Positions 1 through 64,000 of a stretch of DNA of 64,000 nt are shown here, one piece after another (the stretch's first letter is position 1; each line of letters opens with the position of its first letter). Origin of the DNA: Stygiobacter sp. (GTDB lineage Bacteria > Pseudomonadota > Alphaproteobacteria > Rhodospirillales > Magnetospirillaceae); the NCBI GenBank assembly GCA_006218045.1, contig VBWB01000006.1, forward strand, positions 1-64,000. The letters are read 5' to 3'. Below the pieces are notes generated by a model, which was not told the origin of the DNA, searched no databases, and saw nothing but the letters and a program-made list of their open reading frames with translations. The position numbers and the translations under genes are program-made.

Positions 1-77
1 ACGCCGGAAGTGTCAGCCTTCACCCGGATTTTCACGTTGTAATCAATGACGCGCTTTGCGGCCACCAGGACTTTCAT
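1..77 (-). CDS. etfB: Electron transfer flavoprotein beta subunit, N-terminus only
   Basis: The first 25 codons read MKVLVAAKRVIDYNVKIRV and onward on the minus strand, which matches the start of EtfB, the FAD/AMP-binding small subunit that passes electrons from acyl-CoA dehydrogenases to ETF-ubiquinone oxidoreductase. The rest lies beyond the window. The ATG at 77 is only 3 bp after the stop of the upstream acyl-CoA synthetase. The two are therefore probably cotranscribed, linking fatty-acid activation to beta-oxidation electron transfer. The identification rests on a short but very characteristic N-terminus. Confidence 0.85.
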   Translation of the reverse strand, partial: MKVLVAAKRVIDYNVKIRVKADTSG

Positions 78-80
78 GAC

Positions 81-1703
81 TTACAGCTCCTTCGCCTGCT
101 GACGCAGCATGAACTTTTGAATCTTGCCGGTGCTGGTCTTGGGCAGCGGACCGAAAACGATGGTGCGCGGGGTCTTGAACCCGGCCATATGCGCCTTGCA
201 GAAGGTGATGATGTCGTCCTCGGTGCAGGTGGCGCCGTCCTTCAGGCTGACGAAGGCGCACGGCGTCTCGCCCCATTTTTCGTCGGGGCGCGCCACCACG
301 GCGGCTTCCATCACCTCGGGGTGCTTGTAGAGGACGTCTTCGACCTCGATGGACGAGATGTTCTCGCCGCCCGAGATGATGATGTCCTTGGAGCGGTCCT
401 TGATCTCCACATAGCCGTCGGCGTGCCATACCGCCAGATCGCCGGTGTGGAACCAGCCGCCCTCGAAGCTTTCCACCGTCGCCTTGGGGTTCTTCAGATA
501 GCCCTTCATGACGTTGTTGCCGCGCATGAAGATTTCGCCCATGGTCAGGCCGTCCTTGGGGCAGGGCTCGAGCGTCATCGGGTCGGCGATCATCACCGCT
601 TCCAGCATGGGGCCGCGCACGCCCTGGCGGGCCTTGATCCTGGCCTTGTCGTCGATGGACAGATCGTTCCACTTGTCGTGCCAGACGCATTGGATCACCG
701 GGCCGTAGACCTCGGTCAGGCCATAGACGTGGGTGACTTCCCAGCCCATGCGCTCCATGCCGGCGATGACGGCGGCCGGCGGGGCGGCGCCGGCGGTCAT
801 CACCTTGACCGGCTGGCTGATGCCCTCCTTCAAGGCGGCGGGGGCGTTGTTGATCATGTTCAGCACGATGGGGGCGCCGCAGAAATAGCCCACATTCTCG
901 GAGCGGATCAGATCGAGGATGGGCTCGACCCGCACATGGCGCAGACAGACGCTGGTGCCGGCGGTGGCGGCCATGGTCCAGGGGAAACACCAGCCATTGC
1001 AGTGGAACATGGGCAGGGTCCACAGATAGACCGGGCCGTCGGGCAGGTTCCAACCCAGGGCGTTGGACACCGCGTTCAGGTAAGCGCCGCGATGGTGGTA
1101 GACCACGCCCTTGGGATTGCCGGTGGTGCCCGAGGTGTAATTAAGGGCGATGGCGTCCCATTCATCGGCGGGCATGGTCCACGGATGCATCTCAGTGGCC
1201 AGCAGATCCTCATAGGTGGCCTCGCCGATCAACTCGCCGCCGACATAGGTGGGATCGTCGATGTCGAACACCGGAATCTTGACCTTGAGACCGTCCAGCG
1301 CCTTCTTCACCACCTTGGAGAACTCGCGATCGACGATCAGCATCTTGGCTTCGCCGTGTTCGAGGATGAAGGTGATGGCCTCGGCATCCAGGCGGGTATT
1401 GATGGCGTTGAGCACCGCCCCGGCCAGCGGGATGGCGAAATGGCCCTCGAACAGTTCCGGCGTGTTGGCGGCCAACATGGCCACGGTGTCGCCCTTGCCG
1501 ATGCCGCGCGCGGCCAGACCGGCGGCCAGACGGCGCACGCGCACCAGGGTTTCACCCCAGGTGCGACGGACCGGGCCATGGATGATTGCGACACGATCCG
1601 GCCAGACAGAGGCTGTGCGCTCGAGGAAGGTCAGGGGCGTCAGCGCGACGAAATTCGCGGTGTTCTTGTCCAAATCCCGATCATACACATTGGTGGCGGC
1701 CAT
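81..1703 (-). CDS. AMP-dependent acyl-CoA synthetase (fatty-acid-CoA ligase family)
   Basis: This 540-residue member of the ANL superfamily activates a carboxylic acid through an acyl-adenylate and transfers it to CoA in the cytoplasm. The P-loop YTSGTTGNPKG is at about residues 189-199. The GWFHTGDLAV and GGENISSIEVE segments of the hinge region lie at about 420-460, and the C-terminal catalytic lysine motif STGKIQK is near 525. Length and motifs fit the medium-chain or methylmercaptopropionate (DmdB-like) branch, but the substrate cannot be read from sequence. GGGAGAAA precedes the ATG at 1703. It lies directly upstream of etfB, which favours a beta-oxidation role. Confidence 0.9.
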   Translation of the reverse strand: MAATNVYDRDLDKNTANFVALTPLTFLERTASVWPDRVAIIHGPVRRTWGETLVRVRRLAAGLAARGIGKGDTVAMLAANTPELFEGHFAIPLAGAVLNAINTRLDAEAITFILEHGEAKMLIVDREFSKVVKKALDGLKVKIPVFDIDDPTYVGGELIGEATYEDLLATEMHPWTMPADEWDAIALNYTSGTTGNPKGVVYHHRGAYLNAVSNALGWNLPDGPVYLWTLPMFHCNGWCFPWTMAATAGTSVCLRHVRVEPILDLIRSENVGYFCGAPIVLNMINNAPAALKEGISQPVKVMTAGAAPPAAVIAGMERMGWEVTHVYGLTEVYGPVIQCVWHDKWNDLSIDDKARIKARQGVRGPMLEAVMIADPMTLEPCPKDGLTMGEIFMRGNNVMKGYLKNPKATVESFEGGWFHTGDLAVWHADGYVEIKDRSKDIIISGGENISSIEVEDVLYKHPEVMEAAVVARPDEKWGETPCAFVSLKDGATCTEDDIITFCKAHMAGFKTPRTIVFGPLPKTSTGKIQKFMLRQQAKEL

Positions 1704-1975
1704 GGCCTGTTTCTCCCTAGGGCTTTATCGCGAGCCGGCTGCTGGTTTCAGCGTTGGATGCGGTCTAACAGCCCAGCTTTTCCCAAGTTTCTCAGGATTA
1801 TGACGAATTGTATCCGTGCAAAAAACCTGAGCCGGAAGCCCGCTCATCCCAACGCCGCCAGCGGTGGACGGCAAGACTAACACAGAGATTTTGCCGATCA
1901 CCGGCAAAACGCTGAAAAAGTCAGGGGGGCCAGGCGTTGATTCCATAAGCCCATCCCTTTCGCCAAGGACGTTTC
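1704..1975. promoter_or_regulatory. Divergent intergenic region with a perfect 8-bp palindrome
   Basis: This 272-bp spacer separates the divergent acyl-CoA synthetase and esterase genes and must hold both promoters. The clearest signal is TTTTGCCG-ATCAC-CGGCAAAA at 1889-1909, a perfect 8-bp inverted repeat. It could be an operator or a small RNA hairpin. I see no T-run typical of a terminator and no convincing -35/-10 pair. Confidence 0.3.
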
Positions 1976-3535
1976 ATGCGCCTGCTCCCCGCAGCCCTCG
2001 CCCTGCTGATCCTGTCCCCCGACCCCGCCCGGTCGGAAACCCTGAAGGCCGGGGAAAGCCGGTCCCACTCCGTGGCGGCGGCACCCGGCGATTTCATCCA
2101 CGGCACATTCGAGGGGCGCGGTCTGCGTCTGCATCTGGTCGACGGCAACGGCCAATCCTTGCGCCTGCTGGCCAAGGGCGAGCGCGACACCCAGGAATTC
2201 ATGTTCGTCGCCGGCCCCCGGACGCCCCATACCCTGAAGGTGGAAACCGACCAGGGCGGTGCCTACCACCTGCGCCTTCACCGCCGTATCGCCAAGGCGG
2301 ATCAGGGTATCACCGCCGCCGCCTTGTCCAGCCCCGGCCTGTGCGCCCTGGCCGCCGGCGGCGATGTGGACGACTTTTGGCGGCAACTGCGCGGCCCGCT
2401 GGTGGAAACCGAGGGCGTGCAGCCCCCCCTGCCCGCCGGTCAGGCGCTGCTGACCTTTCTGTGGCGGGGACAGCACGACACTGTCTGGCTGTTCGCGGCG
2501 CCGTCGGGCAATCACGACAAGATGCAGCGCCTGGGGCAAAGCGATGTGTGGTTCGCCAGTTATGTGGTGCCGACCAGCACCCGGCTGTCCTACAAGATCG
2601 CCCCCGACGTCCCCGAGTTGAAGCTGTCCGCCGGGGAGCGCCGCCGCGCCATCCTGGCCACCGCCCAGCGCGACCCGCTCAATCCCCGCCACTTCCCCGA
2701 CCATGTGGCCGACATTTATGATGGCGAATCGGTGGTGGAACTGCCCGACGCCCCCCGGCAGGACTGGGTATTCCGTCAGCCCGGCATACCCGCCGGGACT
2801 ATCGAACGCTTGCGCCTGTCCAGCCCGATCCTGGGCAACCAGCGCGAGATCGTGCTGTACCGCCCCGCCGGCTACGTGCCGGGGGCCGAGGGTAACGGTC
2901 TGCTGCTGCTGTTCGACGCTGAATTCTATGTGGACAAGGCCGATATCACCGCGCTGTTGGACAACCTCAACCACCAGCGCCGCATCCCGTCCACCGCCGC
3001 CATCATCGTCGCCAATCCCAGCACCGAGACCCGCGCCGCCGAATTGCCGCCCAACCCGGCCTTCCTGCGTTTTCTTGATGAAGAGCTGATGCCCTGGGCC
3101 AAGGGGCACGGCATCGCCGCCGCCCCTCCTCGCACGGTGGTGGCCGGGTCCAGTTATGGCGGCCTGGCTGCGGCGCAGGCCGGGCTCACCCTGCCGCACT
3201 GGTTCGGCAACGTCCACAGCCAGTCGGGATCATTCTGGTGGGCACCGTCCGGCGCCGAGCCGGAATGGTTGACCCGCCAATTCGCCCAGCGGGCGAAAGT
3301 GCCGGTGCGCTTTCACCTGGAAGCCGGATTGTTTGAAAGCGGCGGTAAATCCATCCTGGAGACCACTCGCCATCTGCGCGACGTGCTGATGGCCAAGGGC
3401 TATGACGTCCGCCACCGCGAATATGCCAGCGGCCACGATCTGGCCCATTGGCGGTCGACCCTGGGCACCGGGCTGATGGATTTGATCGGCTATGCCTCGC
3501 CCGACAGCCACAGCACTTCGGCGGTGAACAGATAG
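1976..3535 (+). CDS. Secreted enterochelin-esterase-like (Fes/esterase D fold) protein
   Basis: This 519-residue protein starts with a signal peptide (about residues 1-20, Leu/Ala-rich core ending near ARSE), so it probably acts in the periplasm. The C-terminal half (about 270-510) is an alpha/beta-hydrolase of the Fes/YbbA type. It has the nucleophile elbow G-S-S-Y-G with Ser at about 393, and a late His in GHDLAHW near 490. The N-terminal half is the beta-rich region usual for enterochelin esterases. Family members hydrolyse ferric siderophore esters, but other esters are possible. The last 46 bp overlap the 3' end of the convergent response-regulator gene. Confidence 0.8.
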   Translation: MRLLPAALALLILSPDPARSETLKAGESRSHSVAAAPGDFIHGTFEGRGLRLHLVDGNGQSLRLLAKGERDTQEFMFVAGPRTPHTLKVETDQGGAYHLRLHRRIAKADQGITAAALSSPGLCALAAGGDVDDFWRQLRGPLVETEGVQPPLPAGQALLTFLWRGQHDTVWLFAAPSGNHDKMQRLGQSDVWFASYVVPTSTRLSYKIAPDVPELKLSAGERRRAILATAQRDPLNPRHFPDHVADIYDGESVVELPDAPRQDWVFRQPGIPAGTIERLRLSSPILGNQREIVLYRPAGYVPGAEGNGLLLLFDAEFYVDKADITALLDNLNHQRRIPSTAAIIVANPSTETRAAELPPNPAFLRFLDEELMPWAKGHGIAAAPPRTVVAGSSYGGLAAAQAGLTLPHWFGNVHSQSGSFWWAPSGAEPEWLTRQFAQRAKVPVRFHLEAGLFESGGKSILETTRHLRDVLMAKGYDVRHREYASGHDLAHWRSTLGTGLMDLIGYASPDSHSTSAVNR

Positions 3536-4221
3536 CCGGCGCCATAGACGGTCTTGATCAGGCGCGGCGACTTGGCGTCGCGCTCGATCTTCTTGCGGAT
3601 GCGGGACACCCGCACGTCGATGGAACGGTCATAGGGAAAGTCGTCGCGTTCGCAATCGGCCCCTTGCAATTGCTCACGCGACAGCACCCGCTTGGGTGAT
3701 TTCAGCAGCGCCAGCAGCAGACCGGCCTCGGCGGCGGTCAGGCTTTCCTGGTGGCCGTCATCGGCGACCAGGGTCAGATTGCCGGGATCGAACACCCATT
3801 CGCCGAAACGCGCCCGCTGGGTGTCGGTGGCCATGGCCGCCCCGGCCAGTTGCTCGCGCCGACGGATGACAGAATTGATGCGGGCGACCAGTTCGCGCGG
3901 CTCGAACGGCTTGACGATATAATCGTCGGCGCCCAGTTCCAGGCCCAGAACGCGGTCGGAAACGCCGCCGCGTCCGGTCAGGATGATGACGCCGAAGCGC
4001 ACGTCGCCCCAAAGCTCGCGCACCAGGGTCAGGCCGTCCATGTCGGGCAGGCCCAGATCGACCAGACACAGCTCGGGGGCCTGGCGGCGGATGGCGGCAC
4101 GGGCGTCGCGGCCCGAGCCGAAGGCCTGAACCTCATAGCCATAGCCTTCCAGCACGGTACGCACCAGATTGCGGATATCGGCATCATCCTCGATCAGATA
4201 CAGAAGCTTCCTGGCGCCCAA
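3490..4221 (-). CDS. OmpR-family response regulator
   Basis: This 243-residue two-component regulator has a receiver at about residues 5-118 (acidic pair EDD at 11-13, phospho-Asp about 55 in LVDLGLPDMDG, conserved Lys about 104 in YIVKPF). It is followed by a winged-helix DNA-binding domain at about 140-236 ending in KTVYGAGYLF. It starts at TTG 4221 behind GAGGGA, only 10 bp after the stop of the hybrid kinase upstream, so the two form an operon and almost certainly a cognate pair. Target genes are not evident. Confidence 0.92.
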   Translation of the reverse strand: MGARKLLYLIEDDADIRNLVRTVLEGYGYEVQAFGSGRDARAAIRRQAPELCLVDLGLPDMDGLTLVRELWGDVRFGVIILTGRGGVSDRVLGLELGADDYIVKPFEPRELVARINSVIRRREQLAGAAMATDTQRARFGEWVFDPGNLTLVADDGHQESLTAAEAGLLLALLKSPKRVLSREQLQGADCERDDFPYDRSIDVRVSRIRKKIERDAKSPRLIKTVYGAGYLFTAEVLWLSGEA

Positions 4222-4231
4222 CCCGCGTCCC

Positions 4232-7078
4232 TCAGTTTTTTATGGCGGATCCCGACCGGCCGATGGCGTCGATCAGATCCTGCTTTTCCCACGGCTTGGA
4301 CAAGACTACCAGATCGGATCGGTCCTCGCTGCCATCAAAGGAGAAGCCGCTGATCAGAACCATCGAAATTTCCGGCCTGGATTCCTTGACCCGCCGGGCC
4401 AGATCAACCCCCGATAGTCCAGGCATGACGATATCTGATATCACCAGATGCAGGTCTTCGATCTGCTCAACCAAAGCAGCGGCCTCGTCGCCGCTTTCCG
4501 CCTCGACCACGGAAAACCCCAATTCGACCAATTGCCGGCGGATGATCTGGCGCACGTCCTCGTTGTCCTCGGCCACCAGGGCCAGACGACCGGGCCAGCG
4601 CTGATCGGAAATGGCCGGCACCAAGATTTCCGGCTGGGCCACCGGCTCGGCCCTGGGCAGCAAGATGGTCACCCGCGCCCCGTCGCCGGCCTCGGAATCG
4701 ATGCGGATATAGCCGTGCGACTGCTTGACGAAGCCATAGACCATGGACAGGCCCAGGCCCGAGCCCTGTTCCTTGGTGGTGTAAAACGGCTCGAAGGCGC
4801 GGGCCAGACTGTCGGCGCCGAAGCCCTGGCCGTGATCGGCGACGATGATTTCCAGATAATCGTCGGCGGGGGCCATTTCGTCGAACATCAGCGGTTCGGT
4901 CAGGGTGCGGATGCGGGCCTTGATGTCCAGGCGACCACCGCCGGGCATGGCGTCGCGGGCGTTGAGCACCAGATTGACCAGGGCGTTTTCCAGTTGGTTC
5001 TGGTCGGCGATGGCCCAGCATGGCACGTCGTCGGGCGGCAGGGTCATGTCGATGGAACTGGGCAGCGAGCGGCGCAGCAGCACCGCCATTTCGCGGATCA
5101 GGGCGCCCACATCCACCGGCTGCGGCTTCAGCGGCTGCCGGCGCGAGAAGGCCAGCAGGCGGCTGGTGATGTCGGCGCCGCGCCACCCGGCCCGCTGTGC
5201 CGGTTCCAGGAATTCGTCCAGTCCCTCGACATCGGCATAACGTTCGCGCGCGGCGGCCAGATTGCCGATGATGATGGACAGCAGATTGTTGAAATCATGG
5301 GCCAGCCCGCCCGACAATTGCCCCACCGCGTTCAGCCGCTGGGCTTCCATCAGCCTCCGTTCGGTGTCCTTTTCGTCGGTGACGTCGAGTGACAGCACGA
5401 ACATGCCCAGCACCGCCCCTTCCGGCCCCAGTTCCGGGATCAGGCTGTTCTTGGTGATCAGGCTGCGGCCATCCTGGCCCGAGGGAAAGGCGTACTCGAA
5501 CGACGCCGCCTCGCCGGCGAAGGTACGGGCCAGATAAGGCGCGATGCTGTCATGGGCGTGGCGGCCCACCATCTCGGCCAGGTAGCGCCCGACCACGTCG
5601 CCCTTGTCGCGCCGAACCAGATCGGCCCAGCGGCGATTGGCGAAACGGATACGTTGATCTCGGTCGAGATAGGCGATGGCCGCCGGAATGGCGTCGAGAA
5701 TCAGGCGCTGGCGCGCCTCGGTATCGGCCAGGGCCATTTGCGCCCGGTCCTGCAATTCCACCGCCTGCAACAGGCGGCGGTTGCTGTCCTCAAGCTCCAT
5801 GGTGCGGTGGCGGACCCGGCTGTCCAAGGTGGCGATGTTGTCGCGCACCCGCTGGATCATGCCGTCGAAGACAGCGGCCAGGATGCCGATTTCATCGTCG
5901 CGGGCGATGCCGGTCCGGGCGCTGAGGTCGCCGGCGCTGACTTGTGCCGCCGTCTCGGCCAGCCGGCGCAAGGGCTCGACCAGACGCCGGGCCGCCAGCC
6001 AGGCCAGGGCGATGCCGATGACCAGGATGGCCAAGGCCACCATCATGATGCGGTTGGACAGTTCCACCGCCGATTTGCGCAAGTCTTCCACATAGACCGA
6101 CGAGGCGATGTACCAGTCGAAGCCGGGGAAGTGCCGCACCCAGGAAATCTTTTGATAAACGTAATTATCGGGGTCTTCCGGCTTGTCCCACAGATAATAG
6201 ACCGGCTGGCCGCTATCGGCGGCGGCCTTCAACTCGTCGGCGATGGAATGCCCCGACAGCGGGTTGTTCTTGCGTGAAAACTCCGTCCCCTCGATATTGG
6301 CGTTGGGATGGATGATCATGTTGTTGCGGGCGTCGAAGATATAGACGTAGCCGGTGGCGTTGATGCGGATGGCGCGCAGCACCTGGCGCAAATCCTCCAC
6401 CGCCACGCTCATGCGCTTGGCCACCTCGGCGTCGATATCGGCCAGATAGGCCCCCGTCCCCACCACCAGCCGGTGACGGGGCAAATCCTTGAAATAGGAG
6501 ATCTTCTGGTCGGTCAGGGCTGTGCTGTTGCCCTTGGGCCGGGCCCACGGATAGGTGTGGAAGCCCTCGCCCCAGGCGCGCGCGGTGGAAATGATCACCG
6601 GGATGATGGTGTTGCCCGACTGGTCGCGGAAATCGGCGGCATTGCGGCCCTGGAAATAGGGGTCGGGATGGGACAGCAGATTGGAATAGTAATCGGTGAC
6701 CCAGATGTAGTCGTCATTGCCGTACTTCATCGCCCGCAGGCCCTCGAACACCTGGCGCCTGGCCTCGGCATCGGAGATCTCGCCGCGGTCGCGCTGGGCG
6801 AACACCCAATCCATATAGGCGGCGGCCAATTGCACCACGTTGCGCAATTGCTGCTTGTACGACTTTTCCGTCTCGGCCCGCTGTTCCTCCAACCCGCCCT
6901 TGATCTTGGCCGCCATCTTGAAGACGTTTTCCAAGATGGCGCCGCTGGCGTTCAGCTCGATCTCATAGGCCTTCTGCTCGACCAGCGGCACCACCAGCAA
7001 GTAGACGGCAGCCGAAAACAGGCCGACGACGATCAGCATGGTGGAGAACAGGCGATGGAACAGGCGAGACCGTATCAT
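4232..7078 (-). CDS. Hybrid sensor histidine kinase with tandem Cache sensor, HAMP, PAS and C-terminal receiver
   Basis: This 948-residue inner-membrane kinase has TM1 at about 10-32 and a long periplasmic part with two Cache_2-like repeats (motifs DYIWVTDYYSNLLSHPDPYF and YVYIFDARNNMIIHPNANIE). TM2 lies near 340-362, followed by HAMP about 363-415 and PAS about 470-580. The HisKA has GGLAHDFNNLL with His about 593, then a HATPase domain, and a full receiver at about 830-945 with SDIVMPGLSG. Such Cache sensors bind small carboxylates or amino acids; the ligand here is unknown. The response regulator follows 10 bp downstream. The attached receiver suggests a phosphorelay or feedback. Confidence 0.92.
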   Translation of the reverse strand: MIRSRLFHRLFSTMLIVVGLFSAAVYLLVVPLVEQKAYEIELNASGAILENVFKMAAKIKGGLEEQRAETEKSYKQQLRNVVQLAAAYMDWVFAQRDRGEISDAEARRQVFEGLRAMKYGNDDYIWVTDYYSNLLSHPDPYFQGRNAADFRDQSGNTIIPVIISTARAWGEGFHTYPWARPKGNSTALTDQKISYFKDLPRHRLVVGTGAYLADIDAEVAKRMSVAVEDLRQVLRAIRINATGYVYIFDARNNMIIHPNANIEGTEFSRKNNPLSGHSIADELKAAADSGQPVYYLWDKPEDPDNYVYQKISWVRHFPGFDWYIASSVYVEDLRKSAVELSNRIMMVALAILVIGIALAWLAARRLVEPLRRLAETAAQVSAGDLSARTGIARDDEIGILAAVFDGMIQRVRDNIATLDSRVRHRTMELEDSNRRLLQAVELQDRAQMALADTEARQRLILDAIPAAIAYLDRDQRIRFANRRWADLVRRDKGDVVGRYLAEMVGRHAHDSIAPYLARTFAGEAASFEYAFPSGQDGRSLITKNSLIPELGPEGAVLGMFVLSLDVTDEKDTERRLMEAQRLNAVGQLSGGLAHDFNNLLSIIIGNLAAARERYADVEGLDEFLEPAQRAGWRGADITSRLLAFSRRQPLKPQPVDVGALIREMAVLLRRSLPSSIDMTLPPDDVPCWAIADQNQLENALVNLVLNARDAMPGGGRLDIKARIRTLTEPLMFDEMAPADDYLEIIVADHGQGFGADSLARAFEPFYTTKEQGSGLGLSMVYGFVKQSHGYIRIDSEAGDGARVTILLPRAEPVAQPEILVPAISDQRWPGRLALVAEDNEDVRQIIRRQLVELGFSVVEAESGDEAAALVEQIEDLHLVISDIVMPGLSGVDLARRVKESRPEISMVLISGFSFDGSEDRSDLVVLSKPWEKQDLIDAIGRSGSAIKN

Positions 7079-7196
7079 GCTGCCTTATTATCCACAGCCC
7101 GGACATTTTCACAAGCATTGCCGACGATAAGACGAATGTAACCAAATGTAAAAAATGGTATTTATTCATTTCAATAAAATACGTCCCGTTTCAAGC

Positions 7197-7406
7197 TCAA
7201 GAACTCTTTTTCCTTAGATCATTCAGGACAAATAAACGAATGGCGGATGATAAGTTACCATCCCGTTCAGCATCGATAGCACTGACAAGCTGATTGATGG
7301 AGACGCCATCGCGTTCGGATATTTTCTTCAACTCATCCCAGAATTCCGGTTCCATAGTGACGGAACTGGCATGACCAGCAATGATGATGGAGTGTTTTTT
7401 CAGCAT
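7197..7406 (-). CDS. Ribbon-helix-helix domain protein (RHH_4 type)
   Basis: This 69-residue protein has the pattern typical of the short alphaproteobacterial RHH_4 family: a beta strand with HASSVTMEPEFWDELKKI, then SINQLVSAID, then LSSAIRLFVLND. Members are predicted MetJ/Arc-fold DNA-binding proteins. No ribosome-binding site stands out before the ATG at 7406. It is flanked by AT-rich spacers (7079-7196 and 7407-7609) and is transcribed alone. No toxin gene is adjacent, so I do not call it an antitoxin. Confidence 0.75.
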   Translation of the reverse strand: MLKKHSIIIAGHASSVTMEPEFWDELKKISERDGVSINQLVSAIDAERDGNLSSAIRLFVLNDLRKKSS

Positions 7407-7609
7407 GACGCAGCACTTTTAAGAACAGCTCCAGGCATATCATGACGTTTTCATAATTATGTAAATGGAAACATCAAAGATCGTCGGTATACCATACTTG
7501 CCGCCGGGATGGGTCAAGCCCACCCCAAACCTCCGGTGGATTGAGGATGCGCACAACACATCCTACACTCGGCACCGTAGGGCAAGAACAGGACTTAGGG
7601 AGGACAGAA

Positions 7610-8041
7610 ATGGAATCCGCGCCTATCCCCGTACGCCTGACCTTGAACGAAAGCACCGCCGCCGCTCTGGCCGAAGCCGCCGACGATCTGTGCAAGGCCT
7701 CCGACACCGACCATTTCGTTGCCGCGCTCGACGTCAACCACCGTCTGTGGTTGACCCTGTCGCGCATCGCCTGTGCCAAATCCTGGTTGGACCCCAACCG
7801 CCATCTGGCCGATTTCGTCGTTTCGGCCTCGCGCACCGCCGGTCGCGGTCTGTCGGATGAAAAGCTGGAAACCCTGGTGGAAATCAACCGCGAAGTGTCC
7901 AAGCGGCTAACCAGCGGGCGGGCGCTGTCGCCCATCCGCCAGCGGGCCAAACTGGCTTGGCAGGAACGCGGTCGGCCCTATGGGGTGCCGCTGGAACGCT
8001 GGCTGATCGCCGAAATGGAGCGCCAGGCCAAGGCGCACTGA
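7610..8041 (+). CDS. FlaF-like protein (flagellin synthesis regulator family)
   Basis: This 143-residue protein starts at ATG 7610 behind a strong AGGGAGGA; an in-frame start 69 bp upstream has no such site. The core, ALDVNHRLWLTL at about 51-62 and later LVEINREVSKRLTSG at about 101-115, follows the N-RxLW ... L-x-x-INR pattern of FlaF. FlaF is an alphaproteobacterial regulator of flagellin secretion and translation. The N- and C-terminal extensions are longer than in typical FlaF (about 115 aa), and there is no flagellar gene nearby. The family assignment is therefore by pattern only. Confidence 0.55.
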   Translation: MESAPIPVRLTLNESTAAALAEAADDLCKASDTDHFVAALDVNHRLWLTLSRIACAKSWLDPNRHLADFVVSASRTAGRGLSDEKLETLVEINREVSKRLTSGRALSPIRQRAKLAWQERGRPYGVPLERWLIAEMERQAKAH

Positions 8042-8422
8042 TCACAACCCGTCATTGTGGCGTTCGTCCCCTTGCAGACGTAAGCGCCACATCAGCGCCA
8101 CCGTCGCCCCCTTGAAGGCCGGCAGCAGCACCGCGGTCAGCGCGCCGGCGGTCAGCGCCGCCGCCGCCATGAACCAGCCCATGGGCGGCGCCCAGACCTG
8201 CTCGACCCACAAACACAGCGGCACCACCAGATGGGCGACGGCGAACAGGGTGAAATAGGCCGGGCCGTCATCGGCGCGGATATGCCCCAGGGGCTCTGCG
8301 CAGCACTCGCAGGTTTCCACCACCCGCAGATAGGCATGCAACACCCGCCCGTGGCCGCAGCGGGGACAAAGGCCGCAAAAGCCGCGCGCCAGAACGCGGG
8401 GGATGGAGAGGGGCGCAAGCAT
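8042..8422 (-). CDS. DUF983 family membrane protein
   Basis: This 126-residue protein has an N-terminal zinc-ribbon-like segment with CGLCPRCGHG at about 16-25 and CECCAEP at about 38-44. Two membrane helices follow at about 59-75 and 80-103. This is the standard DUF983 architecture of alphaproteobacteria; the function is unknown. It sits on the same strand as grxD but beyond a strong bidirectional terminator, so it is probably transcribed separately. Confidence 0.8.
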   Translation of the reverse strand: MLAPLSIPRVLARGFCGLCPRCGHGRVLHAYLRVVETCECCAEPLGHIRADDGPAYFTLFAVAHLVVPLCLWVEQVWAPPMGWFMAAAALTAGALTAVLLPAFKGATVALMWRLRLQGDERHNDGL

Positions 8423-8473
8423 GAAGTCTAGATGGCACCGCCGGACGGCGATTGCCAGCCCCGGGCGGGCATG

Positions 8474-8505
8474 AAAAAGCCCGAAACCGCGGCTTCGGGC
8501 TTTTT
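8474..8505. terminator. Bidirectional intrinsic terminator after grxD
   Basis: AAAAAGCCCGAA at 8474-8485 pairs perfectly with TTCGGGCTTTTT at 8494-8505 (12 bp, 8-nt loop). The A/T ends give a U-run on either strand. It lies just after the grxD stop on the minus strand. Confidence 0.9.
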
Positions 8506-8524
8506 CCTGCGATCGGATTCGGGA

Positions 8525-8857
8525 TCAGGCGCTGACGGGAACGCCCTTATCCTTCAGCAAGGCGGCCAATTCGCCGTTGCCGGCCATTTCGCGCACGATG
8601 TCGCAGCCGCCGACGAACTCGCCCTTGACGTAAAGCTGCGGCAGGGTCGGCCAGTTGCTGTACTGCTTGATGCCTTCGCGCAAGGACGGATCGACCAGGA
8701 TGTCGATGCCCTTGAACTTGACGCCCAGGGCGGTCAACACCTGGACGACGGCGGCGGAAAAGCCGCATTGCGGGAACATGGGCGTCCCCTTCATAAACAC
8801 GACCACGTCGTTTTCACTGAGGTCCTGCTGAATGCGTTCAAAAACCGGATTGCTCAT
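8525..8857 (-). CDS. grxD: Monothiol glutaredoxin, Grx4/GrxD type
   Basis: This 110-residue monothiol glutaredoxin has the CGFS active site (PQCGFSAAVV, Cys about 32) after the lead-in MKGTPMFP. It has the GSH-binding WPTLPQLYVKGEFVGGCDI segment at about 71-90. Grx4 proteins bind a [2Fe-2S] cluster with glutathione and deliver it in the cytoplasm, usually with a BolA partner. The bolA gene lies immediately upstream on the same strand with a gap of about 110 bp, in line with the conserved Grx4-BolA partnership. Confidence 0.95.
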   Translation of the reverse strand: MSNPVFERIQQDLSENDVVVFMKGTPMFPQCGFSAAVVQVLTALGVKFKGIDILVDPSLREGIKQYSNWPTLPQLYVKGEFVGGCDIVREMAGNGELAALLKDKGVPVSA

Positions 8858-8968
8858 GGATGCGACCTATCTGCGAGAAGTAAGGCGGAATTGGAATTGT
8901 TTGAATGTAGGGAGCCGAAGCCGCCGGTGCAACATGCTTGCCGCACGATCCAGCGGCTTTGACGCCGA

Positions 8969-9226
8969 TCAACCCTTGGCCCAGTCCGGCGCCGTCTCGG
9001 GCGTTGCGGTCTGCAGGGCCAAGGCGTGCAATTCACCGCCCATCTTGCCTTGCAACGCGCCATAGACCATCTGGTGCTGGGCGACGCGGGACTTGCCCTT
9101 GAAGGCGTCCGACACCACCAGGGCGGAATAGTGGTCGCCGTCGCCGCGCAGGTCTTCGATGATGACCTTGGCGTCGGGAAAGGCCTCCTTGATCATCTGT
9201 TCGATCACACTGGCTTCCATGGGCAT
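8969..9226 (-). CDS. bolA: BolA family protein
   Basis: This 85-residue BolA/IbaG-type protein has the stretches [39 protein letters not shown] and HQMVYGAL, including the HxMVY pattern and conserved His residues that share a [2Fe-2S] cluster with a monothiol glutaredoxin. It precedes grxD on the same strand, and the pair probably acts in iron-sulfur trafficking or iron sensing. Length and motifs are normal for the family. Confidence 0.93.
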
Positions 9227-9292
9227 GTACGGATTCTCCTGCTGGGGCTTTAGGCGAAAGCGCGGGCATAGTGCGCCAAACCGGCGCGAAAA

Positions 9293-10156
9293 TCAAAGCC
9301 GGCGGGTGGGCCAGGAATACAGGCACAGCCCGACCCAGATGGCGGCGAAGGCGACGATGTGCGCCTGGGTGAAGGCTTCGCCAAACAAAAATACCGCCAC
9401 CAGCATCTGCACCGTCGGATTGATGTACATCATCAGCCCCAAGGTGGACAGCCGCAACCGCCGCGCCCCATAGGCGAACAGGGCCAAGGGAATGGCGGTC
9501 AAGGGGCCGGCCACGGCGATCAGGGCGATTGCCTGTGGACCGGCATCGCCGCGTACCACCGCGCCGCCGCCGGTCCACAGCAGATAGGCCAGGGCCAGCG
9601 GCACCAGCACCAGGGCTTCCACGAACAATCCGGCCATGGCGCCGACGACGATGGTTTTGCGCAGCAACCCATAGGCGCCGAAGCTGAAGGCCAAGACCAG
9701 GGCCACCCACGGCAAACCCGTCCCCGCCACCATCAGCCAGACGACGCCCAAGGCGGCCAAAGCCACCGCGACGCCCTGCCGCCCACTCAGGCGCTCGCCC
9801 AGCACGACACGGGCCAGCACCACCGAAATCAGCGGAAAGATGAAATAGCCCAAACTGGCTTCCAGCGCCCGGCCATGGGCGGTGGCCCAGATGAACAATC
9901 CCCAATTGACGGCGATGGCCACCGACGATGCCAACAACCCGCGCAGCACTTTGGCATCGGTCAGGGCAACGCGGATTTCCCCCAGACGCCCCCAGGCCAG
10001 TTGGAACAACAGGGCGAACAGCGCGCCGCCAAGGATGCGATGGGCCAGCACCTCGGCGGCCGGAACAGCGCCCAAAGCATGGAAATAGATGCCGAACACC
10101 CCCCAGCACAAGAAGGCGGCAAGGGCAGCGAAGGCACCGGAACGGGCGGGTTCCAT
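9293..10156 (-). CDS. rarD: RarD/EamA-family permease
   Basis: This roughly 287-residue inner-membrane protein has ten predicted helices in two EamA halves, beginning AALAAFLCWGVFGIYFHALG as in RarD (drug/metabolite transporter superfamily). The longer frame opening at 10255 would overlap the purL stop and cross the purL terminator hairpin. ATG 10156, with GAGG a few bases upstream, is the better start. RarD substrates are poorly defined (chloramphenicol sensitivity in some species). It is separated from bolA by 66 bp. Confidence 0.85.
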   Translation of the reverse strand: MEPARSGAFAALAAFLCWGVFGIYFHALGAVPAAEVLAHRILGGALFALLFQLAWGRLGEIRVALTDAKVLRGLLASSVAIAVNWGLFIWATAHGRALEASLGYFIFPLISVVLARVVLGERLSGRQGVAVALAALGVVWLMVAGTGLPWVALVLAFSFGAYGLLRKTIVVGAMAGLFVEALVLVPLALAYLLWTGGGAVVRGDAGPQAIALIAVAGPLTAIPLALFAYGARRLRLSTLGLMMYINPTVQMLVAVFLFGEAFTQAHIVAFAAIWVGLCLYSWPTRRL

Positions 10157-10177
10157 CACGACCTCGTGAAAAGCGAA

Positions 10178-10205
10178 GGGCGCCGACCCTGACGGATCGG
10201 CGCCC
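10178..10205 (-). terminator. Hairpin after purL
   Basis: GGGCGCCGA (10178-10186) pairs with TCGGCGCCC (10197-10205), 9 bp with a 10-nt loop. It is followed on the minus strand by TTCGCTTTTC. It sits between the purL stop and the rarD start, fitting an intrinsic terminator with a weak U-run. Confidence 0.5.
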
Positions 10206-10232
10206 CCCGACGCGGAATTAAGCGCAGTATAA

Positions 10233-12402
<2,170 letters not shown>

Positions 12403-12406
<4 letters not shown>

Positions 12407-13092
12407 GACAACGCCTCCACCAGCGAATCGAACATCAGCTTGCCGTCGGACCCGCCCAGCAGGTCCTCGGCCAGGCGTTCCGGGTGCGGCATCAGGCCCA
12501 GCACGTTCTTCTTGGCGTTATAGACGCCGGCGACGTTGCCCAAGCTGCCATTGGGATTGAACTCGGGCGCGACATTGCCGTCGGCGCCGCAATAGCGGAA
12601 GGCCACCTGACCATTGTCTTCCATTTCCCGATAGGTCTTGGCATCGACGAAGTAATTGCCCTCGGCATGGGCGATGGGGAAGCGCACCACGTCGCCGCTG
12701 CGGTAGTAGCGGCAAAAATCGGTGCGGTCGTTTTCCACCCGCAAATGCACGTCGCGACAGATGAACTTGAGCCCAGAATTGCGCATCAGCACGCCGGGCA
12801 ACAGACCCGCTTCGGTGATGATCTGAAAGCCGTTGCAGATGCCCAAGACCCGGGCGCCCTGATCGGCGCGGGCCTTGACCTCGCGCATGATCGGCGAATG
12901 GGCGGCCATGGCGCCGCAGCGCAGATAATCGCCATAGGAGAAACCGCCGGGAACGACGATCAGATCGACGTCGGGCAGGTGGGTGTCGCGGTGCCAAACC
13001 ATGTCGGGCTTGGCGCCCATGCTTGCTTGCAGCGCCACGGCGACGTCACGGTCGCAGTTGGAGCCGGGAAATACGATGACGGCGGCTTTCAC
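12403..13092 (-). CDS. purQ: Phosphoribosylformylglycinamidine synthase, glutaminase subunit
   Basis: This 229-residue class I glutamine amidotransferase supplies ammonia to PurL. It starts [21 protein letters not shown] from GTG 13092 (AGGGA upstream); the longer frame to 13161 adds an atypical leader. The nucleophile Cys is in [22 protein letters not shown] at about residue 88, and the His/Glu pair is in LMPHPERL near the end. Its stop overlaps the purL GTG by 2 bp, implying translational coupling. purS, often just upstream in alphaproteobacteria, is not here. Confidence 0.95.
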
Positions 13093-13193
13093 GGGCAATC
13101 CCTGGTCGGTTGGGATGGGGAACGTCTTCTTAATACGGAACCGTGACGGTTTCCAGTTCAAAGCGGGAAATCGTGCAGGAAGATGGATTGCCG

Positions 13194-13210
13194 TTGCTAA
13201 TCACTTGCAA
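13194..13210. promoter_or_regulatory. Candidate iron-regulator operator upstream of the Fe(III) permease gene
   Basis: TTGCTAATCACTTGCAA at 13194-13210 is an imperfect 17-bp palindrome (outer TTGC/GCAA), 40 bp before the permease start. A near copy, ATGCAAATCACTCGCAT, lies at 16006-16022 before the binding-protein gene of the same system. The shared core TGC-N-AATCACT-N-GCA resembles TGCAA-type Fur/Mur boxes of alphaproteobacteria. Confidence 0.5.
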
Positions 13211-13250
13211 TATCCTATCGCCCTTTTCCTGCCCCCTTGGGGATTTTCGC

Positions 13251-14924
13251 GTGCCCACATACCCACATAAAACGAATGGCTTTAAGGCGCCGCTGCCCTG
13301 GCTGGCGGCGGTCGTGGTGCTGGCGGCGTTGGTGGCGCTGCCGGTTCTGGTGGTGGCCGGCAATCTGCTGGTGCCGTCAGGCGGAATCTGGGGCCATTTG
13401 GCCGCAACCGTGCTGGGGTCCTATATCGGCAATTCCATCATCCTGATGGTCTGTGTCGGCGCTGGCGTCGCCTTGGGCGGTGTCGGTACCGCCTGGCTGG
13501 TGACCATGTGCCGGTTTCCGTTCAGCCGCTGGCTGGAATGGGCATTGCTGTTGCCCATGGCCATGCCGGCTTATGTGGTCGCCTATACCTATACCGGCCT
13601 GCTGGATTATGCCGGCCCGGTGCAAGGCGCGCTTCGCGCCGTGATGGGCTGGACCAGCGCCCGCGATTACTGGTTCCCGGAAATCCGCTCGTTGGGGGGC
13701 GCGGTGACGGTGATGGTGATGGTGCTCTACCCCTATGTCTACATCCTGGCCCGCGCTGCCTTTTTGGAGCAATCGGTCTGCGTGCTGGAAGCCAGCCGCA
13801 CCCTGGGCCGCGGCCCGTGGCGGGCGTTTTCCCAGGTCGCCCTGCCGTTGGCGCGGCCGGCGGTGATGGCCGGCATCGCCCTGGCGCTGATGGAAACCTT
13901 GAACGATTTCGGCACCGTGCATTATTTCGCCGTCGATACCTTCACCACCGGCATCTACCGCACCTGGCTGGGCATGGGCCAGCCGGCGGTGGCGGCGCAA
14001 TTGGGCGCGGTACTGATGATTTTCGTCGCGGCCCTGATCGCCTTGGAACGCTGGTCACGCGGCGGCGCCAAAAGCCACCACACCACCAGCCGCTATCGCC
14101 GCCTGCCGCGCATCCCCCTGCCCGGCTGGCGCGGTGGGCTGGCCCTGGCGTTCTCGTTGTTGCCGGTGCTGTTGGGTTTCGTCATCCCCGCCGGCATGCT
14201 GACGTGGTGGACGTTTCAGGTCGGGCTGTCAGCGTCGTTCGGCGGCGACTTCACCCGTCTGGCCGGCAATTCGCTGCTCCTCGCCCTGGTCGCCGGGTTG
14301 GCGGCGGTGGCGGTGGCGGTGGTGCTGGCCTATGCCCAGCGCCTGCATCCGCGCCCATTGATCCGTCTGGCCGTGCGGGTGGCGTCCTTGGGCTATGCCG
14401 TACCCGGCTCGGTCATCGCGGTGGGCATCATGGTGCCGCTGGTCGCGCTCGACCGCTCCATCGCCCGCACCGTCGAGGGCTGGACCGGCGCCTCGCCCGG
14501 CCTGCTGCTGACCGGCACCATCTTCGCCCTGGTCTATGCCTATCTGGTGCGCTTCCTGGCGGTGTCCGCCAACACGGTGGAAGCCAGCCTGGGCAAGGTG
14601 ACGCCGTCCCTGGAGGCCGCCGCCCGCACCCTGGGCTGCGGCACGGTATCAGCCTTGCGCCGGGTGCATCTGCCGATCATCAAGGGCAGCCTGCTGTCGG
14701 CGGTACTGCTGGTCTTCGTCGACGTGATGAAGGAATTGCCGGCGACCTTGATCATGCGTCCTTTCAATTTCGACACCCTGGCGACCCGCACCTTCACCCT
14801 GGCCTCGGACGAACGTCTGGCCGATGCCGGCGCCCCGGCCCTGGCCATCGTCCTGGTCGGGCTGGTGCCGGTGCTGTTGTTGAGCCGCGCCATCGCCAAA
14901 TCCCGCCCCGGAGAACCATCATGA
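13251..14924 (+). CDS. fbpB: Ferric iron ABC transporter, fused double permease
   Basis: This roughly 557-residue inner-membrane protein joins two BPD_transp_1 permease domains of about six helices each, as in FbpB/SfuB/HitB. The two EAA loops are seen at ...LEASRTLGRGPWRAFSQVALPL (first half) and LEAAARTLGCGTVSALRRVH (second half). The start is set at GTG 13251, leading directly into TYPHKTNGFKAPLPWLAAV; an upstream in-frame opening at 13143 would place the operator inside the gene. It imports Fe3+ from the periplasmic binding protein, powered by the ATPase whose ATG overlaps its stop. Confidence 0.9.
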   Translation: MPTYPHKTNGFKAPLPWLAAVVVLAALVALPVLVVAGNLLVPSGGIWGHLAATVLGSYIGNSIILMVCVGAGVALGGVGTAWLVTMCRFPFSRWLEWALLLPMAMPAYVVAYTYTGLLDYAGPVQGALRAVMGWTSARDYWFPEIRSLGGAVTVMVMVLYPYVYILARAAFLEQSVCVLEASRTLGRGPWRAFSQVALPLARPAVMAGIALALMETLNDFGTVHYFAVDTFTTGIYRTWLGMGQPAVAAQLGAVLMIFVAALIALERWSRGGAKSHHTTSRYRRLPRIPLPGWRGGLALAFSLLPVLLGFVIPAGMLTWWTFQVGLSASFGGDFTRLAGNSLLLALVAGLAAVAVAVVLAYAQRLHPRPLIRLAVRVASLGYAVPGSVIAVGIMVPLVALDRSIARTVEGWTGASPGLLLTGTIFALVYAYLVRFLAVSANTVEASLGKVTPSLEAAARTLGCGTVSALRRVHLPIIKGSLLSAVLLVFVDVMKELPATLIMRPFNFDTLATRTFTLASDERLADAGAPALAIVLVGLVPVLLLSRAIAKSRPGEPS

Positions 14925-15967
14925 TTTCCACCACCGGATTGGTGATGAGCAACATCACCCACCATTTCGGCCGGACCCGGGTGGTGGACGACGTCAGCCT
15001 GTCCATCGGACCGGGCGAGCTTCTATGCCTGCTGGGGCCGTCGGGCTGCGGCAAGACCACCACTTTGCGCATCGCCGCCGGGCTGGAATCGCCCAGCGCC
15101 GGCACCGTGGTGCTGAACAGCCAACTGGTGTCGGGCGACGGCGTGCATCTGCCGCCGGAACGCCGCCATGTGGGCTTTCTGTTCCAGGATTACGCCCTGT
15201 TCCCCCATCTCGACGTGTTGGGCAACGTGGAATTCGGCATCCATACCCTGAGCGGGGCCGAACGCAAGACCCGCGCCCTGGAAATGCTGGATCAGGTGGG
15301 GATGAAGGATTACGCCCAGGCTTGGCCGCATCAATTGTCGGGCGGCCAGCAACAGCGCGTCGCCCTGGCCCGCGCGCTTGCCCCCAACCCCGGCCTGATG
15401 CTGCTGGACGAGCCGTTTTCCGGCCTCGACAAGCGCCTGCGCGATCAGGTCCGCGACGAAACCCTGCACGTCTTGAAACGCAATCGGGTGTCCACCTTGA
15501 TGGTCACCCACGACCCGGAGGAAGCCATGTTCATGGCCGACCGTGTCGCCGTCATGCGCCAGGGCCGCATCGTCCAGATGGACCAGCCGGAGGCGCTGTA
15601 CAACCGCCCCGCCGATCCGTTCGTCGCCTCGTTCTTCGGCGAGGTCAACGTCTTCGACGCCCCGGTGACCAACGGCATGGCGAATACGCCGCTGGGCCGC
15701 TTTGCGGTGGGCGTCGGCGCCGCCAAGGCCCAGGTGCTGATCCGCCCCGAGGGCATCGGCATCGCCGACGCCGACGGCCCCGAGGCGGTGGTGCTGGCCG
15801 CGCGCCTGCTGGGCCGGGTCAGCCTGATCCATCTACGGGTGGAACACCCATCCCTGCCCCCCGCCCATCTGCATGCCCGATTGTCCAGCCGCGCCCTGCC
15901 GGCGGAAGGCGAGCGACTGCGCCTGAGCATCGACCACAGCCAGGTTTTCATCTTCCCGGCGACATAG
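14921..15967 (+). CDS. fbpC: Ferric iron ABC transporter, ATP-binding protein
   Basis: This 348-residue CUT1/FbpC-type ATPase starts at ATG 14921, overlapping the permease stop (ATGA). It has Walker A GPSGCGKTTT at about 38-47, the Q-loop FLFQDYALFPHLDV at about 86-99, signature LSGGQQQRVALARAL at about 138-152, Walker B LMLLDEPFSGLD at about 158-169, and the H-loop VTHDPEEA. The C-terminal 100 residues form a TOBE-like regulatory domain. It energises the FbpB permease on the cytoplasmic face. Confidence 0.93.
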   Translation: MISTTGLVMSNITHHFGRTRVVDDVSLSIGPGELLCLLGPSGCGKTTTLRIAAGLESPSAGTVVLNSQLVSGDGVHLPPERRHVGFLFQDYALFPHLDVLGNVEFGIHTLSGAERKTRALEMLDQVGMKDYAQAWPHQLSGGQQQRVALARALAPNPGLMLLDEPFSGLDKRLRDQVRDETLHVLKRNRVSTLMVTHDPEEAMFMADRVAVMRQGRIVQMDQPEALYNRPADPFVASFFGEVNVFDAPVTNGMANTPLGRFAVGVGAAKAQVLIRPEGIGIADADGPEAVVLAARLLGRVSLIHLRVEHPSLPPAHLHARLSSRALPAEGERLRLSIDHSQVFIFPAT

Positions 15968-16005
15968 ACCTTTCGCCCGAACCATCCCCGTGCTAGTTTC
16001 CGCAC

Positions 16006-16022
16006 ATGCAAATCACTCGCAT
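16006..16022. promoter_or_regulatory. Second copy of the candidate iron-regulator operator
   Basis: ATGCAAATCACTCGCAT at 16006-16022 lies 18 bp before the binding-protein ATG and matches the operator candidate at 13194-13210 in 13 of 17 positions, with the central AATCACT identical. Its presence between fbpC and fbpA suggests that the binding-protein gene has its own iron-controlled promoter. Confidence 0.5.
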
Positions 16023-16040
16023 AATCACGGAGTTTCCCCC

Positions 16041-17057
16041 ATGCGTCTGTTCAGCCGTCTCGCCCTGACCGTCGCCGCCTGCATGGCCGCCGGTACGGTG
16101 TCCGCCGCCGAGGTCAACGTCTATTCCGCCCGCAAGGACCACCTGATCAAGCCGGTGCTGGACGCCTTCACCCAGGCCAGCGGCATCACGGTCAACCTGC
16201 TGTCGGCCAACGAGACCCAGTTGCTGGAACGCCTGAAGAGCGAGGGCAAGGACAGCCCCGCCGATTTGTTCATCACCACCGACGTCGCCCATCTGCACGC
16301 CGCCCGTGTCGCCGGCATCCTGGCTCCGGTGCAAAGCGCGGTGCTCGCCAAGAACATCCCGGCCCAGTATCACGACCCCCAGGGCTATTGGTACGGCCTG
16401 TCGGCCCGCGCCCGGGTGATCTTCTATGCCATGGACCGGGTCAAGCCCACCGATCTGTCCACCTACGAGGATCTGGCCACGGCCAAATGGAAGGGCCGCA
16501 TCTGCGTGCGCTCGTCGTCGTCGACCTACAACCAGTCGCTGCTGGGCGGCCTGATCGCCGTCATGGGACCGGAAAAGGCCGAGGCCTGGGCCAAGGGCAT
16601 CACCGACAACATGGCGCGCAAGCCCCAGGGTGGCGACCGCGACCAGATCGCCGCCGTCGCCGCCGGTCAATGCGACGTGGCCATCGCCAATACCTATTAT
16701 TTCGGCGGCATGCAGACCTCGGACAAGGCTGATGAAAAGGCCGCCGCCGCCAAGGTCGGCCTGTTCTTTCCCAATCAGGCCGATCGCGGTGCCCACATGA
16801 ACGTGGCCGGCGCCGGCCTGACCATCTCGGCCAAGAACAAGGCCGAAGCGGTGAAGCTGCTGGAATTCATGTCGGGCGAGGTGGCACAGAAGCTGTTCGC
16901 CGAGGCCAACAACGAATTCCCCGTGCTGCCCAGCGCCAAGATGTCGCCCACCGTCGCCGCCTGGGGGCCGTTCAAGGGTGAAAAGATCAATGTCGCCATG
17001 CTGGGCGAGAACGCGTCGCAGGCGGTGCGTATTTTCGACCGCGTCGGCTGGCGCTGA
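16041..17057 (+). CDS. fbpA: Periplasmic Fe(III)-binding protein
   Basis: This 338-residue solute-binding protein has a signal peptide (residues 1-23, cut near VSAAEVNVYSARKDHLI). The opening EVNVYSARKDH, and SSSSTYNQSLLGG and NTYYFGGMQ further in, match FbpA/AfuA/FutA ferric-binding proteins, with paired Tyr iron ligands in NTYYF. ATG 16041 with CACGGAG upstream is chosen over an in-frame TTG-side extension at 15990. It delivers Fe3+ to the FbpB/FbpC transporter encoded immediately before it. Gene order permease-ATPase-binding protein is unusual. Confidence 0.93.
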   Translation: MRLFSRLALTVAACMAAGTVSAAEVNVYSARKDHLIKPVLDAFTQASGITVNLLSANETQLLERLKSEGKDSPADLFITTDVAHLHAARVAGILAPVQSAVLAKNIPAQYHDPQGYWYGLSARARVIFYAMDRVKPTDLSTYEDLATAKWKGRICVRSSSSTYNQSLLGGLIAVMGPEKAEAWAKGITDNMARKPQGGDRDQIAAVAAGQCDVAIANTYYFGGMQTSDKADEKAAAAKVGLFFPNQADRGAHMNVAGAGLTISAKNKAEAVKLLEFMSGEVAQKLFAEANNEFPVLPSAKMSPTVAAWGPFKGEKINVAMLGENASQAVRIFDRVGWR

Positions 17058-17085
17058 AATCCTTTTGCCCCTCTATCCTTTAGGT

Positions 17086-17115
17086 CAGGGGGGAGGGCCG
17101 CCGCTTGCCCCCCTG
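17086..17115 (+). terminator. GC-rich hairpin after fbpA
   Basis: CAGGGGGG (17086-17093) pairs with CCCCCCTG (17108-17115), about 30 bp after the fbpA stop. There is no U-run, so termination is only a guess. Confidence 0.3.
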
Positions 17116-17244
17116 CCACACCCCAGCTATGCTTTCGGACGAGCAAACTGCGCCTTGCCAACGTGCCCATAATAATGGCACAGATGTGTACGCACAGAAA
17201 TTGTGCATGAGCGTAGGGGTAAGCGTTTGGACGGCGGCGACACC

Positions 17245-19317
17245 ATGAATGAAGGGAATGTGCGGAAGGAAAAGGCGAAAGCCATTTCCAACCAATACCG
17301 TTCCCTGTTCGAGAACGCGGTCGAGGGCATCTACCGCACCACGCCGTCGGGCCGCTATCTCAACGCCAATCAAGCCTTGGCCCGCATTTACGGTTATGAC
17401 AGCCCCAGGGCCTTGATCGCCGGGCTGACCGACATCGCCCACGGGCTCTATGTCAATCCCGAGGACCGCAACCGCTTCAAGCGCCTGCTGGACCATGAAT
17501 CGGTGGTGCGCAACTTCGAGGCCCAGGTCTATCGCAAGACCGGCGAGATCATCTGGATCGCCGAAAACGCCCGCTTGGTGCGCGACGACGACGGCAATGT
17601 CGTCTGTTATGAAGGCACGGTCCAGGACATCACCGACCGCAAGCTGGCGGAAGAGCGTCTGCGTCTGGCCGCCACCGTCTATGAAAATGTCGGCGAGGCG
17701 ATCATCGTCACCGACACCGACGATGTCGTCCACGCCATCAACCCGGCCTTTTCGCGCATGACCGGCTTTGCCATCGATCAGGTGGTCGGGCTGAAATCCA
17801 AATTCATCGCCGACGAGATCAACGACCCCAAGAACGTGGACGAGGCCTGGGACTTCGCCCGCAGGGGCGAGACTTGGCACGGCGAATTGTGGGGCCGGCG
17901 CTCCAATGGCGACGTCTTCCCCGCTTCGGTGGCGCTGACCGGGGTGCAGGGCGAAAACGGCGAGGTCGGCAGCTTCGTCATGGTCGCCTCCGACGTCACC
18001 CGGCGCAAGATGGACGAGCAGCGCATCCGCTTCCACGCCCGCCACGACGCCCTGACCAAGCTGGCCAACCGCCACACGGTGATGGAAGCCCTGTCCGACG
18101 CCATCGTCCGGGCCGAGAACGAGGGCAACCGTCTGGCCCTGCTGTTCCTCGACGTCAACCACTTCAAGGACGTCAACGATTCCTTCGGCCATGCCGCCGG
18201 TGACGAATTGCTGAAGCAGGTGGCGCGGCGGCTGAAGGGCTGCGTGCGCGCCAGCGACATCATCGGACGCCTGGGCGGCGATGAATTCGTCGTCGCCCTG
18301 CCCTCCATCACCGATGCCCAAGGGGCGCTGGCCTGCGTTGAAAAGGTGCTCTACGCCTTCTCGGAACCGTTCAGCCTGCCGGAGCAGGAGCTTTACGCCT
18401 CGACCAGCATCGGCGTGGCGCTGTATCCCGACCATGCCGATTGCGCCGAAACCCTGCTGTCGCACGCCGACGCCGCCATGTACCACGCCAAGGCCGGCGG
18501 CAACCCCTATCGCTTCTACGACAGCGACATGGACCGTCAGGCGGCGGAACGGGTCAATCTGGAAAACGACCTGCGCCACGCCTTGGCCGAGGGCCAGTTC
18601 CGCCTGAACTACCAGCCCAAGATCGACGGCATCTCGCGCAAGGTGGTGGCGGCCGAGGCGCTGATCCGCTGGAAGCACCCGACGCGGGGCAATGTCAGCC
18701 CGGCCTTGTTCATCCCGGTGGCCGAACGCGCCGGCCTGATCGGGGCCATCGGCGATTGGGCTTTGCAAGAAGCCTGTCGGCAGATGCGGCTGTGGCTGGA
18801 TGACGGCGTCGCTTTCGGCTGTATCTCGGTCAATCTGAGCCCGGCCCAGTTCCACGACGCCAGCCTGAAACACAAGATCCAACGGTCGTTGTCGCAATGG
18901 GGCTTGAACCCCTCCCTGCTGGAACTGGAAATCACCGAAACCATGATGGCGACCGAGGTCGACCGCGCCATCGCCATCGTCGGCGAGTTGGGACAGATGG
19001 GTGTGCGCATGTCCATCGACGATTTCGGCACCGGCTATTCCAGCCTGGCTTACCTGAAATTGTTCCCGGTCAACGTCCTCAAGATCGACCGCGCCTTCAT
19101 CAAGGAATTGCCGGGCAACCGCAAGGACGGCGCCATCGTGTCGTCCATCGCCACCCTGGCCGCCAACCTGGGCTTCGAGGTCATCGCCGAAGGGGTGGAA
19201 ACCCAGGCCCAGGCCGGTTTCCTGCTGACCAAGGGGGTGACGCTGATGCAGGGCTTTTTGTTCAGCCCGGCGGTGCCGCCGGACGAATTCGCCCAATTGG
19301 TCCGGAACGGGGTGTAG
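17245..19317 (+). CDS. PAS-PAS-GGDEF-EAL cyclic-di-GMP signalling protein
   Basis: This roughly 690-residue cytoplasmic protein has no clear membrane segment. Two PAS/PAC modules occupy about 10-135 and 140-255, the GGDEF domain about 265-425 with an intact RLGGDEFVV near 344, and the EAL domain about 440-685 with AAEALIRW near 470 and later DDFGTGYSSL and EGVET. Both catalytic motifs are intact, so it could make and degrade c-di-GMP. The start is uncertain: ATG 17245 is used, but TTG 17227 behind AGGGGTAAG and GTG 17203 are in frame. It stands alone between the iron transporter and a repeat-rich spacer. Confidence 0.92.
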   Translation: MNEGNVRKEKAKAISNQYRSLFENAVEGIYRTTPSGRYLNANQALARIYGYDSPRALIAGLTDIAHGLYVNPEDRNRFKRLLDHESVVRNFEAQVYRKTGEIIWIAENARLVRDDDGNVVCYEGTVQDITDRKLAEERLRLAATVYENVGEAIIVTDTDDVVHAINPAFSRMTGFAIDQVVGLKSKFIADEINDPKNVDEAWDFARRGETWHGELWGRRSNGDVFPASVALTGVQGENGEVGSFVMVASDVTRRKMDEQRIRFHARHDALTKLANRHTVMEALSDAIVRAENEGNRLALLFLDVNHFKDVNDSFGHAAGDELLKQVARRLKGCVRASDIIGRLGGDEFVVALPSITDAQGALACVEKVLYAFSEPFSLPEQELYASTSIGVALYPDHADCAETLLSHADAAMYHAKAGGNPYRFYDSDMDRQAAERVNLENDLRHALAEGQFRLNYQPKIDGISRKVVAAEALIRWKHPTRGNVSPALFIPVAERAGLIGAIGDWALQEACRQMRLWLDDGVAFGCISVNLSPAQFHDASLKHKIQRSLSQWGLNPSLLELEITETMMATEVDRAIAIVGELGQMGVRMSIDDFGTGYSSLAYLKLFPVNVLKIDRAFIKELPGNRKDGAIVSSIATLAANLGFEVIAEGVETQAQAGFLLTKGVTLMQGFLFSPAVPPDEFAQLVRNGV

Positions 19318-19333
19318 TTCCCGTCAGAGCCGT

Positions 19334-19424
19334 GCGTTAAATCGACATCACTCTCCTCCGTCATGCCCGGACAGCCGTGTGTCAAGCACGGCCATGACGT
19401 GAAAATATGGTTCTGATTTAACGC
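19334..19424. repeat. Small palindromic element bounded by GCGTTAAATC inverted repeats
   Basis: GCGTTAAATC at 19334-19343 and its exact complement GATTTAACGC at 19415-19424 enclose an inner hairpin (CGTCATG at 19359-19365 with CATGACG at 19393-19399, plus GCCGTG/CACGGC). The same end motif recurs in the element at 40160-40281, suggesting a dispersed MITE-like family. Confidence 0.55.
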
Positions 19425-19436
19425 GCGCCCACTGAT

Positions 19437-19523
19437 CCGTCACTCCCGCGCAGGCGGGAGTCCAGGGGGTGCACCACCACCTTTTCCGCGACTCCTGGAT
19501 ACCCGCCTGCGCGGGTATGACGG
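19437..19523. repeat. Dispersed paired-hairpin repeat, copy 1
   Basis: The left hairpin (19440-19462) is built on CTCCCGCGCAGGCGGGAG, and the right hairpin (about 19499-19521) on TACCCGCCTGCGCGGGTA. They are joined by a spacer containing GGTGCACCACC. The two hairpins are themselves inverted copies, each flanked by GTCA/TGAC. A second full copy lies at 58049-58136, and single hairpins at 31578-31605 and 63008-63031. Confidence 0.75.
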
Positions 19524-19572
19524 GATATTCATGGCGGAACCGACCCGGATTTCAGGCCCGCCGCTGCAATAA

Positions 19573-19666
19573 AACCACAGAGGCACAGAGGCACAGAGAG
19601 ATCGTGCCGGAAGGCGACGGCATCGCCTTATGAACACCCTCTCTGTGCCTCTGTGCCTCTGTGGTT
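19573..19666. repeat. Perfect 28-bp inverted repeat made of ACAGAGGC units
   Basis: The arm 19573-19600 (starting AACCACAGAGGCACAGAGGC) is perfectly complementary to 19639-19666. The 38-nt loop carries its own 7-bp stem (AAGGCGA 19611-19617 with TCGCCTT 19623-19629). The arms consist of tandem CAGAGGCA units. The right arm ends at the first base of the stop codon of the TPR protein gene. It could act as that gene's terminator or be an inserted element. Confidence 0.8.
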
Positions 19667-20760
19667 CATTCCTTTTTCTCCGCCAGGGCAGCGACGGCAG
19701 CGATCAGATCGGCGGGGACCGGTTCCGCCCCCGGACGATTGCGCGGATGCTCCCGCAAATCCTTGATCGCCACATCGTGCCAGCGCGCCTTATCGTTGAC
19801 GGCCAGCCATGCCAGACCATAGGCCGCCATCACCTCGGCCCGCGACCGCCCCAGCAGATGCAGGGCGAAGGCCCGGTTGCAGAGCGACACCGCGGCCTGA
19901 GGCGAAATTTTCAAGGCCCGTTCGCTATCGGCCAGCAGGGCGGCATCATCACCCTTTTGGTAAGAGACCCAAGCACGATTGCCTAAGGCCTCGGCCACCA
20001 GTTCGCGAAACGCCGGTTCAGAGGCCGCGCCGAACCGCCTTACCACCTCGTCATAGACGGCGACAGCCTCATCGAACCGCCCCATTTCGCCGAGAACAAC
20101 CCCCGTATTATGCAAAGCGAGGGCGATATCAACGGCGGACGCATCGGGACTTTCCGCCACCTTGCCGAGATACAAAGCGGCATCGGCCAACTTTTTGTCG
20201 GCATAGGCGGCATGGGCGCGGATATTCCAATCCTGCGCGGTATAGCGGCTTTCCGGCCTATCCTTGACCTCGACCTCGGCATCGCGCAATTCCGCCTGCT
20301 CCGCCTCGTTCAGGGGCTTCGACTTATCGATCACACCGGCAACCAACGTGGCGAAATGGTTTTGCGTATCCTCGGCGGCCTTGGCCGTGGCGGCCTTGTG
20401 CTTGGCGAGGTCATCCTTCAATTCGTTCAGAAGATCGACACCGTTCTTTTTCAGCCAGTGCCGCGCTTCGTCGGCGGCGCGGCGGCTGGCTTGCCACAGG
20501 CCGAAGATGGCGGCCAGGGCGACGATGACGGCAAAGATGGTCAGCCAGATGTTGACGTCACCGATGCGCCCATTGGTATCCGACAAGCGTGCGCCCTGCC
20601 CGGACAATTCGGCGCGCAATTGCACCACCTCGCGCTGGGTGTCGTTCAGTTTGTCGGAAAGCTTGTCGAAACGCTCTTGCAGCGTCTTCATGTCGGCGGA
20701 CAGGGCGTCCGTCCGCGCGTCACTCTGCTTCTGCGCCATCCCCGCCCCCGCCACATCCAT
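19666..20760 (-). CDS. Membrane-anchored coiled-coil/TPR protein of unknown function
   Basis: This roughly 364-residue protein (start uncertain: ATG 20760, ATG 20739 or TTG 20781) has an N-terminal cytoplasmic coiled coil of about 50 residues (LQERFDKLSDKLNDTQREV). One membrane helix follows (IWLTIFAVIVALAAIFGLW), then a charged linker and TPR-like repeats over the C-terminal half (ALHNTGVVLGEMGRFDEAVAV, ALGNRAWVSYQKGDDAALLA). The architecture suggests a scaffold at the inner membrane. I do not recognise a named family. The gene is bracketed by two different long inverted repeats (19573-19666 and 20810-20890). Confidence 0.75.
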   Translation of the reverse strand: MDVAGAGMAQKQSDARTDALSADMKTLQERFDKLSDKLNDTQREVVQLRAELSGQGARLSDTNGRIGDVNIWLTIFAVIVALAAIFGLWQASRRAADEARHWLKKNGVDLLNELKDDLAKHKAATAKAAEDTQNHFATLVAGVIDKSKPLNEAEQAELRDAEVEVKDRPESRYTAQDWNIRAHAAYADKKLADAALYLGKVAESPDASAVDIALALHNTGVVLGEMGRFDEAVAVYDEVVRRFGAASEPAFRELVAEALGNRAWVSYQKGDDAALLADSERALKISPQAAVSLCNRAFALHLLGRSRAEVMAAYGLAWLAVNDKARWHDVAIKDLREHPRNRPGAEPVPADLIAAVAALAEKKE

Positions 20761-20809
20761 CGGTGCGAAGTTTAGACGCAAAATCCCGTCTTGGTGAGAC
20801 TAAAGAAGG

Positions 20810-20890
20810 GGCGACACGAATGAACACGAATGAACACGAAGTTCAGTGAGCTGATTTCATTCGTGTTTATTCGTGTTCATTCGTGTCGCC
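20810..20890. repeat. Long inverted repeat made of GAACACGAAT units
   Basis: The arm 20810-20840 (starting GGCGACACGAATGAACACGA) pairs with 20860-20890 at 30 of 31 positions around a 19-nt loop. Each arm contains two to three tandem GAACACGAAT units. Similar CACGAATGAACACGAAT strings are known as dispersed repeats in unrelated bacteria and often create spurious short ORFs. It lies between the TPR gene and the kinase gene 20976-24527. Confidence 0.8.
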
Positions 20891-20975
20891 ATTCCTTGGA
20901 CCAAGCCCAGCGACGACACCGACACCTCTGCGCCGTCGAAACGCCCCGGCGGCTTCGCCCGGCCTGATTTTCCCG

Positions 20976-23900
20976 TCACAGTGCCGCGATTTCCGCCGCC
21001 GCCTCGTCGAAGGCGGCCTGCATCCGTCCGGCCAGCGGGCGGGCCTGATGCAGATAGCCTTCCGCGCATAAATGCTCGATCTCGGCGCACAGCCCGGCGA
21101 AGCGGAAACAGCCGGCGGAATTGCCGGCGCCCTTGGCCGCATGGGCTGCCTCGCGCGCGCCGTCGCCGTCGCCGGTATCCAAGTGCCGCACCACCTCTTC
21201 CACCAGCGGGCGGGTGGTGTCGACGAACAGGGTCAGCAATTCACGCGCGTCATCGGTGATCGAGCCGAAAATCTCGCGCATGGGGGTAAGGTCGAGCACC
21301 GGTGCGGTCAGTTCCGACTTGCCGACCGGCACCGGGGCGACCGCCAGATTTTCCGATGCCGCACGACGCCGGCGCAAGGCCACCGCCGCCGGCAGCAACT
21401 TGCGGATGGTCGCATCCATTTGCGCCCGATCGATGGGCTTGGCCAAGAACGCGTCCATGCCGCATTCCAGGCACTTGTTGGCGGTGCCCGACAGGGCGTC
21501 GGCGGTCAGTGCCACGATGGGCAGCCGGGTCAGGGTTTCGTGCTCCCACTCCCGCACCCGCGCGGTCAGTTCATAGCCGTCCATTTCCGGCATGTGACAA
21601 TCGGTCAGCAACAGGCCGTAATCACGGATCTGCATGTATTCCCACGCTTCCAGACCGTTGCGGACGATCTCGATGGCATAGCCCATGCGTTCCATCAGAC
21701 GGCGGATGACCACCTGATTGGTGGGATTGTCCTCGGCCACCAGGATCAGGCAGCCGGCGGCGGCGGCTTCGTCGCGGGTGGGCGGGGTGAAGGATTCCGA
21801 CGGATCGGTGACCTCCTCGGCCTCGTCGGCCAGATAAGCGCGATTGGCGGCGGCCCCCACCACCCGCCACAGGGCGGTGCGGCGGATGGGCTTGGACAGG
21901 GTGGCGAACAGCCCGGCTTGCCGTGCCGCCGCCGCCGCCGCCGGATAATTGGCGTGCGCCGCCATCAGCACCACCCGGGTCATGAAGTCGTCGCCGGCGG
22001 CGCCGCGCAACGAGGCGGCCAGGGGAACCCGGGTCTGATATTCGCTTCCGGCATCCATCAGCACCACATCGTAATTCCAGCCGGCCAGAGCTGCGGCGCG
22101 CACGGCGGCCAAGGCGCCGTCGGTCGAGGCCACCACCGCCACCTGTGCCCCCAGATGGCCGAGATAATTGCGCAGGATCTCCGCCGCCATCGGCCCTTCC
22201 GCCAACAACAGCACGGCGATGCCGGCCAGATCGGGGCCGCCGGCGGAATCCTCGCCCACCTGTTCCAGCGGCAAGCTGAACCAGAAGTTGGACCCCTGGC
22301 CCACCTGACTGTCCACCCCGATCGCGCCGTCCATCATCGCCACCAGACGGCGGCAGATGGACAGGCCCAGGCCGGTGCCGCCGTAGCGGCGCGAAATGGA
22401 GGCGTCGGCCTGGCTGAACGGCTCGAACAACTTGGCCTGCTGCCCGCCGTTCAGGCCGATGCCGGTATCGCTGATGGTGAAGCGCACATGCCCGTCCGCT
22501 GCCGGCTCGGCACTGATGCGCACATAGCCCTTGTCGGTGAACTTGACGGCGTTGCCGGCCAGATTGGTGACGATCTGACGCAAGCGGGTGGCGTCGCCCA
22601 GGAACAGGTCGGGAAGCGCCGGATCGATATAGGTCATCAGACCGATGCCCTTTTCCGACGCGCGCGGGGCCAGCAATTCGGCCACGCTTTCGATGACGTC
22701 GGACAGCGACATATCGATGATCTCAAGTTCCAGCTTGCCCGATTCGATCTTCGAGAAGTCGAGGATATCGTTGATGATGGTCAGAAGCGCGGTGGCCGAA
22801 TCGCGGATGACGCGGGCCATTTCCTTCTGTTCCTGGGCCAGCGGCATGTCTTCCAGCAATTGCGCCATGGTCAGCACGCCGTTCATGGGCGTCCTGATCT
22901 CGTGGCTCATGGTGGCCAGGAACAAACTCTTGGCCTGGCTGGCGTCCTCCGCCGTCCGCTTGGCCTCGGCCAGGGCGTCTTCCTGTTCCTTGCGCTTGGT
23001 GATGTCGGCGGTGGACACGCACACCGCCGGCTCGCCATCCATGTCGATGGCCGCCGCCGACATCATCGCCCAGAATTCCGTGCCGTCGGCCCGGCGCATA
23101 CGGCTTTCGTAATCGGCCAGATAGCCTTGGCCGCGCACCAGTTCGACCACCCGGTCGCGGTCGGCGGGATCGGCATAGAACCAGGCGGCGTCGACGCCGC
23201 TGCTGTCGTTGGGGCGCGCCCCGAACAACTCCGACCAGCGCGGATTGACGTACAAGATGGCGTTGTCGGACACCCGGCTGATGGCCAGGGCCAGGGGCGA
23301 GGTGTCCAGAATGGTGCGCAGCCGGCCTTCGCTTTCCTTCAACGCGTCGGTGGAATCCTGCAACTGGGCCAAGGCGCGCTGAAACACCACCAGCTCACCG
23401 GCCATGTCGGCGATCTCGTCATTGCCCGAGGACTCCACCTTGGTGTGGTAATCGCCCTCGACGATGCGATGCATGGCCGAGGCCAGACCGGCCAGACGGT
23501 TGACGATGTTGCGGCCCAGATACATCCACACGAACAACAGCGGCCCCAACACGGTGACCACGGCGATGCCCATCATCACCTGCCGCCCGGTGGTCAGGGC
23601 GGCGCCCGCCCTGCGTTCATTGGCGATGGCGGCGGCTTCGGTTTCCGAGACGATGCGGCCGACCACCGACGAGGTCCGCGCCACCAGATCGCGGCCCTCT
23701 TCGTTGGCGGCCACCAGACGGACATCGGTCATCAGGCCGCGGGTGCGCAACTCGAACACGTTTTCCGGGCCGCTGCCCAGGGTGATGGCCGCCCGCGCCG
23801 CCTCGCGCAGGGCGCCGTCGACAATACGCGGGTTGTCGATCATTTCCGCCAGCCGCCGCGACAGCGTTTCATAGCGGCGGCGCATCTCGCCCAAACCGTC

Positions 23901-24527
23901 CATGTCGCGGCCGGCATGGGCCTGACGCAACAGGTCCGACGCCTGAGCCACCACCGCCAGATCGGCATCGGCGCCCTTGCGCGTCAGCAAGGTGCGCACG
24001 GCATTATCCAGATTGACCAGATCCAGGCCTTGCTGACGGCTGCGTTCGGTCTGTTGCAGGCGGCGGTCGACCAGGGCGTTACGCCCGACCACATTGTCGC
24101 CGATGGACACCATCAGGGTGCGCAATTCCTGCAATTGCGGCAGGTTGATGCTGGTGCCTTCCAGGTCTTCGATCAGATTGCGCAAGCGCTGCGCCTGCTG
24201 TTGCAGGGCGACGAAATTGTTTTGCCGCTGGAACTGGCTTTGCGACGAATCCAAAGCCGGGGCGGCGGCGGCCAAACGGGCGGTGGCTTCCGACAGTTTC
24301 AAGGCGGCGGCCACGCTGGGCAGATTGGCACGGGTGACGGTGGCCAGCAGACGCCCGACCTCGGAATAGCTGCTCCAGGCCAGCCAACCGGCCAGCAAGG
24401 TCACGCCGGACACCAGGCCGACGGCGACCAGCAGCTTGGCGCGGATACCGAACCGGTATCGGCGTTTGCCTTCATCCGCCGACGCGCTTACCGCAACCTC
24501 GGGTTTCGGGTCCGCCGAAAAATCCAC
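20976..24527 (-). CDS. TorS-like hybrid sensor histidine kinase (HAMP-PAS-HisKA-HATPase-REC-REC-Hpt)
   Basis: This 1183-residue inner-membrane kinase has TM1 at about 28-50, a helical periplasmic sensor of about 250 residues, TM2 near 310-330, HAMP, and PAS about 385-500. The HisKA has MSHEIRTPMNG (His about 541), followed by HATPase about 645-760. A first receiver-like domain (about 780-900) keeps the phospho-Asp in VVLMDAG and the Lys in LSKPIR but lacks the acidic pair. A second, complete receiver (about 925-1045) has LLTDCHMPEMDG. A C-terminal Hpt carries AAHAAKGAGNSAG (His about 1126). The layout allows a four-step phosphorelay, but no response regulator is adjacent. Confidence 0.92.
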   Translation of the reverse strand: MDFSADPKPEVAVSASADEGKRRYRFGIRAKLLVAVGLVSGVTLLAGWLAWSSYSEVGRLLATVTRANLPSVAAALKLSEATARLAAAAPALDSSQSQFQRQNNFVALQQQAQRLRNLIEDLEGTSINLPQLQELRTLMVSIGDNVVGRNALVDRRLQQTERSRQQGLDLVNLDNAVRTLLTRKGADADLAVVAQASDLLRQAHAGRDMDGLGEMRRRYETLSRRLAEMIDNPRIVDGALREAARAAITLGSGPENVFELRTRGLMTDVRLVAANEEGRDLVARTSSVVGRIVSETEAAAIANERRAGAALTTGRQVMMGIAVVTVLGPLLFVWMYLGRNIVNRLAGLASAMHRIVEGDYHTKVESSGNDEIADMAGELVVFQRALAQLQDSTDALKESEGRLRTILDTSPLALAISRVSDNAILYVNPRWSELFGARPNDSSGVDAAWFYADPADRDRVVELVRGQGYLADYESRMRRADGTEFWAMMSAAAIDMDGEPAVCVSTADITKRKEQEDALAEAKRTAEDASQAKSLFLATMSHEIRTPMNGVLTMAQLLEDMPLAQEQKEMARVIRDSATALLTIINDILDFSKIESGKLELEIIDMSLSDVIESVAELLAPRASEKGIGLMTYIDPALPDLFLGDATRLRQIVTNLAGNAVKFTDKGYVRISAEPAADGHVRFTISDTGIGLNGGQQAKLFEPFSQADASISRRYGGTGLGLSICRRLVAMMDGAIGVDSQVGQGSNFWFSLPLEQVGEDSAGGPDLAGIAVLLLAEGPMAAEILRNYLGHLGAQVAVVASTDGALAAVRAAALAGWNYDVVLMDAGSEYQTRVPLAASLRGAAGDDFMTRVVLMAAHANYPAAAAAARQAGLFATLSKPIRRTALWRVVGAAANRAYLADEAEEVTDPSESFTPPTRDEAAAAGCLILVAEDNPTNQVVIRRLMERMGYAIEIVRNGLEAWEYMQIRDYGLLLTDCHMPEMDGYELTARVREWEHETLTRLPIVALTADALSGTANKCLECGMDAFLAKPIDRAQMDATIRKLLPAAVALRRRRAASENLAVAPVPVGKSELTAPVLDLTPMREIFGSITDDARELLTLFVDTTRPLVEEVVRHLDTGDGDGAREAAHAAKGAGNSAGCFRFAGLCAEIEHLCAEGYLHQARPLAGRMQAAFDEAAAEIAAL

Positions 24528-24666
24528 GCGCTCATCTCCCTTCGCACAAGCGGCCCATCATGCCCCATGCACAGGCAGGCGACAATCCCACCGAGCTTAT
24601 GGCATATCCAAACCAAGCTCAGTGCTGGTAAGATGCCGCCCCGTTGAGATGGTAACCGGAGTCCCG

Positions 24667-25980
24667 ATGGCCTCGCCCGCCCCCCAGCCCGCTTTCCCGC
24701 CCGAGATTTCCCAGACCCTGGCCCGCGCCCAGACCCTGGCCGCCGGCCAGAAACTGGACGAGGCGGAAAGATTGCTGGCGCAGTATCCCCATGTTCCCGA
24801 TTGCGTGTTCCGCCGTGCGGCCATCCTGATGACGCTGGAACGCTGGGCCGAGGCGGAAGCCGGATTCCGCACCCTGCTCAAGCTGGCGCCCAGCCATTTC
24901 GACAGCGCCATGGGACTGGCCGGCGCCCTGATCGAGCAGAACCGCGCCCAGGAGGCCATTCCGCTGCTGGAGGCCGCCTATAAGGCCCAGCCCGATGGCC
25001 GCACCCGCTATTTCCTCGGCATCGGCCTGGATCAGGCCGGACAGACGGAGCGCGCCGCCAAGCTGCTGGCCGAGGCCCGCGCCCATGTCATCGCCCAGTC
25101 GGAAAAGCGCAACCTGCTGCCCTCCGAGCTTTACATGCAGATTTCGCGGCGCTGCAATCTGCGCTGCGCCATGTGCGGCCATGAAGTGTGGAAATCCAAT
25201 TCCGGCTTCATGGAAATGGCGGTGTTCGACCGCATCCTCGAGCAGTCGCAGGCCAACGGCATCAAGACCCTGCACATCCTGTCGGGACAAGGCGAGCCCA
25301 TGCTGCACCCCCAGGTCTTCGAGATGCTGGAAAAAGCGGTGGCCATGGGCTTCAACGTCGGCATCGTCACCAACGGCACGCCCTTGACGCCGGAACGCTG
25401 CGAAAAGCTGGGCAAGCTGGGGCTGGCCTATATCCAGTTTTCCTTCGCCGGCTGGGACAAGGACAGCTACGAGGCCACCTATGTGGGGGCCAAGTTCGAC
25501 CGCACCTTGGCCAATTTGCACAAGATGGCCGAGACCACCAGGGGCACCCGGACCAACTTCATGGTCAAGGCGGTGTGCACCGGCGACAATTGGGCCGAGG
25601 TGCGCGACCGCACCCGCGCTTTCCTCGAAGGTCACGGGGTGGACAAGGTGTTCACCGTCATCGCCAACAATTTCGGCGGCAACGTGGTGCACGGCAAGTT
25701 CCACGAGCAGCTGGGCGTGTGGTCACTGAAGAACATCGAACACCAGCGGTTGATGCCCTGCCGCGTGCTGCTGCGCGCCGTCGGCGTCTTCTGCGACGGC
25801 ACGGTGACCGCCTGCGCCTGCTATGATTCCAATGCCGAGTTGAAGATCGGCAACATCATGGAGCAAAGCCTGGCGGAGATCCGCCAAGGCGCGGAATTCC
25901 GCAGGATCGTCGACGCCTTCCGCTGCGGCGACGTCAGCGCCATCCCCATGTGTTCCAAGTGCGACGACCCTTACGGCTGA
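24667..25980 (+). CDS. TPR-radical SAM/SPASM protein
   Basis: This 437-residue protein has an N-terminal TPR-like region (about 10-140, e.g. FRTLLKLAPSHFDSAMGLAG) fused to a radical SAM domain. The CxxxCxxC motif is RRCNLRCAMCGHE at about 160-167. A C-terminal SPASM-like region has FCDGTVTACACYDS and ending Cys residues in MCSKCDDPYG that probably bind an extra Fe-S cluster. ATG 24667 is chosen for the GGAG 5 bases upstream. SPASM enzymes modify peptides or activate partner enzymes; no precursor peptide gene is seen nearby. The last 10 bp overlap the convergent LysR gene. Confidence 0.88.
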   Translation: MASPAPQPAFPPEISQTLARAQTLAAGQKLDEAERLLAQYPHVPDCVFRRAAILMTLERWAEAEAGFRTLLKLAPSHFDSAMGLAGALIEQNRAQEAIPLLEAAYKAQPDGRTRYFLGIGLDQAGQTERAAKLLAEARAHVIAQSEKRNLLPSELYMQISRRCNLRCAMCGHEVWKSNSGFMEMAVFDRILEQSQANGIKTLHILSGQGEPMLHPQVFEMLEKAVAMGFNVGIVTNGTPLTPERCEKLGKLGLAYIQFSFAGWDKDSYEATYVGAKFDRTLANLHKMAETTRGTRTNFMVKAVCTGDNWAEVRDRTRAFLEGHGVDKVFTVIANNFGGNVVHGKFHEQLGVWSLKNIEHQRLMPCRVLLRAVGVFCDGTVTACACYDSNAELKIGNIMEQSLAEIRQGAEFRRIVDAFRCGDVSAIPMCSKCDDPYG

Positions 25981-26876
25981 TTTTCACCACTCCCGCAGAC
26001 GGCACGCACACAATCGCGCAGCCAGCGGTGTCCGGCATCGGCATCCAAACGTGGATGCCACAGCATGCTGATGGTCACCTGGGCAAGGGACAGCGGCAGC
26101 GGGAAGGTATGCAACCCGGCCCGTAGCGCAGCGGTATGGCGTTCCGGGAGTGCGGTGATCAGGTCCGAGGCCCGGACCAGGGCCACCGCCGCCGCAAAGC
26201 CGCCGACCATGACGACGATCCGGCGTTTCAGCCCCAAGATTGCCAGCGCGTCGTCGACCACACCGCGCTCCTGCCCACGGCGCGACACCAGGACGTGGCC
26301 GCCATCGGCGTAGCGTTCGGCGGTGACCTCGCCCTGTGCCAGCGGGTGGCCGTGACGGACGACGCCGACGAAGCGGTCGTGGAACAGGGCCATGGTCCGC
26401 ATTTCCGGCCCATCGCTCGCACTCACCACCCCGGTTTCCAGATCGATTTCGCCATGGCGCAGCGAGGCTTGGCCGCGTTCCGATTTGCCGACGAAGCGCA
26501 GCCGCACGCCGGGCGCCTGGGCGGTGATGCGGGCGATCAAGGCGGCACCGAAAGTATCGACGAAACCTTCGCCGCTGCGCAGCGTGAACACCCGCTCGAG
26601 CCGGGCAAGGTCCAGCTTTTCCGCCGGCCGCAGCACCGCCTGCGCCTCGGCCACCAAAGGTCCGATCCGGTCGCGCAATGCCAACGCCCGCGGGGTGGCG
26701 ACCAAACCGCGGCCGGAACGCACCAGCAGCGGGTCACCGGTCGCCTCGCGCAGCCGCGCCAAGGCCCGGCTCATGGCCGACGGGCTCAGGCGCAATCGCC
26801 GCGCCGCCCGGGCGACGCTGCCTTCGCTCAACAGCACATCAAGGGTGTAGAGCAGGTTCAGATCAGGTCCGGGCAT
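25971..26876 (-). CDS. LysR-family transcriptional regulator
   Basis: This 301-residue protein has an N-terminal winged helix-turn-helix at about 4-62 (LNLLYTLDVLLSEGSVARAARRL, SPSAMSRALARLRE) and a LysR substrate-binding domain at about 90-295. Start ATG 26876 has AGGGGGATG upstream; the ORF opening at 26900 lacks a site. It is divergent from the MFS transporter gene across about 130 bp, the usual layout when a LysR regulator controls the transporter. The ligand is unknown. Confidence 0.92.
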   Translation of the reverse strand: MPGPDLNLLYTLDVLLSEGSVARAARRLRLSPSAMSRALARLREATGDPLLVRSGRGLVATPRALALRDRIGPLVAEAQAVLRPAEKLDLARLERVFTLRSGEGFVDTFGAALIARITAQAPGVRLRFVGKSERGQASLRHGEIDLETGVVSASDGPEMRTMALFHDRFVGVVRHGHPLAQGEVTAERYADGGHVLVSRRGQERGVVDDALAILGLKRRIVVMVGGFAAAVALVRASDLITALPERHTAALRAGLHTFPLPLSLAQVTISMLWHPRLDADAGHRWLRDCVRAVCGSGENQP

Positions 26877-27007
26877 GGCATCATCCCCCTGCCGATACAT
26901 GGCGTTTCATGCATCAATATAGTACAAATGCTGCGCGTTCCGCCACATATGGCGACGGACTAGGATCGGGCCAGCCCCACTTCCGGGGTGCCCGGACATG
27001 GAGTCCC

Positions 27008-28417
27008 ATGATGCAGCCTCTCCCCTCCCCTCGTCCGCCATCCACTGCCGGCGCCTTGGCCGGCTTGTCGCTGGCGGTCCTGCTGGCGTCTTTGGGCACC
27101 AGCATCGCCAATGTCGCCCTTCCCACCCTGGCCGAGGCCTTCGCCGCCCCGTTCCAGCATGTTCAATGGGTCGTCCTCGCCTATCTTCTCGCCATCACCA
27201 CCCTGATCGTCGGTGTCGGACGTCTGGCCGACCTCGGTGGACGCCGCCGGCTGTTGCTGGCCGGCATCGCCTTGTTCACCCTGGCTTCGGCCCTGTGCGC
27301 CATCGCACCGGCGCTTGCGCCCCTGGTGGCGATCCGCGCGGTCCAAGGGCTGGGCGCGGCGGTGATGATGGCCCTGACCCTGGCCTTCGTCGCCGACATC
27401 CTGCCCAAGGACAAAACCGGCAGTGCCATGGGATTGCTGGGAACCATGTCGGCCATGGGCACCGCCTTGGGGCCGTCGCTGGGCGGCGGCCTGATCAGTG
27501 CCTTCGGCTGGCCGGCCATCTTCCTGGTCAACCTGCCCTTGGGGGTGGTGGCCTTTGTCCTGTGCTATCGCCATCTGCCGGCCATCGCCGCCAAGGCTGC
27601 ACCTGGCCGCCCCGCCTTCGACACTTGGGGCATGATGCTGCTGGCCCTCTGCCTGGGCGCCTATGCCCTGGCCATGACCCTGGGCGGCGGCAGGTTCGGC
27701 CCGCTCAATCTGGCCTTGCTGGCGGCGGCCGTGGTCGGGGCCGGGCTGTTCATCCGGGTCGAGGCACGGTCCGCCTCTCCCTTGATCCGGCTCACCCTGT
27801 TTGGTGACACCGGCTTACGCACAGGCTTCGCCACCAGTGCCTTGGTGGCGACGGTGATCATGACGACGCTGGTGGTGGGGCCGTTCTATCTGTCGCGCAC
27901 GCTGGGACTGAGCCCGGCCATGGTCGGACTGGCCATGACCGCCGGCCCGCTGGTCGCCGCCCTGACCGGGATGCCCGCCGGGCGTCTGGTCGACCGCGTC
28001 GGCACCCATCGCGCCACTCTGGCCGGTCTGGCCGCCATGACCATGGGCGCCGGCGCCCTGGCCGTCATCCCGTCAAATTTTGGTCTTGCCGGCTATATCG
28101 CGCCGCTGGTGGTGGTCACCGCCGGCTATGCCCTGTTCCAGACCGCCAACAACAGCGGAATCATGAGCCAAAGCCATGGCGAACAGCGCGGTGTGGTGTC
28201 CGCCCTGCTCAACCTGTCGCGCAATCTGGGCCTGATCACCGGCGCCTCGGTCATGGGGGCGGTGTTCGCCCTGGCCTGGGCCGGCACGGACATGACGCGG
28301 GCGACACCCGATGCGGTGGCCACGGGCCTGCGCACCACCTTCGCCGTCGCCGCAATCGTCGTCGTCGTCGCGCTTGCCCTCACCATCGGCGGAAAAGGGC
28401 GGCAACAGCCGGTTTAG
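27008..28417 (+). CDS. MFS transporter, DHA2-like drug:H+ antiporter family
   Basis: This 469-residue inner-membrane protein is built of many hydrophobic helices, likely 14. The first loop has GRLADLGGRRRLLL (motif A), and there are conserved VADILPKDKTGSAMG and MGTALGPSLGGGL (motif C type) stretches typical of the DHA2/EmrB-QacA group of efflux pumps. The start is ATG 27008 behind GGAG. The adjacent divergent LysR gene may control it. Its stop overlaps the convergent aldolase gene by 4 bp. Confidence 0.9.
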   Translation: MMQPLPSPRPPSTAGALAGLSLAVLLASLGTSIANVALPTLAEAFAAPFQHVQWVVLAYLLAITTLIVGVGRLADLGGRRRLLLAGIALFTLASALCAIAPALAPLVAIRAVQGLGAAVMMALTLAFVADILPKDKTGSAMGLLGTMSAMGTALGPSLGGGLISAFGWPAIFLVNLPLGVVAFVLCYRHLPAIAAKAAPGRPAFDTWGMMLLALCLGAYALAMTLGGGRFGPLNLALLAAAVVGAGLFIRVEARSASPLIRLTLFGDTGLRTGFATSALVATVIMTTLVVGPFYLSRTLGLSPAMVGLAMTAGPLVAALTGMPAGRLVDRVGTHRATLAGLAAMTMGAGALAVIPSNFGLAGYIAPLVVVTAGYALFQTANNSGIMSQSHGEQRGVVSALLNLSRNLGLITGASVMGAVFALAWAGTDMTRATPDAVATGLRTTFAVAAIVVVVALALTIGGKGRQQPV

Positions 28418-29325
28418 ACAGGAAAACCGGCCTTGCCCAGACGCTTGGCCGCCAGATCCTCGGCGTCGATGGACAGGTCCAACAGCGGCGGGCGGGTGGT
28501 GCGCCAGCTTTGGTCGCCGCTGGCCCGCGCCACCAGGGTTTTCAGCAACGGAATCAGCGGAAAATCCTGGGTGGCGACACGAAAGGCGGTCAGCGCCTCT
28601 TGCAGGCCTTCGGCATCGGCATCGCGCCATTTGCGGAACAGTTCGACCATGGCGGCGCCGTTGACATTGGCATTGGCGGAAATGCAGCCGGCACCACCCA
28701 GGCGCAGCAGCTTCAGCATCAAGGCCTCGGTGCCGGTGAAGACGTCGAAACCGGGGAAAGCACGGATCATCGCTTCCATGTTGGAAAACTCGCCCGAGCT
28801 GTCCTTGATCCCCACCACCGTGCCGGGATAGGCCTTGAGCAGGCGCTCGATCAGGGCCAGGGACAGCGGCACCCCGCTTTGGCGGGGAAAGTGATACAGA
28901 TAGACTCGCAAATTCTTGTCGCCGACCCGCTGGATGACCTCGGAATAGGACCGGAACAGGCCGTCATCGGACACGCCCTTATAGTAAAACGGCGGCAGCA
29001 TCAGCACGCCGCCGCAGCCCAGTTTGGCGGCACGGCGGCTCAGTTCCACCGTGTCGGGCAAGGCACAGGCGCCGGTGCCGGGCATCACCCGTCCCATGTC
29101 GATGCCGGCGCCGACCAACGCATCAAGCAGGTCCAGCTTCTCTTTCACCGTCAGTGAAGTGCCTTCGCTGGTGGTGCCGAACGGCGCCAGACCGATATCC
29201 AGGCTGGTCAGCACGCGGGAAAACGCGGAGAAACGCTTGGCATCGGGGGCCAAGTGACGGTCGAACGGGGTAAGCACCGGGGCCAGAACCCCGGTGATGC
29301 GGTGGGGACGGATCGAAGCGGCCAT
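28414..29325 (-). CDS. Dihydrodipicolinate synthase/N-acetylneuraminate lyase family aldolase
   Basis: This 303-residue class I aldolase of the DapA/NanA superfamily has a Schiff-base Lys in VVGIKDSSGEFSN (about 165) and a Tyr in VYLYHFPRQSG (about 138). The GTTSEGTSLT motif near 50 replaces the classic GTTGE. It forms a TIM barrel and cleaves or condenses pyruvate with an aldehyde. True DapA usually sits elsewhere and has GTTGES, so a catabolic role (2-keto-3-deoxy acid type) is more likely. It is divergent from a glycerate 2-kinase gene, in line with sugar-acid breakdown to pyruvate and glycerate. Confidence 0.85.
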   Translation of the reverse strand: MAASIRPHRITGVLAPVLTPFDRHLAPDAKRFSAFSRVLTSLDIGLAPFGTTSEGTSLTVKEKLDLLDALVGAGIDMGRVMPGTGACALPDTVELSRRAAKLGCGGVLMLPPFYYKGVSDDGLFRSYSEVIQRVGDKNLRVYLYHFPRQSGVPLSLALIERLLKAYPGTVVGIKDSSGEFSNMEAMIRAFPGFDVFTGTEALMLKLLRLGGAGCISANANVNGAAMVELFRKWRDADAEGLQEALTAFRVATQDFPLIPLLKTLVARASGDQSWRTTRPPLLDLSIDAEDLAAKRLGKAGFPV

Positions 29326-29392
29326 TGCCGTGAAGCTCCGTTTAAGGGCACCATCTGTGGCGGAGCACCAACACTAACCCATCCGAGCCAGC

Positions 29393-30628
29393 ATGCACAG
29401 GCTTGCCGCCACTCTTATGCGCCAGATGTTGCAAACCGCCATCGCCACGGCCATGCCGGCCCAGTGCCTGCCCGCCCATCTGCCGCCGCTGCCCGGCGGG
29501 CGGCTGCTGGTCCTGGGCGCCGGCAAGGCCGCCGCCGCCATGGCCCGAGTGGCCGAGGACCATTATGCTATCCCGTTGGAAGGGTTGGTGGTCACCCGTC
29601 ACGGCCACGGCGTCCCCTGTCACACCGTGCGGGTGATGGAGGCCGGACACCCCTTGCCCGACCAATACGGCCAGCAGGCGGCCATCCACATGGTGGAAAT
29701 GGTGCGCGACCTTGGTGCCGACGATCTGGTGTTGTTCCTGGTCTCGGGCGGCGGCTCGGCCCTGTTACCGCTGCCGGCCCCGGGCCTGAGCCTGGACGAC
29801 AAGCAGGCGATCACCCGCGACCTGCTGAAATGCGGCGCCACCATCGGCGAGATCAACATCGTCCGTAAGCACCTGTCGGCCATCAAAGGCGGACGGCTGG
29901 CCGCCGCCGCTTGGCCGGCGCGCTTCCTCACCCTGGCCATTTCCGACGTGCCCGGCGACGACCCGACCATCATCGCCTCCGGCCCCGGAATGGCCGATGC
30001 CAGCACCTGCGCCCAGGCGCAGGCCATCTTGCGGCATTATGACCTGCCCATCCCCGCCTTGGACGAATCGCCCAAACCGGACGACCCGCGCCTGCAACGG
30101 GCCGAAGCCCAGGTGATCGCCACCGCCATGGCCAGCCTGAACGCCGCCGGCGCCCTGGCCCAAGCCCAGGGCTGGCAAGTGCTCAATTTGGGCGATTGCA
30201 TCGAGGGCGAGGCCCGCCAGGTGGCCCAGGTGATGGCCGGCATCGCCAAATCCATCCGCCACCACGGGCAGCCGCTGGCGGGGCCGGTGGCGCTGATTTC
30301 CGGCGGTGAAACCTCGGTAACGTTGCGCGGGCATGGGCGCGGCGGACGCAATGCGGAATTCCTGCTGGCCTTGGCCCTTGCGCTCGACGGGCTGGACGGC
30401 GTATACGCCCTGGCCGCCGACACCGACGGCATCGACGGCAGCGAGGACAATGCCGGCGCCCTCCTCACCCCCGACACATTGGCCCGCGCCGCCAAGGCCG
30501 GGCTGAACGGGGCGGCCATGCTCGACAACAACGATGCCTACGGCTTTTTCGCGGCCCTGGGGGATCTGGTGCGGACCGGACCGACCCGGACCAATATCAA
30601 CGATTTCAGGGTATTGCTGATTCCATGA
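29393..30628 (+). CDS. ttuD: Glycerate 2-kinase (MOFRL family, GckA/TtuD type)
   Basis: This 411-residue kinase phosphorylates D-glycerate to 2-phosphoglycerate in the cytoplasm. Visible hallmarks are VLGAGKAAAAMA at about 41-52, the glycine-rich LFLVSGGGSALLPLPAPGLSL near 115-135, and VRKHLSAIKGGRLA. The C-terminal MOFRL domain includes ISGGETSVTLRGHGRGGRNAEF and ADTDGIDGSEDNAGA. Length is normal. Its stop overlaps the start of the AEC carrier gene (ATGA), so they are translationally coupled. Confidence 0.92.
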   Translation: MHRLAATLMRQMLQTAIATAMPAQCLPAHLPPLPGGRLLVLGAGKAAAAMARVAEDHYAIPLEGLVVTRHGHGVPCHTVRVMEAGHPLPDQYGQQAAIHMVEMVRDLGADDLVLFLVSGGGSALLPLPAPGLSLDDKQAITRDLLKCGATIGEINIVRKHLSAIKGGRLAAAAWPARFLTLAISDVPGDDPTIIASGPGMADASTCAQAQAILRHYDLPIPALDESPKPDDPRLQRAEAQVIATAMASLNAAGALAQAQGWQVLNLGDCIEGEARQVAQVMAGIAKSIRHHGQPLAGPVALISGGETSVTLRGHGRGGRNAEFLLALALALDGLDGVYALAADTDGIDGSEDNAGALLTPDTLARAAKAGLNGAAMLDNNDAYGFFAALGDLVRTGPTRTNINDFRVLLIP

Positions 30629-31539
30629 TCGAGACCTCGCTGGCGGTGAAACTGATCCCGCTTTATCTGTTGGTGGCCATCGGCTTTGCCCTGGGGCGGT
30701 TTTTGGGGGTGAAAAGCCAGGAAATCGGCAAATTATCGCTGTACGTGCTGTCACCGGCGGTGGTGTTCAAAGGCTTTTACGCCGCCAAGCTGGAAGGCGC
30801 CATGCTGGTGCTGCCCTTCGCCGTCATGGCCCTGGCCTGCCTTGCCGCCTGGGTGGCCCTGCCCCTGGCCAGCCGGTTGTGGACTGACGGGCGCGAACGC
30901 CTGAGCGCCTTCACGGTGGCCACCGGCAATACCGGCTTTTTCGGCATCCCCGCCTGCCTGTCGCTGATCGGCCCAGAATCACTGCCCTATGTGGTGCTGG
31001 TGTCGTTCGGCTTCACCGCCTACGAAAATTCCGTCGGTTTCTTCATCATGAGCCGGGGCGACGCCACCTGGAAAGGCGCGCTGGCCCGCGTGCTGCAATA
31101 TCCCGGCCTACACGCCTGCTGGATCGGGCTCGCGCTGAATGCCTATCAGGTGGCGTTGCCCGGTTACATCCCGCAAACGGTGGATTTGCTGGCCGGCGGC
31201 TTCTCGGCTGTCGGCATGATGATCGTCGGTCTTGGTCTGGCCGGATTGACCCGGTTCCGGCTTGACCTGGGCTTCATCGCCTATGCCTTCGGCTGGAAGT
31301 TCCTGATCTGGCCGGCCATGGCCGTGGGCTTCATTTATCTGGACCGCACCTGGCTGCACGCCTTTTCCGGCATCGGCCATCAGGTCTTGCTGATCGAAAG
31401 CCTGACCCCGATGGCGGCGGTCACCGTGGTGCACGCCACGCTCCGCAACATCCACCCCGACCGCGCGGCGGTGGCGGTGGCGCTGTCGACGCTGGCGGCC
31501 TTGTTGTGGCTGCCGTTGGTGTTTGGGATGGTGTTTTAG
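30625..31539 (+). CDS. AEC family transporter
   Basis: This 304-residue membrane protein of the auxin efflux carrier family has about ten helices in two halves. Typical pieces are PLYLLVAIGFALGRFLGV at the N-terminus, TGNTGFFGIPACLSLIG near 95, and IESLTPMAAVTVVHA near 262. Bacterial members carry malate, malonate or other small carboxylates. It overlaps the glycerate kinase gene by 4 bp, which suggests transport of a sugar acid or a related carboxylate. Confidence 0.87.
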   Translation: MIETSLAVKLIPLYLLVAIGFALGRFLGVKSQEIGKLSLYVLSPAVVFKGFYAAKLEGAMLVLPFAVMALACLAAWVALPLASRLWTDGRERLSAFTVATGNTGFFGIPACLSLIGPESLPYVVLVSFGFTAYENSVGFFIMSRGDATWKGALARVLQYPGLHACWIGLALNAYQVALPGYIPQTVDLLAGGFSAVGMMIVGLGLAGLTRFRLDLGFIAYAFGWKFLIWPAMAVGFIYLDRTWLHAFSGIGHQVLLIESLTPMAAVTVVHATLRNIHPDRAAVAVALSTLAALLWLPLVFGMVF

Positions 31540-31577
31540 CCGGCTGCGGAAAAACTCTGCTTGCCTCCCTTTGATCC

Positions 31578-31605
31578 GTCACCCCCGCGCAGGCGGGGGA
31601 ATGAC
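31578..31605. repeat. Dispersed hairpin repeat, single-hairpin copy
   Basis: GTCACCCCCGCGCAGGCGGG continuing to TGAC at 31605 is one half of the paired-hairpin element found at 19437-19523 and 58049-58136. It sits between the AEC carrier and the convergent mltG gene and could end either transcript. Confidence 0.65.
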
Positions 31606-31651
31606 GAAAGAAAAACAGGTGTCCCCCCCCCCCAATTGCAGGTCGCCCTGA

Positions 31652-32632
31652 TCACTGCCCCTTCCGCTCTTTCTCCACCTTGCGCCAATTGCCGACATTC
31701 CGGTTGTGCTCGTCCAGGCTTCTGGCGAAGGCATGGCCGCCGCTGCCGTCGGCGACGAAATAGAGCGCATCGGTCCTGGCCGGGTTCAACACCGCCTCCA
31801 GGCTGGCGCGACCGGGATTGGCGATGGCGGTTTTGGGCAGGCGGTCGATGACATAGGTATTCCAGGCATGCGGCTTTTCCAGGTCGGCGCGGGTCAAGGG
31901 GCGGTCCAGCACCCCCATGCCCTCGGACAGGCCGTAAATCACCGTCGGGTCCGATTGCAGGCGCATGCCCAGACGCAGGCGATTGATGAACACCCCGGCC
32001 ACCATGGGGCGCTCGGCCTTCAATCCGGTTTCACGCTCCACCACCGAGGCCAGAATCACCGCCTCTTCCGGTGATTTCAGCGGCAGGTCGGCTGCGCGCT
32101 TCGCCCACAACTCGTCCAGGATCTGACGCATGGATTTTTCCATGCGCGCCACCAGCTCGGCCCGGTCGTCGTCGCGCGACAGCACCCAGGTTTCCGGCAG
32201 AATCCAGCCTTCCGCCGGCACTTTGGTCACCTTGCCGGCCAGGAAGTCGGCCTGATCGAGTTCGGCCAGGATCTGGCGCACGGTCAGTCCCTCGGCGATG
32301 GTCAGCTTGTGCTTGACGGTGCGGCCCTCGGCGATCATGCGCATGGCGTCAAGGGCGCTGATCCGGGCCGGGAATTCGTATTCACCCGCCTTCAACACCA
32401 CCTGACGCAGGCGGGTGCCGATCATGAAGCTGAAGCGGTCGGGCACCACCTTGTTGGCTTCCAGCCGCCGGGCGATGGCCTCCAACCCCGCCCCCTTGGG
32501 GATGATGATGGTGATCGGCTCGGCCAGCGGACCAGGGCCGGTGAAGCGGCGATGCCCCTCCAGCGCGGCCCAGGTGCCGATGGCGATGACGATGACGGCC
32601 AGGGCAGCGATCAGCTTGGCGATAAGACGCAT
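31652..32632 (-). CDS. mltG: Endolytic murein transglycosylase
   Basis: This roughly 326-residue YceG/MltG protein has a signal-anchor helix at about 3-24. A LysM-like region follows (ITIIIPKGAGLEAIARRLEAN), then the catalytic YceG domain with VILASVVERETGL (Glu about 205) and FINRLRLGMRLQSDPTVIYG. It cleaves nascent glycan strands at the inner membrane to terminate elongation. ATG 32632, with GGGAATAGTC before it, is favoured over ATG 32644. Placement after fabF is the common order in alphaproteobacteria (fabF-mltG). Confidence 0.93.
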   Translation of the reverse strand: MRLIAKLIAALAVIVIAIGTWAALEGHRRFTGPGPLAEPITIIIPKGAGLEAIARRLEANKVVPDRFSFMIGTRLRQVVLKAGEYEFPARISALDAMRMIAEGRTVKHKLTIAEGLTVRQILAELDQADFLAGKVTKVPAEGWILPETWVLSRDDDRAELVARMEKSMRQILDELWAKRAADLPLKSPEEAVILASVVERETGLKAERPMVAGVFINRLRLGMRLQSDPTVIYGLSEGMGVLDRPLTRADLEKPHAWNTYVIDRLPKTAIANPGRASLEAVLNPARTDALYFVADGSGGHAFARSLDEHNRNVGNWRKVEKERKGQ

Positions 32633-32650
32633 GACTATTCCCATGAACGA

Positions 32651-32684
32651 CGAAGGCTCCCATGCCTGAACACGGGAGCCTTCG
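32651..32684 (-). terminator. Stem-loop between fabF and mltG
   Basis: CGAAGGCTCCC (32651-32661) pairs with GGGAGCCTTCG (32674-32684), 11 bp with a 12-nt loop, just after the fabF stop. No U-run follows on the minus strand, so it may be a partial attenuator or mRNA-stabilising hairpin. Confidence 0.5.
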
Positions 32685-32707
32685 TTACGTCAACCCAAGC
32701 GCCCCCC

Positions 32708-33967
32708 TTACGACGGCGCGCCCTTGAAGATGACCGAGGCGTTGGTGCCGCCGAAGCCGAACGAGTTGGACATGGCCACCCGGATTTCACGCTTCTTGGC
32801 CACCTTGGCCACCAGATCGATGTCGCAGCCCTCGTCCGGGTTATCCAGGTTGAGGGTCGGCGGTGCCACCTGATCGCGGATAGCCAGCAGGCAGAAGATG
32901 GCTTCCACCGCCCCGGCGGCGCCCAGCAGGTGACCGATGGCCGACTTGGTCGAGCTCATGGACACGGTTTCGATGGCGTTGCCGAACAGGCGCTTGACCG
33001 CGCCGAGCTCGATGACGTCGCCCATGGTGGCGGTGCCGTGGGCGTTGATGTAATCCACGTCGCCCGGAGTCAGGCCGGCACGATCCAGCGCCGCCTTCAT
33101 GGCCCGGTAGGCACCGTTGCCGTCTTCCGCCGGGGCGGTGATGTGGTAGGCGTCGCCCGACATGCCGTAGCCGATGATTTCGCCATAAATCTTGGCGCCA
33201 CGGGCGCGGGCGTGTTCCAGCTCTTCCAGAACCACCACACCGGCGCCTTCGCCCATGACGAAGCCGTCACGGTCCTTGTCCCACGGCCGCGAAGCCGTTT
33301 CCGGGGCATCGTTGCGGGCGGTGGACAACGCCTTGCAGGCGGAGAAGCCGGCCACGCCCAGACGGGACACGGCAGCTTCGGTGCCGCCGGCCACCATCAC
33401 CTCGGCATCGCCGAACATGATCAGACGGGAGGCGTCGCCGATGGCATGGGCGCCGGTGGCGCAGGCGGTGACCACGGCGTGATTGGGGCCTTTGAAGCCG
33501 TACTTGATGGAAACGTGGCCGGAAACCAGATTGATCAGGGCCGACGGAATGAAGAAGGGGCTGACCCGGCGTGGGCCGGATTCGCGCAGAACCAGGGCAC
33601 CTTCGGCAATGGCCGGCAGACCGCCGATGCCGGAGCCGATCATCACCCCGGTGCGTTCCTGGCCTTCGTCATCGGTGGGCTTCCAGCCCGAATCCTCGAT
33701 GGCTTCCATGGCGGCGGCGAGACCATAGACGATGAAATCGTCCATGCGCTTGCGTTCCTTGGCCGAAGCGACCTTGTCCAAATCCAACTCGCCTTCGCCG
33801 GTACCGCGCGGAATGACGCCGGCGATTCTGGCGGGAAGGTCCGACACCTCGAAATGTTCGATGGCGCGAATACCGGATTCGCCGGCGATGAGGCGCTTCC
33901 AGTTGTGTTCGGCACCGCAACCCAGCGGGCTGACGATACCAATGCCGGTGACGACGACACGTCTCAT
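32708..33967 (-). CDS. fabF: Beta-ketoacyl-ACP synthase II
   Basis: This 419-residue condensing enzyme elongates acyl-ACP with malonyl-ACP. The catalytic triad is visible: Cys about 169 in VVTACATGAHAIGDA, His about 307 in INAHGTATMGD, and His about 344 in SAIGHLLGAAGAVEA. Lys is present just before in STKSAIG, and the glycine-rich SFGFGGTNAS closes the protein. Length is as usual. It follows acpP and fabG on the same strand in the classic fab cluster; a strong hairpin separates it from acpP. Confidence 0.97.
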   Translation of the reverse strand: MRRVVVTGIGIVSPLGCGAEHNWKRLIAGESGIRAIEHFEVSDLPARIAGVIPRGTGEGELDLDKVASAKERKRMDDFIVYGLAAAMEAIEDSGWKPTDDEGQERTGVMIGSGIGGLPAIAEGALVLRESGPRRVSPFFIPSALINLVSGHVSIKYGFKGPNHAVVTACATGAHAIGDASRLIMFGDAEVMVAGGTEAAVSRLGVAGFSACKALSTARNDAPETASRPWDKDRDGFVMGEGAGVVVLEELEHARARGAKIYGEIIGYGMSGDAYHITAPAEDGNGAYRAMKAALDRAGLTPGDVDYINAHGTATMGDVIELGAVKRLFGNAIETVSMSSTKSAIGHLLGAAGAVEAIFCLLAIRDQVAPPTLNLDNPDEGCDIDLVAKVAKKREIRVAMSNSFGFGGTNASVIFKGAPS

Positions 33968-33995
33968 GCGGATGGTCCCTGCAGTACTTAGAGAA

Positions 33996-34031
33996 AGGGC
34001 GCCGGTCCCATTGCGGGAGTCGGCGCCCTTG
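33996..34031 (-). terminator. Strong hairpin between acpP and fabF
   Basis: AAGGGCGCCG (33996-34005) pairs with CGGCGCCCTT (34022-34031), and inside it TCCC pairs with GGGA. On the minus strand it is followed by TCTCTAAG. It probably terminates or attenuates the abundant acpP message before fabF. Confidence 0.65.
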
Positions 34032-34040
34032 AAACCCGTA

Positions 34041-34274
34041 TTACGCGGCCTTCGAGATGAAGTCGATCGCGTCCTTGACGGTCAAAATCTTTTCAGCGGC
34101 GTCATCGGGGATTTCGCAGCCGAATTCTTCTTCAAAGGCCATGACCAGCTCGACGGTGTCGAGGCTGTCGGCGCCCAGGTCATCGATGAAGCTGGCGTTC
34201 TCGGTCACCTTGGCTTCTTCAACGCCCAGATGCTCAACGACAATCTTCTTAACCCGCTCGGCGACGTCGCTCAT
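34041..34274 (-). CDS. acpP: Acyl carrier protein
   Basis: This 77-residue acidic ACP carries the fatty-acid chain on a phosphopantetheine attached to Ser37 in [16 protein letters not shown]. The true start is ATG 34274 with GAGGGA six bases upstream; the open frame continues 44 codons further but that part is non-homologous. It lies between fabG (160 bp upstream) and fabF, both of whose enzymes act on ACP-bound intermediates. Confidence 0.98.
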
Positions 34275-34434
34275 GTGAATTCCCTCAAGGTGTAGTGCCA
34301 TTTGGTGAAACTTGCGCCCGCCCCGTAAGACTGAAAGCCCCTTGGCGGCGGAAAGTGGCCCGTACCTAGCATACTTTTCCGGCCTTGACCAGCACTGGAA
34401 ACACAAGCTGTTGAAACTTGTTGGACCGACAGCC

Positions 34435-35187
34435 CTAGATCATCGCCATGCCGCCGTTGACGTGCAGGGTCTGGCCGGTGACGTAAGCCGCCTCGTTCGA
34501 GGCCAGATACAGCACCGCCGCCGCGATTTCCTCCGCCGAGCCCATGCGACCGGCGGGGATTTGGGCGTTGATGCGGGCCTTCTGCTCGTCGTTCAACTCG
34601 TCGGTCATGGCGGTGGCGATGAAGCCCGGGGCTACGGCGTTGACGGTGACGTTGCGGCTGGCCACTTCCTGGGCCAGCGACTTGGTCATGCCGATCATGC
34701 CGGCCTTGGAGGCGCAGTAATTGACCTGACCGGGATTGCCGGTGACGCCGACGATGGAGGTGATGTTGATGATGCGGCCCGACCGCCGCTTCATCATGCC
34801 CTTGATGGCGGCGCGGCACAGACGGAAGGCGGCGGTCAGGTTGACGTTGATGACCGAATCCCAGTCCTCGTCCTTCATGCGCAGGACCAGACCGTCCTTG
34901 GTGATGCCGGCATTGTTGACCAGGATATCCAGGCCGCCCAGGGCCGCCTCGGCATCCTTGGCCAGTTGCTCGACTTCCTCGGGCTTGGACAGGTTGGCGG
35001 GCAGCACGTGGACGCGCCCCGCCCCGCCGTTGGCGCCCAACTCGGCGGCCAGGGCGTCCAGCGCCTCGCGCCTGGTGCCATGGATGGCGACGGTGGCGCC
35101 GGCCTGATGCAGGGCCTTGGCGATGGCGCCGCCGATGCCGCCCGAGGCACCGGTGACAAGGGCTGTCTTGCCGGTAAGATCGAACAT
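34435..35187 (-). CDS. fabG: 3-oxoacyl-ACP reductase
   Basis: This 250-residue short-chain dehydrogenase reduces 3-oxoacyl-ACP with NADPH. It has the cofactor motif [10 protein letters not shown] at about 12-21, NNAG at 91-94, and catalytic Ser144, Tyr157 and Lys161 (ITSIVG, YCASK). The C-terminus HVNGGMAMI is typical of FabG. It starts 21 bp after the fabD stop and is clearly in the same transcript. Motifs and length are all canonical. Confidence 0.97.
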
Positions 35188-35208
35188 GTGTTTCCCCCTA
35201 TGAAGTGA

Positions 35209-36150
35209 TTAAAGCGAAGCCAGGAAGGCATCGATATCGGCGGGAGTGCCGACGGCAAGGCCCGACAATTCCTTGTCGATGCGCTTGGCCAATCCCGACA
35301 GCACCTTGCCGGCGCCCAGTTCGACCAATTGGCTGATTCCCTGCTCCTTCATATAGAGCACGCCCTCGCGCCAGCGCACGGTGCCGGTGACTTGCTTGAC
35401 CAGCAGATCGCGGATGACTTCCGGGTCGGTGACGGCGGAAGCGACCACGTTGGCCACCAGCGGCACCTTGGGCGCGTTCATGGTGACATTGGACAAGGCC
35501 TCGGCCATGGCGTCGGCGGCGGGCTGCATCAGGGCGCAATGGAAGGGGGCGGATACCGGCAGCAGCACGGCGCGCTTGATGCCCTTTTCCGCCGCGATCT
35601 TCATGGCGCGTTCCACCGCCTCCTTATGACCCGACACCACCACCTGACCGGCTCCGTTATCGTTGGCGGCTTCGCACACCTGATCTTCGGCGGCCAGGGC
35701 GGCGATTTCCTTGGCCTGTTCGTATTCGCTGCCCAAAAGCGCGGCCATGGCGCCCACGCCCACCGGCACCGCCTTTTGCATGCTTTGGCCGCGCAGTTTC
35801 AACAACCGCGCCGTATCGGCCAGACTGAAGGTGCCAGCGGCGGCCAGGGCCGAATATTCGCCCAAGGAATGGCCGGCGACGAAGCCGGCAGTCTTGGCCA
35901 GATCCATCTTACCCTGGCCTTCCAGCACGCGGACCACCGCCACCGACATGGACATCAACGCCGGCTGGGCGTTCTCGGTCAGGGTCAGGGTGTCCTCCGG
36001 GCCTTCAAACATCAGCTTGGACAGGTTCTGCGACAACGCCTCGTCCACTTCCTGGAAGACGTGGCGGGCTTCGGCGAAGGCTTCGGCCAGTTCGCGGCCC
36101 ATACCGACCGCCTGGGAACCTTGGCCGGGGAAGACGAACGCACGCGACAT
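35209..36150 (-). CDS. fabD: Malonyl-CoA:ACP transacylase
   Basis: This 313-residue transacylase loads malonyl from CoA to ACP. It begins AFVFPGQGSQAVGMG and has the nucleophile motif VAGHSLGEYSAL with Ser95, a conserved Arg in the LRGQSMQ region, and the catalytic His in VSAPFHCALMQ near 204. It is the first gene of the fabD-fabG-acpP-fabF run. A TTGACA at 36212-36217 on the minus strand may be its -35 element. Confidence 0.97.
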   Translation of the reverse strand: MSRAFVFPGQGSQAVGMGRELAEAFAEARHVFQEVDEALSQNLSKLMFEGPEDTLTLTENAQPALMSMSVAVVRVLEGQGKMDLAKTAGFVAGHSLGEYSALAAAGTFSLADTARLLKLRGQSMQKAVPVGVGAMAALLGSEYEQAKEIAALAAEDQVCEAANDNGAGQVVVSGHKEAVERAMKIAAEKGIKRAVLLPVSAPFHCALMQPAADAMAEALSNVTMNAPKVPLVANVVASAVTDPEVIRDLLVKQVTGTVRWREGVLYMKEQGISQLVELGAGKVLSGLAKRIDKELSGLAVGTPADIDAFLASL

Positions 36151-36188
36151 GATATCCCTCCGTCGGGGGTGAAATTGACGTGGCGGTG

Positions 36189-36217
36189 AGGAAAGGCATG
36201 AAGGGGGGCGCTGTCAA
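36189..36217 (-). promoter_or_regulatory. Possible fabD promoter
   Basis: On the minus strand TTGACA (36217-36212) is a perfect -35 hexamer, followed after 17 bp by TTTCCT (36194-36189), a weak -10. It lies about 40 bp before the fabD ATG. Confidence 0.35.
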
Positions 36218-36323
36218 GGGCGGCGTTACTTCCATTGCCCCGGAACCATCACCTTAAGGTTATATTGTATGCTATTTTATTTGCCCATATGGTTCGCCCC
36301 CACCCGCGTTGGAGCCTCATCCC

Positions 36324-36749
36324 GTGCCCCCGCTCCTATGGACAGAGACGTATAGTATCGGCCACCCCGCCATCGACCATCATCATCGTGAACTGGTCGA
36401 ATGCCTGGTTGCCGTGCAAACAGCCATCGACACCGGGGCCAGCATGGCGGAAATCCTGGGTCGCTTTGATTTCTGGCTGGACGCCTTCGCCTGCCATGCC
36501 CAGTTGGAGGAGCGGCTGATGGACCGTCTGATCCTGCCCCAGGGGATCACCCACCGGGAAATCCATTGCGCCGAGCACGGCGATTTCCTGCACGAGGCCA
36601 TGGCGCTGAGGACTCGCCTGAAAACCGGCCACTGCCCCTCGGCGATCATCGACAATTTGGGCCTGCACCTGATCGACTTCGACCTGATCCGCCGCGATTT
36701 CGAGATGATCGGCCTATTGCTACGCGAAGGCCTGATACTGGAAGACTGA
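36324..36749 (+). CDS. Bacteriohemerythrin
   Basis: This roughly 141-residue single-domain hemerythrin holds the diiron ligand pattern: W6 near the start, IDHHHRELVE (His about 21), CHAQLEERLM (His and Glu near 56-60), HCAEHGDFLHE (paired His), and LHLIDFD (His and Asp). It binds O2 reversibly and may store, deliver or sense oxygen in the cytoplasm. The start is set at GTG 36324 with GGAG upstream; TTG 36309 is also in frame. Its 3' end overlaps the convergent hydrolase by 30 bp. Confidence 0.85.
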   Translation: MPPLLWTETYSIGHPAIDHHHRELVECLVAVQTAIDTGASMAEILGRFDFWLDAFACHAQLEERLMDRLILPQGITHREIHCAEHGDFLHEAMALRTRLKTGHCPSAIIDNLGLHLIDFDLIRRDFEMIGLLLREGLILED

Positions 36750-37547
36750 CGAGGACTGGCCGCCAAACACCCGGCCGGCGAATCCACATAAGGCGGCGGT
36801 CACCTCGGCCGGGCAATCGCGGTAAAGCAAATGCCGACATCGCGGCAACACCCGGATTTCGGCCCCCGCCGGAACTGTTGACTGAATCGACAAATATTGC
36901 TCGGCGCTGCCATATTCGTCATCGTCGCCTTGCACCACCAGAACCGGCACCGTGACTTGCGCCAGCAACGGTCGCACATCCCAACCATCGGCGCACAATC
37001 GCTCCCAGGCCAACGCCCAGCCCCAGAACACGTCATCGGTGTTATCGCCGTGATAACGGTGCAAGTGGTCGCGCAGCCGCGCTTTCTCGAACGCATCGAC
37101 GGCACCACGCACTCCGGCCAAGGTCGCCGGTTCGGCCATCACATGCGGGGCGAGCAAGGCTATGCCGGCCAATTGAGGGACACTCCCCAAGCCGGCAGCG
37201 ATGGCCGAGATCGAACCACCATCGGAATGGCCAACCAAAATCGCCTGGCGAACCCCCAGACCGTTCAGCACCTGCGGCAACCAATATTCCGCTTCGTCCC
37301 GCAAATAGGTGTCGGGCCAGGGATGGGGTTTACGGCTGGACCCGCCATAGCCGTGACGGCTGTATTGCAATACGCCGCATCCCGTGGAGCCGGCAACGCG
37401 ATCGGGCAAATCCCGCCACAAGGCGGCAGAGCCCAATCCTTCATGCAGGAACACCATGGTTGGTGCCTGATCGGGCGGCGGACCGACCCAGCGATATTCC
37501 AATTGCTGTCCAAGCACGGACAGATGCCCCCAACGCCCATCAGTCAT
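36720..37547 (-). CDS. Alpha/beta hydrolase
   Basis: This 275-residue alpha/beta-hydrolase has the oxyanion-hole region VFLHEGLGS near 35, the nucleophile elbow LVGHSDGGSIS (Ser about 105), a likely acid in VVQGDDDEYG near 223, and His in PRCRHLLYRD near 248. The start is ATG 37547 behind GGAGGTGAG. Related proteins act on esters, lactones or C-C bonds; the substrate is unknown. There is no signal peptide, so it is cytoplasmic. Confidence 0.85.
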   Translation of the reverse strand: MTDGRWGHLSVLGQQLEYRWVGPPPDQAPTMVFLHEGLGSAALWRDLPDRVAGSTGCGVLQYSRHGYGGSSRKPHPWPDTYLRDEAEYWLPQVLNGLGVRQAILVGHSDGGSISAIAAGLGSVPQLAGIALLAPHVMAEPATLAGVRGAVDAFEKARLRDHLHRYHGDNTDDVFWGWALAWERLCADGWDVRPLLAQVTVPVLVVQGDDDEYGSAEQYLSIQSTVPAGAEIRVLPRCRHLLYRDCPAEVTAALCGFAGRVFGGQSSSVFQYQAFA

Positions 37548-37651
37548 GATCTCACCTCCGGCGAAAGCACTCTTATTTAGCGTTTTCGTTGCTAACAATG
37601 ACTCCTTTTACGTGTTTTTTATACCATCCAGGCCGCATAGCCGCCTAAGCC

Positions 37652-37679
37652 TTGCATAGAGGTGCGATTCGTGTATATT
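37652..37679 (+). promoter_or_regulatory. Promoter of the rpsF-rpsR-rplI operon
   Basis: TTGCAT (37652-37657) and TATATT (37674-37679) are separated by 16 bp, a good sigma-70 match. They lie about 107 bp upstream of rpsF. Confidence 0.6.
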
Positions 37680-37689
37680 CCCCGCCTCC

Positions 37690-37786
37690 TACCCCCTTGC
37701 CGGTCAGCCAGTGAAGGCTGGACGGCTATGCCCGCGTCCTCATGGTGGGGGCGAAAGGGAAGAGAAAAGCCAGAAGGGATTATTGA
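37690..37786 (+). promoter_or_regulatory. Untranslated leader of the S6/S18 operon with a stem-loop
   Basis: The leader contains GCCGGTCAGCC-AGTGAA-GGCTGGACGGC (about 37697-37725), a hairpin. It may correspond to the S6:S18-binding autoregulatory leader known upstream of rpsF in many bacteria. I infer this from position and shape only; the RNA-family match was not tested. Confidence 0.4.
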
Positions 37787-38221
37787 ATGCCTTTTTATGA
37801 ATGCGTGATTCTCGCGCGTCAGGAAGTTTCGGCCCCGCAGGTCGAAGCCCTGATCGACGAGATGGCCGGTGTGTTGACCCAGGGCGGCGGCAACGTCGCC
37901 AAGAAGGAATTCTGGGGTCTGCGCAACATCGCCTACCGGGTCAAGAAGAACCGCAAGGCGCACTACGTTCTGCTGAACCTGGATTCCCCCTCGGCCGCGG
38001 TCAAGGAAATGGAACGCCAGATGTCGCTGAACGAAGACGTTCTGCGGGTGCTGACCGTTCGCGTCGACGAGCTGGAAGAAGGCCCGTCGGCCATGATGCA
38101 GGCCAAGAACAGCCGCGACGAACGTCCGCGCCGCGAAGATCGCGGCTTTGGCGACCGTGGCCCGCGTGAAGATCGCGGCCCGCGTGAGGATCGTCCCCGC
38201 CGTTCCGAGGGAGGTGAATAA
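37787..38221 (+). CDS. rpsF: 30S ribosomal protein S6
   Basis: This 144-residue S6 begins [20 protein letters not shown] and holds the usual alpha-beta core to about 95 ([34 protein letters not shown]). A basic C-terminal tail follows with repeated DRGPRED units, as in other alphaproteobacterial S6 proteins. S6 binds 16S rRNA as a heterodimer with S18. Its stop overlaps the start of rpsR (TAATG), coupling their translation. Confidence 0.98.
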
Positions 38222-38493
38222 TGAGCGAAGTCAAGACCGAGCGTCCGCGCCCGACGGCCACCGCCGGCGCCCGCCGTCCGTTCTTCCGTCGCCGCAAGAC
38301 CTGCCCGTTCTCGGGCGAGGGTGCGCCGAAGATCGACTACAAGGACACCAAGCTGCTGAGCCGCTTCATCTCCGAGCGCGGCAAGATCGTGCCGAGCCGC
38401 ATCACCGCGGTGTCGGCCAAGAAGCAGCGCGAACTGGCCCAGGCCATCAAGCGCGCCCGCTTCTTGGGTCTGCTGCCCTATGTGGTGAAATAA
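38221..38493 (+). CDS. rpsR: 30S ribosomal protein S18
   Basis: This 90-residue basic protein has the S18 signatures [50 protein letters not shown] and the ending [13 protein letters not shown], spread along the whole chain. The start overlaps the rpsF stop by one base. It partners with S6 on the platform of the small subunit. Length is as usual. Confidence 0.98.
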
Positions 38494-38509
38494 GCAGTTT
38501 GTCTTGCCG

Positions 38510-39448
38510 ATGATTCGGCAACTCGGCCTTGGGCTGGCGGCGGGATTGCTGAGTGCGCTCCTGTTCCTGTCGCTGGTGAAGGGCATCGCGTTAGGGTTTG
38601 TCCTGTCCTATGTGGCACCTTTACCGCTGATGATGGCGGGACTGGCGCTGGGCATGGGCGCCTCGGTGACCGCCGGTCTGGTCGGCGCGGTGGTGGTGGC
38701 CTTGGGCTTTGGCGGCATGTCCGCTTTGTCCTTTCTGGCCGCCGCCGCGCTTCCCGCCCTGGTGGTGACGAACCGGGCCTTGTTGTGGCGCGAGCCGCAG
38801 GATGGCCCGACCGAGTGGTACCCGCCGGGTCTGATCCTGGCATGGCTGACCGCCGCCGTGTTGGCGCTGATGTGTATCGGCGCCGTCCTGGTGGCGGGGC
38901 ACCCCGAGGGGGTCAAGGGCTGGGTGAGTGAGACGATCGCTCGCACCCTTGATCTGCTGGTCACCGAACTGCCGCCGGATGAGCGGCCAAAGGTGGCCGG
39001 GTGGTGGTCGTCGTTCTTTCCCGCCATGGTGTCCGCATCATGGCTGGTGATGATCGTCGCCAATGCCACCGGGGCGCAGGGCCTGCTGGTCAGGCTTGGC
39101 CGCAACCGCCGGCCGTCGCCGGTCTATCGGCAGCTTTGGCTGCCCGATTGGCTGGCTGGGTTGATGGTGGTGGCGGCCTTGGCATCCCAGATAATCGGCG
39201 GCGACGTCGGCTATGTGGGGGGGAACGTGGCCTTGGTGGTGCTGATCCCTTTCATGTTCTTGGGATTGGCGACCATACATGGCTTTGCGGCGGGCAAGCC
39301 CCAGGCAAGGTTCATCCTTGCCGCGACATACGGGTTGCTGGCCCTGGTATTCGTGTGGACGGCCCTGGCCGTCGCCGTACTGGGGATGGTGAGATTCTGG
39401 ACGATGAGGTTCCGCCGCGGCAATAGCGGCGGCGGTATGGAGGGTTAA
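38510..39448 (+). CDS. DUF2232 family membrane protein
   Basis: This roughly 312-residue inner-membrane protein has about eight hydrophobic helices (for example [19 protein letters not shown] at the start) and no catalytic motif that I can name. Proteins of the DUF2232/YybS-like group lie between rpsR and rplI in many alphaproteobacteria, as here (16 bp after rpsR and directly before rplI). The function is unknown. ATG 38510 is preferred to TTG 38504. Confidence 0.8.
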
Positions 39449-39449
39449 G

Positions 39450-40022
39450 ATGGAAGTCATCCTGCTCGAAAGGATCGAGAAACTCGGTCAGATGGGCGAC
39501 GTGGTCAAGGTCAAGCCTGGCTTCGCCCGCAATTTTCTGCTGCCGCAAAAGAAGGCGCTGCGCGCCAACAAGGGCAACCTTGCCTTCTTTGAACAGCAGC
39601 GTGTTCAGCTTGAGGCCCTGAACCTCAAGCGCCGTGACGAAGCCCAGGGCGTCGCCGTCAAGATGGACGGTCTGTCGGTGCTGATGGTTCGTCAGGCCGG
39701 TGAAGGTGGTCAGTTGTACGGTTCGGTTTCCGGCCGTGACGTCGCCGACGCCATCAAGGCGTCCGGCTATACGGTGGAACGCCGCCAGGTCAACCTGGAC
39801 AGCCCGATCAAGACCCTGGGTTCCTACCCGGTCCGCGTCTCGCTGCACCCGGAAGTCTTGGTGACCGTCACCATCACCGTCGCCCGCTCGCAGGAAGAGG
39901 CCGAACGCGCCGCTGCCGCCGCTGCCGCTGTCGTCGAAGTGGAGGCTGAGGAAGCCGAAGCCGAAGACGTGGTGGAAGACGTGGTGGAAGAAGAGATCGC
40001 CGAGGAGGTGGAAGAGGCCTAA
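39450..40022 (+). CDS. rplI: 50S ribosomal protein L9
   Basis: This 190-residue L9 begins [20 protein letters not shown], with the following [16 protein letters not shown] signature. The C-terminal rRNA-binding domain extends to about 150 ([15 protein letters not shown]). The last 40 residues are an acidic Glu/Ala/Val tail, as in other alphaproteobacterial L9 proteins. GGAGGGTTAAG precedes the ATG. It closes the ribosomal operon and is followed by a strong terminator. Confidence 0.98.
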
Positions 40023-40051
40023 GCCTCTTCCCTACCGAAGTATTTCGCCGC

Positions 40052-40083
40052 CAGGCGGCGGACGGGAGACCGTCCGCCGCCTG
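40052..40083 (+). terminator. Intrinsic terminator of the rpsF-rplI operon
   Basis: CAGGCGGCGGACGG (40052-40065) pairs perfectly with CCGTCCGCCGCCTG (40070-40083) around a GAGA tetraloop. It is followed by TGCTGTTTCTATT. This is a 14-bp stem 30 bp after the rplI stop. Confidence 0.85.
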
Positions 40084-40159
40084 TGCTGTTTCTATTGGTC
40101 CTCACCCGCTCGGGCCGGGCGCCCGCCCGTGATTGGCGTGAACACGCATGAGCCGCCTC

Positions 40160-40281
40160 ATGCGTTAAATCATACGCATGCGGCTCTGGCGAGTATTGAG
40201 CGAGCGGCCAAGCAATCCGCAGGATTGCGCCCGGCGAGGGGCATATAATGCCTAGACCTTAATGCGTATGATTTTACGCAT
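40160..40281. repeat. Palindrome-bounded element with 20-bp inverted ends
   Basis: ATGCGTTAAATCATACGCAT (40160-40179) is repeated in inverted orientation at 40262-40281 with one mismatch. The flanking bases extend the second end into a 16-bp hairpin (TAGACCTTAATGCGTA with TACGCATTAAGGTCTA, 40254-40290). Inside are GCAATCC-GCA-GGATTGC and GGCATATAATGCC hairpins. It shares GCGTTAAATC with the element at 19334-19424. Confidence 0.65.
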
Positions 40282-40287
40282 TAAGGT

Positions 40288-40875
40288 CTAATTGGCCAGC
40301 AGCGTCTTGATCTTGCCGACATTCCAGCCATTGGCGGCCTCGACCAGGGGGTCGGAATTGCTGATGTTGTCGCCCTGGATTTCCAGCACCGCCCGCCCAG
40401 CGACCACCATGGTCACCTCACCGGTGCCGGTGGCGGCATCGAAACGCAGCAGCGCGTCCTCTCCCGCCGCCTTGATCTTCTTGACGTTGGGCTGGCCGGG
40501 AATGGCCGCCAATTGCGCCAGGGCCGAGGCCACCTCGGGACTGTCCAGCAGCAAGGTGACATTGAGCGAGGAATCGTCGCGGGTGAAGGCCCGCGACACC
40601 GACAGCCCGCCACCGACTTCGCCCAGACTGTCGGTTTCCACCGGCTCGCCCTTCCACCGCCCGCCCATGGTCGGCAAGGTCTCGGCGAACATCTTGCCCA
40701 GGCGGTCCTGCATTTGCCGCAGCGCCGCCTCGGTGTCACGGGCGGCACGGGCGATGTCGCCTTTCTGATAGGCGGCGCGCGCGCTGTCCAGACGGGCCGG
40801 CACATCGTCGGCGGCAAGGCCGGCAGCGGGAATCATCAGCACCAGGACAGCCAAACGTAAACCAGACAGGGTCAT
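40288..40875 (-). CDS. Secreted protein of unknown function
   Basis: This 195-residue protein has a clear signal peptide (residues 1-21, ending GLAADD), so it is periplasmic or outer-membrane associated. A helical segment at about 24-65 (LDSARAAYQKGDIARAARDTEAAL) looks TPR-like. The rest is predicted alpha/beta (GGGLSVSRAFTRDDSSLNVTLLLDSPEVASALAQL) without a recognisable catalytic motif. Its stop lies within the hairpin end of the 40160-40281 element. It is transcribed alone, divergent from the SpmAB gene. Confidence 0.7.
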   Translation of the reverse strand: MTLSGLRLAVLVLMIPAAGLAADDVPARLDSARAAYQKGDIARAARDTEAALRQMQDRLGKMFAETLPTMGGRWKGEPVETDSLGEVGGGLSVSRAFTRDDSSLNVTLLLDSPEVASALAQLAAIPGQPNVKKIKAAGEDALLRFDAATGTGEVTMVVAGRAVLEIQGDNISNSDPLVEAANGWNVGKIKTLLAN

Positions 40876-40981
40876 GACCCGCTTCCCAAAACAGTATCGT
40901 TGCCCCTGACCTTAGCAACGCCCCCCGGCGACGACAAGGGGCGGGGTTTCTGCTAGCCTTCCCCGATCCAAGGGGGCAGAC

Positions 40982-42259
40982 GTGAATCTGGTTTTCTTCG
41001 TTCTCATCGTGGCGGCGGTGATGGTGGCGGCCCTGGCCGAAATCACCGGCGGCTCCGCCGCCCTGGCCGAAATCACCGGCGGCGCGGGCGCCATGGCCGG
41101 GCTGAGCGCCGCCGCGCTGAAGGCGGCGGAAGGCGCCGTACCCCTGGCCTTGGGACTGGTGGGGGTGATGGCTTTGTTTCTCGGCTTGATGAAGGTGGCC
41201 GAGGAAGCCGGCATGATCGGCGCCACCGCCCGCCTGTTGGCGCCGCTGATGGGCCGGCTGTTCCCCCAGGTGCCGCCCGCCCATCCGGCCATGGGCGCCA
41301 TGGTGATGAACGTGGCCGCCAACCTGCTGGGTCTGGGCAACGCCGCCACCCCTTTCGGCATCCGCGCCATGGAACATCTGCAAAAGCTCAATCCGCACAA
41401 GGATTGCGCCAGCGATGCCCAGGCCTTGTTCCTGGCGCTGAACACCGCGTCGGTCACCATTCTGCCCACCAGCGTCATCGCCCTGCGCGCTGCCAGCGGC
41501 TCGGTCAATCCGGCGGCGGTGATCGCGCCGACCCTGGCCGCGACCTTGGTTTCCGCCGTGGTCGCCATCGCCGCCGCCCGGCTGCTGGCGCCGTTGTTCC
41601 CGCTACCCCCGGCCCCGCCGGTCCAATGCCCCGAGGAAAGCGACGAGCCGCTTCCGCCGCCCCTGCCCGCCCGTTATGGCTGGCTGGCCCTGGCGGCGCT
41701 GATCGGCGTCATCGGGCTGATGGCCACGCACGGTGCCGCACTGGGCCATTGGATCGTGCCGGGGATGATGGTCGGGCTGCTGGGCTATGGCCTGATACGG
41801 CGGGTGAAGATTTATGAATGCTTCGTCGACGGCGCCCGTGAAGGCTTCGCCATCGCCGTACGCATCATCCCCTATCTGGTCGCCATCCTGGTGGCCATCG
41901 CCATGCTGCGACAATCGGGCGCTCTTGATCTGGCCTTGGGACCGTTGGCACGACTGACCGCGCCCCTGGGTATTCCGCCCGAAGCCCTGACCATGGCGGG
42001 ATTGCGATCATTGTCGGGGTCGGGGTCGTTCGGCCTGCTGGCATCTTATATGAACGATCCGGCCATCGGCCCCGATTCCTTCACCGGCATCTTGCTGGGC
42101 ACCATCTACGGTTCCAGCGAAACCACTTTTTACGTCCTCGCCGTCTATTTCGGTGCCGTCGGCATTCGCCGCATGCGCCACGCCCTGGCCGCCGGCCTGA
42201 TCGCCGACTTGGCCGGATTGCTGGCGGCGGTGGCCGCTTGCGTCGTGTTGATTACTTGA
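40982..42259 (+). CDS. SpmA/SpmB fusion (nucleoside-recognition/Gate domain membrane protein)
   Basis: This 425-residue membrane protein joins a SpmA-like half (about 1-200, with NVAANLLGLGNAATPFGIRAME near 110) to a SpmB-like half (about 225-420, with LRSLSGSGSFGLLASYMNDP and GTIYGSSETTFYVLAVYFG). Such fusions are common in non-sporulating bacteria and are thought to be transporters; the substrate is unknown. It begins at GTG 40982. The N-terminus carries a short direct repeat, LAEITGG-SAA-LAEITGG, encoded by near-identical DNA (about 41033-41080). Confidence 0.85.
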   Translation: MNLVFFVLIVAAVMVAALAEITGGSAALAEITGGAGAMAGLSAAALKAAEGAVPLALGLVGVMALFLGLMKVAEEAGMIGATARLLAPLMGRLFPQVPPAHPAMGAMVMNVAANLLGLGNAATPFGIRAMEHLQKLNPHKDCASDAQALFLALNTASVTILPTSVIALRAASGSVNPAAVIAPTLAATLVSAVVAIAAARLLAPLFPLPPAPPVQCPEESDEPLPPPLPARYGWLALAALIGVIGLMATHGAALGHWIVPGMMVGLLGYGLIRRVKIYECFVDGAREGFAIAVRIIPYLVAILVAIAMLRQSGALDLALGPLARLTAPLGIPPEALTMAGLRSLSGSGSFGLLASYMNDPAIGPDSFTGILLGTIYGSSETTFYVLAVYFGAVGIRRMRHALAAGLIADLAGLLAAVAACVVLIT

Positions 42260-42317
42260 CGGCGGAGCCGTCGTGTTCATCTCTTGACGCCGGCGGGGGA
42301 AAGTTTTACCCAGACGC

Positions 42318-42932
42318 ATGCTTGACTTCTTCTCCCTCGACTCGCTGTCATCCCTGGTGCAGGTCATCGCCATCGACGTGGCCCTGGCCGGCGACAACGC
42401 CTTGGTGGTCGGCATGGCCGCCGCCGCCCTGCCGCTGACCCAACGCCGCCGCGCCATCATCATCGGCATCGCCGCCGCCGCCGTCTTGCGCATCATCTTC
42501 GCCATCTTCACCCTGCAATTGCTCAAGGTGGTCGGGCTGCTGCTGGCCGGCGGCCTGCTGCTGTTGTGGGTGTCATGGAAACTGTGGCGCGAAATCAAGA
42601 TGCACGAGGCCGAGGAGACCGAGCAGGAAGCCACGGCCTCCGGCGAAAAAAGCTTTGCCGCCGCCGTCACCCAGATCGTCGTCGCCGACGTGTCCATGTC
42701 GCTGGACAACGTGCTGGCGGTGGCCGGCGCCGCCCGCGATCACCAGATGGTGATGATCATCGGCCTGGCCCTGTCGGTGGCTTTGATGGGGGTGGCCGCC
42801 AATGCCGTCGCCGCTTTGCTGAAACGGCATCATTGGGTCGCCTATGTCGGCCTGCTGATCATCCTGTACGTCGCCCTGGCCATGATCTGGGACGGCGGCC
42901 AGCAGGTTCTGGCCTTGGCGCAATTAGCCTGA
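42318..42932 (+). CDS. TerC/YjbE family integral membrane protein
   Basis: This 204-residue membrane protein has the paired TerC motifs IDVALAGDNALVVGMA at about 18-33 and ADVSMSLDNVLAVAGAA near 122-138, whose Asp/Asn residues sit in the membrane. About six helices are visible, with a charged loop at 92-112. YjbE-type TerC proteins are linked to metal homeostasis, notably manganese export. No yybP-ykoY riboswitch was recognised in the 58-bp upstream gap. Confidence 0.88.
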   Translation: MLDFFSLDSLSSLVQVIAIDVALAGDNALVVGMAAAALPLTQRRRAIIIGIAAAAVLRIIFAIFTLQLLKVVGLLLAGGLLLLWVSWKLWREIKMHEAEETEQEATASGEKSFAAAVTQIVVADVSMSLDNVLAVAGAARDHQMVMIIGLALSVALMGVAANAVAALLKRHHWVAYVGLLIILYVALAMIWDGGQQVLALAQLA

Positions 42933-43475
42933 TCAGCCCAGGACACTCTTTGCCCACAGCCCGACATAGGCCTGTGCCGCCTGACCGGCGGCCAGGGCGT
43001 TGCCGCCGGCGACCTCGTCCCGCAACAGGCACAGGCAATCCTTGGTCGCCAACCCGGCATGGCGGGCCGTATCGGTCAACAACGGGTACCACAAGGTGTT
43101 GAGCAGACTGCGCATGATCGAATTGCCGCAGGCATGACGCAGCCACGGCATCAAAACCTGATGCTCGGGCTCGAGCAGGGCCAGTTCGCGGCATTGCGCC
43201 CCGGTCAACAGCAAGGCGGTGGAACGGGCACAGGCGCTTTCAAGTTCGGCCAACACCTGAAACAGCGACGGACCGACGCCGTCAGCCACCACCACACCGC
43301 GATGGGGCCGATTCTCCACCAGCCCCAGGGCCGCCAATTGCCGCAACGACTCGCGCAAGGGGGTGCGCGAGACGCCCAGACGGTTGGATTGCTCCACCTC
43401 ATCCAGACGGCGTCCGCCGGATACCCCGCCCGAAACGATCTCGGCCGCCAATTGCAGCCAAACCCTTTCGGCCAT
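42933..43475 (-). CDS. GntR-family (FadR/FCD-type) regulator with a shortened ligand domain
   Basis: This 180-residue protein has an N-terminal winged helix at about 2-65 (RLDEVEQSNRLGVSRTPLRESLRQLAALGLVENRPHRGVVVAD), typical of the FadR subfamily. The C-terminal FCD domain is short and helical. Compared with the usual family pattern, the stretch around D-x-x-FH and the later metal-binding His is missing or changed (PEHQVLMPWLRHACGNSIM, then LLRDEVAGG). It may bind no metal or a different ligand. ATG 43475 is chosen behind GGTGG; the frame opens at 43517. It converges with the TerC gene, with only one base between the stops. Confidence 0.8.
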   Translation of the reverse strand: MAERVWLQLAAEIVSGGVSGGRRLDEVEQSNRLGVSRTPLRESLRQLAALGLVENRPHRGVVVADGVGPSLFQVLAELESACARSTALLLTGAQCRELALLEPEHQVLMPWLRHACGNSIMRSLLNTLWYPLLTDTARHAGLATKDCLCLLRDEVAGGNALAAGQAAQAYVGLWAKSVLG

Positions 43476-43835
43476 GGTGGTTTTTCCACCGACACAACCA
43501 GACGACGAATGCGGCATGAAAGAACAACCCGAAATACTAAATTCAGGGGAATTTCTATCACCTAAAAACCCTTATGAGTAGATTTTTTTTGACACAATCT
43601 GATTCATCTCCGCCACAGGGAGCGATTTCATAATCTAAGATTGCAGTACTCACGAGGCTCCCTTGCCAAAAAAGACCTTGCCGGCTTGTTGATCCACGAT
43701 CACTGTTAATCTCGATTGATAATTCAGGGCCGCAAAGACCATGTACAGGCTGGCGAAAGCCGGTATATAAACGGGAACAGGTGACAGGACGGGCCGCGGG
43801 GGCGGAACGCACAGGTAGTTTTCGGGGAGCGGACT
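43476..43835. other. AT-richer intergenic region, no gene recognised
   Basis: This 360-bp divergent spacer between GntR and the TolC gene has a lower G+C content than its surroundings. It contains AGGGAGC/GCTCCCT arms (about 43616-43664), a small palindrome TGATC-CAC-GATCA near 43689, and a TATATAAA box near 43772. The short minus-strand frames (63 and 98 codons) show no recognisable homology or ribosome-binding site. It probably holds the promoters of the secretion operon and of GntR. Confidence 0.5.
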
Positions 43836-45215
43836 TTGCAAGTTTCGCAGTCATCGTTACTGGTCATTGGTATGGGTTTGTTACTACTGACCGCGCCTTC
43901 GTCTGCGGCCAAGGCGCAATCCATGACCGAGGAATTACAGCATCTACTTGACACCCATCCGCTGATCAAGTCGAAGGAAAGCGTCTTGGCCGGCGGGGCC
44001 GAGGGCATTACCGCCGCCCGCGCCGGCTATCTGCCGACCGTCAAGCTGACCGGTGACACCGGCCCCGAATACGTCAATAGCCCGACCCGCCGCAGCACCG
44101 AGGGCCACGCCTTTTATAAAGGGCGCGAGACCGTGGGCGTGGTGGTGACGCAACGTCTGTTCGATGGTTATTCCACTGATTCGGCGGTGGAAACGGCCAA
44201 GTTGACCGAGGCCTATTACGGCTCGGACCTGCGCGATACCCAGCAGAACACCATGCTGCAAGGCATCAAGTCCTATCTGAACGTATTGCGCTATCACCGC
44301 CTGATCCAGTTGGCGCGCGAGAATGAGCACAAGGTCCAGGACCAGATGAACCTGGAAGACGAGCGCGTGGTCAAGGGCTCGGGCGTCGCCGCCGATGTGC
44401 TGGCGGCCAAGCAGCGCTTGCAGATGGCCAAGGAAGCCCGCGTCGATTTCGAGGGTCAGTTCTTCATCTGGACGGCCACGTATCAGCAATTATACGGCCA
44501 TCCCCCCAATGTGGCCGCCTTCAGCGATCCGCCGTTGCCGTCGGCGTTGCTGCCCGGTGAACTGACCGAGGCGGTGGCCCTGGCCGAGCGCAACAACCCC
44601 ATGGTCGACATGTCGGTCAAGGGCGAGTCCCTGGCCGAGGAACGCCGCCGCGGCGCCGAGGCCGGCTATTATCCCAATCTCGACCTGATCGGTCGGGCCA
44701 ATTACGAAAACGACAAGAACGCCACCTTGGGCGTGCGCCGTGACTGGTCGCTGCTGCTGACCGCCACATGGGAAATCTTCTCGGGCTTCAAGACCCAGGC
44801 GCAGGTGGCCCAGGCCACCTATCAGCAGGCCGCCGCCCGCGACAGCCGCGATTACGCCTCGCGTGCCGCGTCGGAAGCCGCGCGCACCGCTTGGTTCACG
44901 CTCAACAGCGCCCGTCAGCGCACCGTGCTGCTGGAAAACGCCGCGGTGATGGCCGAGGAGGTGTGGTTGAACGCCCGCAAGCGTCAGGAAGGCGGCAACG
45001 GCACCGTGCGCGACGTGCTGGATGAAGAGATGCGCATCAACGATGCCCGCATCAAACACGCCAACGCCTATTACGACATGATCCTGGCCGGCTACAGCCT
45101 GTTGTCGGCCATGGGTGAGTTGAACATGGACAGCGTCACCCAAGTGATGAGCAACCCCAAGCCCACCGGCCAGCTGAACAGCCCGGCCACCCTTTCCGCC
45201 CTCCCCTCGCGCTGA
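43836..45215 (+). CDS. TolC-family outer-membrane channel of a type I secretion system
   Basis: This 459-residue protein has a signal peptide (about 1-28, ending SSAAKAQS) and two tandem OEP repeats rich in coiled coil (HPLIKSKESVLAGGAEGITAARAGYLP in the first, RGAEAGYYPNLDLIGRANYE in the second). The TTG start at 43836 follows GGGGAG. It forms the trimeric outer-membrane tunnel for the ABC exporter and HlyD-like adaptor encoded immediately downstream (17-bp gap), as in RTX or adhesin secretion operons. Confidence 0.92.
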   Translation: MQVSQSSLLVIGMGLLLLTAPSSAAKAQSMTEELQHLLDTHPLIKSKESVLAGGAEGITAARAGYLPTVKLTGDTGPEYVNSPTRRSTEGHAFYKGRETVGVVVTQRLFDGYSTDSAVETAKLTEAYYGSDLRDTQQNTMLQGIKSYLNVLRYHRLIQLARENEHKVQDQMNLEDERVVKGSGVAADVLAAKQRLQMAKEARVDFEGQFFIWTATYQQLYGHPPNVAAFSDPPLPSALLPGELTEAVALAERNNPMVDMSVKGESLAEERRRGAEAGYYPNLDLIGRANYENDKNATLGVRRDWSLLLTATWEIFSGFKTQAQVAQATYQQAAARDSRDYASRAASEAARTAWFTLNSARQRTVLLENAAVMAEEVWLNARKRQEGGNGTVRDVLDEEMRINDARIKHANAYYDMILAGYSLLSAMGELNMDSVTQVMSNPKPTGQLNSPATLSALPSR

Positions 45216-45232
45216 ACCGGGCGGGCCGGTCC

Positions 45233-46975
45233 ATGGACCACCAAGACACCGACGACGACAAGCCCGGCTGGTTAGGGGAAATCGTCTCGCCCCTGCGTTC
45301 AGTCGGGCGCGAGATGCTGGCCACCGCGTTGTTCGTCAACCTGCTGGCCTTGGCCGTCCCCATCTTCGTCATGCAGGTCTACGACCGGGTCATCGGCCAT
45401 TCGGCCATGGAAACCCTGAAGGGTCTGCTGATCGGCGTCGCCCTGGTGCTGATCTTCGATTATGTGCTGAAGCAGACGCGCGGTCGGGTCATGCAAATGG
45501 TGGCCCTGCGCATCGACGTGGAAATCGGCACCCGCCTGTTCGACAAGATGAACCGTTTGCCGCTCAGGGTGCTGGAAAGCCGCCCCGCCGCCCATTGGCG
45601 GCAATTGTTCCAAGACGTCGACACCGTGCGCAACACCCTGTCGGGCGGTTCGGCGGTTCTGTTGACCGATCTGCCTTATGTGTTCATCTTCCTGGGGGTC
45701 ATCTACGTCATCGGCCAACCGCTGGCCCTGGTCTTCGCCCTGACCTTCATCGTCTTCGTCATCCTGGCCTGGCGTTCGGGGCACAGCCTGAACCAGTCGG
45801 CCAAGGCGGAGAAGAACGTCACCGCCAGTCGCGACGCCCTGGTTTCGGAAATGATCGCCGGACGCGGCACCGTCAAGGCGGTGGCCCTGGATCAGGCGCT
45901 GCGCCCGTTATGGGAGGAACGTCAGGCCGGAGCCATCGAACACTCCATCCGCCGCGGCGCCATTTCCGACGGCTATGTCAATCTGGGCGGAGCGCTGACC
46001 CTGATCGCCAACGTGGCGGTGACCACCATCGGCGCCATCTACATCATCGACCACCAATTATCCATGGGGGCGCTGATCGCCTGCAACATGCTGTCGGCGC
46101 GGCTTTACGGCCCCATCAACCAGTTGGTCGGCGCTTGGCGCGGTTTCGGCAGCTTCCGCCAAGCGGTGGCGCGGCTGGGCGAGACCTTCGACATGGCCGA
46201 GGACCGCAGCGTCAGCGTCATCGCCCGTGACCGCCCGCACGGCATTCTGCGGGTGGAAAACGTCACCTTCACCTACGGCACCGAGCCGCACGCACCGGCC
46301 ACCATCGACATCCCCACCCTGGAATTCCGCCCCGGCGGCATGACCGCCATCCTGGGCAAGAACGGCAGCGGCAAGACCACGCTGCTGAAGCTGTTGATGG
46401 GACTGTACCCCCCCACCGGCGGGCGTGTGTTGCTGGATGATGCCGACATGGCCCAGTTCACCCGTCACGAACTGGCCGCCTGGATCGGCTATGTGCCGCA
46501 AGAAACCCTGCTGTTCAACACCACCATCCGCGACAACATCGCCTATGGCGCCCCCGGCTGTTCCGACCAGGACATCCTGGAGGCGGCCACCGCCGCCGGC
46601 GTTCATGCCACCATCATCGACATGCCCGACGGCTATGCCACCACCATCGGCGAGGCCGGATCACGACTGTCGGCGGGACAGCGCCAGCGCATCGCCATCG
46701 CCCGCGCCCTGGTGGGCAACCCGGCGGTATTGCTGCTGGACGAACCTTCCGCCAGCCTGGATCGCCACGCCGAGGAAGATTTGCGCACGGCGCTTCAGGC
46801 CATGGCCGCCACCCGCACCGTGGTGGTGGTCACCCATTCAGCCGTCCTACTGCCGGCCTGCCGCGACGTGGTGGTGTTGGACAAGGGCAAGCTGGCGGCG
46901 CGCGGACCGGCGGCGGAAGTGCTGCCGCGCCTGTTCGCGCCGCGTCCGCAACCGCCCGCCGGAGCTACGCCATGA
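45233..46975 (+). CDS. Type I secretion ABC transporter (permease-ATPase)
   Basis: This 580-residue half-transporter has a six-helix ABC membrane domain at about 30-310 (LATALFVNLLALAVPIFVMQVYDRVI, the T1SS hallmark). The ATPase domain covers about 335-570, with Walker A GKNGSGKTTLL near 374, signature LSAGQRQRIAIARAL near 479, Walker B LLLDEPSASLD, and H-loop VVTHSA. It lacks an N-terminal C39 peptidase or CLD. It belongs to the PrtD/LapB-like exporters that take proteins with an uncleaved C-terminal signal. Its stop overlaps the adaptor start (ATGA). Confidence 0.93.
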   Translation: MDHQDTDDDKPGWLGEIVSPLRSVGREMLATALFVNLLALAVPIFVMQVYDRVIGHSAMETLKGLLIGVALVLIFDYVLKQTRGRVMQMVALRIDVEIGTRLFDKMNRLPLRVLESRPAAHWRQLFQDVDTVRNTLSGGSAVLLTDLPYVFIFLGVIYVIGQPLALVFALTFIVFVILAWRSGHSLNQSAKAEKNVTASRDALVSEMIAGRGTVKAVALDQALRPLWEERQAGAIEHSIRRGAISDGYVNLGGALTLIANVAVTTIGAIYIIDHQLSMGALIACNMLSARLYGPINQLVGAWRGFGSFRQAVARLGETFDMAEDRSVSVIARDRPHGILRVENVTFTYGTEPHAPATIDIPTLEFRPGGMTAILGKNGSGKTTLLKLLMGLYPPTGGRVLLDDADMAQFTRHELAAWIGYVPQETLLFNTTIRDNIAYGAPGCSDQDILEAATAAGVHATIIDMPDGYATTIGEAGSRLSAGQRQRIAIARALVGNPAVLLLDEPSASLDRHAEEDLRTALQAMAATRTVVVVTHSAVLLPACRDVVVLDKGKLAARGPAAEVLPRLFAPRPQPPAGATP

Positions 46976-48516
46976 GCGAACCATCGCCGGTTCCGGTCGC
47001 GGCCCCGCCCCCCCCACCGCCACCGCCCCCAGCCGAACCCAAGCCCCATCAGGTGGTGTTGAGGCTGGCGGGCGCCCTGATGCGCTGGCTTGGCCCCGCC
47101 CCCGGCGCGTGCCGGATCGACTGGCGTGGCCTCGCTTGGCGCGACATGCCCTTGCGCCTGTGGCGGTTCCTGCTGCCCGGCGGCAACCTGCCGGTGCCGC
47201 CGACAGATCCGGCCATCGCCGGTCATTCCCGGCTGGCCGGTCTGGCCGATACCTACCCGCTGCCCACTTGGCGGCCCATCGCCCGCCTGGCCATGCTGGC
47301 CATCGCCCTGTTCATCGTCTGGGCCAACATCGCCCACCTGGATGAAGTGACCATCGCCGAGGGTGAAGTGGTGCCGGAGGGCAAGGTCAAGGTCATCCAG
47401 CACCTGGAAGGCGGCGTCATCCGCGAAATCTACGTGGCCGAAGGCGACGAGGTGAAGGAAGGCGCGCCGCTGTTGCAACTGGACCTGTCGGCGGTGGCCA
47501 TGAACCGCGAGGAATTGCAGGTCCGCGTCGATGGCCTCAACCTTCAGGTCGCCCGCCTGCGGGCCGAGTTGGAAGGCGCCGCCACCGTCAGGTTCCCGCC
47601 GGCGGAACAGGCCCGCCAACCCAATCTGGTGCAGGCGGAAACCCGCAATTTCGAGGCCCGCCGTCAGGCGCACAAATCCACCCTGACCGTGCTGGCCGAT
47701 CAGGCCCGACAAAAAATGCTGGAAGTGCAGGAACTGGACGCCCGCCTGCGCGCCGTCACCGCCAACCTGAAACTGGCGCGGGAACGGCTGGCCATGTCCA
47801 CCGATCTGGTGCGCTCGGGCCTGACCGCCAAGATGGAACACGTGCAATTGCAGGCGCAGACCGAGGATCTGGAGGGACAGGCCAACACCCTGCGCGCCAG
47901 CATCCCCCGCGCCCAGGCGGCCCAGGCCGAGGCGAAAAGCCGGCAGGAACAGGAAGAAGCCAATTATGCCCGCACCGCCCAGGCGGAGTTGAGCGAGGCC
48001 GAACTGAACTTGGCCCGCACGCTTGAATTGATGACCCAGGCGTCGGACCAGCAGCAGCGGACCCAGATCACCAGCCCCACCGACGGCATCATCAAGAATT
48101 TGCGCGCCAACACCATCGGCGGCGTCATCCGCCCCGGCGACCCGATCATGGAAATCGTGCCCCTGCACGAACGCCTGCAGATCGAGGCCAAGCTGTCGCC
48201 CATGGATCGCGGCTATGTCCAGCCCGGCCAAGTGGCTACGGTCAAGCTGTCGGCCTATGATTATGTGGTTTATGGCGGGCTTGAGGGCAAGGTGTCGCTG
48301 GTCGCCCCCGACACCACCATGGGCCAGGACAACCAGCCGTTTTACCGGGTGTTGGTGCTGACCGACAAAAGCTATCTGGGCGACGAGGCGGACAAGCGCA
48401 GCATCACGCCGGGCATGGTCGCCAGTGTCGAAATCCACACCGGCGACCGTACGGTGATGCAATATCTGCTCAAGCCGGTGCTGAAACTAAGGCACGAAGC
48501 CTTCCGCGAACGCTGA
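46972..48516 (+). CDS. HlyD-family membrane fusion protein of the type I secretion system
   Basis: This 514-residue adaptor has a proline-rich cytoplasmic N-terminus (about 3-25) and one membrane helix at about 104-122 (ARLAMLAIALFIVWANIAHLD). Lipoyl half-motifs follow near 135-160 (KVIQHLEGGVIREIYVAEGDEV) and 365-385. A long periplasmic coiled coil covers about 180-360, and a C-terminal beta barrel ends in MQYLLKPVLKLRHEAFRER. It bridges the ABC transporter and TolC across the periplasm. It overlaps the ABC gene by 4 bp and ends the operon. Confidence 0.93.
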   Translation: MSEPSPVPVAAPPPPPPPPPAEPKPHQVVLRLAGALMRWLGPAPGACRIDWRGLAWRDMPLRLWRFLLPGGNLPVPPTDPAIAGHSRLAGLADTYPLPTWRPIARLAMLAIALFIVWANIAHLDEVTIAEGEVVPEGKVKVIQHLEGGVIREIYVAEGDEVKEGAPLLQLDLSAVAMNREELQVRVDGLNLQVARLRAELEGAATVRFPPAEQARQPNLVQAETRNFEARRQAHKSTLTVLADQARQKMLEVQELDARLRAVTANLKLARERLAMSTDLVRSGLTAKMEHVQLQAQTEDLEGQANTLRASIPRAQAAQAEAKSRQEQEEANYARTAQAELSEAELNLARTLELMTQASDQQQRTQITSPTDGIIKNLRANTIGGVIRPGDPIMEIVPLHERLQIEAKLSPMDRGYVQPGQVATVKLSAYDYVVYGGLEGKVSLVAPDTTMGQDNQPFYRVLVLTDKSYLGDEADKRSITPGMVASVEIHTGDRTVMQYLLKPVLKLRHEAFRER

Positions 48517-48538
48517 AACGGTCGTCCGTTGCCGGCGT

Positions 48539-49321
48539 TCAGGTGATGTTGAAGCGGGCCAGACTTTCGGCCAGATCGTCGCCGAACTGCCCACCCTTGC
48601 GGATCAGCGCCGCGCGCGGCGGCAGACCGGCCAGCTTGGGATGCCCCCAGCTGTAGCTGGTCAGCACGGCGAACGGAATGCCTTGCGTCACCGGCATGGC
48701 GGCCAGGGCGCAACCCAGATCGACGCCGGTCAGGATGCCCAGTTCCATCGAGGCGATGACCATGTCGGGGCGGGTGTGGACCGCATTTTCCAGGGCCTCG
48801 AACGGATTACGCACCACCGAGGTGCGATAGCCGCAGGCGGCCAGCTCCCGCTCGACGATGCGGGCCATGGCCTTTTCCGGCACCACCATCAGCACCTCGA
48901 TGTTCTTTTGCTCGATGGGGCCGAAATCGATGTCGGCACTACGCTTGGCCGGCAACGAGCGCATGACCTGGGGGACGTCGCTATCGGTCACCTGTTCGCC
49001 GTCGGCCAGCTTCTCGATGCGGTCGATGAACACCTGGATCGCGTCCAGTTGGGCCGGGCCGGCAACTTTCAGCTCGCCCACATATTCGTCCAGGCGGTGA
49101 GTGACCAGCTTGATCAGGGGGACGTTCAGGGCCTGGGCGTGGCTGCGCAGATTGCTGGCCTCGCGCTTCAGCGTCGCCAAGCCGTCATCGGCGGCAACCG
49201 AACTGGAGCGCATGTTGCCCAAGAGAACCTGAAGCGAACTGGCGGTATCGCGCAATTCTTCCAGAAACTCGGCGATAACCCGGCGTTCATTTTCGTTATC
49301 GACCGAATCGAAAGCGGACAT
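48539..49321 (-). CDS. Receiver-like protein lacking the phospho-acceptor Asp
   Basis: This roughly 260-residue protein starts at ATG 49321 behind GGGGGATGGGGA. The N-terminal part (about 5-110) is all-helical (VIAEFLEELRDTASSLQVLLGNM, LKREASNLRSHAQALNVPLIKLV), resembling an Hpt-like bundle. The C-terminal part (about 135-255) has a receiver fold (IEVLMVVPEKAMARIVERELAACGY). The acidic pair is replaced by PE, and the expected phospho-Asp position reads S in MVIASMELG, while the Lys region IRKGG remains. It is probably a phosphorylation-independent signalling or scaffold protein. It converges with the type I secretion operon. Confidence 0.7.
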   Translation of the reverse strand: MSAFDSVDNENERRVIAEFLEELRDTASSLQVLLGNMRSSSVAADDGLATLKREASNLRSHAQALNVPLIKLVTHRLDEYVGELKVAGPAQLDAIQVFIDRIEKLADGEQVTDSDVPQVMRSLPAKRSADIDFGPIEQKNIEVLMVVPEKAMARIVERELAACGYRTSVVRNPFEALENAVHTRPDMVIASMELGILTGVDLGCALAAMPVTQGIPFAVLTSYSWGHPKLAGLPPRAALIRKGGQFGDDLAESLARFNIT

Positions 49322-49389
49322 TCCCCATCCCCCCATTGTCGTTGTGCGTCCACCGATACACCAGATTGCTCGACAACGGAATACAGCTT

Positions 49390-49478
49390 AGGTCATCCGC
49401 AGGCGGGACTTAAAATCATCCGCACGCGGAACCTCTTGATCATCCGCACGCGGAACCTCTTGATCATCCGCACGCGGA
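49390..49478. repeat. 24-bp tandem repeat at the 3' end of the nsrR-like gene
   Basis: The unit ATCATCCGCACGCGGAACCT plus CTTG is repeated at 49415-49438 and 49439-49462, with a third partial copy at 49463-49477. A degenerate GTCATCCGCAGGCGG lies at 49392. The third copy encodes the last residues and stop of the Rrf2 protein, so the array grows out of the coding end. Units have no spacers, so this is not a CRISPR. Confidence 0.75.
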
Positions 49479-49901
49479 TAAGGGCGGCTGCGCCCGTTCC
49501 GCATCGATCATGTCGGCCAGGGTGTGGGCGTTGAGCGCCTTGAAAAAAGCATCGATTCCCTGGCCGAAAGCCCGCCGCGCTAGGCAGGCGGCGCTGGCCC
49601 GGCAGGAATCGGCATTGCCGGCCCGCATGCATTGGGCCAGGGCGAAATCATCCTCGACCCGGCGGACGAACTCGCCCAACTGCAAGGTACGGGGATCGAC
49701 CAGCAGGCGGATGCCGCCATACTTGCCGCGTACGGTTTCCAAAAAGCCGGAACGCCCCAGTTGGTGCACGACCTTGGTCAGGTGATTCTTGGAAATACCG
49801 TGGCACTCGGCGATTTCGTTGATGGTGACGAGCTCGCCGCCGCGCAGGCCGACGTGAACCAAAACCCGAAGTGCGTAGTCCGTGTGAAGCGTCAGTCGCA
49901 T
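49464..49901 (-). CDS. nsrR: Rrf2-family regulator, NsrR-like
   Basis: This 145-residue protein has an N-terminal winged helix (MRLTLHTDYALRVLVHVGL, then IAECHGISKNHLTKVVHQLGRSGFL). It has three Cys in the NsrR spacing, QCMRAGNADSCRASAAC, at about 90-105, which in NsrR bind the NO-sensitive Fe-S cluster. NsrR represses genes of nitric-oxide defence and denitrification. ATG 49901 gives the usual N-terminus; the frame opens at 49937. A palindrome resembling an NsrR half-site lies upstream. The divergent neighbours are sensor kinases, one with a nitrate/nitrite-sensing domain. Confidence 0.8.
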   Translation of the reverse strand: MRLTLHTDYALRVLVHVGLRGGELVTINEIAECHGISKNHLTKVVHQLGRSGFLETVRGKYGGIRLLVDPRTLQLGEFVRRVEDDFALAQCMRAGNADSCRASAACLARRAFGQGIDAFFKALNAHTLADMIDAERAQPPLSACG

Positions 49902-49922
49902 GGCGTTGGTCGTATTATCCTT

Positions 49923-49940
49923 AAGATTAAGAAGCATCTT
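49923..49940. promoter_or_regulatory. Possible NsrR-type operator
   Basis: On the minus strand AAGATGCTTCTTAATCTT (49940-49923) has the AAGATGC half-site of NsrR boxes and AAGAT/ATCTT dyad ends. It sits 22 bp before the regulator start, fitting autoregulation. The second half is poor. Confidence 0.35.
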
Positions 49941-50069
49941 CTATTGGTTGCGACATCCCGGTCAAGTCATGCTTCGTCATGCCCCCCATGCTGAAAGGCG
50001 TAAATGGACAAAGCGGCTTTCCATCCCCGGTCATGCCCGCTACAACTGATATCGTCCAAGCCGTTATGA

Positions 50070-52625
50070 TTGGGGATGGTCCTATCGGCTGCTGCGATGG
50101 GGGAATGCGTGGGGGTAGAAAAGGCAGCCGATCCCGGCGCCGACGGTCGCGTCAGCCGGTGGATCAGACACATACCGATTGCGTGGCGCATCCCCTTGGT
50201 GATCGCCATGAACGCCTCGATCGCCCTGATCGTCGGCCTGTTGGGGTGGCAAAGCGCCTCGCTGGTCAGCCGTGACGTCGAGGAATTGCGGCTGGTGCAG
50301 GAACGCGGGCGGCAGTTATCAGACATCGACGCCCAGGCCAACCGCCTGCAAAGCCTGATCCGCCAGTATCTCAATGCCCCCACCGACGAGGTGATGAAGG
50401 AAATCTCGCGCCGGAGCGAGGATCTGTTCGCGGCACTGACCACCGCCACCCGCGACAATGCCAGCAGCGAGGAAATCTCGCAGTTGAACGAGGCGGCCCG
50501 GCGTTTCGTCGCCGGCTTCCAACAGCTCAAGGTCATCAACGCCGAGGTCGCCCGCGTCTACGAGACCGACATCGTCCAGGCCGCCGGTGAGATGTCGGGG
50601 CTTTACGCCATCCTCAATTCGTCCATCCGCAACGATCGCACCACGCCCCTGGCCCCTGCCCTGGTCAAATCGCATGAAAGCTTCATCGCCGCCATCATCG
50701 CCATCAACACCTTCTATTTCGGCGGCTCGCCGCTGAAGGCCGAGGCGGCGCACGAATCCCTGGGCCAGGTCATCCAGTCCATCCCGCAGCTCACCCAACT
50801 GGCCACCAGCGAGTTGCAGCGCGAGACCTTGACGGTGATCGGACGGCGGACCGTGCGCATGGACGAAGGTATCGAGACCATGGCGCGGGCCTTCGACGAC
50901 CGCGCCCGCATCCTGGCCCGCGACATCGATGCCAACCAATCGATCATGGCCCAGGCCATCGACCGCATGATCGCCCGCGGCCATGAACGCGAAGCCCTGC
51001 TGCAAAGCCAGTCCAGCACCCTGCCCCAGCGCACCGCCCTGGCCGGAATCGGCCTGGGGGTCATTTTGCTGACCATGGCGGTGATCGCCAGTTGGCTGAT
51101 CGGCCAATCCATCCGCCAGCCGCTGTTGCGCCTGCGTGCGGTGATGGAGGCCGGGGCCAGGGGCGACTGGTCGCGCGACATCGACGCCCCCAACCTGCCC
51201 GACGAACTGGCGGCCATGGCCCGTACGGTGTCGGTGTTCCGCCGGAACGCGCTCGACAAGGCGCGGCTGGAGGAGGAACGGGCCAAGATCAGCGCTCATC
51301 ACGAGGAAGCCAAGCGCCGCACCTTGCACGAATTGCTGGAACAGATGGAAGCGCACGAACAAGGCGCGCCGTTTTCCAAGCTGGTGGTGCCCGAGGCCGA
51401 GGGCGCCGACGCCGCCGAAATCGCCCAGGTGTTCAACCGGGTGCTGGACAAGTTCCAGCAGGCCGCCGCCGAACGGACCATCGCCATGGACCAGTTGACC
51501 CAGGCCAAGGTGCAGGCGGAAAAAGCCAATCAGGCCAAGTCGTCGTTCCTGGCGGCCATGACCCACGAAATCCGCACCCCCATGAACGGCATCATGGACA
51601 TGCTGCGCGACCTGCATCAATCAACGCTGGCCGCCGACCAGGAGCGCGCGGTCGCCAGCATCCGCGAAACCGGCCTGTCCCTGCTTAAGATCATCGACGA
51701 CGTGCTGGACTTTTCCCGCATCGAGGCCGGCAGGCTGCGTCTGGAAAACGTCGCCCTCGACCTGCCCCACCTCGTGGACGGGGTGATCATGGCGGAAACG
51801 CCGCAGGCCCGCGACAAGGGCCTGCGACTGGTCCATTTCCACGACCCGGCCATCCCCGCCGGCTTGCTGGGTGATCCGATCCGCTTGCGCCAAATTCTCT
51901 ATAATCTGGTCGGCAACGCGGTCAAATTCACCCCCGCCGGTCAGGTCTCGGTGTTCTTGCAGCATCTGGGCGGCGACAACACCCGCCCCACCATCCGCCT
52001 GATCGTCGCCGACACCGGTATCGGCATCGCCGCCGAAGCGCAACAATCGTTGTTCCTGCCCTTTACCCAGGCCGATATCAGCACGCCGCGCATCTTCGGC
52101 GGTACCGGGCTGGGCCTGTCCATCACCCACCGGCTGGTGCGCATGATGGACGGCGAGATCAGCGTCTTCAGCCAGCCGGGCCAGGGCACGACCTTTGTCG
52201 TCGATCTGAAGCTGGGACAAGGCGATGCCGACGTAGCCCCCCCCGTGCCGGAGGTGGATCTGATGGGTCTACGCCTTTTGGTGCTATCGCCCGACACCGC
52301 CGAACGGTCGCAGATCGCGCGGCTGACCGAACAGGAAGGCGCGGCGGTGGTCCGCGTCGCCAATGCCGATTCCGCCCGCGCCGCCTCGGACCGCGCCGTC
52401 ACCACCCAAGCCCCCTTCGATCTGGCCCTGGTTTCCGCCGACGGCTTCACCGCTGACGACGCCGAGCACCTGCACCATACCCCGTTCCTGCTGATCGGCT
52501 ATCCGTCGCCGGAGCAGAGGCTGGAGCGGCTGGAATTGTGCCGCGGCCTGCTGGGACGCCCGATCGGCCCCCGCCCCTTGCTGGCGGCAATCGCCCGGGC
52601 CGTGCAAAAAGCTGAAGTCTCGTGA
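50070..52625 (+). CDS. Sensor histidine kinase with a degenerate C-terminal receiver
   Basis: This inner-membrane kinase has up to 851 residues. TM1 is at about 42-62 (VIAMNASIALIVGLLGW), a helical periplasmic sensor of about 250 residues follows, TM2 lies near 325-347, then HAMP and a coiled coil. The HisKA has MTHEIRTPMNG (His about 499), followed by HATPase about 615-725 (NAVKFTPAG, GTGLGLSI). The tail (about 730-845) looks like a receiver (LRLLVLSPDTAERSQIARL, LALVSADGF) without the acidic pair or a conserved acceptor context. Start is uncertain: TTG 50070, ATG 50076, ATG 50097 or GTG 50109 (GGGGGA upstream). It is divergent from nsrR. Confidence 0.88.
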   Translation: MGMVLSAAAMGECVGVEKAADPGADGRVSRWIRHIPIAWRIPLVIAMNASIALIVGLLGWQSASLVSRDVEELRLVQERGRQLSDIDAQANRLQSLIRQYLNAPTDEVMKEISRRSEDLFAALTTATRDNASSEEISQLNEAARRFVAGFQQLKVINAEVARVYETDIVQAAGEMSGLYAILNSSIRNDRTTPLAPALVKSHESFIAAIIAINTFYFGGSPLKAEAAHESLGQVIQSIPQLTQLATSELQRETLTVIGRRTVRMDEGIETMARAFDDRARILARDIDANQSIMAQAIDRMIARGHEREALLQSQSSTLPQRTALAGIGLGVILLTMAVIASWLIGQSIRQPLLRLRAVMEAGARGDWSRDIDAPNLPDELAAMARTVSVFRRNALDKARLEEERAKISAHHEEAKRRTLHELLEQMEAHEQGAPFSKLVVPEAEGADAAEIAQVFNRVLDKFQQAAAERTIAMDQLTQAKVQAEKANQAKSSFLAAMTHEIRTPMNGIMDMLRDLHQSTLAADQERAVASIRETGLSLLKIIDDVLDFSRIEAGRLRLENVALDLPHLVDGVIMAETPQARDKGLRLVHFHDPAIPAGLLGDPIRLRQILYNLVGNAVKFTPAGQVSVFLQHLGGDNTRPTIRLIVADTGIGIAAEAQQSLFLPFTQADISTPRIFGGTGLGLSITHRLVRMMDGEISVFSQPGQGTTFVVDLKLGQGDADVAPPVPEVDLMGLRLLVLSPDTAERSQIARLTEQEGAAVVRVANADSARAASDRAVTTQAPFDLALVSADGFTADDAEHLHHTPFLLIGYPSPEQRLERLELCRGLLGRPIGPRPLLAAIARAVQKAEVS

Positions 52626-52660
52626 TTGTCTGAGGCGGGGTTTGGGGGGATACTCCGGCC

Positions 52661-55123
52661 ATGACCTCGCAGCCCGCCCCCTATGCGCGGACCGGTGTTC
52701 TCAGCCGGTACCGTCTGATCATCGCCATCGTCGCGCCGATATTGGCGCTGGTGGCGTTTTCCGCCTGGGTGGTGGAAGAAAAGATGGATGCCTATCGCGA
52801 CAGCGCCGATCTTCTGGTGGCGGCGCAGATCGCCCGCGCCGCTCAGTCGCTGACCCGCGAGTTGGAAAACGAACGCATCTTGTCGACCCGCGCCGTCGAT
52901 CCCAATGATTTGCAAGCCCGCTACGAGCTCGAGGCCCAGCGCCTCAACACCGACGAACGGCTGAAAGCCCTGAGCGCGGCCCTGGCCATGCCGGAGATCA
53001 GGCAACGTCTGTCGGACGACAGCAATATCATCAACGCCGCGCAACTGGCCATCCTGCGCCAGGAATTGGATGCCGACGCCACTCCCAGCGCCGCCAGTTT
53101 CGGTTATAGCCGGGCTATTGCCGGCCTGACCTCGCTGGCCGCGACCATGGCGCCCAGCGATCTGTCGCGGGTGATATCCGCCTATATGGACCTGGGCAAC
53201 GTCAAGGATCGCGTCGGTCGCGCCCGCGCCATGCTGAATACGGCGGTGAAGAAAGGCGAGATCAACCGCCAGGCCTTGGCCGAGAACGATGCCGAAGCCC
53301 GCGCCTTCCTGGAATCCTTCCGCGTTCATGCGTCGCCCCAGCAGATCCGCATCCATGACGAAATCGTCCAAGGTCCGGTGGTCGGCATGGTCGAACGCCT
53401 GCACCACCAAGCGCTGTCCGGCATGCTTGGCCCCGACGACCGCAGGGTGTGGGATGAAGCCCATGTGGCGCTGCTGAAGCTTTATGCCCGCACCGAAGAC
53501 CGCATGGCCACCGACATGGAAAAGGTCATCCAGGACAATCTGAAGACCACCCGCTTCACCTTTTTCCTGGTGGTGCTGGGAGTGATCATCCTGGTCGGCC
53601 TCAGCCTGGAATCCCTGCGCCGCAGCGAACGCCGCGCCGTGTTGTGGGAAGAAGAGGCGCGCAAGCTGTTCCGCGCCGTCGAGCAAAGCCCGGTTTCTGT
53701 GCTGATCAGCGACGCCCAGGGGCTGATCGAATACATCAACCCCGCCTTCACCGCCATGACCGGCTATCACCGCGACGAGGTGCTGGGCCATTCGCCGCGC
53801 ATGCTGCGGTCCGACCAGACGCCGCCCGAGGTGTTCGCCGATCTGTGGGCATCGATCAGCGCCGGCCAGGAATGGCGCGGCGAAATCGTCAACCAAAGGA
53901 AGAACGGCAGCGTCTATTGGGAAGCCATGACCGTCGCCCCGGTCAAGGATGGTGACGGCAAGGTCGACAGCTTCATCGCCTTCAAGGAGGACGTCACCGA
54001 AGTCCGCAACCTGCGCCTGGCGCTGGAACTGGAACACGCCAATCTGCGCCGCATCTTCGCCTCGACCAGGGATCTGATCGCCCTGATCGGTGCCGATGGC
54101 CGGTTTGAATATGCCAATCCCGCCCTGGTCGACGCCTTCGGCCCGGTCATGGCTGTCCACGCCGTCGATTATTTTCAGCCGGTCATCGCCAATCTGGGCG
54201 ACGATACCGCCGCCACCCGGGGCGAATGGGTGTCGGACCTGAACGGCAAGACCTATGAATTCAGCATCACCCCGGTGGACACCCCGCACGGCGAAATGTC
54301 GGCGCTTTTGGCCCTGCACGACATCACCACCCGCAAACAGGCGGAGCTGGCCATGGCCGAGGCGCGCGAGGCGGCGGAATTGTCCAACCGGGCCAAGACC
54401 GAATTCCTGGCGACCATGAGCCACGAATTGCGCACCCCCTTGAACGCCATCATCGGTTTCTCCGAAATCATCGAAAACGAATTGCTGGGGCCGGTGGAAA
54501 CCAGACAATACCGCGATTACGCCCACGACATCAACGAATCGGGCCGCCATCTGCTGACCCTGATCAACGACATCCTCGACGTGGCACGCCTGGAAGTGGG
54601 ACGCTTCGCCCTAATGGAAAGCGAGATGGACGTAGGCCAGACCATCCGCGCCTCGGTGCAATTGGTGGGCGAACGGGCCAAGGCCGCCGGCCTGCGCATC
54701 GGCGAACAGATCCCCGATGGTCTGCCCTGGCTGAAGGGCGACGAACGGCGCATCAAGCAGACCATCGCCAATATCCTGGCCAATGCGGTCAAGTTCACCA
54801 GCGCCGACGGCAAGGTGACGGTGAGCGCCAGGACCGATGAAAATGGCCTGGACATCGTGGTCAGCGACACCGGCATCGGCATCCATGCCGACGACATGAC
54901 CAAGATCATGGCCCCGTTCGGCCAAGCCGAGTCAAGTTTGTCGCGCCGTTTCGACGGTGCCGGTCTGGGCCTGCCCCTAGCCCGGCGGTTCATGGACATG
55001 CATGGCGGGACACTCACCATTTCCAGCGCGCCGGGACGGGGCACCATGGTCACTCTGCACTTTCCCGCCAGCCGCTTGCGGGTTTCTCCGGTGGCAGAGA
55101 AACCCCACACCCCCCATTGTTGA
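52661..55123 (+). CDS. NIT-domain sensor histidine kinase with two PAS domains
   Basis: This 820-residue inner-membrane kinase has TM1 at about 18-40 (LIIAIVAPILALVAFSAWVV). The periplasmic region (about 45-300) fits the NIT nitrate/nitrite-sensing domain in its LTRELENERILS, QRLNTDERLKAL, and YMDLGNVKDRVGRARAML stretches. TM2 lies near 303-320. PAS domains are at about 340-450 and 465-570. HisKA has MSHELRTPLNAIIGFSE (His about 587), and HATPase ends near 810. There is no receiver. It follows the previous kinase by 35 bp, and hemN comes 60 bp downstream. No partner regulator is adjacent. Confidence 0.88.
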   Translation: MTSQPAPYARTGVLSRYRLIIAIVAPILALVAFSAWVVEEKMDAYRDSADLLVAAQIARAAQSLTRELENERILSTRAVDPNDLQARYELEAQRLNTDERLKALSAALAMPEIRQRLSDDSNIINAAQLAILRQELDADATPSAASFGYSRAIAGLTSLAATMAPSDLSRVISAYMDLGNVKDRVGRARAMLNTAVKKGEINRQALAENDAEARAFLESFRVHASPQQIRIHDEIVQGPVVGMVERLHHQALSGMLGPDDRRVWDEAHVALLKLYARTEDRMATDMEKVIQDNLKTTRFTFFLVVLGVIILVGLSLESLRRSERRAVLWEEEARKLFRAVEQSPVSVLISDAQGLIEYINPAFTAMTGYHRDEVLGHSPRMLRSDQTPPEVFADLWASISAGQEWRGEIVNQRKNGSVYWEAMTVAPVKDGDGKVDSFIAFKEDVTEVRNLRLALELEHANLRRIFASTRDLIALIGADGRFEYANPALVDAFGPVMAVHAVDYFQPVIANLGDDTAATRGEWVSDLNGKTYEFSITPVDTPHGEMSALLALHDITTRKQAELAMAEAREAAELSNRAKTEFLATMSHELRTPLNAIIGFSEIIENELLGPVETRQYRDYAHDINESGRHLLTLINDILDVARLEVGRFALMESEMDVGQTIRASVQLVGERAKAAGLRIGEQIPDGLPWLKGDERRIKQTIANILANAVKFTSADGKVTVSARTDENGLDIVVSDTGIGIHADDMTKIMAPFGQAESSLSRRFDGAGLGLPLARRFMDMHGGTLTISSAPGRGTMVTLHFPASRLRVSPVAEKPHTPHC

Positions 55124-55182
55124 AATCGGACCGCCCCACGGGGTAGGGTCTGTCTTGTTCAGTTTTATTGGAAAGAACCCTG

Positions 55183-56532
55183 ATGCGACGCGACCTTTCG
55201 GCCAAGTACGACCTGCGTGTTCCCCGTTACACCTCGTACCCGACGGCGCCGCATTTCCATCCCGGCATCGGCCCGGATCAATACGGCAAATGGCTGGGCC
55301 AGCTTGACCCGGCGACCGAATTGTCGCTGTATCTGCACATCGCCTATTGCGCCGAAATGTGCTGGTTCTGCGGCTGCCACACCAAGATCACCCGCAAATA
55401 CGCCCCCGTCGCCACCTATCTGGAGGCTCTGCTGGCCGAGGTGGATCTGGTGGCCAAGCACCTGCCGGCCAAGATGGCGGCGCGCCACGTGCATTTCGGC
55501 GGCGGCAGCCCGACCATCCTGACCCCCGAGGATTTCGTCCGCACCGTCGAGACCCTGCGCCGGCATTTCATCCTGAAGCCCGACGCCGAAATCGCGGTGG
55601 AACTCGACCCGCGCACGGCGGACGAAACCTATGTCCAGGCCATGGCCAGCGTCGGGGTGACACGCGCCTCCATCGGCGTGCAGGATTTCGACCCCAAGGT
55701 GCAGGAAGCCATCAACCGCATCCAGCCCTATGACGTCACCGCCAATGTCATCGCTTGGCTGCGCCGGCACGGCGTGCCGGAAATCAACCTGGATCTGGTC
55801 TATGGCCTGCCCTATCAGACCGTCGACGGCCTGCTCGACACCATCGACAAGGCCCATGGTTTCAAGCCCCGCCGCATCGCCCTGTTCGGCTATGCCCATG
55901 TGCCGTGGATGAAGAAGCACCAGCGCCTGATCCCGGAAGACGCCCTGCCCGACACCGACACCCGCTGGGACCAGTACGAGTTGGGGACCAAGCGGTTGGA
56001 GGATCTGGGCTATGTGAAGATCGGTCTCGACCATTTCGCCGCCCCCGACGACCCGTTGGCCATCGCGCTCAATGAAAAGCGCCTGCACCGCAATTTCCAG
56101 GGCTACACCACCGACAGCGCCGATGTGCTGATCGGCCTGGGCGCGTCGGGCATCGGCTCGCTGCCCCAGGGCTATGTCGCCAATGTGGGCGAAACCCACC
56201 ATTACCTCGACGCCATCCGTGCCGGTCGGCTGGCCACCTCGCGCGGGGTGGCCATGGATGCGGACGACCATCTGCGCCGTGATCTGATCATGAGCCTGAT
56301 GTGCGATCTGGAACTGGACGTGGACGCGGTCTGCGCCCGCCACAACGCCGATCCGTCGCAATTCGACGATGACTTGGCCAAGCTGGCGCCGATGATGGAG
56401 GACGGGTTGGCCCGATTGAATGGCCGCCACATCGTCATGACCGACGACGGTCGCACCCTGGTGCGCGCCGCCGCCGCCATTTTCGACAAATACCTGAAGA
56501 AAGGCGAACAGCGCCACTCCAAGGCGGTGTGA
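55183..56532 (+). CDS. hemN: Oxygen-independent coproporphyrinogen III dehydrogenase
   Basis: This roughly 449-residue radical SAM enzyme decarboxylates coproporphyrinogen III to protoporphyrinogen IX in anaerobic haem and bacteriochlorophyll synthesis. It has RYTSYPTAPHF near 14, then IAYCAEMCWFCGCH with cluster Cys at about 56, 60 and 63 and the extra Cys 65. GGGSPTIL and DLVYGLPYQT also match HemN, with the C-terminal HemN domain ending near 440. Start ATG 55183 follows GGAAAGAA; TTG 55168 is in frame. It lies next to nitrogen-oxide sensors, consistent with an anaerobic gene set. Confidence 0.95.
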   Translation: MRRDLSAKYDLRVPRYTSYPTAPHFHPGIGPDQYGKWLGQLDPATELSLYLHIAYCAEMCWFCGCHTKITRKYAPVATYLEALLAEVDLVAKHLPAKMAARHVHFGGGSPTILTPEDFVRTVETLRRHFILKPDAEIAVELDPRTADETYVQAMASVGVTRASIGVQDFDPKVQEAINRIQPYDVTANVIAWLRRHGVPEINLDLVYGLPYQTVDGLLDTIDKAHGFKPRRIALFGYAHVPWMKKHQRLIPEDALPDTDTRWDQYELGTKRLEDLGYVKIGLDHFAAPDDPLAIALNEKRLHRNFQGYTTDSADVLIGLGASGIGSLPQGYVANVGETHHYLDAIRAGRLATSRGVAMDADDHLRRDLIMSLMCDLELDVDAVCARHNADPSQFDDDLAKLAPMMEDGLARLNGRHIVMTDDGRTLVRAAAAIFDKYLKKGEQRHSKAV

Positions 56533-56681
56533 TCCCCTACCCGCCCCCACTGCGCGCGGGTGGAAAATCCCCCACCCATGTAATTTAATCCGCCACCCCA
56601 CCCGGGTGTTCCGGCTTTGCGTGTCCCCTGGCATCTTGTGGTCAATAACGCCATCAACAAGATGTCAGAGGAAACGACCAA

Positions 56682-58021
56682 ATGGACCAGTCCAAGCGCT
56701 ATTGCAACCTGGCCCTTAACGAAGCCGAACTGATGGCCCAGGGCCGTCATGTCCTGTGCGCCTATATCTTCAAGCCCAAGGCCGGGTACGAACCCATTGC
56801 CACCGCCGCCCACTTCGCCGCCGAATCCTCGACCGGCACCAATGTGGAGGTGTGCACCACCGACGATTTCACCCGTGGCGTCGATGCTCTGGTCTATGAA
56901 GTGACCGAACAGGCGAACGGCGAATATCTGATGAAGATCGCCTATCCCAACGACCTGTTCGACCGCAACCTGATGGACGGTCGGGCCATGATCGTGTCGT
57001 TCCTGACCCTGACCATCGGCAACAACCAGGGCATGAGCGACATCGAAAACGCCAAGATGCATGATTTCTGGGTGCCGCCGGCGATGCTGCAATTGTTCGA
57101 TGGTCCGGCCATGAACATCGCCGACATGTGGCGGGTGCTGGGCCGGCCCCAAGTCAATGGCGGCATGGTGGTCGGCACCATCATCAAGCCCAAGCTGGGT
57201 CTGCGGCCCAAGCCGTTCGCCGATGCCTGCCACCAGTTCTGGCTGGGCGGCGACTTCATCAAGAAATCCCGCTGGTGGCCGACGCCCTGCGCCGGGCCCA
57301 GGACGAAACCGGCGAGGCCAAGCTGTTCTCCGCCAACATCACCGCCGACGATCCGTTCGAGATGATCAAGCGCGGCGAGATGATCCTGGAAACCTTCGGC
57401 GAAAACGCCAACCGCGTCGCCTTCCTGGTGGACGGCTATGTGGGCGGTCCCAGCGCCATCACCCTGGCCCGGCGTTATTTCCCCGGCCAGTTCCTGCATT
57501 ACCACCGCGCCGGCCACGGCGCCGTCACCTCGAAACAGTCCAAGCGCGGCTATTCTGTGCTGACCCACATGAAGATGGCCCGCCTGCAAGGCGCGTCGGG
57601 CATCCATACCGGCACCATGGGCTATGGCAAGATGGAAGGCGATCGGGACGAGAAGATGGTCGCCTACATGCTGGAACGCGATGTCGCCGATGGCCTTTAC
57701 TTCCGCCAGGACTGGCAGGGCATCAAGGCGACGACGCCGATCATCTCGGGCGGCATGAATGCTTTGCGGCTGCCCGGCTTTTTCGACAATCTCGGCCATT
57801 CCAACGTCATCCAGACCTCGGGCGGCGGTGCCTTCGGCCACAAGGACGGCGGCACGGTGGGGGCGAAATCCCTGCGCCTGGCGCATGAGGCCTGGGTGCG
57901 CGGCGTCGATCTGGTGGATTTCGCCCTCGAACATCCCGAATTGAAGGGCGCCTTTGAAAGCTTCCCCCAGGATGCCGACGCGCTGTACCCGGGCTGGCGC
58001 GACAAACTGAAGGTGCGGTGA
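56682..58021 (+). CDS. cbbM: Form II ribulose-bisphosphate carboxylase; reading frame broken by an internal deletion
   Basis: The first part (227 codons from ATG 56682, AGAGGA upstream) follows R. rubrum RuBisCO almost residue by residue ([58 protein letters not shown]). At GGDFIK (about 57263) the frame shifts. About 46 nt are missing relative to the family segment after FIK, including the metal ligands Asp and Glu of the KNDE motif. The other frame resumes as [20 protein letters not shown] at 57266 and runs to 58021 ([26 protein letters not shown]). Restoring 46 nt gives 461 aa, the normal form II length. As written it cannot make active enzyme; a sequencing error is possible. Confidence 0.92.
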
Positions 58022-58048
58022 CGAAGGGCTGTAAAACGCCTATTTACC

Positions 58049-58136
58049 GTCGTCATTCCCGCGCAGGCGGGAATCCGGAAGGTGCACCACCTTCATGTCC
58101 ACAACTCCTGAACCCCCGCCTGCGCGGGGGTGACGG
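58049..58136. repeat. Dispersed paired-hairpin repeat, copy 2
   Basis: The left hairpin is TTCCCGCGCAGGCGGGAA (58055-58072) within GTCA, and the right hairpin is CCCCCGCCTGCGCGGGGG (about 58113-58130) followed by TGAC. They are joined by a spacer with GGTGCACCACC, as in the copy at 19437-19523. It lies between cbbM and the phosphoribulokinase gene. Confidence 0.75.
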
Positions 58137-58266
58137 CCCAAAGGCCGGCGGACGGTGTTTTTCAGTACCACAAGTAGAGCGACTGAATAAAATGGGGTAA
58201 GGGAAGAGCGGGCGGCTCACAAGCCCGCCCCCTGCTCCGGTCTGGAGAGAGAGGAAGGCCCATATC

Positions 58267-59160
58267 ATGTCCAGGAAGCATCCCATCATCGCCGTCACCG
58301 GGTCATCCGGGGCCGGCACCTCCACCGTCAAGGAAGCCTTTGAACACATGTTCCGGCGCGAAGGCATCAAGCCGGCCATCGTCGAGGGCGACAGCTTCCA
58401 CCGCTATAACCGGGTGGACATGAAGAAGGCCATGGCCGAGGCGGAAAAGACCGGCAACCGCACCTTTTCCCATTTCGGTCCCGACGCCAACCTGTTCGGT
58501 GAACTGGAGGAATTGTTCCAGCGTTATGGCGATAGCGGGCGCGGGCGCCGCCGCTTTTATGTCCATAATGACGAGGAAGCGAGCCGCTTCGCCCAGCACA
58601 ACGTCAAATCGGGCGAGTTCACGCCGTGGGAAAACGTGCCGGAAAACAGCGACCTGCTATTCTATGAAGGCCTGCATGGCTGCATCGTCACCAAGGAAAA
58701 CAACGTCGCCCAACACGCCGACCTGAAAATCGGCGTGGTGCCGGTGCTGAACCTGGAATGGATTCAGAAGATCCACCGCGACACCCATATGCGCGGCTAT
58801 TCGGAAGAAGCGGTGATGGAAACCATCCTGCGCCGCATGCACGATTACGTGCACTTCATCGTGCCGCAATTCAAGCTGACCGACATCAACTTCCAGCGCG
58901 TGCCCATCGTCGACACCTCGGACCCGATCATCGCCCGCGACATCCCGTCCGCCGATGAAAGCCTGGTGGTGATCCGCTTCCGGAAGCCCGACCGCTTCCG
59001 CGTCGACTTCCCCTTCCTGTTGCAGATGATCAAGGATTCGTGGATGAGCCGCCGCAACACCATCGTCGTCCCCGGCGGCAAGATGGGGCTGGCCATGGAA
59101 TTGATCCTTACCCCGATCCTTCGCCGGATCATGGAAGACAGAAAGTCCCTGATGGGCTGA
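58267..59160 (+). CDS. cbbP: Phosphoribulokinase
   Basis: This 297-residue class I (PrkB-type) kinase makes ribulose 1,5-bisphosphate for RuBisCO. It has the P-loop TGSSGAGTST at about 11-20, EGDSFHRYNRVDMKKA near 40-55, DLLFYEGLHGC near 128, VVPVLNLEWIQKIHRD, and GKMGLAMELILTPIL at the C-terminus. Length equals other bacterial octameric PRKs. GAGAGAGGAAGG precedes the ATG. It follows cbbM by 245 bp that hold a repeat element, and the two enzymes are specific to the Calvin cycle. No cbbR is in the window. Confidence 0.96.
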   Translation: MSRKHPIIAVTGSSGAGTSTVKEAFEHMFRREGIKPAIVEGDSFHRYNRVDMKKAMAEAEKTGNRTFSHFGPDANLFGELEELFQRYGDSGRGRRRFYVHNDEEASRFAQHNVKSGEFTPWENVPENSDLLFYEGLHGCIVTKENNVAQHADLKIGVVPVLNLEWIQKIHRDTHMRGYSEEAVMETILRRMHDYVHFIVPQFKLTDINFQRVPIVDTSDPIIARDIPSADESLVVIRFRKPDRFRVDFPFLLQMIKDSWMSRRNTIVVPGGKMGLAMELILTPILRRIMEDRKSLMG

Positions 59161-59194
59161 ACGTCTTCCCCGACCCGACGGGGGAGCCACACTA

Positions 59195-59229
59195 CCGGCG
59201 TCCTGGGCCACCAGGACGCCGGATTTTTA
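59195..59229 (+). terminator. Intrinsic terminator after phosphoribulokinase
   Basis: CCGGCGTCCTGG (59195-59206) pairs with CCAGGACGCCGG (59211-59222) around GCCA, followed by ATTTTTATCC. A perfect 12-bp stem with a U-run lies 35 bp after the stop. Confidence 0.9.
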
Positions 59230-59422
59230 TCCATCGCTTGATAATTTTTTGGGTCGGGGGTATTTTCACTCCCGGTCGGCAGTTCACCAAGGCGTCGCTG
59301 TCCCCCTGGGGGAAGCTAAACCTGCCCCAATCCACGACGGTCACACACTTGTCCTGTGCCGAGTCGTAAGCCAGCGACCAACGACATTTCACCAAGATCG
59401 GCACTCAGACCGAGGATAAGTG

Positions 59423-59968
59423 ATGTCCAGAACCGTATTTCCCCTTGTCGCCAAGGATGTCTCTTTGCTGGCGCGGTCGCTGACGCGTGAGCTTGAGGCC
59501 CGCGAAACCAAGCCCAGTCATGTGGAGATGCTCAACATCCTGGCCCGTTCCGCCGGCTATCGCAATTTCCAGCACCTGCGGGCGGAATCCAACGCCGAAG
59601 ACCGGCTGCAACAGCTTCCCATTCCTCCCGAACCGGTGGAACATGGCCGGGTGCTCAGGGTCAGCCGCCATTTCGACTCGCGGGCGGTATTGCTGCGCTG
59701 GCCGAAGAAGGCCAGCGAACGTCAGCTTTGCCTGTGGGTGTTGTGGTCGATCATCCCATCGGGTCGTTGCTTCAGCGAAGCTGAGGTCAACGATATCCTT
59801 ACCGTCGGCCATGTGTTCGGCGACCATGCGCTGTTGCGCCGGGCCTTGTGCGACAACGACATGATGAGCCGAACCATCGATTGCCGCGAATACCGGCGGC
59901 GGGAACAACGGCCACCGACCGAGGCCCTGGCCCTGATCCGTCATCTGGGCCTGCGCCGGACGCAGTAA
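59423..59968 (+). CDS. DUF2087 domain protein
   Basis: This 181-residue cytoplasmic protein has a C-terminal DUF2087 region (about 95-165) with LLRWPKKASERQLCLWVLW, FSEAEVNDIL and GDHALLRRALCDNDMMSRTIDCREYRR. The N-terminal module (about 8-55, LARSLTRELEARETKPSHVEMLNILARSAGYRNFQHL) resembles the small helical module seen on some glyoxalase-like proteins. DUF2087 is often attached to HTH regulators, but no HTH is evident. Start ATG 59423 (or GTG 59420) follows GAGG. It converges on the hairpin array. Confidence 0.78.
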   Translation: MSRTVFPLVAKDVSLLARSLTRELEARETKPSHVEMLNILARSAGYRNFQHLRAESNAEDRLQQLPIPPEPVEHGRVLRVSRHFDSRAVLLRWPKKASERQLCLWVLWSIIPSGRCFSEAEVNDILTVGHVFGDHALLRRALCDNDMMSRTIDCREYRRREQRPPTEALALIRHLGLRRTQ

Positions 59969-60257
59969 AAGCCGAAAAAAAGGGGGGGAGCCTTGGGGTG
60001 CTCCCCCCCTTTGCTGCCTGCCGCCGGTTCCTTGGGGTTCGGGGACGAAACCGGCGGCGACATGAATGGAGGAAGAACGTTTGGGGGCCGCTCTTCCTCC
60101 TGAAGTTTTCCGCTGCACTGGGGTTCGGGGACGTGACAGGCGGAAAACCCCATGGGCTTGGGGGATGAGAGAGGCCCCGTTGGGGGACGGAACCTCTCTC
60201 GAACGCTTGTTTCCGGCTTTGGGGTTCGGGGACGGACGGAAACAAACGATGGAAACT
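59969..60257 (-). ncRNA. Array of six stem-loops with a shared loop motif; candidate structured RNA or 3' UTR
   Basis: Six successive hairpins have unrelated stems but related loops. H1 59979-59990/60001-60012 (12 bp); H2 60020-60029/60049-60058 (10 bp); H3 60068-60076/60092-60100 (9 bp); H4 60105-60113/60140-60148 (9 bp); H5 60167-60174/60193-60200 (8 bp plus an inner 4 bp); H6 60207-60215/60237-60245 (9 bp). On the minus strand every loop contains CCCCAA, and in H2, H4 and H6 the longer GTCCCCGAACCCCA. H1 is followed on the minus strand by TTTTTTT, making an intrinsic terminator. Minus is therefore the likely strand: either the 3' UTR of the kinase ending at 60258 or a separate small RNA. 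No frame codes the motif consistently. Confidence 0.55.
59974..60012 (-). terminator. Intrinsic terminator closing the hairpin array
   Basis: The perfect 12-bp stem 59979-59990/60001-60012 (seven G:C pairs in a row) is followed on the minus strand by seven T. It should end transcripts coming from the kinase gene or from the hairpin array. Confidence 0.8.
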
Positions 60258-61988
60258 CTATTCGGCGGCCTGTACCTCCCCGTCCACAATGGTCAGGTGC
60301 ATCGGCTTGCGCCGGGGCAGGGAAAAGCTGAAGGTGCTGCCTTCCCCCAAAGTGCTTTCCACCCAGACCTTGCCGCCCATGTGCTCGACCATGCGACGGA
60401 CGATGGCCAGACCGATGCCGGTGCCGCCACCGTCGATACCTTCGAGACGGTGGAAAATCTCAAACAGGCGGATCCGGTCGCGCGGGTCGATCCCAGCGCC
60501 GTTATCGCGCACCGAAAACACCAGGCAATCGCCTTCGCTGCGGGCACCGACATGGATCAGCGGCTTGCGGCTTTCGCAGCGATAGCGGACGGAATTGTCC
60601 AGAAGCTGGGTGAAAATCTCGGCCAGCGCCCGCTCATCGACCAGGGCGGAAGGCAGCGGATCGACCACAACGGTGGCGCCGGCACCGCGTATCTGGTCGG
60701 CGAGCCGATCCATGGCGGTGGACACCGCGGTGGCGACCGCCACCTCGCCGTCACAATCGGGAATCTGATCGACGGCGACGAAGGCTTCCAGATCCTTGAC
60801 CAGCTTGCGCATGCGCTGGGCGCCGTCGACCACGTGGGCGACATAACCGCGTCCTTCGTCGTCAAGGGCCGAAGCCACGTGGCTGGACAGCAACTGGGCA
60901 TAGGCGACCACCCGGCGCAACGGCTCCTGCAAATCGTGGGCGGCGACCTCGGCGATACGTTCCAGATCGGCGACATAACGGCGCAGACGAACCCGGCTGG
61001 CCAGCAATTCCGCCTTTTTCACCGCCAGATCGGCGGCAATGGCTTCCTGGGCGCGAACCATGCGGTAAAGGGCGATCAGGGCGGCGCCCAGGGCCAGGGT
61101 CACGGCGGCACCGATCAAGAGATGCCAAGTGACGGAGCGGTCGTAAACGGCCATGGCCTCGGCCTTCGCCCGCCCGACCAACACCGAAAGCGGCAAATTG
61201 GGCAGCGGACGCAGGCTGATGATACGGTCGATGTCGTCGAGCGGACCATGGCTTTCCAGCGTCGTCGCTTCCTGCCGGCGCACCGCTTCCAAGATGGCGC
61301 CGCCTTGCAGGCTCGTCCCCAGAAAACCACCGCCGCCATGGGAGGCGACACGGACCACGCCGTCAGTGCCGATGACGGCGATGGCGCCGTTTTCGCCCAC
61401 ATCGATGGAACCGTAAATCTCGCCCAGGTAATTGGGGTCGAGGGAAACCACCAGCACGCCGGCGAAATTGCCCTGCCCGTCTTCCAGCCGTCGGGTCAGT
61501 TGGATCGACCACTTGCCCGAAGCTCGCCCCAGCACCGGCTTGCTGATGAACAACTCATCCTTGCGGGCGGCTTTGTGAACGCGGAAATGCTCGCGATCGG
61601 ACAAATCCATGCGGGTGAAACCCAGGACGTTGCTGTCAGCCAGCACGCCGTCGGCGCCGATGCGGGCGATCTGTACCGAAACCCGCTTCAAGATGACATT
61701 GTTGGCCACCGAGCGGTTGAGGTCGAAACGCTCGGGCGCCTGCTGGAACTCGGCCCGCAAATAAAGAAGGGTCTGATCCAGGCCGGCTATGGTACGCTGA
61801 ATGTGTTCGTCGAAGGCACGGGCCAGATTGGCTGTGTCGGCGCGGGTATCGGCAAGGACACGGGTCCGCTCCGAACTCAGGCTGGCATAGATGACCACCC
61901 AGACCATGACCAGCAGCGCCGCGCCAAACCAGGCAACGGCCCGCGCTGCCCGCAATTTCACCGCGCCCACGGGGGTGGCGGCAATCAT
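60258..61988 (-). CDS. Cache-domain sensor histidine kinase
   Basis: This roughly 576-residue inner-membrane kinase (longer frame to 62057) has TM1 at about 16-36 and a periplasmic double-Cache-like sensor (about 45-270, with IARIGADGVLADSNVLG, LSDREHFRVHK and GIAV-type strands). TM2 lies near 283-305, then a coiled coil. HisKA has AEVAAHDLQEPLRRVVAYAQLL (His about 347), the bacteriophytochrome-like type, and HATPase has DNSVRYR, DNGAGID and GTGIGLAIVRRMVEHMGG. ATG 61988 with GGGGGTGG upstream is preferred. It is divergent from an OmpR-type regulator, its possible partner. Confidence 0.9.
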   Translation of the reverse strand: MIAATPVGAVKLRAARAVAWFGAALLVMVWVVIYASLSSERTRVLADTRADTANLARAFDEHIQRTIAGLDQTLLYLRAEFQQAPERFDLNRSVANNVILKRVSVQIARIGADGVLADSNVLGFTRMDLSDREHFRVHKAARKDELFISKPVLGRASGKWSIQLTRRLEDGQGNFAGVLVVSLDPNYLGEIYGSIDVGENGAIAVIGTDGVVRVASHGGGGFLGTSLQGGAILEAVRRQEATTLESHGPLDDIDRIISLRPLPNLPLSVLVGRAKAEAMAVYDRSVTWHLLIGAAVTLALGAALIALYRMVRAQEAIAADLAVKKAELLASRVRLRRYVADLERIAEVAAHDLQEPLRRVVAYAQLLSSHVASALDDEGRGYVAHVVDGAQRMRKLVKDLEAFVAVDQIPDCDGEVAVATAVSTAMDRLADQIRGAGATVVVDPLPSALVDERALAEIFTQLLDNSVRYRCESRKPLIHVGARSEGDCLVFSVRDNGAGIDPRDRIRLFEIFHRLEGIDGGGTGIGLAIVRRMVEHMGGKVWVESTLGEGSTFSFSLPRRKPMHLTIVDGEVQAAE

Positions 61989-62256
61989 CGCCGCCACCCC
62001 CGGGGACGCGGGGCCGCCGCCCAGGTCCAGGCCCTGAAGCCCGGAACCAACGCCCATCCCTGTGCGGCGGCGGCCATCCCGTAAAAGTGGGAAACTGCAC
62101 TGTGGTCAATACGCGTGGACATCGTCACGCTGGACCTCCTCAATTCGTGGGCTTAGTTATAACTGCCCCCTTTCAATGGAATATCGGGTGTGCTTGAATT
62201 CGTGTGAAACACGATGTCAACAACATGTAAATATCCGCAGATAACTTAGGAGAGAC

Positions 62257-62970
62257 ATGGTGAACGGATCGGCCAAAGCGCATGTCCTGATCGTTGAAGA
62301 CGAGCCGGTGACCCGTGCCAAACTGGCCGCGCATCTGATCTCGGAAGGTTTTCAAGTCAGCGAGGCCGCCGACGCCCGCGACATGCGGACCATCGTCTCG
62401 CGCACCATCCCCGACGTGGTTTTGCTGGATATCAATCTGCCGGACGAAAGCGGCCTGATCCTGGCCCGCGACCTCAGGGCCAAATCATCGGTGGGGATCA
62501 TCCTGGTCACCGCCCGCCATGACGAGACCGACCGTATCGTCGGCCTGGAACTGGGCGCCGACGACTACATCACCAAGCCGTTCAACGCCCGCGAACTGGC
62601 GGTACGGGTGCGCAACCTGATCCGGCGCGTCGCCCCCAGCATGGCGGCCGAGCGTCAGGCCAGCGGCGTCTATACCTTTTCCAACTGGAAGCTGGATTGC
62701 GATGCCCGCCAACTGATTTCGCCCGAGGGCGAAGCGGTACGGCTGACCCGGGGCGAGTTCGACGTATTGGCCGCCCTCGCCCGCAATGCCGGACGCGCCC
62801 TGACCCGCGACCAGTTGCTGGACCTGACCCAGCATGACGGCGAAGCGGTGATCGACCGTACCATCGACGTGCTGGTCGGTCGTCTGCGCCGCAAGATCGA
62901 GGCCGATCCCAAGCATCCGGCGATCATCGTCACCGTGCACGGCATCGGCTATCGCCTGGCCGGAAGCTGA
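62257..62970 (+). CDS. OmpR-family response regulator (TorR-like)
   Basis: This 237-residue regulator has a receiver at about 8-122 (acidic residues in LIVEDEPVTRAKL, Asp about 58 in VVLLDINLPDESG, Lys about 107 in YITKPF). The winged-helix DNA-binding domain is at about 140-235 (RLTRGEFDVLAALARNAGRALTRDQLLDL, VTVHGIGYRL). The receiver wording resembles TorR/ArcA regulators. It is flanked by a divergent Cache kinase and a convergent TorS-like hybrid kinase, either of which may phosphorylate it. The upstream spacer (61989-62256) contains the promoters. Confidence 0.92.
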   Translation: MVNGSAKAHVLIVEDEPVTRAKLAAHLISEGFQVSEAADARDMRTIVSRTIPDVVLLDINLPDESGLILARDLRAKSSVGIILVTARHDETDRIVGLELGADDYITKPFNARELAVRVRNLIRRVAPSMAAERQASGVYTFSNWKLDCDARQLISPEGEAVRLTRGEFDVLAALARNAGRALTRDQLLDLTQHDGEAVIDRTIDVLVGRLRRKIEADPKHPAIIVTVHGIGYRLAGS

Positions 62971-63007
62971 TCTTGACAGGCGGCGGAAGAACGCCTGTTT
63001 TTCTTTC

Positions 63008-63031
63008 GTCATGCCCGCGCGGGAGTGACGG
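63008..63031. repeat. Dispersed hairpin repeat, short copy
   Basis: GTCATGCCCGCGCGGGAGTGACGG is a shortened single-hairpin copy of the element at 19437-19523 and 58049-58136. It lies between convergent genes, where it may help end transcription. Confidence 0.55.
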
Positions 63032-63073
63032 GTGTTGCGATGGAACTGTTTCCGATTAAAGGCTCGCAGCCTG

Positions 63074-64000
63074 CTAAACCACCACTTCGTTGAGGGCTTT
63101 CAGCGACCGGTTCCACAACTCGCCCAGATCCTTGGTCAGGTTCTGGGCCTTGCCGTCGCGGGCGCGGGCGGCGTTTTCGATGGCGCGGCAGCGCGCCGCC
63201 AAGGCGGTCAGATGCAGGCTGGACGAGGCCGAGGCCAGACGGTGCACCGGCGATGCCAGACCTTCCAGATCGCCGGCGGCGGCGCGGACCAGGGCCGCCT
63301 CCAGATCCTGAACCGATGACCGCCCGAACAAATCCACCAGCCCGCGCATGCGCTCGTGTCCCAGATCACGCATGTCGGCCAGCAGATCGGGCAGATTGAC
63401 CAGGGACGGCCCGCCCGAAGACTGACGCGCACTTCCGGTGGTGCCGCCGGCCAGGATACCGGCCACTTCCTCGACCCGGAAGGGCTTGGCCAGGCAGCCA
63501 TCGATGCCGGCGGCGCGCCAGGCGCGCACGTCCTGTTCCACCGGATTGGCGGTCAACAGCCAGATATGCTGGGCCGGGTCGGCATTGGGCAGCGTCCGCA
63601 GGCGCCGCGCCACCTCCAACCCGTCCATGTCGGGCATGTGCTTGTCCAGCAGCACCAGATCGAAATGATGGCGCCGCGCCAAATCCAGGGCAGCGGGACC
63701 ATCGGCGGCGGTCATCACCGTGTGGCCGTGGCGTTGCAGCAGACCCGAGGCCACTTGCAGATTGACCTCGTTGTCATCCACCAGCAGCACCACCTGCGGC
63801 ATCAGCGTGGGGATTTCCTTGGCTTCCGCCGCCGCCGCCGCCAAAACGGCATCGGTGAAGGGGATGCGGAACCAGAATTGGGTGCCGCTGCCCGGCGAGC
63901 TGTCATAGCCGATGGCGCCGCCCATCAACGTCACCAGCCGCTTGCAGATGGCCAAGCCCAAACCGGCGCCGCCGTAACGCCGGGCCACCGACGAATCGGC
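63074..64000 (-). CDS. Hybrid sensor histidine kinase, C-terminal part (HATPase-REC-Hpt), runs off the window
   Basis: The visible part (about 309 codons, with the start beyond 64000) opens in the G2 box of a HATPase domain (VARRYGGAGLGLAICKRLV). It continues through a complete receiver (LLVDDNEVNLQVASGLL, LVLLDKHMPDMDGLEVARRL, LAKPFR) and ends with an Hpt-like helical domain (LASPVHRLASASSSLHLTALAARCRAIE, candidate phospho-His in VHRLAS). The arrangement matches TorS-type phosphorelay kinases and the large kinase at 20976-24527. The convergent OmpR-type regulator is a plausible target. Confidence 0.88.
   Translation of the reverse strand, partial: ADSSVARRYGGAGLGLAICKRLVTLMGGAIGYDSSPGSGTQFWFRIPFTDAVLAAAAAEAKEIPTLMPQVVLLVDDNEVNLQVASGLLQRHGHTVMTAADGPAALDLARRHHFDLVLLDKHMPDMDGLEVARRLRTLPNADPAQHIWLLTANPVEQDVRAWRAAGIDGCLAKPFRVEEVAGILAGGTTGSARQSSGGPSLVNLPDLLADMRDLGHERMRGLVDLFGRSSVQDLEAALVRAAAGDLEGLASPVHRLASASSSLHLTALAARCRAIENAARARDGKAQNLTKDLGELWNRSLKALNEVVV

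Follow-up and report, generated by a model that had tools for sequence, protein, structure and literature searches.

Organization of the locus

In the window (the whole stretch of 64,000 nucleotides that was analyzed), genes for a histidine kinase and an OmpR-family response regulator diverge from a common intergenic region, and an RNA element follows the kinase. The kinase (60258..62057, minus strand; start codon uncertain) was identified with Pfam by its dCache_1 (just under the cut-off), HisKA, and HATPase_c domains and lies directly upstream of the element. The response regulator (62257..62970, plus strand) was assigned by Pfam and model comparison; it is TorR/ArcA-like, being nearest to the TorR and ArcA models at scores below their cut-offs. 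An alignment of 32 regulator/kinase intergenic regions reveals a conserved promoter-like region that faces the kinase and the array (62157..62231, minus strand). Coordinate checks place in it three repeats in steps of 11 nt, TTTACA, TTGACA, and TTTCAC (first bases 62231, 62220, and 62209, minus strand), and a TATAA element (62161-62157, minus strand), all of which are mostly kept in the listed part of the alignment. Direct repeats with this spacing suit regulators of the OmpR/PhoB type. A simple promoter scan around the array in the window returned none.

The RNA element (59975..60257, minus strand) is supported by its folding z-score, by homologs in 29 of 55 family genomes, and by covariation. 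It lies immediately 3' of the kinase stop codon and consists of an array of three tandem two-hairpin units (59979-60248), in the 5' to 3' order A1 B1 A2 B2 A3 B3, and a U-run. Two C-tracts occupy the conserved loop of hairpin A, (G/A)UCCCCGAACCCCA. In hairpin B the 5' arm is rich in purines and the 3' arm in pyrimidines, and a single C-tract lies in its loop, CCCC(C)AA. Folding and coordinate checks locate, all on the minus strand, A1 at 60204..60248 (loop with GUCCCCGAACCCCA), B1 at 60167..60200 (loop CCCCCA(A), purine-rich 5' arm GAGAGAGG), A2 at 60103..60155 (loop GUCCCCGAACCCCAG), B2 at 60068..60100 (loop GCCCCCAAA), and A3 at 60020..60058 (loop GUCCCCGAACCCCAA). B3 (59979..60012, minus strand), taken from the window sequence with a coordinate check, is the stem of an intrinsic terminator with the loop ACCCCAAG, and the seven U behind it (59975-59981, minus strand) were read from the window sequence.

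A preliminary description had reported six hairpins with one shared loop between 59979 and 60248. The hairpins exist there, and the case for them is stronger than first thought. Their loops are indeed conserved; however, they form three A-B units rather than six equal hairpins, and the extended loop assigned to the second, fourth, and sixth of them, GTCCCCGAACCCCA, belongs to A hairpins only. The stems had been given as 8-12 bp, whereas the predicted ones have 12-18 pairs. A further CCCCCAA between the fourth and fifth hairpins is present in the window but absent in the homologs (L002 has CCCCGATG there), and it is thus not part of the conserved element. The intrinsic terminator that was said to close the array has both its stem and its U-run in the window, but a U-rich tail (at least 5 T among 8 nt that follow the last stem) was found in only 20 of 28 loci and was missing from 8; thus, the terminator is not universal. 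The terminator of the window's array is absent from the list of a simple terminator scan, and Rfam at gathering scores gave no match at this array.

Structure and conservation of the array

On the minus strand, the region 59965-60257 has a minimum free energy of -146.6 kcal/mol, compared with -94.6 +/- 4.9 kcal/mol for 200 shuffled sequences, none of which was as good (z = -10.6). The plus strand folds only modestly (z = -3.0, with one shuffle as good). Comparison of homologs leads to the same strand: paired columns of 68 sense units, from loci of 28 genomes, contain 150 G-U cells and 15 A-C cells on the minus strand, and the sense strand folds more stably than its complement in 26 of 28 loci. 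Together, the wobble asymmetry and the stability difference identify the selected molecule as RNA of the C-rich (minus) strand, which bears out the strand proposed in the preliminary description. A coding role was considered and set aside. Some open frame, counted from the first unit, occurs in the sense direction in 25 of 28 loci and in the antisense direction in 26 of 28; which frame is open varies between loci, and three loci have no sense frame.

The stems covary strongly. In the structural alignment (A4, 69 aligned units), which was fitted to the model and therefore favors structure, 93.2% of stem cells are paired, compared with 52.0-59.2% when the partner is slid by one to three columns and 64.9% after shuffling. 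Changes on both sides were counted in 448 stem cells versus 112 in shuffles, and the covariation score is 0.817, versus at most 0.235 for slid and 0.265 for shuffled partners. All 24 stem pairs show two-sided changes, a count that does not discriminate by itself because 55 of 500 shuffles also reach 24. Agreement is weaker in MAFFT alignments that ignored structure (two-sided changes in 19 of 24 pairs, with 80.7% paired) and in a full-length MAFFT alignment of 12 loci (30 of 55 predicted pairs). The A helix is only 63% paired in the structure-free alignment, which we put down to misalignment. One of the 69 rows of A4 is an opposite-strand match (L037:1465-1535, plus strand), which was kept in the covariation test and left out of the loop and strand analyses, hence their 68 sense rows; the same artefact recurred when stretches from a pattern scan were scored (L147:3522-3592, plus strand). 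Counts of covariation, loops, U-rich tails, and strands cover loci of every array-bearing genome except G260 (28 of 29).

The loops behave very differently from the stems. In 59 of 68 sense units the A-loop core is exactly UCCCCGAACCCC. Two of the nine exceptions have a U in the first tract, three have AAA for GAA, one has an altered second tract, and the other three, the third units of L004-L006, have lost the first C-tract. Columns carry on average 1.66 bits of information in A loops versus 0.56 in A stems, and 1.53 bits in B loops versus 0.93 in B stems. The array is a conserved RNA structure in which stems serve as interchangeable displays for nearly fixed loops and the number of units is variable. 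Covariation and loop identity thus sustain the earlier proposal that selection maintains an RNA structure in which a conserved loop motif recurs several times.

Phyletic distribution

Searching 61 genomes at the nucleotide level recovered the region from every one of the 13 genomes in the window's genus (E 6.3e-6 or better) and from some relatives. We then used R1, a covariance model of one A-B unit built from 15 of 34 extracted units; those left out were mainly units whose B loop had been set in another register by MAFFT. Within the family, the model retrieved homologs from 29 of 55 genomes, always at a single locus. Arrays of three units occur in the sole g2 genome and in the window's genus, where 12 of 13 genomes have them and G006 has two units; two units were found in 14 of 17 g7 genomes and one unit in the sole g10 genome. 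No array was detected with R1 in the remaining 23 family genomes or in the g7 genomes G250, G251, and G256. The last three form one clade inside g7 on the regulator tree (support 99/97), which reads as a single loss of the array. A search with short stretches, which also missed the array in the array-bearing L065, L066, and L081, was not used as evidence of absence.

Outside the family, an order sample of 297 genomes gave one further weak match (G460, E 0.003), which we did not accept, and the sole match in a class sample of 337 genomes was the window's own genome; both searches were limited to scoring about 13-15 candidates per genome and could have overlooked distant relatives. The genome G088, with 31 bits to the Rfam BjrC80 model, was not accepted as an array carrier. 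An exact-pattern scan of named genomes returned 28 stretches, 21 of which are true arrays (6 plus 15 scored by R1). The genomes that carry them bear the names Magnetospirillum, Paramagnetospirillum, and Phaeospirillum or are Rhodospirillaceae metagenome-assembled genomes (MAGs); named carriers include M. aberrantis, M. moscoviense, M. sulfuroxidans, and P. marisnigri. A stretch labeled 'Terasakiella sp. PR1' has the match coordinates of G253 and was counted in the family set. The seven rejected stretches, which scored at most 20.1 bits with R1 or did not match it, are repeats of simple or palindromic sequence: three contigs of Magnetococcales HA3dbin3, Paenibacillus, Ruminococcus, RUG11810, and a gammaproteobacterial MAG. 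In the Magnetococcales MAG, palindromes such as CGGGGCUUCGCCCCGAACCCCACC on three contigs (L142:6738-6861, L146:89-188, and L156:3130-3253) make up a dispersed repeat resembling the pattern of the loops.

Phage and plasmid collections contained no array match, and viral contigs contained no pattern match. Together with the single locus in each of 29 genomes, this makes a mobile palindromic repeat very improbable. By the same evidence, the motif is not part of a known transposable repeat, the origin that, according to the preliminary description, would have contradicted its proposal.

Association with a two-component system

The array is tied by synteny to one two-component system. It lies just behind the Cache histidine kinase in 27 of 29 genomes, its first A loop being 25-110 nt past the kinase stop codon (27 loci measured). 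An ortholog of the response regulator is present in all 29 array-bearing genomes, on the contig of the array in 28; in the draft genome G009 the two are on different contigs. The regulator is unusually conserved (82-97% identity), and the kinase is 48-95% identical over the aligned part.

Two sets of genomes depart from this arrangement. Beside the arrays of G006 and G021 no kinase match was found; the regulator has been kept, and the array directly faces the promoter. In G021 the promoter repeats are degraded, and what is left is a TATAGT some 45 nt ahead of the only unit. Thus, the promoter-plus-array combination can survive without an adjacent kinase. On the other hand, G250, G251, and G256 have the regulator, the kinase, and the same promoter block and lack the array, which means that the array is dispensable there and that the promoter block is not exclusive to array loci.

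Several other features of these genes are worth recording. In the window (60258-60281) and in the 27 array loci, the kinase mostly ends in a short tail, E(V/A)xAA*, resembling a degron of the ssrA type and typically encoded by CAG GAG GYN NNN GCC GCC TGA; L046 and L050 lack the AA, and the kinases of the three array-less relatives lack the tail. It could be a degradation tag or a signal at the RNA level. Behind the response regulator, positions 63074-63988 encode the end of a hybrid kinase (HATPase, receiver, and Hpt domains) similar to the TorS and ArcB models. A kinase-sized gene family, F03, adjoins the regulator in several relatives, and the regulator may therefore serve two kinases. In G254, where the array has two units, the response regulator beside it (L129:6119-6807) matches in two frames around residue 175 and, judged from these matches, looks frameshifted.

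Comparison with known RNAs

The known family closest in design is BjrC80 (Rfam RF02354, from Bradyrhizobiaceae), which the array matched with 44.1 bits over the full model length (E 3.4e-7 in a search of 361 bases), far short of the gathering score of 80; across array loci, 8 of 19 matched the BjrC80 model at E <= 0.1, with 32.3-44.1 bits. In the reciprocal direction, R1 gave no match at E <= 1 to L140, a true BjrC80 (130 bits) and the one member tested. True BjrC80 exceeded the cut-off in 17 of 80 sampled genomes of its own family. It has four hairpins, and in most members that we folded, the loops of the first, third, and terminator hairpins are C-rich (GUCGCCCCC, GCCCCCC, and CCCCCA). The array shares with it a multi-hairpin design with C-rich loops, terminator included, and both lie behind one gene and near an OmpR-type response regulator. 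However, BjrC80 has four hairpins instead of A-B units, its second loop is not C-rich, its member L184 has a GAAA terminator loop, and the array core CCCCGAACCCC is absent from it. The neighboring genes differ as well: DegP upstream and the OmpR-type regulator downstream were found for BjrC80 in L140 and 18 of 18 further loci (of 20 loci, with L185 left out), whereas the neighbor of the array is the Cache histidine kinase (27 loci). Thus, the design is alike, and neither score, nor context, nor the reciprocal search with one member places the array in BjrC80; the likeness reflects either common descent or convergence. To our knowledge, BjrC80 has no known function.

The locus itself is very probably already in print. 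A transcriptome paper on M. gryphiswaldense, whose 5'/3'-end RNA-seq data are under GSE197098, lists a 'BjrC80 sRNA' of 43.4 bits and 181 nt for the minus strand, gives it no start site, and describes it as upstream of hypothetical proteins (PMC9549626). The array locus L002 scores 43.5 bits over 181 nt against the BjrC80 model, and this near-identity makes it very probable that the published entry, an unexplained sub-threshold Rfam match, is the array. Otherwise, we found little sRNA work on Magnetospirillum or Paramagnetospirillum, and nothing on C-rich multi-hairpin RNAs, in the open-access literature. What the analysis adds to the preliminary description is the division into A-B units, the link to a two-component system, the promoter, the differing numbers of units, and the weak BjrC80 match.

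CsrB, RsmY, and RsmZ consist of several hairpins that repeat one loop motif, GGA, for CsrA; their copy number of the motif varies, and they are under two-component control. The array resembles them in its several hairpins with one repeated loop motif, in copy number that varies between species, and in its two-component link. Their motif is GGA, whereas the array loops are C-tracts, and no GGA occurs in the A and B loops of 68 units; the comparison with CsrB/RsmZ made in the preliminary description therefore holds for the logic of the design and not for the motif. A C-rich loop motif is also characteristic of the CcsR ('cuckoo') RNAs, which are alphaproteobacterial sRNAs (Rfam description, RF02791). 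Their motif CCUCCUCCC is absent from the array loops (68 units), and RF02791 scored 13.6 bits against the array, its cut-off being 65.3. Weak Rfam matches to flg-Rhizobiales, Xoo2, 6C, and a microRNA at the array all fell below the cut-off. Outside the Alphaproteobacteria, LhrC of Listeria carries redundant UCCC motifs in its loops, terminator loop included, and requires LisRK for expression; control of RsmY/Z by GacAS is mentioned there too (PMC4132741). UCCC occurs in several loops of LhrC, and the array has UCCCCGAACCCC in the A loops of most units, with the limit that the terminator loop in the window is a C-tract without a leading U. The host and the sequence are unrelated, however, and LhrC exists in five copies (LhrC1-5) and is CU-rich instead of having paired C-tracts; moreover, pairing with targets was demonstrated for LhrC, whereas for the array such pairing is a hypothesis.

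Possible function

The array is probably an undescribed regulatory RNA of Magnetospirillum and its close relatives, controlled by the neighboring two-component system. It is best read as a regulator-linked 3'-UTR or a stand-alone RNA that presents C-tract loops to a partner in trans. As a whole explanation, we tentatively favor a trans-acting multivalent C-tract decoy RNA under two-component control, with less than even confidence. The minus-strand RNA, predicted to be transcribed, folds into one to three A-B units, as covariation and wobble asymmetry show. Synteny and promoter conservation suggest that transcription would start from the promoter between the regulator and the kinase, under the response regulator. 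The transcript would normally be the 3' end of the kinase mRNA and, in two genomes, a shorter transcript of its own. The stems would serve to display the loops, and the contrast in conservation points to the loops as the working part. The repeated C-tracts (two in A and one in B, sharing CCCCNA) may act as a multivalent decoy for a partner that binds single-stranded C-tracts; this would most likely be an RNA-binding protein, much as CsrB and RsmZ occupy CsrA with their GGA loops. The two-component system would in this way hand its signal to post-transcriptional control. We know of no C-tract-binding global regulator in these bacteria.

Alternatively, the C-tract loops, that of the terminator included, could be redundant seeds of a base-pairing sRNA that block the G-rich translation-initiation regions of several mRNAs, like the UCCC sites of LhrC in Listeria under LisRK, a possibility that we take seriously while thinking it less probable than the decoy. 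Ultraconserved single strands are known in base-pairing sRNAs too, and the loops are the most conserved part of the array; BjrC80, similar in design, has GCCCCCCUCC, which contains CCUCC, around its third loop. The layout described for LhrC, C-rich loops in several hairpins including the terminator, beside a two-component system (PMC4132741), fits as well. On the other hand, twelve (nearly) invariant loop bases are more than a usual seed, and the full loop complement is not enriched in the organism's own genome: the 14-nt complement occurs at 37 places (at most two mismatches; three of them are the array), compared with 81 for a reversed control, an excess that may be an effect of codon composition. 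Two of the places outside the array have one mismatch, and these were translated in six frames. We slightly prefer the decoy to pairing because the 12-nt core is nearly invariant, the A and B loops share CCCC-N-A with different N, the number of units varies, and the complement is not enriched; none of these reasons is decisive.

The remaining explanations fare less well. If the array were simply a cis-acting 3'-UTR whose hairpins protect or terminate the kinase mRNA, with no role in trans, its short distance from the kinase stop codon, its strong stems, and the U-rich tail of most loci would be accounted for; however, neither stability nor termination needs invariant loops or three units, and the arrays of G006 and G021 persist with no kinase alongside, which makes this reading unlikely. 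The exposed C-tracts might also serve Rho, as a rut-like or Rho-binding site that either terminates transcription downstream of the kinase or acts as a decoy. C-rich single strands are ligands of Rho, and the loci that lack a U-rich tail could be so explained, but Rho does not require the invariant GAA between the C-tracts, and the element was detected in just one family whereas Rho is nearly universal; we consider the idea very improbable. Least credible is an element acting as DNA, be it a plus-strand G-quadruplex (an alternative raised in the preliminary description), single-stranded DNA hairpins, or a mobile palindromic repeat: the plus strand is G-rich and does fold somewhat, but G-U exceeds A-C by 10:1 on the minus strand, which assigns the selected structure to the strand rich in C, and the array is neither multiplied within genomes nor matched in the phage, plasmid, and viral sequences searched.

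The decoy reading can be extended, more speculatively. The array might be a two-component-gated sponge for an RNA-binding protein that reads CCCCNA, a Csr-like titration with a different code, of which BjrC80, next to a two-component system linked to DegP, would be a parallel second instance in Alphaproteobacteria; we regard this wider proposal as rather doubtful. Whatever its partner, the array defines a regulatory RNA family that is clean and open to testing, in two genera, Magnetospirillum and Paramagnetospirillum, whose model strains are genetically tractable. Nature has also supplied versions with 3, 2, 1, and 0 units around an almost constant loop, which lend themselves to experiments on valency. 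A protein partner would place a new titration code beside GGA/CsrA; an mRNA partner would extend regulation by C-rich loops beside a two-component system to the Magnetospirillum family. The resemblance to BjrC80 could open both RNAs at once.

Other features of the region

On the far side of the array, a DUF2087 gene (59420-59968, plus strand) has homologs beside the array only in some relatives, and just upstream of this gene lies a COG3860 RNA (59273-59327; Rfam, 68.6 bits against a cut-off of 42.5). Further away, a RubisCO-like gene (56682-58021), which we take to be form II, is split between two frames near 57260, and its homolog in L134 is open over 493 amino acids; the split is either a sequencing error or a recent mutation.
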